Virus record (IMG/VR): IMGVR_UViG_3300033141_005408 | Coordinates: 1 to 42,402 of that record | From: a virus | Direction: 5' to 3' (one strand) | DNA length: 42,402 nucleotides | In this document: positions 1 to 42,402 of the stretch, piece after piece | Layout of the letters: each line of letters starts with the position of its first letter | How positions within the stretch are numbered: position 1 is the stretch's first letter | Notes under the pieces: generated by a model | The model's input: the letters and a program-made list of their open reading frames with translations, nothing else | What the model was told of the DNA's origin: nothing | The model's database searches: none | Translations under genes and position numbers: made by a program

Positions 1-99
1 GGGATCAGGGTAACTGGACATGGCCTTTCAGGCCAGTCCTACGCTGGTGGAGATGATGTAAGACTAAAGCTTGCTTTTGCAAGCAATGCTGTCGTCTGA
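1..99 (+). CDS. C-terminal end of an upstream gene (partial), possibly a tail structural protein
   Basis: Frame 1 is open from the first base to TGA at 97-99, giving 32 residues that end in LKLAFASNAVV. The start lies outside the window. Codons are more often C-ended (ATC, TAC, TCC, AGC, GTC) than in the neighbouring AT-rich genes. That would fit a highly expressed virion protein, and phage tail-tube genes often sit just before the tail assembly chaperones. The family is inferred from position only; the peptide itself is not recognisable. The stretch also contains two short inverted repeats, TGGCCT/AGGCCA at 21-35 and GCTTGC/GCAAGC at 69-84. A structured non-coding segment is therefore an alternative. 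Confidence 0.42.
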   Translation, partial: GIRVTGHGLSGQSYAGGDDVRLKLAFASNAVV

Positions 100-108
100 G
101 AAACTAGA

Positions 109-139
109 AGCTCCTTAGCTTGCTACGGAGTAGTTCACT
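109..139 (-). repeat. REP-like hairpin element, copy 1
   Basis: Read on the minus strand this begins AGTGAACTAC, continues CTCCG in a left arm and AGCAAGCTA as loop, then has a degenerate right arm. About 26 of the first 29 bases match the second copy at 32239-32269, which lies in the opposite orientation. The element lies between the stop at 97-99 and the ribosome site of the next gene, a position suitable for a transcription or mRNA-processing signal. The right arm is mutated relative to the left, so this copy pairs less well than the other. Confidence 0.6.
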
Positions 140-196
140 AATACTTTGTATTTTCGTAATACCAATTTAATTATCGATCATTGTAAGGAGATGTTT

Positions 197-637
197 ATGG
201 ACAAAGTATTGGAAGATTTAAAAAAACTTAAAAATGTTTATTATGAAACAGAAGAATGTAAAATGGGAGATGAATTAACCGCTACGTTACGACTTTTAAC
301 TTCTGAAGAAGAAACAGATACCCATGCTTATTCCTCAAAGTATGAACAAGGTATCGCATATCTTTACTCTGTGAAAAGAGAAACTTTAGCTAGAGCAATA
401 GTTGAGTTAAATGGTAATAAAATTCCTGAATTTTTAAATGATGAGAAAGATGCAAAAATTCAAAGACATATCTGGTTACGAGAGAATGTTCTTAAAGGAT
501 GGAGTCAAGTATTAATAGACGAGATGTGGCAAAAATATGCAAATCTTTTAGTAAGAATGGAACAAAAAATAGGAGCATCCATTCAAAAAGAAGATAATGT
601 AACCAAAGAGTCAAACCATGGGAAAAAACAGGTATAA
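197..637 (+). CDS. Putative tail assembly chaperone (G-like), first of an overlapping pair
   Basis: A 146-residue acidic, helical protein. The ATG at 197 is chosen because AAGGAG (185-190) lies six bases before it; an in-frame ATG at 146 has no such site. The central segment around KRETLARAIVELNG resembles the K-x-x-TLA-x-AI-x-x-ING core seen in phage tail assembly chaperones that hold the tape measure during tail assembly. Genomic position supports this: it is the first of two overlapping genes directly before the tape-measure gene, as in the lambda G/GT or Mu-like arrangement. The reading frame ends HGKKQV over a GGGAAAAAAC run that lies inside the start of the next gene, so a ribosomal shift there is conceivable. 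The assignment rests on synteny plus weak motif similarity. Confidence 0.6.
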   Translation: MDKVLEDLKKLKNVYYETEECKMGDELTATLRLLTSEEETDTHAYSSKYEQGIAYLYSVKRETLARAIVELNGNKIPEFLNDEKDAKIQRHIWLRENVLKGWSQVLIDEMWQKYANLLVRMEQKIGASIQKEDNVTKESNHGKKQV

Positions 638-1817
638 GGATTTAGAAGATCTTCTATACATTGGATTTCTTCCATATCAAACTAAAATCGGGAATGTAGA
701 TTTTGTATTTAAGTCAGTAAGTGATTCTGAGTATAGAAAAGTAAAATTAATGAGTGGAATAAAAGAAGATATTAAATATACTTCTAAATTTCATTATAAT
801 TATCTATATCATTCTATATACATGATAAATGGAATTAGTGTTATAGAAAAAAGAGAACAAGCTTATACTGACTTAATAAGCATCTTTAAAGGTTATCCTT
901 CTTTTTTATTAAAAAGTATTTTTAATATTCTTGATGATTTAACCTCCCGATTAGATAAATGTGTAAAATTAGTAGAACCTTATTCCTATGAGAGTGAATC
1001 ACGATATGCTTGGATAAGTAAAAATAGAATTGTTTTAAATAGTTATTTACAAACAGGTATCAGAGGTACCGAAGAATTAGGCTTAAATCAATTTCAAAAA
1101 TATTGGACAGCTCTCAATTTAAGAGATGACACTGCTGATTCATTTAATGAAAAATATAGTATAGCAAAGTTTATTGCATCTTTTACCGATCCAAAATCTA
1201 TTAAAAAAATTGACGCTTCTGATAAAGCTAAAAAAGAGGAAGAAGAAAAAAGAAAAGAAAGAATAAAAGCAATGGGCACCGAAGAAGAAAAATTAAGATA
1301 TTTTGACCCAACTTCAACCAAAGATGGAATTATATCAGAATTGGAAAAACAGATGAGAGGGGAAAAAGATGGGCATGACAAAGCAATAGAATCTCATGAA
1401 AGAAGACTACGCACGAATATGTTGGCCCAGATGCAAGAACTTAAAAAAATGAAAGATACCCGAAGTAATGACATAGATCTGTTAGATGAAGCTAGGCCTA
1501 TAAGTAAAGAAGAAATGATGGAAAGGATTAACAAAACAAAGAAAACTCCTAAAATGTATACAAAAGCAACGGATTCTCAAGATAGCAAATATATGGAAAT
1601 GTCTAACATACAAACCAAAGATATCTTAGAAGATTCTGGACTAACTAAAGAAGGGTATAACACGCTAATAAAAGATCAGATGTTTAGTTCTTTACATAAA
1701 GAAATAGACGAGGATACCACGTCTAATTATTTAACAGAACAAAAAAAGTTAGCTTCGAGTATAGGCTTGAATGACAAAGAATCCAACTTTGATTTTCCAA
1801 ATTTAAGGAATAGATAA
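618..1817 (+). CDS. Putative second tail assembly chaperone / tape-measure chaperone (T-like)
   Basis: A 399-residue protein overlapping the previous gene by 20 bases and touching the tape-measure gene (TAATG). The N-terminal half is compact, with the segment LGLNQFQKYWTALNLRDD near residue 155. This resembles the W-x-x-LN-x-x-ED segments of tail chaperone C-terminal partners. The second half (about 195-320) is very rich in Lys and Glu and predicted helical. A weak purine-rich site (AAAGAG) precedes the ATG at 618. Alternatively it could be reached by a +1/-2 shift from the upstream frame, giving a G-GT type fusion. The role is inferred from location before the tape measure; it could also be another tail initiator protein. 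Confidence 0.5.
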   Translation: MGKNRYKDLEDLLYIGFLPYQTKIGNVDFVFKSVSDSEYRKVKLMSGIKEDIKYTSKFHYNYLYHSIYMINGISVIEKREQAYTDLISIFKGYPSFLLKSIFNILDDLTSRLDKCVKLVEPYSYESESRYAWISKNRIVLNSYLQTGIRGTEELGLNQFQKYWTALNLRDDTADSFNEKYSIAKFIASFTDPKSIKKIDASDKAKKEEEEKRKERIKAMGTEEEKLRYFDPTSTKDGIISELEKQMRGEKDGHDKAIESHERRLRTNMLAQMQELKKMKDTRSNDIDLLDEARPISKEEMMERINKTKKTPKMYTKATDSQDSKYMEMSNIQTKDILEDSGLTKEGYNTLIKDQMFSSLHKEIDEDTTSNYLTEQKKLASSIGLNDKESNFDFPNLRNR

Positions 1818-4800
1818 TGGCCAATAATAAATTAAAAGAAACAGAAAGTTTAACGAAAGCAGTAGAAAAATTAAATAAAACTTTAAGTAATACTGACAGA
1901 GTTAATAATAAAATTTTCAATAATTATGAAAAAAAGATAAAAAAGTCTACTAGACACACAGATAGCCTCACAGAATCTTTTAAAACATTTAGAAAAGTTA
2001 TGGAAGGAACATCAACTAAGGGTTTAGCTACCTCACTGGATGAGTTACCTAAATATATTAAAGGTGTAACGAAAATGACTTCATCATTTTCTAGCTACAC
2101 AAAAGAAGTTGGTAAAACAAAAGACATGTTTAATACTATGGGAATTTCTTTTAATAAAACTATGAAAGATTTAGAAAATAGATCTTCTAGTGTTTCTAAA
2201 TCAATGAATATGCTTGTTTCTAGAGCAAATAAGCTAGCATCTGCTAAGGATGCACTTTTAGCTGTTCCTAAGCAACTAAAAGAAATTCAGGATTCCATGA
2301 AAAAAACTCCCGAGATTAAACTGGGTTCTATGAAAAAGCTCACATCAATGGTAGAAGGTTTGAAGACAAAAGTGTCTGCGGTTGATTTCAAAGATATTCA
2401 AGGAAAAATTGAGAAAATAGGAAAAGGTGATGGAGCTGAAGGTTTAGTTAAAAATATACAAGAAAAATTAAGTAAACTTAAAGTGGAGCCACTTATTATA
2501 GGAGGAGAAGCCGCAGCTAAAAAAGCAGTTTCTAATGTTAGTGCCGAATTAAATAAGTTAAGTGACCTATCTCCTGGAGATGAGTTAATCAATACTTTTT
2601 TAGGAAATTTACAAGAACTCAGTAAAGACGATACTTTTTCAAAGATCACTGGAAAATATAAAGAAGATATAAATTCATTTGAAAAACTATTGGCCAAACC
2701 AGGAGTCACTTACGCGGAAGTAACAGACAGTATGGTTAAACTTAATGACAAATTATCAGAATCTATGTCATCTTATTTTGATAATTTTGATAAAAAAGCA
2801 TCTTTTTTTGAAAAAAAAATGATTGATTTAAAAAAACATCAAGAAGAATTATCAGATAAATTTAGAGAAGGTTACAAGCTTACTTTTTTCACAGATGAGG
2901 CAATTTCTCAATTTCAAGGTGCTCTAACTCAAATGGCATCAGAAGCTTATTCTTTACAAGCCAACAATATTATTCCTGATGAACAAATAATTAAAAGCAA
3001 AGAAATGTTGGCAGGTTTAAGAAAGTTAACAGAATTAAATGAAGAAAATGCAAAAATACAGAGCGAAATAGCTGCTGATGAATCAGATCGAAAGGATACT
3101 CTTGAGAATCTTTTAAAAGATCAAAGAAAAAATGAAAAAGCTATTAAATCGCAAGTTAAACATATGAAAAATCTTGAAAAATTATCTTTTGATTATGCGA
3201 AACATGTTGGAGATGCCGCAGAATCAGGTTTAGGCCAAAAAAAAGCAGATGAGTTAAGTAACAAACTATTTGGACTTAGTGGAACTTTAAAAAGACTAGG
3301 CACAGATATGGGTCCTGACAGTAAAATTGGAAAAGGTTTAGCTGGTTTAGGAAAATCGGCTGGAAGATTCGGAGTAAAATTAAGAGCACTTTCATTCCCA
3401 ATAGCTGTTATAACTGCTGCTATATCCTTAGGAAAAGTTTTACTTAATCTAGAATCAAAGTATGCATCCTTAAGCCAAGAAGCGGTTTCAACAGGTGCTC
3501 TGATGGGAAAATCATCCGCTGAAGTTGGAGCAAGCATTGATGCTTTAAATATTAAAGCAACTAATTTAGCAGGATTGTATGCGGCGGCCAGTGGAAAAAG
3601 AGAATTTGCTCTTTCAAGAAAAGAAATAATGGGTGTTGTTAGTTCTTTAGATGAAGCAGGTTTAGCTGCTAGAAATATAGAAAAACAAATGAAAGGAGTA
3701 AAAACAACCGCAGCCGCAGCAGGAAATGAATTTTTAGGAGCAGCCAACATAGTAACTATATTTTCACACAATTTAGGCATAAGTAAAGGAGCTGTTGCAA
3801 ACTTAATGGGTGAAATGGCATATGAATTTAACTCTACTATGGGATCTTTAAAAGATTCTTTTAGAGATATCACGGCTTCTGTAAAAGAATCAGGAATGTC
3901 TACCAATAGATTTTTAGCTACTGTTCAAACGGCTACTGCAGGTTTAAGCTTTTATGAGGATCAAGTAAAGTCTACTGCACAAATGGTGGCCCATTTGGGT
4001 AAAAATACAAATTTAACTGGTGCAGATATAAGTAAAGTTGCTAAAACCGTTTCTGAGTTTGCAAATGATACTGATAAGGCAATAAAAGCTTTTGCTATGG
4101 TAAAAGCTGATCCTAATGCTCTTAAAGATATGGCGAGTATGGCCAAAGATTCAATTGAAGCAATTACGGTTAAAATGTCTAAAACTACGGATCCAAAGGA
4201 ACTAGCTAATTTAAAAGCTCAAAAAGAAAACACGGTCCTTATGCAAAAAGCTTTAGAAACAGGAGAGATCGGAGAAGCAGGTACTTTGATGAAGTATATG
4301 GGTGCCGATCTTCAAGCTAGCCTTTTAGGAGGGGTAGATCAATTTGTCACTAAAGCTACAGAGGGTATGGGGAAAATGGAACAAGAAAAAATGGCAGAAA
4401 GAGCAGGCATCGGAGAAATGAGAAAATTGGCAACTGCTAGAGGTATGTCCTTAGAGAAATATTTAAAAGAAATTAGCAAAACAACAGGAGATTCTACAGA
4501 ACAAGATAACAAAGCTTTTAACATAGATAAGAAAGTAGGTGATTCTCGAAATAAACTTATAGAAAGTATCCAAACCAGACTTACCTTAGGATTTGGTGCA
4601 GTGGTTCCAATTTTATTAGGAATTCTTGCAGCAGTAAGTGGTGGCGCATTAATGAGTGGTTTTTCTAAATTTTTTAAAGGAGGAGGACCAGGTGGAGGAA
4701 AAGGTTCTGAAACGATATTAGGTAAAGCTAAAGGTCTCTTTTCAAAAGGAACACCAGGTTTAATAGATGCCGCGGGTACGTCTTTAAAAAAACCAGGTAT

Positions 4801-5440
4801 GATAGGACAAGCTCTTGGCAAAACAAAAGAAATGGCGGGTGCTGCAACTGGTTTTATCTCAAAAAAAGCTGCTCCAGCAATGGGAGTATTAGGTAAAGCT
4901 GGGGGAGCATTAAAGGGCGCAGGGAAATTGTTAAAGTTAGGAAGAGCCATACCAATACTAGGTACCTTAGTTGGAGCAGGATTTGTAGCAAATGATATTA
5001 TGGGGATAATGAAAAAAATGATAACAGGAGAAGGAGTAACCTCCGGAGATGTGGCTAAATTAGGCATGAATGCACTGTCTATGGTACCCGTCGTTGGAAT
5101 ACCTGCTATTGGAGCAGATATTGCCATGGAAGCAACGGGTGGATATGATGCTTTATCAAAAGCAACCGCAGGAATAGGTAAACCTAAACTAAATGCTTCA
5201 AATACTATTGACCCTTCTGGAATCACAGGAAGGGAAATACCTAAACCAGGAGATAGACTGGTTGGAAATGCTGGGATAGTAAATAATCTTACTAAAAGAC
5301 AAAGCACCACATTAGCTTCAACATCTTCTACCAAAAATATTAATAACACTAATAATTTTCATATTAACGGTGATAATCCTGGAGAAATGAAAAAAATTAT
5401 TTTGGATACACTTATACAATATGAAAGACAAACTAGTTAA
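1817..5440 (+). CDS. Tail tape-measure protein
   Basis: A 1207-residue protein that sets tail length and is threaded through the tube before DNA. The first ~480 residues are long Lys/Glu/Ser-rich helices with coiled-coil character. A hydrophobic stretch lies near 525-545 (FPIAVITAAISLGKVLL) and a second near 925-948 (VVPILLGILAAVSGGALM). Gly/Ala-rich hydrophobic segments follow at about 1048-1105. The C-terminus ends NNFHINGDNPGEMKKIILDT, a short Asn-rich beta plus helix tail seen in many tape-measure proteins. No peptidase or lysozyme motif was recognised. The start ATG overlaps the stop of the upstream gene, and AAGGAA lies before it. Large open frames on the opposite strand here are shadows of the biased composition. 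Confidence 0.88.
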   Translation: MANNKLKETESLTKAVEKLNKTLSNTDRVNNKIFNNYEKKIKKSTRHTDSLTESFKTFRKVMEGTSTKGLATSLDELPKYIKGVTKMTSSFSSYTKEVGKTKDMFNTMGISFNKTMKDLENRSSSVSKSMNMLVSRANKLASAKDALLAVPKQLKEIQDSMKKTPEIKLGSMKKLTSMVEGLKTKVSAVDFKDIQGKIEKIGKGDGAEGLVKNIQEKLSKLKVEPLIIGGEAAAKKAVSNVSAELNKLSDLSPGDELINTFLGNLQELSKDDTFSKITGKYKEDINSFEKLLAKPGVTYAEVTDSMVKLNDKLSESMSSYFDNFDKKASFFEKKMIDLKKHQEELSDKFREGYKLTFFTDEAISQFQGALTQMASEAYSLQANNIIPDEQIIKSKEMLAGLRKLTELNEENAKIQSEIAADESDRKDTLENLLKDQRKNEKAIKSQVKHMKNLEKLSFDYAKHVGDAAESGLGQKKADELSNKLFGLSGTLKRLGTDMGPDSKIGKGLAGLGKSAGRFGVKLRALSFPIAVITAAISLGKVLLNLESKYASLSQEAVSTGALMGKSSAEVGASIDALNIKATNLAGLYAAASGKREFALSRKEIMGVVSSLDEAGLAARNIEKQMKGVKTTAAAAGNEFLGAANIVTIFSHNLGISKGAVANLMGEMAYEFNSTMGSLKDSFRDITASVKESGMSTNRFLATVQTATAGLSFYEDQVKSTAQMVAHLGKNTNLTGADISKVAKTVSEFANDTDKAIKAFAMVKADPNALKDMASMAKDSIEAITVKMSKTTDPKELANLKAQKENTVLMQKALETGEIGEAGTLMKYMGADLQASLLGGVDQFVTKATEGMGKMEQEKMAERAGIGEMRKLATARGMSLEKYLKEISKTTGDSTEQDNKAFNIDKKVGDSRNKLIESIQTRLTLGFGAVVPILLGILAAVSGGALMSGFSKFFKGGGPGGGKGSETILGKAKGLFSKGTPGLIDAAGTSLKKPGMIGQALGKTKEMAGAATGFISKKAAPAMGVLGKAGGALKGAGKLLKLGRAIPILGTLVGAGFVANDIMGIMKKMITGEGVTSGDVAKLGMNALSMVPVVGIPAIGADIAMEATGGYDALSKATAGIGKPKLNASNTIDPSGITGREIPKPGDRLVGNAGIVNNLTKRQSTTLASTSSTKNINNTNNFHINGDNPGEMKKIILDTLIQYERQTS

Positions 5441-5451
5441 GAGAAATAAAA

Positions 5452-5973
5452 ATGACTACTTCTAAAAATATTCCCGTAGCACCTAAATATGAAACAAGAA
5501 GATTAGCTATAAATGTTATAGAAGATTTCTATGATCCTGTGGTAATTCTCCCACCTCTGTACTTTCATATTAATCCTCAAAATTTTCAAATTAATTATGC
5601 AAAAAAGATACACAGATACCAAACATTTAATGCTTATGTAGAAGAGCACTGGGGAGAAGAATTGGATAATATCTCTTGCAATGGTTCTACAGGAGCGTTT
5701 ATATCAGAAGACTTTGGATTAGACACTATTACTAGAACAAGAACAAATCCTTATTTTAAATTTAAGGATATTTTAGATGTTTATAGAAATAATGGAAATG
5801 TTTATAATGATAGGGGACAAGTTTTAAGAAAAGGTAAAATTGTAATATTTTTTGATCCAGGAACTTATTTTGGATATTTTGAAAATTTCAGCTATACTGA
5901 AAGTGCTGAAAGTCCTTTTAAATTTATTTTTAATTTTTCTTTTAAAGTTCAAAAATCGTATTCGGGGATATAA
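5452..5973 (+). CDS. Tail tube-adaptor / baseplate protein (CIS tube or gp53/LysM-adaptor-like), short paralogue
   Basis: A 173-residue protein following the tape measure. Key segments are FHINPQNFQINYAKK (near 43-57), EEHWGEELDNISCNGSTGAF (near 64-83), a central helix FKDILDVYRNNG, and a final pattern FDPGTYFGYFENFSYTES then a beta strand. The I/F-NP-x-x opening followed by an E-x-WGEE-I-x-C-x-G segment resembles the adaptor layer between tail tube and hub in contractile systems (CIS tube / Afp7-like or T4 gp53-like). It aligns clearly with the next protein. The stop codon overlaps the next ATG by one base, so the two are probably translated together. The exact layer cannot be assigned from sequence alone. 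Confidence 0.6.
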   Translation: MTTSKNIPVAPKYETRRLAINVIEDFYDPVVILPPLYFHINPQNFQINYAKKIHRYQTFNAYVEEHWGEELDNISCNGSTGAFISEDFGLDTITRTRTNPYFKFKDILDVYRNNGNVYNDRGQVLRKGKIVIFFDPGTYFGYFENFSYTESAESPFKFIFNFSFKVQKSYSGI

Positions 5974-7172
5974 TGACTGTCAATCCTAACATGAAAAACA
6001 TTACTTTTCCATCAGAACATCAATATGTAATAATTGATACTTCTACTAATTTACCTAAGCAGACAGACGTTAATAAAATAAAACACATCCCAATGTCTTT
6101 TCGAATAGATTATTCCAGAGTTGGCCTAGCTTCTAAAAATCCGCCAACTTTAACATTATTAATAAATCCGAATAATATGACTTTAAATTTTACTAAAAAA
6201 ATAAATCCTAGTTTTGCAAGAGACGGTTACATTATTGAAGAGTGGGGAGAAGAACAAGATGTTATTCAATGTAGCGGAAAAATAGGAGGATACTTTATTA
6301 CCGAATCTTCAGGAATAAAAGGCCAAGAAAATCTCACAGGTTTAAATAGATATTCAAGAAGTAAATCATTATCTTTTAAAAATATATACAAACTTTTATA
6401 TATTTTTAGAAATAACGGTGTTATCTTTCAAAACTCAGAAAGAGGAGAAGATGATAATAGATTAATTCAATCTTCAGGATATCCAAAGATAGATAAAAGA
6501 ATACCCAGAGTATTAGAAAATGTTAAAAATAGAATTGATAGAGTGGGCGATGTTTATCTTCAGTATGATTTAACAACATACTTGGGATCTTTTGATACTT
6601 TTTCTATGACAGAAGATGCAAACTCTCCATATACTCTTGAATATAGCTTTCAGTTCACGGTACAACAGACAATTTCAAAAGATTATAGAGATATAAATTA
6701 TTATTATCAAACTGCTTTTGAAAATTCGGATCTAACAAAACACAAGAAAAAAATAAAAACAGTAATAAAAAATGTGATTAACACACAAAAAACAGCAAGA
6801 GCACAAGAATTCGCCACCACTACAGAAAAAATAAATGTAAGGGTAGACACACCCGTGGCCTATCCCAATAGAGCATCACTAGTGAGTCCCAATCAATTAG
6901 CTTTAGCGGGTAAATACCTTTTGCAACGCAATAGTGTTGGACCAATCACTACTCAGGATAAACTTGAATTACAAGATTCTTTTAGAATAATTGATTACCA
7001 CACTCAACAAAATCAAGAAAGATTAGCTAGAAATGCTGTAGAAAAATTAAATTATAGAGTATATCAATTAATTAAAAAATCTAATCCAGCAGTATCTAAT
7101 ACAAGTGCTTCTAGAAAAGCAAATAATTTAACAACACAAATGCTAAAGGATATGCCCAAACCAAAAATCTGA
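5973..7172 (+). CDS. Tail tube-adaptor / baseplate protein, long paralogue with C-terminal extension
   Basis: A 399-residue paralogue of the preceding protein. Matching landmarks are LLINPNNMTLNFTKK, IIEEWGEEQDVIQCSGKIGG, a helix FKNIYKLLYIFRNNG, and YDLTTYLGSFDTFSMTEDANSPY followed by a beta strand. About 60 extra residues sit between helix and final beta segment. A C-terminal extension of about 140 mostly helical, basic residues follows the shared domain. The duplication suggests two concentric or stacked adaptor rings between tail tube and hub, or a LysM-like hub partner. The first base of the ATG is the last base of the upstream stop. There is then a 51-base gap to the hub gene. Confidence 0.58.
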   Translation: MTVNPNMKNITFPSEHQYVIIDTSTNLPKQTDVNKIKHIPMSFRIDYSRVGLASKNPPTLTLLINPNNMTLNFTKKINPSFARDGYIIEEWGEEQDVIQCSGKIGGYFITESSGIKGQENLTGLNRYSRSKSLSFKNIYKLLYIFRNNGVIFQNSERGEDDNRLIQSSGYPKIDKRIPRVLENVKNRIDRVGDVYLQYDLTTYLGSFDTFSMTEDANSPYTLEYSFQFTVQQTISKDYRDINYYYQTAFENSDLTKHKKKIKTVIKNVINTQKTARAQEFATTTEKINVRVDTPVAYPNRASLVSPNQLALAGKYLLQRNSVGPITTQDKLELQDSFRIIDYHTQQNQERLARNAVEKLNYRVYQLIKKSNPAVSNTSASRKANNLTTQMLKDMPKPKI

Positions 7173-7223
7173 AATAGAAAAAGTTATATCAGGGATAAAA
7201 AACTAGTAAAGGTAAAAAAGTTA

Positions 7224-9572
7224 ATGAGTTACTTAGGAACATACAAACAAAAAAAAGTTATAAAATTAGCTCCAGATGCAGTTATTCGCATCAATGGAAG
7301 GATGACTGTAGAGTTGTGCCCTATTTGTAAAACTAGAATAGATTTATCAAAGTATGCCACCAACATCTCAACCAGTTTAGCAAATAATACCACTGTTGGG
7401 AATGCACAGTTTAATATAGCGATGCCTCGACACGGGGATAACGGTATTTACATGGTTCGTGGAGGAAAAGTTCATGGTATAAACTTAATGGACGAAATTG
7501 AAGTATTTATGAAAGCTAGATTTTTAAATAAAGATAACACTTATAAATATTATAAAGTTTTTTGGGGAATGATAACTAATATTGGAGAATCATATAATTC
7601 AGGAGTACAGGGTATCTCCGTGAGTTGTGAATCTATGTTAAAATGGCTTCAGTTAATGAAAACAAATGAACATCCTTCAATAATGGCACTTGCCGACACA
7701 AAAGAAAGATTAGACTTAAAAACATTATTTTGGTCAGGCAAATCTTATGCAAATAAGAATCCATATCAAATAATTTATTCCCTAGTGAATATAACCATGC
7801 TCAATATGGTGATACCTTCTACGCTAGATACCGAAAAGTTAACCATTGATGTGGGAAATAAAAAAATATCAAAAAAAATATCTGTTGGAAAAGGATCTTT
7901 CCCTGCAGCAAAAGATATACAATTATTAGAACAATGGAAATCCAAATTTGCAAGCATAAAAGCTTCTCTTAAAATGTTTGGTACTACTGAAGAATCCTTT
8001 ATAGTTATTAAGGATAGTAATCAGTCTGAAAAAAAAGCTAGCTCAAGTATGGGATTAGCTGCTGGAGCTACTAAAAACACTCCTATACAAATTAACTATA
8101 ATTCTAGAGCATTAATGGATTTTAGACCTTTTATTAGACCTGATGAAAAATCGGAAATAGATCTAGTCAGTAATAGTTACAAAAATAATTTAGAAATAGC
8201 TAGTGAAGTTAGAGTATATACTGGATTTGAATTTTATCTTGATACTACAGGAGATATAATATTTAAACCTCCTTTTTGGAATCTAGATACTAGTGAAAAT
8301 GAAATCTTCAAAATAAAAGATGAAGATATACTGAGTTGGGATTTTAAAGATTCCGAAGAAAGTGTTATCACAAGATTAGAAGTAACCGGATCTCATCTTC
8401 AAGAAGTAAACATTGACTCTTTACTAGTTCCAAGAGGAATATTCACTAATTATAATCTAGCTAGACATTTTGGTATGAGAACCGAACAATTATCCATGAA
8501 ATATTTCACTACTCCTAATATGTGCTACTATCATGCTATTAGTGAAATGGATAGAATTAATGCAAACAAGTATAAGGGATCTATAACTATTATAGGAAGA
8601 CCTGAAATTAGATTAGGATATCCAGTGTATATCGAAAGTCGCGATATTTTCGGTTACATAGAGAATGTAGATCACAACTTTACTTTTGGAGGACCTTTTA
8701 CAACATCTTTACAATTATCCGCAATTCGAAAAAAATATCTAGGACAAGACCCAATGTCAGATGGGCATCATAAAGCAGATATTGGAGAATCTTATCGTGC
8801 TCACCACTATCAAGGAGACCCCGCAATTCTTCTTTATAGAGAAGACGATTCTACCTTTTTTATAGATAAAATTCGTAAGAATTATCCAGAAGATGCTGCT
8901 AGATTTGAAGAAGCTTGCCAAAACAAAGCAACTGAACAGTCCAAATTAGCTGCAAACGATATCACTGTTAAACGTGGAGGAACTCTAAAAACCAATCGAG
9001 CAGGAATATATGAAGAAGTTAAATTAAGTCATCCTAAAGCTCAAGAGATGATGGCAAAATTAGATTTAGCTAAATCTACAAATAATCGAGAAACTTATTT
9101 AGATTTTTTAGAACAAGCTATACCTGTATCCGACGAAGATGGTTATGAACTTATAGGTATTTATGAAAATGGAAGATCACTATATTTAGATTCAAATGGA
9201 ATTATAAAAAAGAAAGGAAGTAGTTTTTCTCAAATATTAAAAGATAGAGTAGATAAACTAACCAAAAAAAATAATACCTTGATTGATCCCACTATTACTC
9301 AAGTAAGGATTAAATCTGATACTTCAAGTAATAGTTTTCTCAAAGATGAAGATACCCTTGACGTGCAGAATAACACTGCAAATGGAGTTAGAGATTATTT
9401 TAAAGATAAAGCTATGTCTTTAAAAGAGTTAAGACCTGAAAATGATACTGCTTCCACTCGAGGATGTTCCTGTATGACATCTGATTTAATAGGAATTTCC
9501 ACTAGAGATAGATTAAACGTAGGTAAAAAACAGAAAATTATTAGCAAAGCAAATAAAGCTAATAGGAAATAA
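7224..9572 (+). CDS. Tail hub protein (gp27/gpD-like baseplate hub)
   Basis: A 782-residue protein directly upstream of the spike gene, the usual place of the hub that docks the spike on the tube. The N-terminus has a CPIC pair (C32, C35), then a beta-rich domain. Segments such as GRPEIRLGYPVYIESRDIFG followed by VDHNFTFGGPFTTSLQLSAIRKKY (near 450-510) match the pattern of the second barrel of gp27/gpD hubs (I-x-G-x-P-x-l-x-x-G, then H-x-x-x-x-G-x-x-x-T-x-L). A long hydrophilic C-terminal part of about 270 residues follows, with a CxC near 748-750. The start is preceded by AAAGG. The hub role is well supported by order and pattern; the function of the C-terminal extension is unknown. Confidence 0.72.
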   Translation: MSYLGTYKQKKVIKLAPDAVIRINGRMTVELCPICKTRIDLSKYATNISTSLANNTTVGNAQFNIAMPRHGDNGIYMVRGGKVHGINLMDEIEVFMKARFLNKDNTYKYYKVFWGMITNIGESYNSGVQGISVSCESMLKWLQLMKTNEHPSIMALADTKERLDLKTLFWSGKSYANKNPYQIIYSLVNITMLNMVIPSTLDTEKLTIDVGNKKISKKISVGKGSFPAAKDIQLLEQWKSKFASIKASLKMFGTTEESFIVIKDSNQSEKKASSSMGLAAGATKNTPIQINYNSRALMDFRPFIRPDEKSEIDLVSNSYKNNLEIASEVRVYTGFEFYLDTTGDIIFKPPFWNLDTSENEIFKIKDEDILSWDFKDSEESVITRLEVTGSHLQEVNIDSLLVPRGIFTNYNLARHFGMRTEQLSMKYFTTPNMCYYHAISEMDRINANKYKGSITIIGRPEIRLGYPVYIESRDIFGYIENVDHNFTFGGPFTTSLQLSAIRKKYLGQDPMSDGHHKADIGESYRAHHYQGDPAILLYREDDSTFFIDKIRKNYPEDAARFEEACQNKATEQSKLAANDITVKRGGTLKTNRAGIYEEVKLSHPKAQEMMAKLDLAKSTNNRETYLDFLEQAIPVSDEDGYELIGIYENGRSLYLDSNGIIKKKGSSFSQILKDRVDKLTKKNNTLIDPTITQVRIKSDTSSNSFLKDEDTLDVQNNTANGVRDYFKDKAMSLKELRPENDTASTRGCSCMTSDLIGISTRDRLNVGKKQKIISKANKANRK

Positions 9573-9583
9573 TGGAGAACTAA

Positions 9584-11638
9584 ATGACGTATCGAGAGGT
9601 AATTCATAAAGGATATAAAGATCCCACGCATAGGATGCTAACTCATACTAATGAGGGTTTATATATTAGACTTGCAGTTATTATGAGAGTTGACTATGAA
9701 AAGATGATGGTAGATATTTCTTATTTGGATTCTATTGGGGCACAGCCCAATGTTGGCGTAACAGCCGCATACGGGGGGTACAGATCCTTTCTAGGAGCGA
9801 TGCCTACTGTGGGAGATTGGGTTTTAGTAGGCTTTACTAAAAGCGGTGGGTTTGTTGATCCTGTTATTCTTCAATACATGCCCAGAGGATACATCCAGGG
9901 TTTAACTAATGATGTTGTTAAAGTATCAAAGTATCATGAAGAACAAGAAATATTAAAACCTTTCCGATTTAAAATGAAAAAATTATATGAGGGTGAGCTT
10001 TATGGAAGTTCTATAAATGGCAGTGAGTTTTATTTAGATAAAAATTGTAGTATTTCTAACAGTAAATTAAATGAGTTTTCCTTAAGTTCTTCAGATCAAT
10101 CCTTTAATATTAATGCTTTAAATTCTTGTTTAAATTTTTGTGGGATACGTTCAGCTTCTGGATTAATTCATAGAAACGCACTGATTCATGATCCTGAATT
10201 TCAAAGTCAAGAAAATCATTTATTTCCTATTTATTATAATGAGGAAGGCATGCCTTGTTATACCGTTCCTTTTTCAAGCACTGTTAGCTCGGCATATCCT
10301 TATGGCACCCAAACTATTGATGATGACTTACCTGGGTTTATAGAACATAGAACTGAAATTAAAGAATTAGAATATCCTTTAATGGGAATAACTGAATCAA
10401 ACAGCGGTGTGGATATTGACAGTATTTATAAATTAAAATCTGATGGAAAAAATTCTAACCAACCCCTTGTTGTTCAAGTTTTTGGAACACTTGTAGGAAA
10501 TGACCCAGTCAGTGAATCAGGTAAAAAAAAATATGGTAAAATATTAAAACCTGTTATTTTTAAAGACAATGTTACCTTAACAGGTTCAGAAGCTCGTGAG
10601 GATGCCTGTCTATCAGATAATGGAATCAATGAAACAACAACATTGGCTGCAGCACATACCTTAAAATTTCCAAACACAGGAACAGCTTTTTATGTGAACA
10701 AACAAGGAAAGTACTTTGCCAATATAGCATCATCAACTTCTGCGGATCCTTCAGGAGCAGGAGAATCCGTAGAAATAAACACGTTGGGCCACGTAAAACT
10801 TTTTTTTGGAGTTAACAAACGACATAATAGATCACTCACGTGGGGTACCTCCGGAGGAATAAAAACTGTTTTTGGTAATGATTCAGATAAACTTAGATCT
10901 TGGGAAGCTACTTTTAAAAAAGGAATTTACTGGGATATACAAGGAAGCGACAAAAACAATTTAGCTTTATTTTATCGAATCAAAGGTGATACTCGTTATG
11001 AAATTAAAGGTAGTGAGTATAAGGTAGTTACTGGTAATTTGACAACACTAGTTCATGGTAACTTAGAAGATAGAGTCTTCGGTAAAAAAATAGATAATTT
11101 TATCAGTGATAAGGCCACTAACTATGGAGGAGCTTATAATGAAACGGTAGTGGGGCACTACTCCCAGGTATTAGCTTCAGGACAATCAAAAATCATCACC
11201 GCTCCAGAAATAGCTGCTGGGAGTACTATTGCTGAAAAAACAGAGATTCTTTTTGGTGATGTGGAACACCACATGCTTCTAGGCAATAAAACCGAAAATA
11301 TTAAAGTAGGAAATTACAACACTTGTATGTTAGCTGGAAATAAAACATTAGATATCAAAATCGGAAACTATACCGTGAAAATAGGTGTTGGTAATATTGA
11401 GTTGAAGACATCCGCAGGATCTATTGATGTTAAAACAACAACAGGAAATGTCACTATAAGCGGTACTTTGGGTGTTAAAATAAAAAGTGCTGTAAAAGTA
11501 GAAGTAGAAGCTCCTCAAGTTAAAATTGGAAAACTAGCTCAAGGGGGTGTAGTTAATTCAGGAATTTCAGGACACAAGTGTTACATAACGGGTGGACCTC
11601 ATTTAGGTTCGAAAACAGTTACCTGCAATACCATATGA
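9584..11638 (+). CDS. Baseplate spike protein (gpV / gp5-like OB domain plus beta-helix)
   Basis: A 684-residue protein with a strong ribosome site (GGAG) 11 bases after the hub stop. The N-terminal domain (about 27-105) contains IRLAVIMRVDYEKMMVDISY and later PTVGDWVLVGFTKSG, the OB-fold pattern of gpV/gp5/VgrG spikes. The C-terminal third (about 485-660) is repetitive, with alternating hydrophobic residues and Gly/Asn turns (for example KTENIKVGNYN, KTLDIKIGNYT, VKTTTGNVTISGTLGVKI). This is typical of the intertwined beta-helical needle. The tip ends GHKCYITGGPHLGSKTV. No lysozyme domain is recognised between the parts. It probably forms the trimeric membrane-piercing spike beneath the hub encoded just upstream. 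Confidence 0.8.
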   Translation: MTYREVIHKGYKDPTHRMLTHTNEGLYIRLAVIMRVDYEKMMVDISYLDSIGAQPNVGVTAAYGGYRSFLGAMPTVGDWVLVGFTKSGGFVDPVILQYMPRGYIQGLTNDVVKVSKYHEEQEILKPFRFKMKKLYEGELYGSSINGSEFYLDKNCSISNSKLNEFSLSSSDQSFNINALNSCLNFCGIRSASGLIHRNALIHDPEFQSQENHLFPIYYNEEGMPCYTVPFSSTVSSAYPYGTQTIDDDLPGFIEHRTEIKELEYPLMGITESNSGVDIDSIYKLKSDGKNSNQPLVVQVFGTLVGNDPVSESGKKKYGKILKPVIFKDNVTLTGSEAREDACLSDNGINETTTLAAAHTLKFPNTGTAFYVNKQGKYFANIASSTSADPSGAGESVEINTLGHVKLFFGVNKRHNRSLTWGTSGGIKTVFGNDSDKLRSWEATFKKGIYWDIQGSDKNNLALFYRIKGDTRYEIKGSEYKVVTGNLTTLVHGNLEDRVFGKKIDNFISDKATNYGGAYNETVVGHYSQVLASGQSKIITAPEIAAGSTIAEKTEILFGDVEHHMLLGNKTENIKVGNYNTCMLAGNKTLDIKIGNYTVKIGVGNIELKTSAGSIDVKTTTGNVTISGTLGVKIKSAVKVEVEAPQVKIGKLAQGGVVNSGISGHKCYITGGPHLGSKTVTCNTI

Positions 11639-11708
11639 TGGGTAACATTTAAGAATATTAACTACTCCTAATTCTCTAGCAATTCTTCTAAATAATAACT
11701 AATTTAAT

Positions 11709-11735
11709 AATACTTAAATACAGAGTATTTTTTTT
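11709..11735 (+). terminator. Hairpin plus T-run terminator after the tail operon
   Basis: AATACT (11709-11714) and AGTATT (11724-11729) form a six-base stem around a nine-base loop, and the right arm runs into eight consecutive T (11728-11735). The stem is AT-rich and weak, but its place between the spike gene and the next promoter-like element fits partial intrinsic termination. Confidence 0.45.
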
Positions 11736-11742
11736 GTATAAT
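11732..11742 (+). promoter_or_regulatory. Candidate promoter -10 (TTTTGTATAAT)
   Basis: TATAAT at 11737-11742 matches the sigma70 -10 consensus exactly and is preceded by TTTTG. No good -35 is visible at 17 bases (TTAAAT at 11714-11719). The same TTTTGTATAAT occurs at 23401-23411 before dut and a close variant at 32017-32025, each shortly before a ribosome site. It may be a recurrent phage promoter element. Confidence 0.4.
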
Positions 11743-11760
11743 ACATTAACAGGTTTATTT

Positions 11761-12369
11761 ATGGCTTTAAATGGTGGACAATTAGGAAAATTAATTTTAG
11801 CGCAATGTGCCTCAAAAGGGTTGGTGGGTGTAAAGATGAATCCATTAAGCAAAGCTCTAGGAGAAGGAATTGTCTCATCGTTTAAAGAAATGAATCAAGT
11901 TCAAACAATAGATGTTGGAGTTTTAACCGTTGGTACGGGAAAAGGAAAAATGACTGGTATTCTTCCAAATACTTTAACAGGAGTAGTCATCCCCTTACAA
12001 ATGGCCCAAGGTATTCTTGGTACTGAAATGAAAGCTTTTACAGAAGGCGTGTGTTTTGCGGTAGCAACACACTTCAACACCATGAATGAAGTTGAAACCA
12101 CACACAGCACTGTTGCTTTGGGATCAGGTACCGGAAAAGTTTTGGGATTAACTCCGAATAAAATGGAAAATAAGATCATGCAAAATTTAAAAGCTCAAAA
12201 TTTAAAAGGATCCAAGATGGCATCTTTTATAAAAGCTTTTTCTACAGGATTTTGCATGAATATTATGGCCACCGCAATAATAAACGTAGCAATAACAGGT
12301 TCTCCAGCACCTTTAATTTTAGGAGCACCCGTTCCATCAGTCGGATCAGGTACAGGAAAAGTAAAGTAA
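11761..12369 (+). CDS. Triple-repeat structural protein of unknown function
   Basis: A 202-residue protein. ATG at 11761 is preferred over an upstream in-frame TTG at 11734 because AGG lies eight bases before it. The protein consists of three imperfect tandem units of about 65-70 residues (roughly 1-67, 68-130, 131-202). Each has a Pro-Asn or Gly turn, an amphipathic helix, K-M/T-E-M then A-F/L-x-x-G, a helix, and a glycine-rich end (GTGKGKMTGI, GSGTGKVLGL, GSGTGKVK). The repeats have small residues and are mildly hydrophobic without clear transmembrane helices. Its place between spike and giant baseplate proteins suggests a virion component, perhaps a ring protein with pseudo-threefold symmetry. 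The family is not recognised. Confidence 0.72.
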   Translation: MALNGGQLGKLILAQCASKGLVGVKMNPLSKALGEGIVSSFKEMNQVQTIDVGVLTVGTGKGKMTGILPNTLTGVVIPLQMAQGILGTEMKAFTEGVCFAVATHFNTMNEVETTHSTVALGSGTGKVLGLTPNKMENKIMQNLKAQNLKGSKMASFIKAFSTGFCMNIMATAIINVAITGSPAPLILGAPVPSVGSGTGKVK

Positions 12370-12381
12370 AGGATTTTAATT

Positions 12382-15300
12382 ATGCCTATTAATATGGGAA
12401 ATTTTTTTATAAGAAAGCCAAGAGTGAGTCAATACAACGCACCCTCCACAAAACCTCCTACATCACAAGGAAGTTATATACTAAAACAATGCTTTAGTGT
12501 GGCATATTCTTGCACAGGAACATCATCTGCCTTATTGTCTATTACAGGTGAAAAATTTCAAACTATCATTAATGAATCCATAGAACACTCCGATAACTTA
12601 AATATAGATGTTATAGGAAGAAGTGTACAAGAACTAGTTAATGTTATTAATGAGAATTCAAATTATACTGCTAAAATTTTAACGAATGATATGGATGACT
12701 TGTGTTTACTTGAAGGAACGACAAAAACGAATATTAATAATAGCACTCATACCATTTTTTATAATTTAGAAAAAGAATATTTAATAGATACTGCTAAAGA
12801 AGGAAAACTAAATGATTGTACCATATCTTATAAAGAGAAAGATTTTACTTATAGCGGAGAAAACAATAGATGGATGTTAGATGAAGGGTATATCTATGAT
12901 GAGATGGATGTTCCTTTAGAAGTAAACGGATCCACATTTTTAGGAAATTCAGGTGTTCAAATAAAATTTTTTTCAGCTATAGATAACAACGATAATGATA
13001 TAAACAGTAAAGTTATTTTTGAAAACTTAGAATTAGCAAGATCCTTAGATACCCCTCTTTCCGAAACTATTTTTTCTGCTGCCCCAATACTCATTGATAA
13101 GACTCTCACCCTAAAAATAAATCAAGAAATAAAAGAAGAAGGAAAGGATTACTTGATTGATTATGGTATTCCTGCAGAATTAAAAACAATTAATGCATCT
13201 CCCTATACCTTTGACAACTCAAATAATATATTCAGAATAAGACACAACAGTACTCCCATGCAAGAATTTGTTTTTCCCATAGGACTTGTAACTGTTGCTG
13301 AATTAGTAAGTATAGTTAATCAAGAATCAAATAACTTTAAGGCATACTCCTTTCTAGATGAAGAAACAAAATTAGAATATTTTTCGATTAAAGCAAATCG
13401 AGGCACTTCCTATCATCAACTTAAAATCGAAGACGGTACAGCTAACTCCGTGCTAGGATACACATCTCAACTCGCTGCCAAAGGAGAATCTAACGGAAAA
13501 CTGTTGTTTATGACTCATATTCCTTCAGAAAATATTACTCCTTTAGAAAAAACAAATAATCTTAAAGTTAGTGCTGTGGATACGATTGTAGATAATCCTT
13601 TTTTAGGAATTTCAATTAATAATTTTAAATTACAAGAAAAAGGAGAAGAGCTGAAAAAAGATAAAGATTTTCTTATTTCAGAATCTGGAGAAATTCAATT
13701 AACATCAGAAGTAAAAAAAGAAAAATTATTAAGTGGAATTTTAACGGAGGACAGTACCTTATTTCCTGAGAGCTATAATGTCTATGACAATGGTAATAAA
13801 CTTTTGGTTGGAATAGACTATAAGATAAATACACAAGGTGGGTGGATTACTCTAATGACATCTGCTTTTCCTGGACATGTCTATACTGTAGACTACAGAC
13901 ATGTTACCGCGGGTATTATAAAAGGAGAAGTATTACTAGGTACACAAGCAGAGATATTTTCATCAGTCATTGCTCCCTATACTATCCCTTTTGATCAAAA
14001 CACATTAAAAATATCTATAAATAATGATGATGCCCAATTTTTTAATTTACCTTTAGGAAATAATATTACCCTTGAAGACACTATCTCATCTATCAATACC
14101 TCCGCCACTGGCTTTGATGCCTATCCATCCAAAGACAATGTTCTTGCTTTTAGAACCGTAGCATATGGCCCTAAAGCTACACTAACCATACTTGATGGTT
14201 CTTCTAATTATATACTCGGATTTGATGATTTTACTAGTGCAGCAGGATCAGGAGCAATAGGTGGAGAACAAGCACTGCAAACAACACTTACTCCCATGGA
14301 AATAGGAGGATTCACAGCACCTGAAGGTGGCGACACTATTATTATAAAAGATAATGATATAACTGACAGATATTCTTCTGGAACTATAATAAAACTACAA
14401 AATGATTTTTATCAAATAAAAGATACCTATTTAGAGACAAGAGCTAATCTAATAAATACTATCTCAGAACCCTATATTCTTATTGAAAACTCAAATAACA
14501 CTTTAAGATTTACTATTGATAATAATGAAGAAACCGAGGTACTCCTCAAAACAGGAAAAGAAATAAACGTTGATTTAATTGTTGATCAGATAATCAAAGT
14601 ACATCCGAATTCTGCAAAGACTATGTTTGTTAATGGAATAAAACGAATACAATTGCTAGGAAATACCCTTGTGAGAATAGGAGATGGAAATGCAAATAGA
14701 ACTTTAGGTTTTGAAAGTAATAAAGTAGACACCAATACACCCGATACTTTTTTATTTACAACTAATTTATTTAAGACTATCTATGTAAATCCCACTATGT
14801 ATACTACCGTAGATCCTGTTGTTTTCGTAGATGATGAATCTTCTAAAAGAGAGTCACCTCAAAATACTAATGAAATCTTTTTAATGGGAGATATCTCTTC
14901 TATTTATCAAGATAACATTGTCATCAGATTAGATAACAAATATTTTTATACCGTTAAAAATTCTTCATATGATAAAATAAATGATGTTACTGCTATAACA
15001 CTAACATCAAAAATAGATATACCTTTTTATAAAGATACTAAAATAACTTATACGGAAAATCCGATTTTATTAGAAAATAATGTTAAATTAAAAACAAAGC
15101 ATCTTCCAGTACTCTCGGAACCTTTTAATCTTTATAAGAATAATAATCTTTTAATCTTCGAAAAAGATTATGAAATATCTGATATGGGAGATATAGAACT
15201 TACTTCAGGATTAAAAAAGGGAGATCAATTAGACATTAATTACTTAGGAAAACGTTATATAGATGCAGGAACATCTGTTATAGCAGATTACACTTACTTT

Positions 15301-16830
15301 GATTACTTAAAGATAGGATCTAATATCAAAATTAATTATGAAGCCATTTTTCCTGATAATTTCTATCTAAGAGTAATACACGCTTCTACGCTTATGGAAA
15401 ACCTTAAAAAAGAAGTCATGGATAAGATACAACAAACTGCTAATTCAAGTTCTTCTGGGTTTCCTACAGGAGTAATTCCTGTAGCCACTAATGCAGAAAG
15501 TGGAAGTAGTTCTTTTGAATATGATTTAGGTGATTTAGATAATAAGATCACTCTAACACAGTTATGGTATAACTATTTTAACAATCGGATTGAATATTTT
15601 GAAAATGAAAAATGTCTATTAAAAGGATTTAAAGTTGGAGCAGAAGATGGTAAATTAACTCAAGCACAAATAGAAGATTCAGTAAACAATCCTCCAACTA
15701 GATTGTTCCCATTACCCGATACTCGCGCTGAAGAAGAAAAATCAGAACCAACTAAGCTTCCTAGTTTATTTGGTGAAAATAAAAACGATGCGGGAAGTGA
15801 TGCGCTTGGCTGGTACTCTGATAATATTTTAAAGAGATTAAATGATGAGGTAACTAAATCAAATGATGAAAAAACAAAATTAAATCAGTTATTAATTAAG
15901 AGTATAACTTCAGGATCTACCTACAGTACAGGTAACTTTGACATTTATGGTTCTGAGCAAATGCAACTTTATATAGAAAAAAATATAACGGGAAGTTTAG
16001 TTCAAACAAACCACACTATTACTTTTACTGAAAAATTCACAGTATTTCCTATAAACCACAGGCCCAACACTGCTGCTGAAATTGCTAGTGACATAAACTC
16101 TCAAGCAGGACTAGTTATTGCTTCTCACTCAGGAAGTATAGTATATCTTAACGCTACTCTACCTACTCCTTGTGTGTATGTGGTAGCAGATGCTCCCAGC
16201 GTAGGCTTTGGGAATGATTCAGACGCTTCTGTAAGGAGTAGAAGTCCTTGGTGGACGGGGGGTTACACCTATTCCTTACTTGTTCCAGGTAATTATTCGG
16301 TACACCTAGATATATCTGAACAAAACACAACTCGTACAGAGAACCAAAATAAGCATGAAGATCAAATTATTAACTTAAATGGTATTATGGATGAGTGGTT
16401 GCCTCCTTTTGATGTGGCGTTTAACCCCGCTAAAACAGAAAGGGATAATGCTCAAAATTGGATTAATCCTGCTAATGAATATACTAGCAAAAGTAACTCT
16501 TTTGATAATTTGAAGTCTATATCGAATGGTGAAATATTTAGTTCTTTAGATAATCCAACAGTTATAAATTCTAGACTAACTGAAATAAATTCTAGACTAA
16601 CTATTATTAATAATAGAATAAGTGAAATTAACATTCGTTACTCTTTGATAAACACCCTTCTTCAAAACGAAAACCTTTTTAATCAAAGATATTCTTGGCT
16701 ATCCTTATTAGTGCATAGAAGCAATGGTTATTATTCAAATAGAAAAAGAACGATTAATATACAAAATCAAAAAATAAGAGAAGCGGAAAATAATTCGGTA
16801 GCTTTAAACTCAATGGACAGTTTCGGGTAA
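12382..16830 (+). CDS. Very large baseplate/appendage protein with repeated beta modules
   Basis: A 1482-residue protein with two interleaved repeat types. The first type has an x-I/F-x-I-N-x opening, a helix with V-N, and a closing D-G-x-A/S-N-x-x-LGF/LGY. Clear copies are near 281-363 (ends GTANSVLGY), 540-617 (SSNYILGF) and 704-778 (NANRTLGF), with a weaker one near 45-110. The second type reads kDFLISESGEIQLTS or kDYEISDMGDIELTS, with a following K-G-D-x-L-x-x-x-Y strand. The last ~150 residues include a heptad-like run of Ile/Leu/Asn (near 1396-1427, NSRLTEINSRLTIINNRISE). No enzyme motif was seen. It is preceded by AAAGGA and follows the triple-repeat gene by 12 bases. It probably forms part of the outer baseplate or a tail appendage. 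Confidence 0.65.
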   Translation: MPINMGNFFIRKPRVSQYNAPSTKPPTSQGSYILKQCFSVAYSCTGTSSALLSITGEKFQTIINESIEHSDNLNIDVIGRSVQELVNVINENSNYTAKILTNDMDDLCLLEGTTKTNINNSTHTIFYNLEKEYLIDTAKEGKLNDCTISYKEKDFTYSGENNRWMLDEGYIYDEMDVPLEVNGSTFLGNSGVQIKFFSAIDNNDNDINSKVIFENLELARSLDTPLSETIFSAAPILIDKTLTLKINQEIKEEGKDYLIDYGIPAELKTINASPYTFDNSNNIFRIRHNSTPMQEFVFPIGLVTVAELVSIVNQESNNFKAYSFLDEETKLEYFSIKANRGTSYHQLKIEDGTANSVLGYTSQLAAKGESNGKLLFMTHIPSENITPLEKTNNLKVSAVDTIVDNPFLGISINNFKLQEKGEELKKDKDFLISESGEIQLTSEVKKEKLLSGILTEDSTLFPESYNVYDNGNKLLVGIDYKINTQGGWITLMTSAFPGHVYTVDYRHVTAGIIKGEVLLGTQAEIFSSVIAPYTIPFDQNTLKISINNDDAQFFNLPLGNNITLEDTISSINTSATGFDAYPSKDNVLAFRTVAYGPKATLTILDGSSNYILGFDDFTSAAGSGAIGGEQALQTTLTPMEIGGFTAPEGGDTIIIKDNDITDRYSSGTIIKLQNDFYQIKDTYLETRANLINTISEPYILIENSNNTLRFTIDNNEETEVLLKTGKEINVDLIVDQIIKVHPNSAKTMFVNGIKRIQLLGNTLVRIGDGNANRTLGFESNKVDTNTPDTFLFTTNLFKTIYVNPTMYTTVDPVVFVDDESSKRESPQNTNEIFLMGDISSIYQDNIVIRLDNKYFYTVKNSSYDKINDVTAITLTSKIDIPFYKDTKITYTENPILLENNVKLKTKHLPVLSEPFNLYKNNNLLIFEKDYEISDMGDIELTSGLKKGDQLDINYLGKRYIDAGTSVIADYTYFDYLKIGSNIKINYEAIFPDNFYLRVIHASTLMENLKKEVMDKIQQTANSSSSGFPTGVIPVATNAESGSSSFEYDLGDLDNKITLTQLWYNYFNNRIEYFENEKCLLKGFKVGAEDGKLTQAQIEDSVNNPPTRLFPLPDTRAEEEKSEPTKLPSLFGENKNDAGSDALGWYSDNILKRLNDEVTKSNDEKTKLNQLLIKSITSGSTYSTGNFDIYGSEQMQLYIEKNITGSLVQTNHTITFTEKFTVFPINHRPNTAAEIASDINSQAGLVIASHSGSIVYLNATLPTPCVYVVADAPSVGFGNDSDASVRSRSPWWTGGYTYSLLVPGNYSVHLDISEQNTTRTENQNKHEDQIINLNGIMDEWLPPFDVAFNPAKTERDNAQNWINPANEYTSKSNSFDNLKSISNGEIFSSLDNPTVINSRLTEINSRLTIINNRISEINIRYSLINTLLQNENLFNQRYSWLSLLVHRSNGYYSNRKRTINIQNQKIREAENNSVALNSMDSFG

Positions 16831-17080
16831 GATATATGTTCATGTGTTGTTAAAAAAACCGAAAAAATTTAGAAGTTGACTGTCATGGTTAACCTATTAA
16901 TAAACATTAGCTATGATACTTAAAATTCATGTCTTGATTTAAGAACGAGTGGGAGACTTTTTAGGATGCAACGACATAGAAAAAAATGTAATCTCAAAAA
17001 AGTTACTGAAATGTGGAAGCATCGTCGTAGATGCCTACATATACGATTAAAAAAACCAAATATTATATTGGAGAAATTAA
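16831..17080. other. Intergenic leader with small imperfect inverted repeats
   Basis: A 250-base gap inside the + structural block. It contains TTGACT at about 16876 without a convincing -10 at normal spacing. Nested short inverted repeats (GTAG/CTAC within ATCGT/ACGAT) lie near 17021-17047. A basic 50-codon open frame (ATG 16966, stop 17116-17118, GGAG ten bases upstream) overlaps the next gene. That frame is Lys/Arg-rich and low in information, so I do not call it a gene with confidence. Confidence 0.3.
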
Positions 17081-17287
17081 GTGAACCAAGAAAAGGAAAA
17101 CATCCACAACAAATCCACTAAAACTAAATTAAAGTGGGAAAAGAAAAAAGCTAGTAAAGGAATTTTTGAATTACTGCAACCTATATTAGGTAACTTTGTT
17201 TTATTAGTTGAAGAAGAAAAAAAAAGAACATTAGAACAAATGAAAAAAACAAAAGAAACATTAGAGAGGTTAAAAAATAACAGGTGA
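17081..17287 (+). CDS. Small basic/acidic helical protein of unknown function
   Basis: A 68-residue protein starting at GTG 17081, chosen because TTGGAG (GGAG at 17070-17073) lies seven bases upstream. It is strongly charged (KTKLKWEKKKASKG, then EEEKKRTLEQMKKTKETLER), with one short hydrophobic patch FELLQPILGNFVLLVEEE in the middle. The whole is compatible with a helical hairpin or short coiled coil. Its TGA overlaps the GTG of the next gene (GTGA), implying translational coupling with the 1481-residue protein. It could be a chaperone or assembly factor for that protein, but this is inference from coupling only. Confidence 0.6.
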   Translation: MNQEKENIHNKSTKTKLKWEKKKASKGIFELLQPILGNFVLLVEEEKKRTLEQMKKTKETLERLKNNR

Positions 17288-20200
17288 ATTCTCCAATAAT
17301 ATATCCTTATAATAGTTTGTTAGAATGGGATGATACTACGTCTTTAACTTTATCAGGTTCTGCAGACACATCATCCATCTCCGTCAGTGCTGTTGAGAAT
17401 GGTGTTATTTCTACAGCTAGGTATAATGCTACATCTCATGAGTGGCAGTACGACACAAATATTACAGGCTATGTAAATAATTTCGTAATAATATCAGACG
17501 ATAGTATAGGAAACACGGCATCAGCCACAGCGCATATTGCTGTAAATGGCCCAATTATAATAGATACTGCTTCTAGCTATAATCAAGTTAACCCAAGCTT
17601 AGAAGGAAGAACTAATGAGATTACGTCAAAACTTGAAGCCAGTCCAAACAGTATAACTTATTCCCCTTCAGGGTTTACCCATGACTCTTTCACTACAAAT
17701 TTTTCATACAATAATTTTAAATTTCTAAATCCTATTCAAACCTATTATTTTATAGGTAAAGATATTGGAAATGGAATAAGTGTTCCAGAACAAATAACAT
17801 TAAATTATTTAATGCATGACCCATCTATCTATACTCCAATAAAGGATCCATATGATTCTCGAACAGTAGCAGTGATGGGTAGTGCAGACTATGATATTGC
17901 AGGATTTAGATATGCCCCAAGCGGAGGATCTTTTTATAGTACTAAAATAGAAAATACTTCGGGAAGATTCACATCTTGGACTTATAGTTTTGTAATGATG
18001 AAACAATCTGAAGAATTTAGTATCAAAACTTTTGATATCTTTGGAAAAGAAAGTGCTGAACAAAAAAAACAAATAAATTATGGAGTTGAAAAACCTATTA
18101 TTCTACTTCCTGGAAGCATTAAAGTTATTACCGATAATATTGCTATTTCTGGAAATACTTCAGAAGAGTTTATAACATTAAAGGGTGACTTTAAAAAAGA
18201 CGGCATAATCATCAACGATATGGTTTTATCTACAACTGGTAAAAATATTGGAGAATATCGCAGAATTACTCAAGTACATGATTTATTCCTTGTGACAGAT
18301 TCTTTTTCTCATTTTTGGGAACCAGGTGATCAGATACAAATTTATCCAAAAGAGGACAGACCCATTATAATTACTGATCAAGACGATATAAATCTTTCAG
18401 GTAAATGCAATAGAAATATATCTAAAGTAAGATATTCCACCGAAGAATTAAAACCCATAAGAACATATGCTAAAAATTCTCAGGGATATCATATTAACTC
18501 CACCAATAATAATTTGGTTATGAATGTTAATGGGAAACTTGAATTTGTTATATTATCATCGGGTATACTTTCAGCTCAGGATGTTGTTAATCAAGTAAAT
18601 AGTGCCTTTAATACCACATTTGATTATGATATCTCTTTCTCGGATGGGGAAAGATTTTATATTGAGGGACAACATATACATATCTTTTCTGGAACAGCTA
18701 ATGAAACAATTGGATTAGTGGAAGGAGAAACTAATTTTAATCTTGAAATTGAAGTTCCAGATACAATTACTTTTCAAAATAGTGCGGCTGGTGGAACAGA
18801 GTGTTCCGATGAAGTTATTGAAAGCGGTCTTCTTTTTTGTATGAACTTAGACGGAAGATACATAAGATTCACACTTAACACAAATACAGAATACACTAAA
18901 AATAGGATCATTAATAAAATAAATACTTTAGCAGGAAAAGAAGTAGCTACTAATGTGGGTCCTAATATAGTATTTAATGCGGCAAAAAATCTTTGGGTAG
19001 GAGATGTAATAGAAGATTTAAATCTCAAAAAACAGCTAAATGGTGATGCTAACTTTAATAGTGGCATCAATTTAAGCACGGATATTAGTAGAGATCCCGA
19101 CAGTATAGAAAGTGGTATAGGTAATTGGAATCCAGAAGATACTCAAGGTTACTCAGGCGATAGTGGAAAAGGTGCTGGAAATTGGAATATACAGTTGAGC
19201 ATTGCACAACCTTCTAATAACTTTAAAATTTATGGATTGAGTGAATTTTATGAACTTTCTGAACCTGTTTCTTTAAACATAGAATATAAGATCAATCCCC
19301 CAGAAATAAATACTCCCCCAGCCACTACAACTTTTAATAACTTTATAGATTTAAATGGTACTTATAATAAAAACGGTTCTGGGGTTATGGTTAACGGAGA
19401 ACCTGCTTCTTTTTCTACAAATGGCCAATGGATTCACCAAGTATCTGGATTAAACCTAGGTGAGAATACTATCGCTGTTACCACAACAGATAAGTTTGGA
19501 AGAGATTCTTCTGCTTCAGAAATTATTATAACTTTTAAAGATCCAGCAGACGTAGATTACCCAAGTTCGGATGACTCTATTCCCTTAACATGGAAATCAG
19601 TAAGTACTCCTTCCTTTGGCCCCGATGACATAAAAAAAATAGCAGACACTATTGATTCCATCTTCGATCCCATAATAGACGTTTTAGACTTTGTAAGCCG
19701 CCTCTTGGATGGTGCTAAATCTTTTATTAAAAATGTGATATTAGATCCTACTGCAGCATTTCGAAAAGCTATTCAAGCTCTTATAGATAATATAACTGAA
19801 ATTTTAGATAGGCTAATGAATGGAGCAGGATTATATACTTTATCAACTCTTCCTGAAATTTCTGATATAAAAGCAGGTATGAATCTAGAAACTTTTTTTG
19901 ATCATATTAAAGGTGATTTTCCAGAATTCTTTCATAAGATTAGAACTAGTTTTGATGATCCACTTGATCCAAATCGACCCCAGTTAAGTGATGAATCTAC
20001 TGTGGGGGGGATGGTGCTGGCAATTGGAGACGGAGTAGGAGCAGCCGACTTTATACAAGCTACCAAATCTTTATTAGAACTTTATAATAAACAAAAAATG
20101 GACTATGGTTTAGGAACTGTTAATAATCTTAAAGCAGAAGGACAAAATCAAAGAAATGTGCTTACATGGACATCGCCAGACGGCGGAGCTAGTGTTATTC

Positions 20201-21729
20201 CCTATGACTATTTAATACTTCGAGCTAAAGTATCCGGCGGAGATGTGACTAAAACTCAAGTAAAAACTCAAGTATCTTCTAAGGGTAAGGGCAACCAACA
20301 CTATGAAGAAGAATTATATGATTCGTCCATAGGAGGAATAGTTGGACATTATGAAGAAATTGGTAAAATTACTAATTATCGAGTTATGAAAGAATATAGA
20401 TTTATTGATGGAAATGCTACTTTATCAGAAAAATCTAATGAAACAGGTCTTGATAAATATGTAAATGGAACAGTAGACTTTTTTGAAGCAGTTAGAGATT
20501 ATGTGCTAGTCAGAACGGGGAGTAATGAAATCCCACTAGTAAATGGGGAAACTTGGTACTATAAAGTAGTGCCCCAAGCTCAAGGAACAGATGTACAAGG
20601 TCAAAGTTCTGAAGTAAAAGCTACTCCGTCATTGCCCAACATAGAAGAAAGAACGGAATATTTATATGATCAAATTAAAAAAAGAAAAGCTGGTTGGTAT
20701 CAAGTAAGTGGAAGTATCTTTAATAGAGACGATGGTGTGCTATCAAGTAATCCTAAAGATGTAAAGATAGTCATAGATGGATCTCTTACGGTTCCTTCTA
20801 AAATATCAGCAGAAAAAGGTTTAATTTATTTATCTAAATCACCAAAACAAACTTTAGAAGTTACTTATTGGGGAAAAAAAATACAAAAAACAACTAGAGC
20901 TTCTCTTGTAAGTCTCCACCAGGGACCTTTTACTTTTACAGAAGAAAAAAATACCATGGGGATACAGGTTGGAAAAGGTGCTACCATTACAGAGACTTTT
21001 GGAGGTACCCCAATTACTCGCACTCAAAATATAACTTTCACTAGATTCAAAAAAAATGAAACAGAGGTCTCGATGTCCGCAGAAGATGTGGCCAGCGTAA
21101 TTAGATCCCAAACAGCAGGACTGAAAGTTATTGTAGATCGAAGAAATAGAATTGTTTTAGAAGAAGATCAAAATCCTGATATATACAGAGGATCCCAATT
21201 AGAAATAAAGATTAGTAATCCTATTCTAGGTTTTGTGACAGATAAAGATAAAAGTTATTTTGGAGTAGCACTAGATAATAATAAACACACTAAAAATCTT
21301 GCTGGGCCATTGGGGGGAACTCCTCCCGATTGGAAAGCTCTTAGGATTTCAGATTTGTTTCCAGAAGTAAATGATTTACTTAGATACATGAACACTACCT
21401 TTGACTCGTTATTAAAAAGTTTGGAATCTGCAACTATATCATTAACAGACTTCATAGACTTACTTCAAACAAAAATAGATGCTCTTTCCGATATGATAAT
21501 AGAAACTCAAGATTTATTAAAAAAGATGACGGATGCTCTTACTATTAAAGGAGGATTCTATTGTCTTGCTATACCTCCTAATTCCGGAGGAGCTTCTTAC
21601 TTTAACGAAGCTATACAAACAGCTACGGGGTATCCTGAAGATGCCGAGTATGCCGGAGGAATAGTGCTATTATACACCGACGGTGGAACAGGCGTAGCTT
21701 TGGATTGGATAATAAGTTCTCTTAGCTAA
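17284..21729 (+). CDS. Very large tail/baseplate protein with Ig-like, FN3-like and LGF modules
   Basis: A 1481-residue protein starting at GTG 17284, overlapping the upstream stop. Ig-like beta domains occupy the N-terminal part (about 15-95 and following) and 685-749 (FIDLNGTYNKNGSGVMVNG, later GENTIAVTTTDKFGRDSS). An LGF-type module lies near 409-485 (closes GTANETIGL), and another near 1249-1322 (closes NPILGF). A central helical region surrounds 770-860. An FN3-like domain runs from about 950 (NVLTWTSPDGGASV, YDYLILRAK) to 1119 (GQSSEVKATPSLP). The C-terminal part is helical with a final Gly-rich unit. The modules match those in the 12382 protein and in the J-like protein on the other strand. 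It is probably a surface-exposed baseplate or side-fibre component. No catalytic residues are recognised. Confidence 0.65.
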   Translation: MNSPIIYPYNSLLEWDDTTSLTLSGSADTSSISVSAVENGVISTARYNATSHEWQYDTNITGYVNNFVIISDDSIGNTASATAHIAVNGPIIIDTASSYNQVNPSLEGRTNEITSKLEASPNSITYSPSGFTHDSFTTNFSYNNFKFLNPIQTYYFIGKDIGNGISVPEQITLNYLMHDPSIYTPIKDPYDSRTVAVMGSADYDIAGFRYAPSGGSFYSTKIENTSGRFTSWTYSFVMMKQSEEFSIKTFDIFGKESAEQKKQINYGVEKPIILLPGSIKVITDNIAISGNTSEEFITLKGDFKKDGIIINDMVLSTTGKNIGEYRRITQVHDLFLVTDSFSHFWEPGDQIQIYPKEDRPIIITDQDDINLSGKCNRNISKVRYSTEELKPIRTYAKNSQGYHINSTNNNLVMNVNGKLEFVILSSGILSAQDVVNQVNSAFNTTFDYDISFSDGERFYIEGQHIHIFSGTANETIGLVEGETNFNLEIEVPDTITFQNSAAGGTECSDEVIESGLLFCMNLDGRYIRFTLNTNTEYTKNRIINKINTLAGKEVATNVGPNIVFNAAKNLWVGDVIEDLNLKKQLNGDANFNSGINLSTDISRDPDSIESGIGNWNPEDTQGYSGDSGKGAGNWNIQLSIAQPSNNFKIYGLSEFYELSEPVSLNIEYKINPPEINTPPATTTFNNFIDLNGTYNKNGSGVMVNGEPASFSTNGQWIHQVSGLNLGENTIAVTTTDKFGRDSSASEIIITFKDPADVDYPSSDDSIPLTWKSVSTPSFGPDDIKKIADTIDSIFDPIIDVLDFVSRLLDGAKSFIKNVILDPTAAFRKAIQALIDNITEILDRLMNGAGLYTLSTLPEISDIKAGMNLETFFDHIKGDFPEFFHKIRTSFDDPLDPNRPQLSDESTVGGMVLAIGDGVGAADFIQATKSLLELYNKQKMDYGLGTVNNLKAEGQNQRNVLTWTSPDGGASVIPYDYLILRAKVSGGDVTKTQVKTQVSSKGKGNQHYEEELYDSSIGGIVGHYEEIGKITNYRVMKEYRFIDGNATLSEKSNETGLDKYVNGTVDFFEAVRDYVLVRTGSNEIPLVNGETWYYKVVPQAQGTDVQGQSSEVKATPSLPNIEERTEYLYDQIKKRKAGWYQVSGSIFNRDDGVLSSNPKDVKIVIDGSLTVPSKISAEKGLIYLSKSPKQTLEVTYWGKKIQKTTRASLVSLHQGPFTFTEEKNTMGIQVGKGATITETFGGTPITRTQNITFTRFKKNETEVSMSAEDVASVIRSQTAGLKVIVDRRNRIVLEEDQNPDIYRGSQLEIKISNPILGFVTDKDKSYFGVALDNNKHTKNLAGPLGGTPPDWKALRISDLFPEVNDLLRYMNTTFDSLLKSLESATISLTDFIDLLQTKIDALSDMIIETQDLLKKMTDALTIKGGFYCLAIPPNSGGASYFNEAIQTATGYPEDAEYAGGIVLLYTDGGTGVALDWIISSLS

Positions 21730-21741
21730 AAAGGATTAAAT

Positions 21742-22527
21742 ATGGCCTTTGATTTTTTAGGAACAATACCATCTTTTGAACACTTCGAAGAATTAGAAGA
21801 GTTTGTTTTAATTGAAGCTGAAAAGATTGAGTATAGAATAGAACACTTCACTATTGAAAGAAAAAGACATCTTGAAATTCTAGATAAAGTTATGAAAGCA
21901 GATTTACAACTAAGATCAGAGTATAAGAAATCCTATAGACCTGATCGATTATGGCTAACAAAACCCAGAGCAAGACCCGTCCCCAGAGTAAGAACACTTG
22001 ATTCCGCAAATGCAGAAGATGTAGCTATTCTTAAAAAAGCTTTTTTAGATACAATTAAGTTTAAACGAGAAAGAAATGAATATAAAATAAGAAGATTAAG
22101 AGATCTAGTAGATCAAATAAATGATGAAATAAAATCCTTAAAAAAAATACAAGAAAGCTATAATACCCACTTAAATAAAATAAAAGTCAGGTTTGATTTA
22201 GATTCTTTTCCTGAAAATCAAAGAAATAAAGAACAGGATCAAGCTGAGATACAACCAGGTATGACTGCAGTTCCTGTAGACAAGGGCATTATTGAAGAAA
22301 ATGGCACAAAGTATTTTTTAGTGACCAGTATAAATCCAATGTTTGGAACAATTGCTTTTGATGGACAAAATCCTCCTATTAAAGAAGGAGACAAAATTCT
22401 TCTATCGAATGGTTTAAATAATGGAATAAAAACAGTTTTTAGAATATGGTCGGATAAGGCCGTAGTTGTTAATGAACATCTTATAGAAGAAAATAACTCA
22501 AAAACAAAAGTAGAAATAATAAGTTAA
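21742..22527 (+). CDS. Helical structural protein with C-terminal beta domain, unknown function
   Basis: A 261-residue protein, ribosome site AAAGGA, 12 bases after the preceding stop. Residues 1-165 are long charged helices (for example EELEEFVLIEAEKIEYRIEH and KIRRLRDLVDQINDEIKSLK) with a basic proline-rich loop, RPRARPVPRVR-like, near residues 73-84. From about 178 onward a small beta domain follows (TKYFLVTSINPMFGTIAFDG, then GDKILLSNGLNNG). Its location between the giant appendage protein and the gp25-like gene suggests a baseplate component. The family is not recognised. Confidence 0.6.
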   Translation: MAFDFLGTIPSFEHFEELEEFVLIEAEKIEYRIEHFTIERKRHLEILDKVMKADLQLRSEYKKSYRPDRLWLTKPRARPVPRVRTLDSANAEDVAILKKAFLDTIKFKRERNEYKIRRLRDLVDQINDEIKSLKKIQESYNTHLNKIKVRFDLDSFPENQRNKEQDQAEIQPGMTAVPVDKGIIEENGTKYFLVTSINPMFGTIAFDGQNPPIKEGDKILLSNGLNNGIKTVFRIWSDKAVVVNEHLIEENNSKTKVEIIS

Positions 22528-22568
22528 TTTTTCAAGTTTTAGTAAGATTAAAGTTTAAAAGGTTTACT

Positions 22569-23339
22569 ATGTCTATCGATTTAAAAATAGAAAGTATTTG
22601 TGATCATCAAATCAATGATGAACAGTTAGAAATAGATAGTGATCTAAAAACTTTAAGATTTCCAAGAACTTTAGGATCAAAAAGGGTTACCTTAAGAGTT
22701 AACGGGTTTTTAATAGAACCTAATAACGCAAAATTTGGTTGGTCCCTTCAAAACGATGAGACTTCCTTATTTACCAAAAGATCAAAATTAGTATTTAACT
22801 ACAGTAGAAAATCTAAAGATGACTACTATATGGTTACTTATCTAGCTCAACCTAAGTTTTGCCCAAAGTGTCATGGATTAAGAGTACATAATGACATATC
22901 CTATACTAAGTTAGGTAAACTGTGTGTGGTAAAAAATGAAGAAAAACTTTTACAAGAAGTTAAAAAAGGCCTTGCTACTATTTTAGGATCTAATCCATTT
23001 CATTTATGGATAGGTACCCAAATACACACTCTAATTGGATCAAAAGTATATAATCTTGATTTAATTAGAGCTAGGATTGTAGAGGAAATCTCCAGATATC
23101 TAGAAAAATATATAGATATTCAATTACAACAAAGTGGTTATCAAGAAGTAACTGCTCGAGAAGCCTTTGGTCATATACTATCTATAGAAGCAGAACCTCA
23201 AGAAAGTGTTGATGTTTCTTACTGGATCATTTCTGTTTTATTTAGCAATCGAACTGGTGCAGATCTTCTTTATGAAAGAAAAATAAAAATACCAGATCCA
23301 AAAAACATATTGTATGGCTCCCAACAACCTAATATTTAA
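22569..23339 (+). CDS. gp25-like baseplate wedge protein with CxxC insertion
   Basis: A 256-residue protein. An N-terminal beta domain (1-92) contains TLRVNGFLIEPNNAKFGW. A CPKC pair follows (C98, C101). The gp25/W-like part has the helix EEKLLQEVKKGLATILG, then SNPFHLWIGTQIHTLIGSK (141-159), the NP-x-x-x-x-x-G signature near the small wedge protein's active-site-like Glu/Gly loop. The end pattern SYWIISVLFSNRTG gives the final strands. T4 gp25 is about 130 residues, so this protein carries an extra N-terminal domain. It probably joins the sheath and the J-like wedge. AAAGG precedes the start after a 41-base AT-rich gap. It is the last + structural gene before dut. Confidence 0.68.
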   Translation: MSIDLKIESICDHQINDEQLEIDSDLKTLRFPRTLGSKRVTLRVNGFLIEPNNAKFGWSLQNDETSLFTKRSKLVFNYSRKSKDDYYMVTYLAQPKFCPKCHGLRVHNDISYTKLGKLCVVKNEEKLLQEVKKGLATILGSNPFHLWIGTQIHTLIGSKVYNLDLIRARIVEEISRYLEKYIDIQLQQSGYQEVTAREAFGHILSIEAEPQESVDVSYWIISVLFSNRTGADLLYERKIKIPDPKNILYGSQQPNI

Positions 23340-23359
23340 TATTAATATTTTCTAAAAAC

Positions 23360-23388
23360 TTGACCTTTTCTTATGCAAACCATATTAT
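23360..23388 (+). promoter_or_regulatory. Sigma70-like promoter of dut-rfbC
   Basis: TTGACC at 23360-23365 and TATTAT at 23383-23388 are separated by exactly 17 bases; each matches five of six consensus bases. It lies in the 86-base gap before dut. A second -10-like TATAAT follows at 23406-23411 within TTTTGTATAAT, so initiation may occur at more than one place. Confidence 0.6.
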
Positions 23389-23400
23389 TTGATTAAATTA

Positions 23401-23411
23401 TTTTGTATAAT
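23401..23411 (+). promoter_or_regulatory. Second copy of the TTTTGTATAAT element
   Basis: Identical in 11 bases to 11732-11742 and lying just before GGAGG and the dut ATG. It may be a second start site or a phage-specific promoter motif; no good -35 is seen at standard spacing. Confidence 0.38.
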
Positions 23412-23425
23412 GGAGGAAAATTTAT

Positions 23426-23851
23426 ATGCTCAATCTTGAACGAATTCACAAGGATGCTCAAATACCAAAAAGATCAAAACGAGGAGATTCTGGATTAGAC
23501 TTGTCCAGTGTAACAGACATCACGCTTCAACCAGGAGAAGTGAAGCTAATACCCACAGGATGGAAAATGTCAGTTCCTCTTGGTTTTGAAATTCAAATTA
23601 GACCTCGTTCAGGTTTAGCTTTTAAACATAAAATAATGGTACTGAATTCTCCAGGAACTGTGGATTCTTCATATCGTGGGCATGTACAAGTAATCTTATA
23701 TAATGGAGGAACAGAGCCTTTTAAAGTAAATAAAGGAGATCGTATTGCGCAAATGGTAATAAACGAAGTTATTCTTTGGAACCCTCTGATAATAGAAAAA
23801 CTTCCTGAAACAAATCGAGGCTCAAAGGGCTTTGGCTCAACAGGAGTATAA
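23426..23851 (+). CDS. dut: dUTP diphosphatase (trimeric dUTPase)
   Basis: A 141-residue enzyme that hydrolyses dUTP to dUMP and pyrophosphate, keeping uracil out of DNA and feeding dTMP synthesis. All five signature motifs are present and in order: RGDSGLDL (19-26), RPRSGLA (59-65), GTVDSSYRG (77-85, catalytic Asp80), GDRIAQM (104-110), and RGSKGFGSTGV at the C-terminus (131-141). Length is typical of the homotrimeric family and the protein looks intact. A strong site, GGAGG, precedes the ATG. Two bases separate it from rfbC, whose ribosome site AGGAG lies inside the end of dut, so the two are probably co-transcribed from the promoter at 23360. Confidence 0.96.
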   Translation: MLNLERIHKDAQIPKRSKRGDSGLDLSSVTDITLQPGEVKLIPTGWKMSVPLGFEIQIRPRSGLAFKHKIMVLNSPGTVDSSYRGHVQVILYNGGTEPFKVNKGDRIAQMVINEVILWNPLIIEKLPETNRGSKGFGSTGV

Positions 23852-23853
23852 CC

Positions 23854-24420
23854 ATGTCCTTTCATTTTAAAAAATTAGGATTGGGAAATGTTATTTTAAT
23901 TACCCCAGAAATCTTTAAAGATAATCGAGGTTTCTTTTTGGAAATTTTTAAAGCGAGTGACTTTTATGCCGCAGGTATACAAGAAACTTTTACACAAGAT
24001 AACCATTCTTTTTCTACAAAAAATGTATTGCGGGGAATTCACTTTCAAAAGCATCCAAAACCTCAAGGGAAAATAGTAAGATGCCTTAGAGGAGCTATCT
24101 TTGATGTTGCTGTTGACTTAAGACCATCATCAAACACTTTTATGAAGTGGGTAGGTCTTGAACTCACCAAGTATAACAAACAGATGTTATATATTCCTCC
24201 AGGATTTGGCCACGGTTTTTCTACACTCAGCGATGATGCGGAGATTGGCTATAAATGTACTAATGAATATTCTTCAGAATTAGACGGGGGAATAATTTGG
24301 AATGATACACAATTAGCAATTAATTGGCGAATAAAAAATCCATTAATATCAAAAAAAGACAATAACTTACCAACTGTTTCCCAGTATTACAACAAGAGTT
24401 GCTTAGCTGAGATAAGCTAA
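23854..24420 (+). CDS. rfbC: dTDP-4-dehydrorhamnose 3,5-epimerase
   Basis: A 188-residue cupin enzyme that epimerises C3 and C5 of dTDP-4-keto-6-deoxyglucose, the third step of dTDP-L-rhamnose synthesis. Signature parts are present: FKDNRGFFLEIF (21-32), QDNHSFS (48-54), RGIHFQ with His63 as catalytic base, IPPGFGHGF (114-122), Tyr133 in IGYKCTNEYS as the proton donor, and WNDTQLAINW (149-158). Asp169, in SKKDN, is the likely partner of the catalytic His. Length matches cellular RfbC/RmlC, so the enzyme is probably active. The rest of the pathway (RfbA, RfbB, RfbD) is not in the window, so substrate probably comes from the host or from distant phage genes. It ends by converging with the minus-strand gene at 24403, overlapping it by 18 bases. 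Confidence 0.95.
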   Translation: MSFHFKKLGLGNVILITPEIFKDNRGFFLEIFKASDFYAAGIQETFTQDNHSFSTKNVLRGIHFQKHPKPQGKIVRCLRGAIFDVAVDLRPSSNTFMKWVGLELTKYNKQMLYIPPGFGHGFSTLSDDAEIGYKCTNEYSSELDGGIIWNDTQLAINWRIKNPLISKKDNNLPTVSQYYNKSCLAEIS

Positions 24421-24437
24421 TATCTCAAAAGTTTTTT
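24403..24437. terminator. Two overlapping hairpins at the convergent gene ends
   Basis: TTAGCT (24403-24408) pairs with AGCTAA (24415-24420), and GAGATA (24409-24414) pairs with TATCTC (24421-24426). They share bases, so only one can form at a time. The first contains the stop codons of both converging genes (AGCTAA on each strand). The second is followed by AAAAG and a T-run on the + strand, fitting termination of dut-rfbC. Confidence 0.5.
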
Positions 24438-24837
24438 CTTTCACAACATCTGTAATTTTTTTCTCATGAAGTAACTGCCATGAAAAAGCAATAATACTAT
24501 TAGTTACTGCTATAGGAGAATGAGGATCCTTTGGATGTTTTCTTGCTATACGAAGCTCTAATCTACCCTTATCTCCCTTAAATCTATCAGAGCCTGTGAC
24601 CTCGTCCAATTCAAAATCATTATCTGCTAAAATTTCATTTATCTTACTGATACCATGATCTATCTTTTTAAAACGTCCATTTCCATCTAAACCATCTTTA
24701 CGAAAGGCATCATTAATTTTTTTTCTTTCTTTAGGCTTAACTTTTTCTGGTTTATCGGTTTTAGTTATGAAGTCAATAGACTGCTCCATCCCAAGCTTAG
24801 TCAATGTCTTTGCAATTATCTTTAACCTATTCTCCAT
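24403..24837 (-). CDS. Conserved-looking protein of unknown function
   Basis: A 144-residue, charged, mostly helical protein. Segments are KLGMEQSIDFITK near the N-terminus, a very basic stretch KPEKVKPKERKKINDAF (31-47), and a possible beta-rich middle with LELRIARKHP. The C-terminal helix is SIIAFSWQLLHEKKITDVVKEK. AAGGGG lies before the ATG. It is last in the minus-strand structural run and converges with rfbC. Its stop lies inside a hairpin shared with the rfbC stop. I do not recognise the family. Context gives no firm role, although a virion or assembly function is possible because the four genes upstream on this strand are tail genes. Confidence 0.65.
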   Translation of the reverse strand: MENRLKIIAKTLTKLGMEQSIDFITKTDKPEKVKPKERKKINDAFRKDGLDGNGRFKKIDHGISKINEILADNDFELDEVTGSDRFKGDKGRLELRIARKHPKDPHSPIAVTNSIIAFSWQLLHEKKITDVVKEKTFEILAYLS

Positions 24838-24961
24838 ATTAGACCCCTTTCCGCATTAATTTAATTACTGTTTAGATGATATCCTCAAATATTAATAGAA
24901 AAACATTTTTGAAAAATATCAAGATAGACATGATTTGTAGAATATCTGATCTTAGTAAAAA

Positions 24962-25576
24962 TTAAGTAGTTAATCTTAGTAAGATCGACATCGAGCTAGT
25001 GTTGCTTTTATTGATAACAGGGAGAGTACGGTAGTTAACTAGAGTACCTGAATTAGCAACTGTTTCATCAGCATCCCCACCAAACAAACCTAACTCCATA
25101 ATTGGACCAACTGCTTCAGATTCAGATAGAACTGTTTGAAAATCTACAATATTAGTTATTTCAGATGCAGGTAATCCCGAACCATCTGTTTTAACAAAGT
25201 TAACATTTGCGAATTTTTTTCTTGCTAATTCTGATTCTAATTGTGTCTGAGTAGATGTGGCTGCTGGTGGATTAGCAGAATCCCAGGAAGCATTCCCAGT
25301 CCCCACTGCAAGAACCCAAATACCATGTGCTGGGCCTGTTGGATCAAGAGTAGTTTGCCCATCTGCCAGAAGTCTTGCAATTAAGATTGATGCAGAATCT
25401 ACTATAATATTTCTATAATATTTTTCTTCTTTTCCGTCTTTATGCTTTAGGGTGATAAAAAACTCACCTTTTATACCAGAATTTTTTTTTGAAGTTTCAG
25501 AATAACGCATACCTAAACCAATTCTTCCACCAGCTTCAGTTGTTTCTTTTAAAATTTCTTTAGTAACATTGCCCAT
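24962..25576 (-). CDS. Tail fibre connector / baseplate-associated protein
   Basis: A 204-residue beta-rich protein with a very strong ribosome site (TTGGAGG). After a helical N-terminus the core reads GIWVLAVGTGNASWD (85-99), then an L-x-x-E-x-x-R helix (LESELARKKFANVNF), a D-F-x-x-x-x-x-E-S-E segment, and IMELGLFGGDADE near 159. It ends NYRTLPVINKSNTSSMSILL. The pattern VGTG ... L..E..R ... E.GLF ... R..F/LP.I.K is one I associate with phage tail proteins encoded beside the I/J baseplate genes, often called fibre connector or collar-like. It follows the I-like gene after 56 bases. The precise place in the virion is inferred. Confidence 0.58.
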   Translation of the reverse strand: MGNVTKEILKETTEAGGRIGLGMRYSETSKKNSGIKGEFFITLKHKDGKEEKYYRNIIVDSASILIARLLADGQTTLDPTGPAHGIWVLAVGTGNASWDSANPPAATSTQTQLESELARKKFANVNFVKTDGSGLPASEITNIVDFQTVLSESEAVGPIMELGLFGGDADETVANSGTLVNYRTLPVINKSNTSSMSILLRLTT

Positions 25577-25632
25577 GTCTAATTTCCTCCAAGATTCATA
25601 TTTTGTTGTAATTATATAAGTATATTAATTAA

Positions 25633-28611
25633 TTATACAGGAGTAATGTTAATTGCTGTGGTAACAAAAGAATTATTATTTTGATTTAATAATGGAGTTG
25701 GATTTTCATCAGAAACAATAGTGTTGTACATTGCAAAGATTATATCATTTTGATCTAACCCAATGGCAGTATTATTTCCGGCTGAAGGATCCAAGTGAAT
25801 TACACTATTATACGTTAAACAAAAGTTGCCCCCCAAATTATATTCAAATCCTTTAGTAAAATTAAATATCTTTGATACTGTTGAAATTTCTTTAGAAGAA
25901 AACAACACAAAATTAGAAGGATTTTGAACAGATATTAAAACATCATATGCATTTGTATAATCAATGGCCACATAAGCTACTCTAATACTATCACCATAAT
26001 TTAAACCTAATGGATTAAGTAGATAATCCAAATCTATAATTTGATTGTTAATGATATTCATACCCGTTAAATTATAATAAAAACTTTGAGTTTCGTTGTA
26101 GACATGACTAACTCTACTGTTTAATATTTTTCGTGGAGTTAAAAATAAAAGAGAAGATGATCCCGATAGACTATAATTAATAGAACTTACTTTTACTCCA
26201 TAAGAATTGATACTGGGATCAATTAGTTGCATATCATCTAGTGTATAACCATTTAACATAAACGGGATATAATCCGTTAATTTAACGTATGAAGTCTCTA
26301 AATCTGATTCTTGAAGTTTTGTTCCTGAAAGCACATCATCTAAATCATTAGTTTTACCTACATTAGTGATTAGCCAACTTTCTTCTTTGTAGTATTCTCT
26401 GGACACATCGTCTATGTGTATGGGCATTATTGTATTTAAATCTTGATGAACATAAGCAGATGCATCTGTAAAAGTATGTAATAAATAACCTCGATCAGAA
26501 GAATTACCTTCTCCTGCTAGAATACCGACACTATATACTGGGTTTTCTTGAGGGTCTCTATTCCATAAGCTTTCCCAGAGTTCATCAATACCATCATATT
26601 CCTCTTCTTTAATTTCATCAATTAACATATGGGCCGTGGTGTGCGTTCCCCCTAAATGACACTCTCCTGTACCTAACACCTCATTTGGAGGTTCTGCAAA
26701 GGTCCAACTACAATTGCCTCCATGCAAAGTACAATTCAGATCATTTATCACATTAAAAGTAGCATCTACATAACCTGATCCGGAATATAATGCAGGAACA
26801 AGTGGAAAAGTAAATAATTGACAGTCGTGATCTCGTTTAATAGTTGTTACCGATCCACCGTGAGTGAAATCAACCTCTATTAAACGTTGGAAGTTTATTC
26901 TTAAACTGCTGTTAGGATCTTCACAAAGAGATTGAACTAAACCTGGGGTACCTCCATTATCTAAAATATCATATTCAAGAGCACTATAGAAAGGATGGTA
27001 TGAGTCATTGTGAATCTCACCAAACATTCTATCTTCTCTAGTATTCATAATAAATTCATTATTATTTAATCTAAACTCTTGAAAAGGAAGTCTTCTCCAC
27101 ACATCTTGTTTTTCTAAAGATCTTGGAACTAACTCTTGTCCTGCCACTAGAGTAGTAGGATAAATGCCTTGATCATATCCATGAGATTTAAAAACACTAT
27201 AATCATTCAATCTATTTCTTAAACTTAACTCATTCATATTCAAAGTTAAAGCATCATTAAGAACAGAAGAATTAAATAAGTTAAAACCTTTATAACGATA
27301 TTTTTTTTCAAGAGGAATTAACTCTTCTATTGAATAAATAGCAGGAAACAACACTGTTTTATAATTTAACTCGGTAGCTTGATTTTTCCAATTGTTTATT
27401 ACGGAGTCTACGTCATTTGTAATCAAGGCCCCTACATACTTTTTTAAAGCGAAATAAGTAACCGTAACTGTAGCATCTTCTGCAGGAATATTTTTTAATT
27501 TAAATGCCGCAGATAAAGGGTGTATCTCTAATACATCCACTCTAATATTGTTCACATAAACTTGAATATCCGTAACAGAATCTGCTAAAGATCCATCTTC
27601 TTTACCAAAGGGACCAGTTCGAGTATGAAACATTGCTGGATCAGATGTATCCCAGTTACCTCCTGTAATAGACTTGGCCCATCTTGGAGATGCTTGCCTT
27701 ATTTCTCCTTCAGGAAAAATACCTTGAACTATCTCATCCTTAACTTTTAAAAAATTTTCACCTGAACATTTTTTTCTTAAATCTTCATAGTAATACTCGT
27801 GTGTATCTATGTGCGCCACATCACATATAGCAGTATTTGCTTTTTTTATTTTTGTTTCAAAACCATCATGAGTTATAATCGGGTTGCCGTGCTCATCTGT
27901 AACTAAAAGACATCCTTTTCTAAAAATATCAAAAAATTCAGAAAAAATAAATTTAGTTGAGAAAGTGGTGTGGGCCGGTTTGATGATATTTAATAAAAAT
28001 TCTATATCTTTTTGAAGTTGATTAACATCCTTTATCCTTGGATCATCTACTTCAATCACTATATCAAAAGTAAACTTATTGATAATGGAGTCAAAGATAG
28101 CTTCATCTCGAGATAATAAAAAATTTTCAATTATACCCACAGGAATATCTAAGAATTTTAAAAGAGATCTTTCAATATTTATTTTGGTACTACCCCCAAA
28201 ATATGCTTCAATAATTGACAAATAAAAATTTCTTACTTTTTCATCTGAAGAATCAGTTTGAGCAAAACGTTGTCTAGGAAAAAGAAAGGATGCTATATTT
28301 TGAGAAAGATACTCACCTCGAGTTGTATCAAAGATAATATTGTCCGTGACCTGCTCTGTGATACATAAAAATCTAGCAGATTCAAAAGCAATTGCTTTTA
28401 AATGCATGGCATAGTTAGTACTAGGTACATCTGATTTATAACTAGAATCAAGCAAACCTAGCATACCTCGATCTTTAGGAATGAAAGTACCATACTCACT
28501 ATCGGACAGCGATCTTACTATCAAACCTAAACGTTCGTTGGCTTTTTCTAAAACGTTTTTACGAAATTGTTTAGTATCCACAAAACCATTAGAATTTTCA
28601 TTTAATGCCAT
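25633..28611 (-). CDS. Large baseplate wedge protein, I-like / gp7-like position
   Basis: A 992-residue protein starting three bases after the stop of the J-like gene, the order (J then I/wedge partner) common in contractile phages. The N-terminal ~280 residues are helical (FRKNVLEKANERLGLIVRSL, FLFPRQRFAQTDSSDEKVRN). The middle has mixed beta regions, including TVTVTYFALKKYVGA after VYVNNIRVDVLEIHPLSAAF. The remainder is acidic with many Asn/Asp-rich loops. The C-terminal part contains two beta modules of the type ILNSRVSHVYNETQSFYYNL. No catalytic motif was noted. Length is much larger than a typical gpI, so it may combine wedge functions (T4 gp7-like). The identification is mainly by position. 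Confidence 0.6.
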   Translation of the reverse strand: MALNENSNGFVDTKQFRKNVLEKANERLGLIVRSLSDSEYGTFIPKDRGMLGLLDSSYKSDVPSTNYAMHLKAIAFESARFLCITEQVTDNIIFDTTRGEYLSQNIASFLFPRQRFAQTDSSDEKVRNFYLSIIEAYFGGSTKINIERSLLKFLDIPVGIIENFLLSRDEAIFDSIINKFTFDIVIEVDDPRIKDVNQLQKDIEFLLNIIKPAHTTFSTKFIFSEFFDIFRKGCLLVTDEHGNPIITHDGFETKIKKANTAICDVAHIDTHEYYYEDLRKKCSGENFLKVKDEIVQGIFPEGEIRQASPRWAKSITGGNWDTSDPAMFHTRTGPFGKEDGSLADSVTDIQVYVNNIRVDVLEIHPLSAAFKLKNIPAEDATVTVTYFALKKYVGALITNDVDSVINNWKNQATELNYKTVLFPAIYSIEELIPLEKKYRYKGFNLFNSSVLNDALTLNMNELSLRNRLNDYSVFKSHGYDQGIYPTTLVAGQELVPRSLEKQDVWRRLPFQEFRLNNNEFIMNTREDRMFGEIHNDSYHPFYSALEYDILDNGGTPGLVQSLCEDPNSSLRINFQRLIEVDFTHGGSVTTIKRDHDCQLFTFPLVPALYSGSGYVDATFNVINDLNCTLHGGNCSWTFAEPPNEVLGTGECHLGGTHTTAHMLIDEIKEEEYDGIDELWESLWNRDPQENPVYSVGILAGEGNSSDRGYLLHTFTDASAYVHQDLNTIMPIHIDDVSREYYKEESWLITNVGKTNDLDDVLSGTKLQESDLETSYVKLTDYIPFMLNGYTLDDMQLIDPSINSYGVKVSSINYSLSGSSSLLFLTPRKILNSRVSHVYNETQSFYYNLTGMNIINNQIIDLDYLLNPLGLNYGDSIRVAYVAIDYTNAYDVLISVQNPSNFVLFSSKEISTVSKIFNFTKGFEYNLGGNFCLTYNSVIHLDPSAGNNTAIGLDQNDIIFAMYNTIVSDENPTPLLNQNNNSFVTTAINITPV

Positions 28612-28614
28612 ATT

Positions 28615-31600
28615 TTAAAATCCTGTGAATTTTTTAATAAAGTCATATGTTATAACCAAATTACCCACTGCCCCATACTCTATATCACTAAAGTTAATAT
28701 CTCTTGATCCTTCTGCATCCTCTACAAGATAAGTTATGGATAGGCTAGCTTCTTCAATAGCTCCTAGTTTTGGAGAAACATAAAGATGTCCGTCAGATGA
28801 AATAAATGCTCGACCTTCTCTTTCAGCTACTTTAGATAAATCGTCTACTAATAATAATTCAATATCATTTTCAAACACTCCTCTAAAAGCAGTATTAGGT
28901 CCCCCACCTTCAATAGTTTCCCACTGCAACACACCTATACTCTTATAAGCTGTGACATTCACAGCTTGATAAAATTCCCACTCGTCTGTGTATTCTTCTT
29001 TAATAACTAAGCTACCGTTTGCTTTTACCATCTTAGTAAAAGGAACAACTATATGATCTACTCCATTTATACCCTCAATGACATGTATAACGTCTGATTG
29101 ATAAATAGATCGACCTATGAGTTTTTCTTTTAAAAGTTTTGCAACAGTAGTTCTTATTTGTCGGTCAATGCTAGTTTGGTCGCTCCCGTCCTCCAGCATT
29201 ACTTTGATATCAAAGTCTATGTAAATTTGGGGGGATGCTTTTACAATCACATCGGCAGTAAGGTGCCGCATTTGATTCACTCTTGATTGCACATCATGTA
29301 ATAAGGTATTTACTGTATATGTGACCATAAAATTTTCACCAGCGGTGTAATCTACTAAAACTTTTGAACCACTTGCGATGGAACTACCCGTAGTTCTTTT
29401 GATAGTAGTAAGAGTTTTCATATCTCCTGAATTAATTATATAATCAATAGATCTTTGATACACAATAGTATTTGTTTCATCGGTAACTACAATAGTATCA
29501 CTGTCAATACCATACCTATCCAAGTCTACCTCATTTTCACCAAACAATAAATGAGCCTCATCAGTTACTTCTTTTATACTCCCATTTGGGATAGCATTTA
29601 CATATTTTAAAGACATCTGATCCTTAGAAGATGTTGAATTTCCAAATTTAAGAGGATCCTCTAATTTTTGAAGAATAATATTTTCTGAAGTCAAAGGGCC
29701 AGAATTTTCCCCAACACACGAAACCACATAATCAACAGGTTGATTATTAAATATATAGGGTTCTGAGTCTCTGTAACGATAAGAAACAGTTATTAAATCA
29801 GTTGGAGACAAACCAATAACCTGATTTGCGTGTAAGGATTCATCCAGATCAATCACCTGCCCGTCTCCTATAATCTTGGCATTAGTGACATCATACAGAG
29901 CTTGTTTAGTGATATTCTTTACCTCTATTACTTGAAAAATTGGTTTATCAAAAGTTATGCTAGAATTATAAATTCTAAAATGATAAAAAGGAACACTCTG
30001 TATTAAAGCAGATTCTTTTTTAATAGTATTATACGTAAAACCAAAATTTTCTGAATAGCTTGTTGCTAAACTACCCTGTATATAAATATCTACTTTTCCA
30101 AAAGTATGCACTTGTCTAAGTGAATCCATATCCCTTAACATTAATTTTTCACCAGCACTTATTATTTTTGTTCTTTGAACATTTGGCGTTCCTAAAGTAG
30201 TAGCTAAATATCCTGCTTCAGTACCCGCATCTACACTGACAAAAGCAAGCATGGCCCTTTCAGCTAAATCATTATTCGATTCAATATCTTGGCCAAATTC
30301 TGTAGGATTTGGATTTGTTACTCCAAAAATAGAATCAATACCACTAACAATTAATCTAATCTTATCCGCATCTACATTACCTGAATTTCCTGCATTAATA
30401 GATTGTATGTCCAATTTTATTTCATATCTATCTGTATTCGGGTTGTAGTGGTTGATTAAATCATCAACAGTTAAAATAAAATCTGTTAAAACTTCAAACT
30501 GTACAGGTTGGGTAACTTCATCTGAGAGAGTTTCAATAATACCTCCCGCATTAATCACAACATCTCTCAAAGGTGTCTTTAAAGTATAAAATAAAGCTTG
30601 TCCAATGGCATGCTGCTGTTCTTTTCTTCGGTGATTCACATTTCCAGCTAGTTTAGTAAAAGCATTATTTATCAAAGTTTGCACTTCTCCAGCATTCTCA
30701 TCTGAAAGAAGCAAAGCCTCTTTTAGTCTTAGCTTATTAGGTGTAGTTAAAACATCATCGGACAAACCATCCCCATTAGGATCATCAAATTCAATTAATG
30801 TTAAAAATGATTGTGATCTATGCATAAAATCTAGAATAATATAGATTCTTTCCATTTCGTCACTCGTGGGGTTCAGTAGATTTCTAGAAATAGTATCTGG
30901 CTTTAGATCTATTTCTTTATTGCTCTGCAAAATCTGGTTTATATAGCTTTCCTGAATATCCATAGTTGTTCGAATGGGTAGATCCCGAACAGAAGTATCC
31001 AGCAATAAAGGTTCCGCTCCCAACTCTGCGCTATAAATTGATTCTACTTGTTTTTGTGCAGTTATATCAAAAGCCACTGCTGTAACAACATAGTGGTTAG
31101 GCTCTGATAAAGGAGCCACTCCCAAGGGTTTATTCATCCGATTATGTACATAAGAATAATAATAATCACGTACAACTTTTTCTACTGTGGTGGTTGTTCT
31201 AACATCTCCATCAGTATCAACGGTCTCACTTAACACGATAGTGTTTTCTTTAAAAAAATCATGAGCTGATATTAAAATAGAATTTAGTAAAGTAAATCCA
31301 TAACTACCTCCACCAGGATTTTCACTTCCATAAAAGTTGTATCCTATGATTTCTGATTCACTATTTTCAATTATTGAGATTTTGACTGAATTTCTGCTTC
31401 TTTCTAAGACAATACCTGTAGGAGCACTGACAATTAAATTTAAGTCATCATCTGTGAAATAAGTTATGGTTAAAGATACCGCAGCACTTTGAATATCAGC
31501 AGCATCCACTGCTACCACTTCAAATTGATTTTCTCCTTCTGAAAGCATGGTTGTATATATCCATTCTGTTACTCCAGAAGCGTAAGTAACATCTTGAGTA

Positions 31601-31722
31601 CTTCCATTTACTAAAATATTTTTAGTGGTGGTGTCGGCCCAACCTTTAATAGTTTGACTAATTAAATTAGTGGAAAATCCTGGAGCATTTGTTGGAAATG
31701 TTATTTTAGGTATTACGGCCAC
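28615..31722 (-). CDS. Baseplate J-like (gp6-like) wedge protein with N-terminal Ig/FN3-like domains
   Basis: A 1035-residue protein; the start is GTG at 31722 with AAGGAG seven bases upstream. Residues ~1-95 form an Ig-like domain (KGWADTTTKNILVNGS, GENQFEVVAVDAADI), followed by an FN3-like domain to about 240 (SVKISIIENSESEIIGYNFY). The J core has NNDLAERAMLAFVSVDAGTE and GYLATTLGTPNV (near 479-505). The C-terminal J pattern is LTADVIVKASPQIYIDFDIK (about 817) and GRSIYQSDVIHVIEGINGVD (about 867). An inserted module, NTIVYQRSIDYIINSGDM followed by KVLVDYTAGE, resembles repeats in the 12382 protein. J proteins dimerise to build the baseplate wedge ring. It is the first gene of the minus structural run. 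Confidence 0.75.
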   Translation of the reverse strand: MAVIPKITFPTNAPGFSTNLISQTIKGWADTTTKNILVNGSTQDVTYASGVTEWIYTTMLSEGENQFEVVAVDAADIQSAAVSLTITYFTDDDLNLIVSAPTGIVLERSRNSVKISIIENSESEIIGYNFYGSENPGGGSYGFTLLNSILISAHDFFKENTIVLSETVDTDGDVRTTTTVEKVVRDYYYSYVHNRMNKPLGVAPLSEPNHYVVTAVAFDITAQKQVESIYSAELGAEPLLLDTSVRDLPIRTTMDIQESYINQILQSNKEIDLKPDTISRNLLNPTSDEMERIYIILDFMHRSQSFLTLIEFDDPNGDGLSDDVLTTPNKLRLKEALLLSDENAGEVQTLINNAFTKLAGNVNHRRKEQQHAIGQALFYTLKTPLRDVVINAGGIIETLSDEVTQPVQFEVLTDFILTVDDLINHYNPNTDRYEIKLDIQSINAGNSGNVDADKIRLIVSGIDSIFGVTNPNPTEFGQDIESNNDLAERAMLAFVSVDAGTEAGYLATTLGTPNVQRTKIISAGEKLMLRDMDSLRQVHTFGKVDIYIQGSLATSYSENFGFTYNTIKKESALIQSVPFYHFRIYNSSITFDKPIFQVIEVKNITKQALYDVTNAKIIGDGQVIDLDESLHANQVIGLSPTDLITVSYRYRDSEPYIFNNQPVDYVVSCVGENSGPLTSENIILQKLEDPLKFGNSTSSKDQMSLKYVNAIPNGSIKEVTDEAHLLFGENEVDLDRYGIDSDTIVVTDETNTIVYQRSIDYIINSGDMKTLTTIKRTTGSSIASGSKVLVDYTAGENFMVTYTVNTLLHDVQSRVNQMRHLTADVIVKASPQIYIDFDIKVMLEDGSDQTSIDRQIRTTVAKLLKEKLIGRSIYQSDVIHVIEGINGVDHIVVPFTKMVKANGSLVIKEEYTDEWEFYQAVNVTAYKSIGVLQWETIEGGGPNTAFRGVFENDIELLLVDDLSKVAEREGRAFISSDGHLYVSPKLGAIEEASLSITYLVEDAEGSRDINFSDIEYGAVGNLVITYDFIKKFTGF

Positions 31723-32045
31723 CTAGGTCTCCTTGTAAATCTATGAGTCTTTATGAAGTCTGTAAAAAGAAATAAATTAATAGATAACTATAGTTAATAA
31801 CTTAGCATTAATTGGAAATTAAGAGAGATTCATAAGGTGGGTTACTTTGGTGTTGGTTTTCTCAAAAAAAAATCTATTCTGAAACTTATTTTGATTCTAA
31901 TGGTAAAAAGAAAAAAGAGTTTCATCTGTCGAGACTCCTGCTATGATGATGGGGATCTTTGATTCTCCTGTTGGATACTAATTTCTCTTGAATCATTTTA
32001 ATTAATTCTCTTGTACTTGTATTATTAAAGAACAGGAGAACAAGT
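31723..32045. other. Divergent intergenic region between the J-like gene and a small + gene
   Basis: A 323-base region with no convincing gene. It holds a perfect 12-base palindrome TAACTATAGTTA at 31785-31796, upstream of the minus J-like gene and possibly an operator. A run of nine A follows near 31863. Short open frames (for example GGLLWCWFSQ... from 31840) lack a good start and ribosome site. TTGTATTAT before the + gene resembles the motifs at 11732 and 23401. Confidence 0.4.
32017..32025 (+). promoter_or_regulatory. Candidate promoter -10 (TTGTATTAT)
   Basis: TATTAT at 32020-32025 with TTG directly before it, 20 bases ahead of the ATG at 32046 and just before the AGGAG site. It is a one-base variant of TTGTATAAT at 11734 and 23403. 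No clear -35 is visible at 16-18 bases. Confidence 0.33.
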
Positions 32046-32222
32046 ATGGATGACAACACCGTTTTAGTAAATATTACTCCAGAAAAATTAAAATTAGCTT
32101 ATGATGAGTTTTTAAAAGTTTCCGAGAAGGTATCCGAAGATAGAGAATTTCTTATCTCTCTTGGAAGACATAATGGAAAGCATGTTATTCTTAAATGGTT
32201 TGCAGAAAAGACTACGATTTAA
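32046..32222 (+). CDS. Small acidic helical protein of unknown function
   Basis: A 58-residue protein with a good ribosome site (AGGAG, about seven bases before ATG). It begins MDDNTVLVNITPEKLKLAYD and ends ILKWFAEKTTI; helices are likely around 11-30 and 46-55. It is the only + gene in an 11-kb stretch of minus genes. It lies between the structural run and the ligase operon, with a promoter-like element before it and a REP-like hairpin 17 bases after its stop. An early regulatory or host-interaction protein would fit this lone, separately controlled position, but nothing in the sequence shows that. Confidence 0.6.
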   Translation: MDDNTVLVNITPEKLKLAYDEFLKVSEKVSEDREFLISLGRHNGKHVILKWFAEKTTI

Positions 32223-32238
32223 CTTCTGTGGCAACTAC

Positions 32239-32269
32239 AGTGAACTACCCCGCAGCAAGCTACGGGGTA
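32239..32269 (+). repeat. REP-like hairpin element, copy 2
   Basis: It starts AGTGAACTAC; the stem TACCCCG / CGGGGTA surrounds a loop CAGCAAGCTA (stem arms 32246-32252 and 32263-32269). The pairing is perfect and much richer in G+C than the surrounding sequence. It follows the small gene at 32046-32222 and runs into TTCTTT, so it may terminate transcription. Opposite-strand copy 1 is at 109-139. The core GCAAGCT between GC-rich arms resembles hairpins I have seen dispersed in bacterial genomes; no search could be run. Confidence 0.7.
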
Positions 32270-32378
32270 TTCTTTGACGATCAATAAATAGCAAAATCAT
32301 AGAGTTATGTCACTAAAAAACAACACTGAACTGACCCACCCTTAGAAATTCACATTTCAGATATTTTTAATTTAACTA

Positions 32379-34310
32379 TTAGAATAAAGTATTATTTATA
32401 ATACTGTCCAGATCATCAAGATCTAAGATAGCTGTGCCATATTTTTCAGCTTTTTTAATTTTTGAAGTGGTGCTATTTTTATTACGAACAACTAGATAAT
32501 CTATTTTTTTACTAAAACTTTCTGAAACCCGTCCCCCTTTAGCTGTAATCTGTTTTGATAGAGAATCATCTCTAAATCCAGAAAAACAAAAGTTTTTATC
32601 AGAAAGAGCACCTTCAACTTTTTGTTTTAACTTTATATATTTAAGAATATTATTAATTAAAGGTGTTTTGGCTTTTAAACCTGTACCAATAAATGTAGCT
32701 AATTTTATATCAAATCCATCTATACTTATAATATCTTTAGTTTTTAAAGCAAGGATACACTCTAAGTCTCCAAAATTATCCTCTAAAATTTCTGCTCTTT
32801 TTTTAGAAAGAGATCGAATATTCAATCCTGCAAGTAATTCAGATACAGTTATAATTGTTTTACTATTTATTTCTTTTAATACTTTAGTTGCATTTTTTAC
32901 ACCATGTCTGTCTAATTCTGCAATATCATTTATTTGTAACGTATAGAAATCGGGAATAGCTTTAAGTTTTCCAGCATCAATTAACGCATCTATTAGTTTA
33001 TCCCCCATATTTTTTATACCTAAGATATTCAACCAATGTAGAAGTGCTTTGGACAGTCTGGCCCCACAATATTCATTAGAACAAAAATAGAGAGTATCCT
33101 CTTTTATTAAAGAAGCTGCACATACAGGACATTCCTTTGGTCTTTTTATTGGGGTACTATACTCATTTTTTCGGATTACTTTAGTAATTTTAGGAATAAC
33201 ATCTTTACTTCTAATAAGCTCAACAATATCCCCAGCTTCTACACCCAAGCGATCTATCTCCGCGTAGTTATGTAGAGTTGCTTTAGAAATCAAAGTACCT
33301 CCACAGACAACTGGGTCTAAAATAGCTAAAGGGGTAATCACACCCGTTCTTCCAACTTGAGCTATTACTTGAAGAAGTTCTGTTTCTGCTTTTTCAGCTT
33401 CAAATTTAAATTTTCTAGCATATTCAGGTAAAAACTCATTGTCAGTTATTTTTAGTTGTTGCTCTACATTATCAATGTTCACTACAAGACCATCTATAAG
33501 ATAGTCTAATTTTTCTCTGACTTCAGTTTCATACTTAGCATGAAGAGCTAATAATGTTTTTAAACTTGTTTTATAGTAGCGGGGAGTTACTAATCCTAGA
33601 TCATTCTTAATATAATCTAACATTTCTGTTTCAGATTTAAAGTTTAAATCTTGATCTTTATTGGGGAAAGCTTTATAAAAAATTATATCTAAATGCTCAC
33701 TCCCTTCTCCACTTATCCTTTTAGTGATCCCCACAGCACCATTTCGTTCATTTGCCATTTCAGGAAAATACTTTTGTTTTACAGATTTTTTTAAGATAAT
33801 CTCTCCTCTTAAATACCCGCTATAAGGTATTGGAAGAATATTGGGAACTCTTTTCATTTTTAAAACATTGGAGGTAATGTCGTCCCCTGAAAATCCATCT
33901 CCTCGAGTTAAAGCTTGATTTAAGTTTCCATTTAAATAGAGTAAAGAGACTGCTAAACCATCCATTTTTTCTGAAGAAGAAAGAACATCTTCTATGGCAT
34001 TTTTTTGATACCACTTATAAATACTTTTGGTTACATCAACAGTAGTATCAAACTCTATTAAGGATCCCATGGAGATGCCATGCTTTGCTTTTGAAAAACC
34101 TTTTAGAGTTTCCTGGGTACCTATTGGTATCGCTTCATTATATGTATCTTGATAAAGTTTTTTAAAAAGATCAAATTCAGCATCTTCAATAAAACTCACT
34201 TTGGTATAGTAAGCATCAGAAGCTTTAGTTAGAAAAGTTATAAATACATCTTTATTGACTTTTTCTTGATTTAATAGTTTGGAGTAAATTGTTCTATCTT
34301 GAAGATCCAT
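32379..34310 (-). CDS. ligA: NAD-dependent DNA ligase
   Basis: A 643-residue enzyme that seals nicks in duplex DNA using NAD+. The domain order is complete. The Ia domain has DAYYTKVSFIEDAEFD (32-47). The nucleotidyltransferase domain has EKMDG with adenylated Lys115 and DGLVVNI (273-279). The OB fold has VGRTGVITPLAILDPV (319-334) and KATLHNYAEIDRLGVEAGD. The zinc finger is C394, C397, C410, C415. Helix-hairpin-helix segments span ~425-565, and a C-terminal BRCT domain spans about 570-643. Length is slightly shorter than bacterial LigA (about 670). It is the last gene of a four-gene minus operon and starts eight bases after the HD gene stop, with AGGA before the ATG. It probably acts in phage replication and repair. 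Confidence 0.96.
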   Translation of the reverse strand: MDLQDRTIYSKLLNQEKVNKDVFITFLTKASDAYYTKVSFIEDAEFDLFKKLYQDTYNEAIPIGTQETLKGFSKAKHGISMGSLIEFDTTVDVTKSIYKWYQKNAIEDVLSSSEKMDGLAVSLLYLNGNLNQALTRGDGFSGDDITSNVLKMKRVPNILPIPYSGYLRGEIILKKSVKQKYFPEMANERNGAVGITKRISGEGSEHLDIIFYKAFPNKDQDLNFKSETEMLDYIKNDLGLVTPRYYKTSLKTLLALHAKYETEVREKLDYLIDGLVVNIDNVEQQLKITDNEFLPEYARKFKFEAEKAETELLQVIAQVGRTGVITPLAILDPVVCGGTLISKATLHNYAEIDRLGVEAGDIVELIRSKDVIPKITKVIRKNEYSTPIKRPKECPVCAASLIKEDTLYFCSNEYCGARLSKALLHWLNILGIKNMGDKLIDALIDAGKLKAIPDFYTLQINDIAELDRHGVKNATKVLKEINSKTIITVSELLAGLNIRSLSKKRAEILEDNFGDLECILALKTKDIISIDGFDIKLATFIGTGLKAKTPLINNILKYIKLKQKVEGALSDKNFCFSGFRDDSLSKQITAKGGRVSESFSKKIDYLVVRNKNSTTSKIKKAEKYGTAILDLDDLDSIINNTLF

Positions 34311-34318
34311 AATAATTC

Positions 34319-34930
34319 CTATAATATTTTGATGTCGTGGTAAAGGATGGCTTCTCTTTTAGCTGCATACAGCATAAATATAAGCTTGTGTGTTTTTTGG
34401 GCACGTTTTAGGCAATCCCAAAGATGTTGAGGCTGATCAAACACTCCTGCATGCCATTGGATTGCTAAATCTTCTAATTTATTTAATTTTAAGTTTTGTT
34501 TGATTAGCATTGTAGATAGGGTTCCTCGAGGATAGGGCAATTGTGCTTCTGGGTGAAGATCATATCCCTCTTTTTCTATAAAGAGAAGTCTTCCATTTTC
34601 TCTTAGTTTATTTTTCCCATTAGCCCCTTTTACTGTGATATTTTTATAAACTTTTTGAAAAGTTCCAATATGACAAACATCATGTAAAAGACCAATTATT
34701 TTTATGCTTTCCTTATTTTTATTCATTTCTGGATGCAGAGAACAATTCCTTTCAAGAATTTGATAAACATTCATGCTATGGTCTGCCAAACCACCATCAT
34801 AAACATTATGCTCACTACAACTAGCTGGATCCGTGAAAAAAGTGGATCCTTCTAAATACTCAATAATTTTATCTTTACCAGGACGATTAATTGTGTGGAG
34901 AATATCTATGATACTCTTTTTGGTATTCAA
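34319..34930 (-). CDS. HD-domain metal-dependent phosphohydrolase
   Basis: A 203-residue protein starting at TTG 34930, supported by AAGGAG seven bases upstream and a TTGA overlap with the previous stop. The HD signature is present: EHNVYDGGLADHSMNVYQIL (40-59; His41 and His51) and IIGLLHDVCHIG (78-89; His83-Asp84). A distal His is found in LAIQWHAGVFD (His160). Phage and prophage relatives I know usually have a LP-x-GHGEKS motif between these. Here the corresponding segment reads LPYPRGTLST, lacking that His. The enzyme may act on nucleotides or small nucleic acids. It is located between a zinc protein and DNA ligase in a nucleic-acid operon. Confidence 0.8.
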   Translation of the reverse strand: MNTKKSIIDILHTINRPGKDKIIEYLEGSTFFTDPASCSEHNVYDGGLADHSMNVYQILERNCSLHPEMNKNKESIKIIGLLHDVCHIGTFQKVYKNITVKGANGKNKLRENGRLLFIEKEGYDLHPEAQLPYPRGTLSTMLIKQNLKLNKLEDLAIQWHAGVFDQPQHLWDCLKRAQKTHKLIFMLYAAKREAILYHDIKIL

Positions 34931-35280
34931 ATTTTTCTCCTTTTTTTGTAATCAATATCGGATAAGCATTGCTTACAAAGTTTATGTTTTTTAGCGCAAT
35001 TCATACAGATGTTATCTGTGTGGGTAGAGCTAAAAGTCATAATCATATTACAAATTCTACAAGTAGTGGCAGTGAAAGCTGCTCCGGCTAAAATAGGCCC
35101 CCGTAAATAATAGCAATATTTACAAAGTTTATGTTTTAATCGATTTTTTCTTTCGGAGTCTTGTTCTGCCTTTGATGCTGCTTCAATATACTTAATAGTA
35201 TTTTTGTTTTTCCAAAAAGTTTCTTCTTGAATTTTTTCTAAAAGATATTTACCAATAAGTTGTTTTTGTTCTTTAATCAT
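34927..35280 (-). CDS. Four-CxxC zinc-binding protein
   Basis: A 117-residue basic protein with four CxxC pairs: C53/C56, C74/C77, C92/C95 and C102/C105, enough for two zinc ions. The first 45 residues form a charged helix. The motif KHKLCKYC (49-56) recurs as KHKLCKQC (98-105), suggesting internal duplication or interlocked zinc ribbons. ATG overlaps the exonuclease stop (ATGA), and its own TGA overlaps the HD gene start (TTGA), so translation is tightly coupled. The family is not recognised. In this operon it probably binds DNA/RNA or bridges the neighbouring enzymes. Confidence 0.75.
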   Translation of the reverse strand: MIKEQKQLIGKYLLEKIQEETFWKNKNTIKYIEAASKAEQDSERKNRLKHKLCKYCYYLRGPILAGAAFTATTCRICNMIMTFSSTHTDNICMNCAKKHKLCKQCLSDIDYKKRRKI

Positions 35281-35870
35281 GAAAATATAGGACCCAGTCT
35301 ATCACGAATTATCATAATAACATCTAAGGCATCGTCTATGGTATTGTGTGCCACTTCTTTGTCTATTCCTATTCTTTTCAAACATTCTGATAAAGCTGGA
35401 AGCACGGTATCTGTCTTATTAAGACAAAGAATTCCAGGATCAAGGATTCTACTTCTTATTTTAACGGAACTTAAGAAGTTTGTTTGATTTTTTAAAAATT
35501 GTAAATCAAATGTTCCAAAATTTTTGCCCCCGACATTAATCACAGTTCTAGGAATTTTTTTACCTTTTTTTTCTTCACACTTATAACCATTCTTTAGTAG
35601 AAAAGTTAAAAAAGCTTTACCTAAAGTATTGGGATATAAATAGGTATAACCTTCTTCTCTTGTAGCAATTCTTCGAAGAATGGTAGCATGCATTGATAAT
35701 GCATAGGGTTGCCCCCTATATTCATTTTTACAGATATAGGCATGAAACTTAGGAAGTTCTTTTAAAGGTTTCGGCTCATTCAAATCGTCTAGAACTGCTC
35801 CAAATTCTATAATATCGTTATTTTCGGGATCTAATCCCACGGTTTCTAAATCAATTGAAATATACTTCAT
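35277..35870 (-). CDS. DnaQ-like 3'-5' exonuclease (DEDDh)
   Basis: A 197-residue protein with the three exonuclease motifs: ISIDLETVG (Asp7, Glu9), INVGGKNFGTFDLQFL (Asp122) and VAHNTIDDALDV (His175, Asp180). It thus belongs to the DEDDh group, which uses two metal ions to remove 3' nucleotides. The loop between motifs I and II (about 40-108) is long, with RGQPYALSMHATILRRIA and a KKGKK stretch. It could be an RNase T/oligoribonuclease-like or proofreading exonuclease; no polymerase is in the window. It is the first gene of the minus operon with the zinc protein, HD protein and ligase. AAGGA precedes the ATG. Confidence 0.9.
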   Translation of the reverse strand: MKYISIDLETVGLDPENNDIIEFGAVLDDLNEPKPLKELPKFHAYICKNEYRGQPYALSMHATILRRIATREEGYTYLYPNTLGKAFLTFLLKNGYKCEEKKGKKIPRTVINVGGKNFGTFDLQFLKNQTNFLSSVKIRSRILDPGILCLNKTDTVLPALSECLKRIGIDKEVAHNTIDDALDVIMIIRDRLGPIFS

Positions 35871-36011
35871 CGAAATATCCTTAGAATACTCAGTAATTCC
35901 TTGCCGAGTAGATTGATCTTAAACTTTCCTTCAATCATTAAAGATTAAATCATAGGATGGCCCTTTGTCAAACTATCTAAAGTTTTTTAAGAAAAGTTAT
36001 GTATTTTGATC

Positions 36012-36047
36012 ATCATTGGGCACCGTCCGATGATTGCACTCAGACGG
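36012..36047 (+). promoter_or_regulatory. Two mutually exclusive hairpins
   Basis: ATCATTGG (36012-36019) pairs with CCGATGAT (36027-36034), allowing one G-T pair, around a seven-base loop. Alternatively CCGTC (36023-36027) pairs with GACGG (36043-36047). The two share bases and could act as a switch in an RNA transcribed across the region. Confidence 0.4.
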
Positions 36048-36107
36048 GACGTTCAACAGACTTGTAGAAAAATTGCTTCATCAGCCTAATCCATTAATAT
36101 ACTAGTA

Positions 36108-36133
36108 ATTAAAGGTAGCTCAATACCTTTAAT
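36108..36133 (+). promoter_or_regulatory. Perfect 10-base inverted repeat in the fibre gene leader
   Basis: ATTAAAGGTA (36108-36117) and TACCTTTAAT (36124-36133) are perfect complements around GCTCAA. It lies about 70 bases before ATG 36202. There is no immediate T-run, so an operator or mRNA stabiliser is as likely as a terminator. Confidence 0.55.
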
Positions 36134-36158
36134 CTAAGATTTTCTATTAATATCCAGC

Positions 36159-36179
36159 TTATCTTGGAAATCAAGATAA
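36159..36179 (+). promoter_or_regulatory. 8-base inverted repeat close to the fibre gene start
   Basis: TTATCTTG (36159-36166) and CAAGATAA (36172-36179) form a perfect stem with loop GAAAT, ending about ten bases before the GGAG ribosome site. It could influence translation initiation of the 36202 gene. Confidence 0.45.
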
Positions 36180-36201
36180 TAATGACCACGGAGATTAGTA
36201 A

Positions 36202-38889
36202 ATGGCAAAAATAGCAAGAGACACTTATGATCGATGTAAAAGACAAAGTAAAATCATCTTTCAAGAAACAAAGCCTTTATTAAATTACGAACTCAATTTG
36301 GCCCAAGATATTCTTAATGAAAAATCAATCGATACATCTAAGTATGGCCTAGGAAATAATTACGTAGGAGATAGTTTTTCAGTATATCCATCTACAATGA
36401 ATAATGAGATATTTATTAAAAAAGGTATTTTTTACCACAATGGATATCCCATTGAATTAACAGAAGATGTGCGTATAAATGCCCTATCTACTCCGTCTTC
36501 TGATAGAATAGATTCAATTTATGCTGAATGGTATATTTCAGAAATCAATGGAACAGATGATCCCAGCATAGTGGACAGCACCCTTGGTTTTGAAACTACT
36601 GTTCAAGAAAGAATAATTTTAGAAATTAAGATAAGAGAAAATGCTGAGGATACAAATACTACTGATCCTTATATTTCCACGGATATTAATCCTGATCCTA
36701 TAAGTGAAACCATAACCTATAATGATGCTAATAAAACAATATCATTAGATATATTAAGTGGAAATGAATTTCCTAATTGGTTATTAAGTAACTCTCCAAC
36801 AGGAGTGACTTTTACAACAAGTGATCCTCAAAATCCTGGGCCATTTACAATTAACTTAAATTCATCTCTTTTAAATAAAAAAACATTAGTTGTAAATGAA
36901 TCATTAAATGATACCCCTCCTCATAATTCTATAAAAAAGCTTTCTTTTTATGACAGCAATAGTAATAAGAGTTGGATTGCTCATAGAAGAAATTTCTTTA
37001 AAATAGCAAATTTAAATAGAAACATAGGTAATGCTGCAATAACCAATGCTATGATTGAAGATGTTCGAGATAAGACCGTTTTTAACCATGTCGTTAATGG
37101 CTGTGCTATTGAATTGGTTACATCTCAATCCGTAAAAGTAAATTCAGGACGATTATTAGTTGGGGATACGGAACAATTTATAGAAGATGGCACTCAACAT
37201 TTAGATTTCAACATACATCCCCCTGTTGTGGGGACACCTCCAATAATTGGCCAACTTCAAGATAACACTCTTAACTTTGTTTTTATTAATAAAGTTGGTA
37301 ATTTAGAATGTAGTCAAATGGAGCCTTTAGATTTCAGCGTTTTTCTTGCAGATGTTTATACATACAATGGATCTATTAATTCTATAATAGATAAAAGAAT
37401 TTTTGTTCCTTTTGCATGGAAAAATAAATACGGAAGTGGATGCACAGGAGAAACTGGTTTTCCTACTATCTCCCATCCATACAAAGCTGCAGAGGATTTA
37501 GATAGCTATACTGCTGTAGCTGTTGTTGAAGGAACTATTAAAGAAATAGTTAAAGCTACTGCTTTAGATTTACTTAGTTCTACTACAAATCCTAATAAAT
37601 TACCAACGATTGGTATTACAGGCCAATTCATCTCTCTTGGACAAATAGATAATGTTGTTACTTTTGGAGAAATTCAAAATTTATCTTGGAATTTTACTAA
37701 AGTAGGAAAAGGTGTTTTTTTAGATGTTGCTTCAGGGTTGATCACTCAGACTCCTCCCACAGCCGCTCTTACCTTTACTCAAAGAATTGGAGTAGCTATA
37801 TCGTCTAATATACTCTTTGTTAATCCTGAAATAACTTACATTAAAAATAATCCTGCTGTACCTTTTGATACTAACTTTTTAGTAAAAAGATCCAACGGTT
37901 TGATTGAGGAATCTACTACATCTGATAAGTTTAGTCCTAATAAATTGAGTTTTTTAGCTTCCATGGCCCAAGATTCAATTGATAAAACTTTTAATATTTA
38001 TCCAGGAAAATATTTCATTAATGATACAGAACACTCTGAATTTTCCGGAGAAACAATAAACTTAGGTTCTGGAACTTATCAAACTTCTCCATTAACTGCG
38101 AATTATTTTAATAAAGCTTTCTTCACCCTCGATGATGGCGGTACCGTTCATATGTATGAGAGTTTGGAACAAAGTGCTTCTTCTCTTACTATAGATGATC
38201 CTGCAATTCCTGACAATGAATTACCTTTATCTATGATAACTTTTCAGGATGATGGCTCCGCAGGAGCTGGAACTATTAAATTTATTTCTCAAAATCATAT
38301 TGAAGATAAAAGAAATTGGTTAAATCTAGGAAATTTAGACAATACATCTTTCAAACCTATTTATAGAAATGCTAATACCTTTTTAGTTCAAAAGGGAGAA
38401 AGTTGGTTTAATAATGTATACATCGAATCAGGAAGCAATATCTTGGTATCCGCAAATACAGCTTCACTAGGATCAACTTATTATATATATATGGATCTTC
38501 AAGATGCTACGGGTTCTGTATCTTCAAGTAGTTTCACAACTATGCTCTCTACCCCATCCCAGATCAATAGAAGAAGGTACATTCCTTTAGGTGAGTATGT
38601 TATTAACGGTTTCAGTGAGATTATTAGAACAAGTTTTAAAGCTTATAAAAGTAAATTTTGGCAATATAGAGATACTCCTTATACAAATGAAGAAACAATT
38701 AATTTTAGCACGAGTAATGCTAATGTTACTTTAAATAATTATACATTTTTAAATACTGATTACTTAGATATTAAAATAAATGGCAGACAAATTTATGAGT
38801 TTGATGACTATGTTAAAGTAACTCCTAACATAGTTAATTTTAACTACCTCATAAAAAAGGGTGCGAAAGCAAAAATTAGAAAAGTATAA
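36202..38889 (+). CDS. Tail fibre / baseplate-anchored fibre protein
   Basis: An 895-residue protein with GGAG before the ATG. The N-terminus, RDTYDRCKRQSKIIFQETKP followed by LLNYELNLAQDI, matches the opening of phage fibre proteins that attach to the baseplate (R-x-DT-Y-x-R ... E-LN-x-x-Q; DUF4815-like in my recollection). The next part has SDRIDSIYAEWYISEI. The middle is beta-rich and Asn/Thr/Ser-rich. A module near 714-810 (FKPIYRNANTFLVQKGE to YIPLGEYVIN) matches repeats in the next protein. The C-terminus, DYLDIKINGRQIYEFDDYVK, resembles an N-x-G ... D-x-Y ligand-like domain. It probably links receptor-binding fibres to the baseplate. Confidence 0.72.
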   Translation: MAKIARDTYDRCKRQSKIIFQETKPLLNYELNLAQDILNEKSIDTSKYGLGNNYVGDSFSVYPSTMNNEIFIKKGIFYHNGYPIELTEDVRINALSTPSSDRIDSIYAEWYISEINGTDDPSIVDSTLGFETTVQERIILEIKIRENAEDTNTTDPYISTDINPDPISETITYNDANKTISLDILSGNEFPNWLLSNSPTGVTFTTSDPQNPGPFTINLNSSLLNKKTLVVNESLNDTPPHNSIKKLSFYDSNSNKSWIAHRRNFFKIANLNRNIGNAAITNAMIEDVRDKTVFNHVVNGCAIELVTSQSVKVNSGRLLVGDTEQFIEDGTQHLDFNIHPPVVGTPPIIGQLQDNTLNFVFINKVGNLECSQMEPLDFSVFLADVYTYNGSINSIIDKRIFVPFAWKNKYGSGCTGETGFPTISHPYKAAEDLDSYTAVAVVEGTIKEIVKATALDLLSSTTNPNKLPTIGITGQFISLGQIDNVVTFGEIQNLSWNFTKVGKGVFLDVASGLITQTPPTAALTFTQRIGVAISSNILFVNPEITYIKNNPAVPFDTNFLVKRSNGLIEESTTSDKFSPNKLSFLASMAQDSIDKTFNIYPGKYFINDTEHSEFSGETINLGSGTYQTSPLTANYFNKAFFTLDDGGTVHMYESLEQSASSLTIDDPAIPDNELPLSMITFQDDGSAGAGTIKFISQNHIEDKRNWLNLGNLDNTSFKPIYRNANTFLVQKGESWFNNVYIESGSNILVSANTASLGSTYYIYMDLQDATGSVSSSSFTTMLSTPSQINRRRYIPLGEYVINGFSEIIRTSFKAYKSKFWQYRDTPYTNEETINFSTSNANVTLNNYTFLNTDYLDIKINGRQIYEFDDYVKVTPNIVNFNYLIKKGAKAKIRKV

Positions 38890-38921
38890 GAAATTGTCAA
38901 CTAAGGATAGGATAACAAGAT

Positions 38922-41900
38922 ATGGGTGATGCAACTAGACCACAAACTTGGGAAATAGTTAATGAGAAGTCTTTAGATGCTTTAGAGACAGGAAATAGAG
39001 AATCTATTGATAACTTATTAGACATACTGAATTCAAAAACAAATTTTCCATTTAGAATTTCTTTATCAGGAAATATTTTAACAGTTCATGATTCAGAACT
39101 ACAAACTTTCAAATCAGATAATTCTGAATGGGGAGGAGTAGAAAATAGTTTTAAATATGCCACAGCACCTATAGATGGTCTTTATAAAAGATTAGTAGAG
39201 TCTACTTTAAGTTTATCTAATGGCACAGATACAGGTGACTTTGCTACAGGAATCGAACTAACTTGTCCGACACTTTCTCTTGGGGATTACGTGTGGTTAG
39301 GTTTAGAAGCTAAATCTAGTGGAGATATAAACTTAATTTGGGGTAATCCTAATAACACTTTAAGTAACGCAACTTTCCCTACTTTCACAGGCACCGCTAT
39401 ATGCATGATTCAACTGCAAGCTAGTGCAGGATCTATTTCTCCTGCTTGGGGAACTTTCAATCCAACTATTTCTTCTAATATTATTGTGTTTAAAGGATCA
39501 GGAGGAGGATCAGGAGGAGCGGGAGCAAACGATTTTGTTCCAATATATAGATCATCATCTGAGTATAGACTTCAAAATACTCAAGGAAGATCCACAAGAT
39601 ATAACGAGCAATACTTTTCCATTAATGAAGATTTAAATTTTTCTTATAATGTTACCACTAATAAATTATGGTTTATCTGTATTGATACAGATAAACCACC
39701 TGGAACTATTACTTCTATTAATAAAAGTGATTACATTATTGAATCAGATTTAGAACCTAACTCCCCATCATTTCCTCAAAACTTAGTTGTTCTGGGATAT
39801 TATGAAGTAGTAAACGGAGGAGTGGTTCAACAAAATTTAGGAACTTTTTCGCCTAGAACAGTAGATACATTCATAGGAGACTTAACAGCTAGTTATGAAT
39901 CAACAGCATCCTATAGAGTTCAAAGTTCCAGAGGAAGATTAGTAAGAGCTAATCATAAATATTTTTATTTAAATGAAAACAGTGATCTTGTTAAATCTTT
40001 TGATCCAGGATCTACAGGATCCACAGGAACTTGGTTTATCTGTCTAAACACAGAAGGTGACGGAGAAGAGTTAACCCTTTCTAATTTAATAGAAACTCAA
40101 CTAGATCCTAGCAATGTTGCTTTTCCACAACATTATGCTCCTTTGGCAAAATGTGAAGTTTCAGTGTCTGGAATGGATTTAGCATCCTTTAAAGGAATCT
40201 CAGATAGAGAGATATTCACACTTCAAGGAGATTTTGTTCCTAGTTATTTAGACAATGATACTTTTGTAGTTAACCACACTTATGGAAGAAAAGTTAAATT
40301 ACTTTCAAATTATTTTTATAGCAACATCAATATTGTTGATTCCTTTGAAAAAAGTGCTTCAGGAACATGGTTTATTGTAATTGATACTGCGGATACAACT
40401 GGACCTGGCCAACTTACTACAAATCATCTTAAATATACAAAAGAAGATCCTGCTGGGCCATCTTTTGATCCAGACTTTGTTGCGATTGGTGAATACTATG
40501 TTGAATCAGATTTAAGTACAATTAGTTATACTAATTTTACTCCTTATTCTGTAGCGGGTGCAGGTTCCGCTGGTGGTACTGGTGATTTTGTACCTATTTA
40601 TTTTGATGATACCTCTTTTTCAATTAGATCTACTTTGGGAAAAAAAGTTCTTTTAAATAATAAGTATTACTTCACTCAAGAAGAATTAACCGTAGCTTAT
40701 AATGTGAGTGTATCAGGTAACTGGTATATAAGTATAGATACAGATCAACCATCAGGTGAAGTAACTCAAGCATTGCATTCTGATTATATAGTGATGTCTC
40801 AAATACCTCCTAACACCGCTTTAGCAAACCCATACCACGTTACTATCGGGCAGTATTACACAGATAACTCATTACAAGTGGATAAAGATACAGTAGAAGG
40901 ATACTCCACTAGAGAACACACTACCTGGATAAACGGTATTCCAAATATATGGAAAAAATCGGATAAACAATACTCTTCCGGAAATAATATAACTTTATCT
41001 CATAACTTTGGACAAACTCCGGATTTAGTAACTTTTAAATATTGGGATTATAGTGCTAATAAATTTTTTAACTTATACAGTGCTGATTTAGAACAATACC
41101 GAACTGATAATACAGTCGTATATAATATTCCCAGCAGTGTAGCTCATCCATTTATTACTTGGGATAGTGAAGATTATTTTTTAGTTGAAGCTATTAAATA
41201 TGCATATTCTTTAAGTGGAGGTTTTGCTAGTCCTAAAACAGATTATGCTTCGGACTGGTATACATCTACTCCGTCAGCGATACTGCCTCATCCTTTGGCC
41301 ACTAGACCTCAGAATATATCTTTAGAATTTGTTGATTTATCTGGAACACCCTTATATTATGTTGAAGATGGTTTACCTTTTGTTAACACGAGCACTGGGG
41401 GTATCTCCGAAACTTGTGTAACTTTTGATTGGTCTTCCTTCACACCTGTACTTAGTGCTACTCTTAAGATGAGAATTCATTTTAACGTCAGCAAAGTTAG
41501 TGCAGGAGCTTTTGAGGCATCTAAAACTGAAAGAGGAACTGTTTCTATAACTGGCGATAGTTCAAAAGTTATTTCTCCCGATTTAATTCTTTCTTCTATT
41601 GATGCCAATTTTGCAACTAAAGTTAATAGTTGTGGAGCCAATACATCCGTTTTAGTTACGGAAAATATAATTGTAGCAACAGAACAAAATATAAGTGTTA
41701 CAGGCATATCCTTTAATATGGTTCCTGGAACATACCTAAGTACTATAACACCTGGTTTATCATCTATTATTAAATTTTCTGGAGATGACTATGAGATTGA
41801 AAACATAAGACTCATCTCCCAAGAAACAATTATAAGCGGTCTCAAGTGTAATGCTGATGGCATTGTAAAAAATGTTTTAGTAAAACAAAATGCATCAGGA

Positions 41901-42035
41901 AAAACACTAACTAATGCAATTGAGGTAACGACAGGGAATATAGCTACAATTCAAGGAAGATCTAAAGTAGTAAATGGTAATATAACTAATAAAATAAGTG
42001 ATATAGACGGAAATTCTGAAATAACTATTTCATAA
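38922..42035 (+). CDS. Long tail fibre protein with four tandem modules and C-terminal beta-helix
   Basis: A 1037-residue protein with AGGA before the ATG. Residues ~1-190 form an N-terminal helix plus a beta domain. A Gly/Ser linker (GSGGGSGGAGA) leads into four tandem modules of about 115 residues, starting near 203, 319, 436 and 554. They share F-V-P-I/S-Y at the start, R-x-R/K before a Y-F strand, W-F/Y-I-x-I/L-D/N-T in the middle, and P-x-x-V-x-I/L-G-Y/E-Y near the end. A second linker (AGAGSAGGTG) lies before the fourth. The region 665-840 contains ITLSHNFGQTPDLVTFKYW. The last ~180 residues have short Val/Ile/Asn repeats like a pectate-lyase-type beta-helix. It is probably a receptor-binding fibre; no enzymatic residues were identified. 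Confidence 0.72.
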   Translation: MGDATRPQTWEIVNEKSLDALETGNRESIDNLLDILNSKTNFPFRISLSGNILTVHDSELQTFKSDNSEWGGVENSFKYATAPIDGLYKRLVESTLSLSNGTDTGDFATGIELTCPTLSLGDYVWLGLEAKSSGDINLIWGNPNNTLSNATFPTFTGTAICMIQLQASAGSISPAWGTFNPTISSNIIVFKGSGGGSGGAGANDFVPIYRSSSEYRLQNTQGRSTRYNEQYFSINEDLNFSYNVTTNKLWFICIDTDKPPGTITSINKSDYIIESDLEPNSPSFPQNLVVLGYYEVVNGGVVQQNLGTFSPRTVDTFIGDLTASYESTASYRVQSSRGRLVRANHKYFYLNENSDLVKSFDPGSTGSTGTWFICLNTEGDGEELTLSNLIETQLDPSNVAFPQHYAPLAKCEVSVSGMDLASFKGISDREIFTLQGDFVPSYLDNDTFVVNHTYGRKVKLLSNYFYSNINIVDSFEKSASGTWFIVIDTADTTGPGQLTTNHLKYTKEDPAGPSFDPDFVAIGEYYVESDLSTISYTNFTPYSVAGAGSAGGTGDFVPIYFDDTSFSIRSTLGKKVLLNNKYYFTQEELTVAYNVSVSGNWYISIDTDQPSGEVTQALHSDYIVMSQIPPNTALANPYHVTIGQYYTDNSLQVDKDTVEGYSTREHTTWINGIPNIWKKSDKQYSSGNNITLSHNFGQTPDLVTFKYWDYSANKFFNLYSADLEQYRTDNTVVYNIPSSVAHPFITWDSEDYFLVEAIKYAYSLSGGFASPKTDYASDWYTSTPSAILPHPLATRPQNISLEFVDLSGTPLYYVEDGLPFVNTSTGGISETCVTFDWSSFTPVLSATLKMRIHFNVSKVSAGAFEASKTERGTVSITGDSSKVISPDLILSSIDANFATKVNSCGANTSVLVTENIIVATEQNISVTGISFNMVPGTYLSTITPGLSSIIKFSGDDYEIENIRLISQETIISGLKCNADGIVKNVLVKQNASGKTLTNAIEVTTGNIATIQGRSKVVNGNITNKISDIDGNSEITIS
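39528..40920 (+). repeat. Four tandem ~115-residue fibre modules
   Basis: Coding repeats within the 38922 gene, beginning about 39528, 39875, 40228 and 40582. Landmarks recur in each: a Y-x-x-x-x-x-F/Y-x-V/L opening, G-R/K-x-x-x, W-F-I-C/V-I/L-D/N-T, and a P-x-F-x-x-x-x-V/A-x-L/I-G strand. DNA identity between copies is low, so duplication is old. A fifth related copy lies in the preceding gene at about 38341-38650. Confidence 0.6.
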
Positions 42036-42054
42036 TTTGGGAGAAGAGAGATAA

Positions 42055-42402
42055 ATGGCCCAAGTAACAACAAAACTAAAATCTAAAGAAATCGAATCGG
42101 ATCAAATAGAATCTAAAAATTTGACCATAGGAACAGATGTATCTTCAGAAAATAACATCAAGTTACACAGAGGAAATATTGGAGAATTAGAAATAGTAAA
42201 AGGAAATGATACTACTTCTGAAGGATCTAAATCTCCAAATAAAGTACAAATTAATATAAAAAGTGCATTAATTGGAACGGACACAACCTTAGAAAATAAT
42301 GTTAAGTTACACCGGTCAGGAAATGGAGAAATTCAATTTGTTTTAGGAAATGATACTACTTCTGAAGGAAATGTTTCTTCAAATGAATCAAAAATTAAGT
42401 TA
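42055..42402 (+). CDS. N-terminal part of a further fibre-like protein (cut by window end)
   Basis: ATG 42055 with GGGAGAAGAGAG before it opens a frame that stays open for 116 codons to the end of the window. After a charged N-terminal strand (MAQVTTKLKSKEIESDQI) it contains a tandem repeat of about 42 residues. Unit one has IGTDVSSENNIKLHR and GNDTTSEGSKS, and unit two has IGTDTTLENNVKLHR and GNDTTSEGNVS. The short hydrophilic beta repeat with N-x-K-L-H-R and GNDTTSEG is typical of fibre stalks with trimeric beta structure. The 3' end lies outside the window. Confidence 0.7.
   Translation, partial: MAQVTTKLKSKEIESDQIESKNLTIGTDVSSENNIKLHRGNIGELEIVKGNDTTSEGSKSPNKVQINIKSALIGTDTTLENNVKLHRSGNGEIQFVLGNDTTSEGNVSSNESKIKL

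Follow-up and report, generated by a model that had tools for sequence, protein, structure and literature searches.

Genes of the dTDP-L-rhamnose pathway are already known from phages, some of which carry the pathway in full. Complete rmlBACD sets lie next to ribonucleotide-reductase genes in the Stephanstirmvirinae (Citrobacter phage Tr1, Escherichia phage alia and the phAPEC8 group), where rfbC-rmlD is also seen. Four dTDP-L-rhamnose genes have been found in the huge wastewater phage 3-SewaC (PMC10747093), and rfbABCD in a prophage of Shimia haliotis (PMC8224337). The role of phage dTDP-rhamnose is unsettled in the literature consulted; rhamnosylated modified bases have been suggested for Phapecoctavirus, in which the rml genes occupy the DNA-metabolism region (PMC7552041).

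Here we analyse a 42,402-bp viral record, IMGVR_UViG_3300033141_005408, taken at its full length and called the window below. It is a fragment of a large tailed phage in which rfbC, encoding RmlC, adjoins dut. The locus resembles that of the Stephanstirmvirinae in that a phage RmlC, with an RmlD-type enzyme (here in a related contig, G001), is encoded near thymidine or deoxynucleotide genes, these being nrdA, nrdB and thyX in the Stephanstirmvirinae and dut in the window. The difference is that Tr1 and alia have the full contiguous rmlB-A-C-D array whereas rfbC stands alone beside dut. Likened by description, 3-SewaC and the Shimia prophage possess four-gene sets, whereas the set described here is divided and, to the extent that the contigs show it, incomplete. 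Synechococcus phage S-B05 also encodes an RmlC near structural genes, but that protein is very divergent (branch 1.75) and is encoded among dehydratase, epimerase and glycosyltransferase genes.

As metabolic cargo, the window cassette is fairly ordinary. What is new within the collections searched is the clade-wide pairing of dut with rfbC and the position of the pair at a baseplate junction. With this locus RmlC is seen across one lineage of huge phages, a group about which little is known, and it probably arrived there independently. The locus also indicates that a phage genome can hold some steps of the dTDP-rhamnose pathway alongside genes for thymidine nucleotides. Should the pairing prove functional, the use of phage dTDP-rhamnose, be it on the host surface, the virion or the DNA, would become testable.

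Results

The window has the gene content of a large tailed phage, with matches to tape-measure, baseplate and tail families and an NAD-dependent DNA ligase. No tRNA was found in the 42,402-bp record, and megablast of 24 kb of it against 50,697 phages returned no match. Homology of its baseplate wedge gene and of the tail genes beside it places it among the huge myophages related to phage G and LR745208, with wedge proteins homologous to those of Bacillus phage G, LR745208 and Tunturi_5 at 25-31% identity. No contig of the window's own clade is longer than 192.7 kb, a length that may fall short of the whole genome; huge phages are those with genomes over 200 kb.

Table 1. Coordinates of the dut-rfbC cassette, its putative signals and the adjoining tail-gene blocks in the window
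Feature	Position	Strand	Remarks
261-aa gene, upstream tail block	21742..22527	+	No family match; syntenic in L026
256-aa baseplate-like gene	22569..23339	+	Upstream border of cassette; phrog_2669 baseplate protein, weak, 6.9e-4
Promoter-like site, sigma-70-like	23360..23388	+	TTGACC-17-TATTAT, upstream of dut; from scan and conservation in four phages
dut, dUTP diphosphatase, 141 aa	23426..23851	+	Intact; PF00692 108 bits; NF001862 168 vs 103 bits
rfbC (RmlC), dTDP-4-dehydrorhamnose 3,5-epimerase, 188 aa	23854..24420	+	Intact; TIGR01221 equivalog
144-aa convergent gene	24403..24837	-	Downstream border of cassette; end overlaps rfbC by 18 bp
Weak hairpin, possible terminator	24408..24440	+	TGAGATA-AGCTAA-TATCTCA, spanning the stop codon of rfbC and followed by AAAGTTTTTTCTT; read from sequence
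204-aa gene, baseplate wedge/tail-fibre-network-like	24962..25576	-	PF25691 34.4 bits vs 27; phrog_5417 80.5 bits
992-aa baseplate-region protein	25633..28611	-	28% identity with Bacillus phage G gp189 across 168 aa; 73% in G001
Baseplate wedge protein, gp6-like, 1035 aa	28615..31722	-	phrog_6 80.7 bits; 31% identity to a protein of 485-kb phage LR745208

The rfbC product scores far above the cut-off of PF00908 (229 bits against 27) and, over its full length, above that of the NCBIfam rmlC equivalog TIGR01221 (227.8 against 155.75). It matches 38 sequences in the PDB (best 1.6e-52) as well as PHROG 8784, a dTDP-4-dehydrorhamnose 3,5-epimerase of the moron/auxiliary category (8.3e-52), from which it does not differ at family level. 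In bacterial RmlC, the His-Asp pair (His63, Asp169) and Tyr133 are catalytic, and Arg60, Lys73 and His120 are substrate residues. All of these residues, and Asp84, are present in the window protein and invariant across 28 aligned bacterial and phage RmlCs. An AlphaFold2 model (mean pLDDT 94.5) adopts the RmlC cupin fold, and Foldseek relates this predicted structure to the solved RmlCs 1dzr and 1ep0 with TM scores of 0.90 and 0.91. Judged by sequence and predicted fold, the rfbC product is RmlC, and it is likely to be a functional enzyme serving late dTDP-L-rhamnose synthesis.

The partner gene encodes, by its motifs, a normal trimeric-type dUTPase: the translation contains all five characteristic motifs (GDSGLDL, RPRSGLA, GTVDSSYRG, GDRIAQMV and RGSKGFGSTG), matches dUTPases in the PDB down to 4.4e-38, and shares 70-72% identity with the orthologues that occupy this position in three phages. 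A scan of viral contigs with Dut alone returned four loci of 39-47% identity, which were set aside.

Only the dinucleotide CC separates the dut TAA from the rfbC ATG. The order baseplate gene, dut, rfbC is common to three other viral contigs, namely G001 (L002; IMGVR_UViG_3300033153_012477; 192.7 kb and, like the window record, a fragment), L026 (68.8 kb) and L027 (6.1 kb), and the same 256-aa baseplate gene adjoins the pair in all four. These relatives were found with a two-sequence alignment as query; a single-sequence RfbC scan of viral contigs gave nothing. The gap between dut and rfbC is 2 bp in the window, 109 bp in G001, 44 bp in L026 and 109 bp in L027. The pairing is far above chance. 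When the concatenated proteins were compared with phage records, none of the 2492 matching records covered 80% of the query in one place.

The scan that detected the promoter-like site is no evidence by itself, with 5 sites found against 11.4 expected by chance. Conservation supports one promoter for the pair: TTGAYC, followed about 17 bases on by an AT-rich second hexamer, precedes dut in each of the four related phages, the window included. A motif model of this site found nothing comparable elsewhere in the window or G001, and it is therefore not a general phage promoter class. Transcription of the pair from this site and the time of its expression are putative. At the other end of the cassette, the hairpin possesses two G-C pairs only and was missed by a terminator scan.

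These results confirm the observation made in the preliminary description of the locus and support its interpretation in part. The two genes are intact and lie 2 bp apart as called, three other phages keep the pair and its upstream site, the surrounding genes belong by their matches to baseplate and tail families, and His63, Tyr133 and Asp169 stand exactly where that description had placed them.

The RmlCs of the three relatives are 59-69% identical to that of the window. In a tree with bacterial and phage homologues, of the kind the preliminary description had called for, the four proteins form one clade (SH-aLRT 99; quick tree without bootstrap) apart from the RmlCs of the Stephanstirmvirinae, suggesting that rfbC was probably acquired once in the window's lineage. 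The Stephanstirmvirinae RmlCs form a clade of their own (SH-aLRT 97), close to a gammaproteobacterial clade, and thus point to a separate acquisition. The nearest bacterial RmlC to the window's comes from a cyanobacteria-labelled MAG (SH-aLRT 89, quick tree), but this support does not suffice to identify a host. In every RmlC pair dN is much lower than dS (about 0.06 against 0.92 in the closest, least saturated pair), so by codon comparison the clade's RmlCs are under purifying selection.

A metabolic gene of cellular type surrounded by tail genes might raise the suspicion of an assembly chimera or bacterial contamination, but we regard this as extremely improbable. The three further viral contigs repeat the gene order with proteins that have plainly diverged, tblastn found no dut within the flanks (up to 6 kb on each side) of the bacterial rmlC loci fetched, and the window contains no N and no break in composition. 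Chimeric assembly, which the preliminary description had named as grounds for abandoning its view, is excluded by the orthologous loci.

The borders of the cassette are also conserved. The 256-aa gene product is 75-80% identical in L026 and L027, and that of the 144-aa gene 76% in G001 and L026, where the strand relation is kept. About 20 contigs of more distant relatives, among them the 485-kb LR745208 and Tunturi_5, have a homologue of the 256-aa gene immediately ahead of the wedge gene, with both on the same strand. The window's clade, by contrast, has the two genes on opposite strands with dut-rfbC at the convergent junction, their nearer ends being about 5 kb apart in the window. The simplest reading of this synteny, and a likely one, is that an inversion split the baseplate block and cargo settled at the junction, which is likely to be a cargo hotspot. 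What else the junction holds varies: G001 and L027 carry genes for a collagen-like fibre and a subtilase together with small genes, and L026 has genes of the radical-SAM, DUF2284 and DUF7487 families.

LR745208 and Tunturi_5 also differ from the window in that RmlC is absent from their records, as it is from all the distant relatives searched, several of which are fragments. Dut is absent from most of these records, again several of them fragments, and Tunturi_5 has Dut elsewhere. The missing RmlCs and the variable cargo would suit a recently captured passenger beside dut that has no selected role. Such a passenger is nevertheless very improbable, and clade-wide conservation already disfavours it: rfbC has been kept in four divergent phages with every active-site residue present and dN well below dS, and its composition matches that of its neighbours (GC 0.34).

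Several further observations concern this region. Relative to window positions 22569-31722, the baseplate module is collinear in L009, L010, L029 and L031-L047, whereas the window's clade has it split over opposite strands. A collagen-like repeat protein adjoins a subtilase-family protein at the cargo junction in L002 (17515-20804; PF00082, 85 bits) and in L027 (2587-5564). At the same junction L026 encodes a 759-aa protein with four DUF7487 stretches (11958-14237; 252 bits).

Elsewhere in the window record, a 42-kb fragment, the NTP_transferase, NAD-epimerase, RmlD_sub_bind and Glycos_transf_2 profiles found no match, glycosyltransferases being sought there with PF00535; RmlC is the sole rml enzyme found. 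G001, also a fragment, encodes RmlC and, about 53 kb from rfbC (106,721-107,578), an RmlD-like protein with 239 bits to PF04321 and 217 bits to TIGR01214, whose equivalog cut-off is 224. No RmlA was detected in G001 by the NTP_transferase profile. Its NAD-epimerase was considered as RmlB and rejected (101 bits against an NCBIfam cut-off of 365). The search for rfbA, rfbB, rfbD and glycosyltransferases advised by the preliminary description thus comes out empty in the window fragment and yields an RmlD-like gene and a GT2 gene in the relative. Its statement that no other rhamnose-pathway gene is nearby holds within the 42-kb fragment but, given the RmlD-like and other sugar genes of G001, does not carry over to the whole genome.

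Discussion

The reading that we favour, at a probability of roughly 0.55, is that dut-rfbC is a cargo operon with a working RmlC which, together with host RmlA and RmlB, maintains or alters the rhamnose of some glycan, most probably one at the host surface. The two genes would be driven by a promoter of their own and lie where two tail-gene blocks converge, in a huge myophage-like clade. RmlC, as its sequence and modelled fold predict, would convert dTDP-4-keto-6-deoxy-D-glucose to dTDP-4-keto-L-rhamnose, and the phage would provide late steps of dTDP-L-rhamnose synthesis by this enzyme and, in G001, the RmlD-like reductase. By analogy with that relative, the window's phage would likewise supply late steps and draw the earlier intermediates from the host's RmlA and RmlB. 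The complete rml sets of other phages speak for this reading, showing that phages do keep the dTDP-rhamnose pathway (PMC7552041, PMC10747093). So do the equivalog score, active-site residues and modelled fold of RmlC, the shared gene order, the single RmlC clade with its low dN, the conserved upstream site, and the RmlD-like, GT2, DegT, ThyX and thymidine kinase genes of G001. Against it count the lack of a PF00535 match in the window record and, in G001, the lack of an RmlA match, an NAD-epimerase below the RmlB cut-off and an RmlD-like score just under the equivalog threshold, both records being fragments.

The preliminary description had listed a boost to host dTDP-rhamnose, an altered host surface and decoration of the virion or DNA as possible roles; each is plausible, and the present evidence fits them alike. 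We consider it rather unlikely that dTDP-L-rhamnose is spent on the virion, by glycosylation of a tail or fibre protein, or on the phage DNA, where a modified base would be rhamnosylated. The place of rfbC inside the baseplate region, the suggestion of rhamnosylated bases in Phapecoctavirus (PMC7552041) and the occurrence of dut together with ThyX and thymidine kinase within this group of phages argue for such a use. Yet the baseplate position is explained by the split block with its variable junction cargo, and a non-exhaustive search identified no base-hydroxymethylating or DNA-glycosylating enzyme.

It is unlikely that the epimerase serves another dTDP-deoxysugar branch, such as that of an aminodeoxy sugar. 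The idea draws on a sugar cluster at 60-84 kb of G001, where a DegT/DnrJ/EryC1 aminotransferase (317 bits), a second RmlD-family protein, the NAD-epimerase, GT2, transketolase halves and several radical-SAM genes are encoded. However, the cluster is seen in G001 and lies about 80-100 kb from rfbC, and the window protein is an RmlC equivalog with the Tyr133 and His63/Asp169 pair of true 3,5-epimerases.

In the favoured cargo operon, the dUTPase would guard phage DNA against uracil and feed dUMP to dTMP synthesis, and the shared transcript may simply match the expression of two nucleotide-type enzymes. Adjacency by itself does not show that dut is functionally coupled with rfbC. That dut might be tied to the supply of dTTP and dTDP-sugars, along the line raised in the preliminary description for thymidine nucleotides, is consistent with the ThyX and thymidine kinase genes of G001 and with rml genes beside those for ribonucleotide reductase in the Stephanstirmvirinae, although adjacency is not proof. 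Taken further, dUTPase, ThyX and thymidine kinase might enlarge a dTTP pool on which RmlC and RmlD draw for a phage-specific product, a modified DNA base or a virion glycan, with the pathway divided between phage and host; we hold this to be quite doubtful.

Two other features of G001 deserve mention. Its positions 60,000-84,000 (loci L019 and L020) form a dense plus-strand cluster in which radical-SAM genes accompany those for GT2, a PIG-L-type deacetylase-like protein, DegT, a split transketolase and an RmlD-like protein, possibly a phage cluster for surface sugars or peptide modification. On the minus strand at 86,120-96,561 (locus L020) lie eight small paralogues, one of which was checked and had no Pfam match; they start with sequences like MK.R.GFVSNSSSSSF, and all eight carry the motif SNSSS[SC]SF within their first 30 residues.
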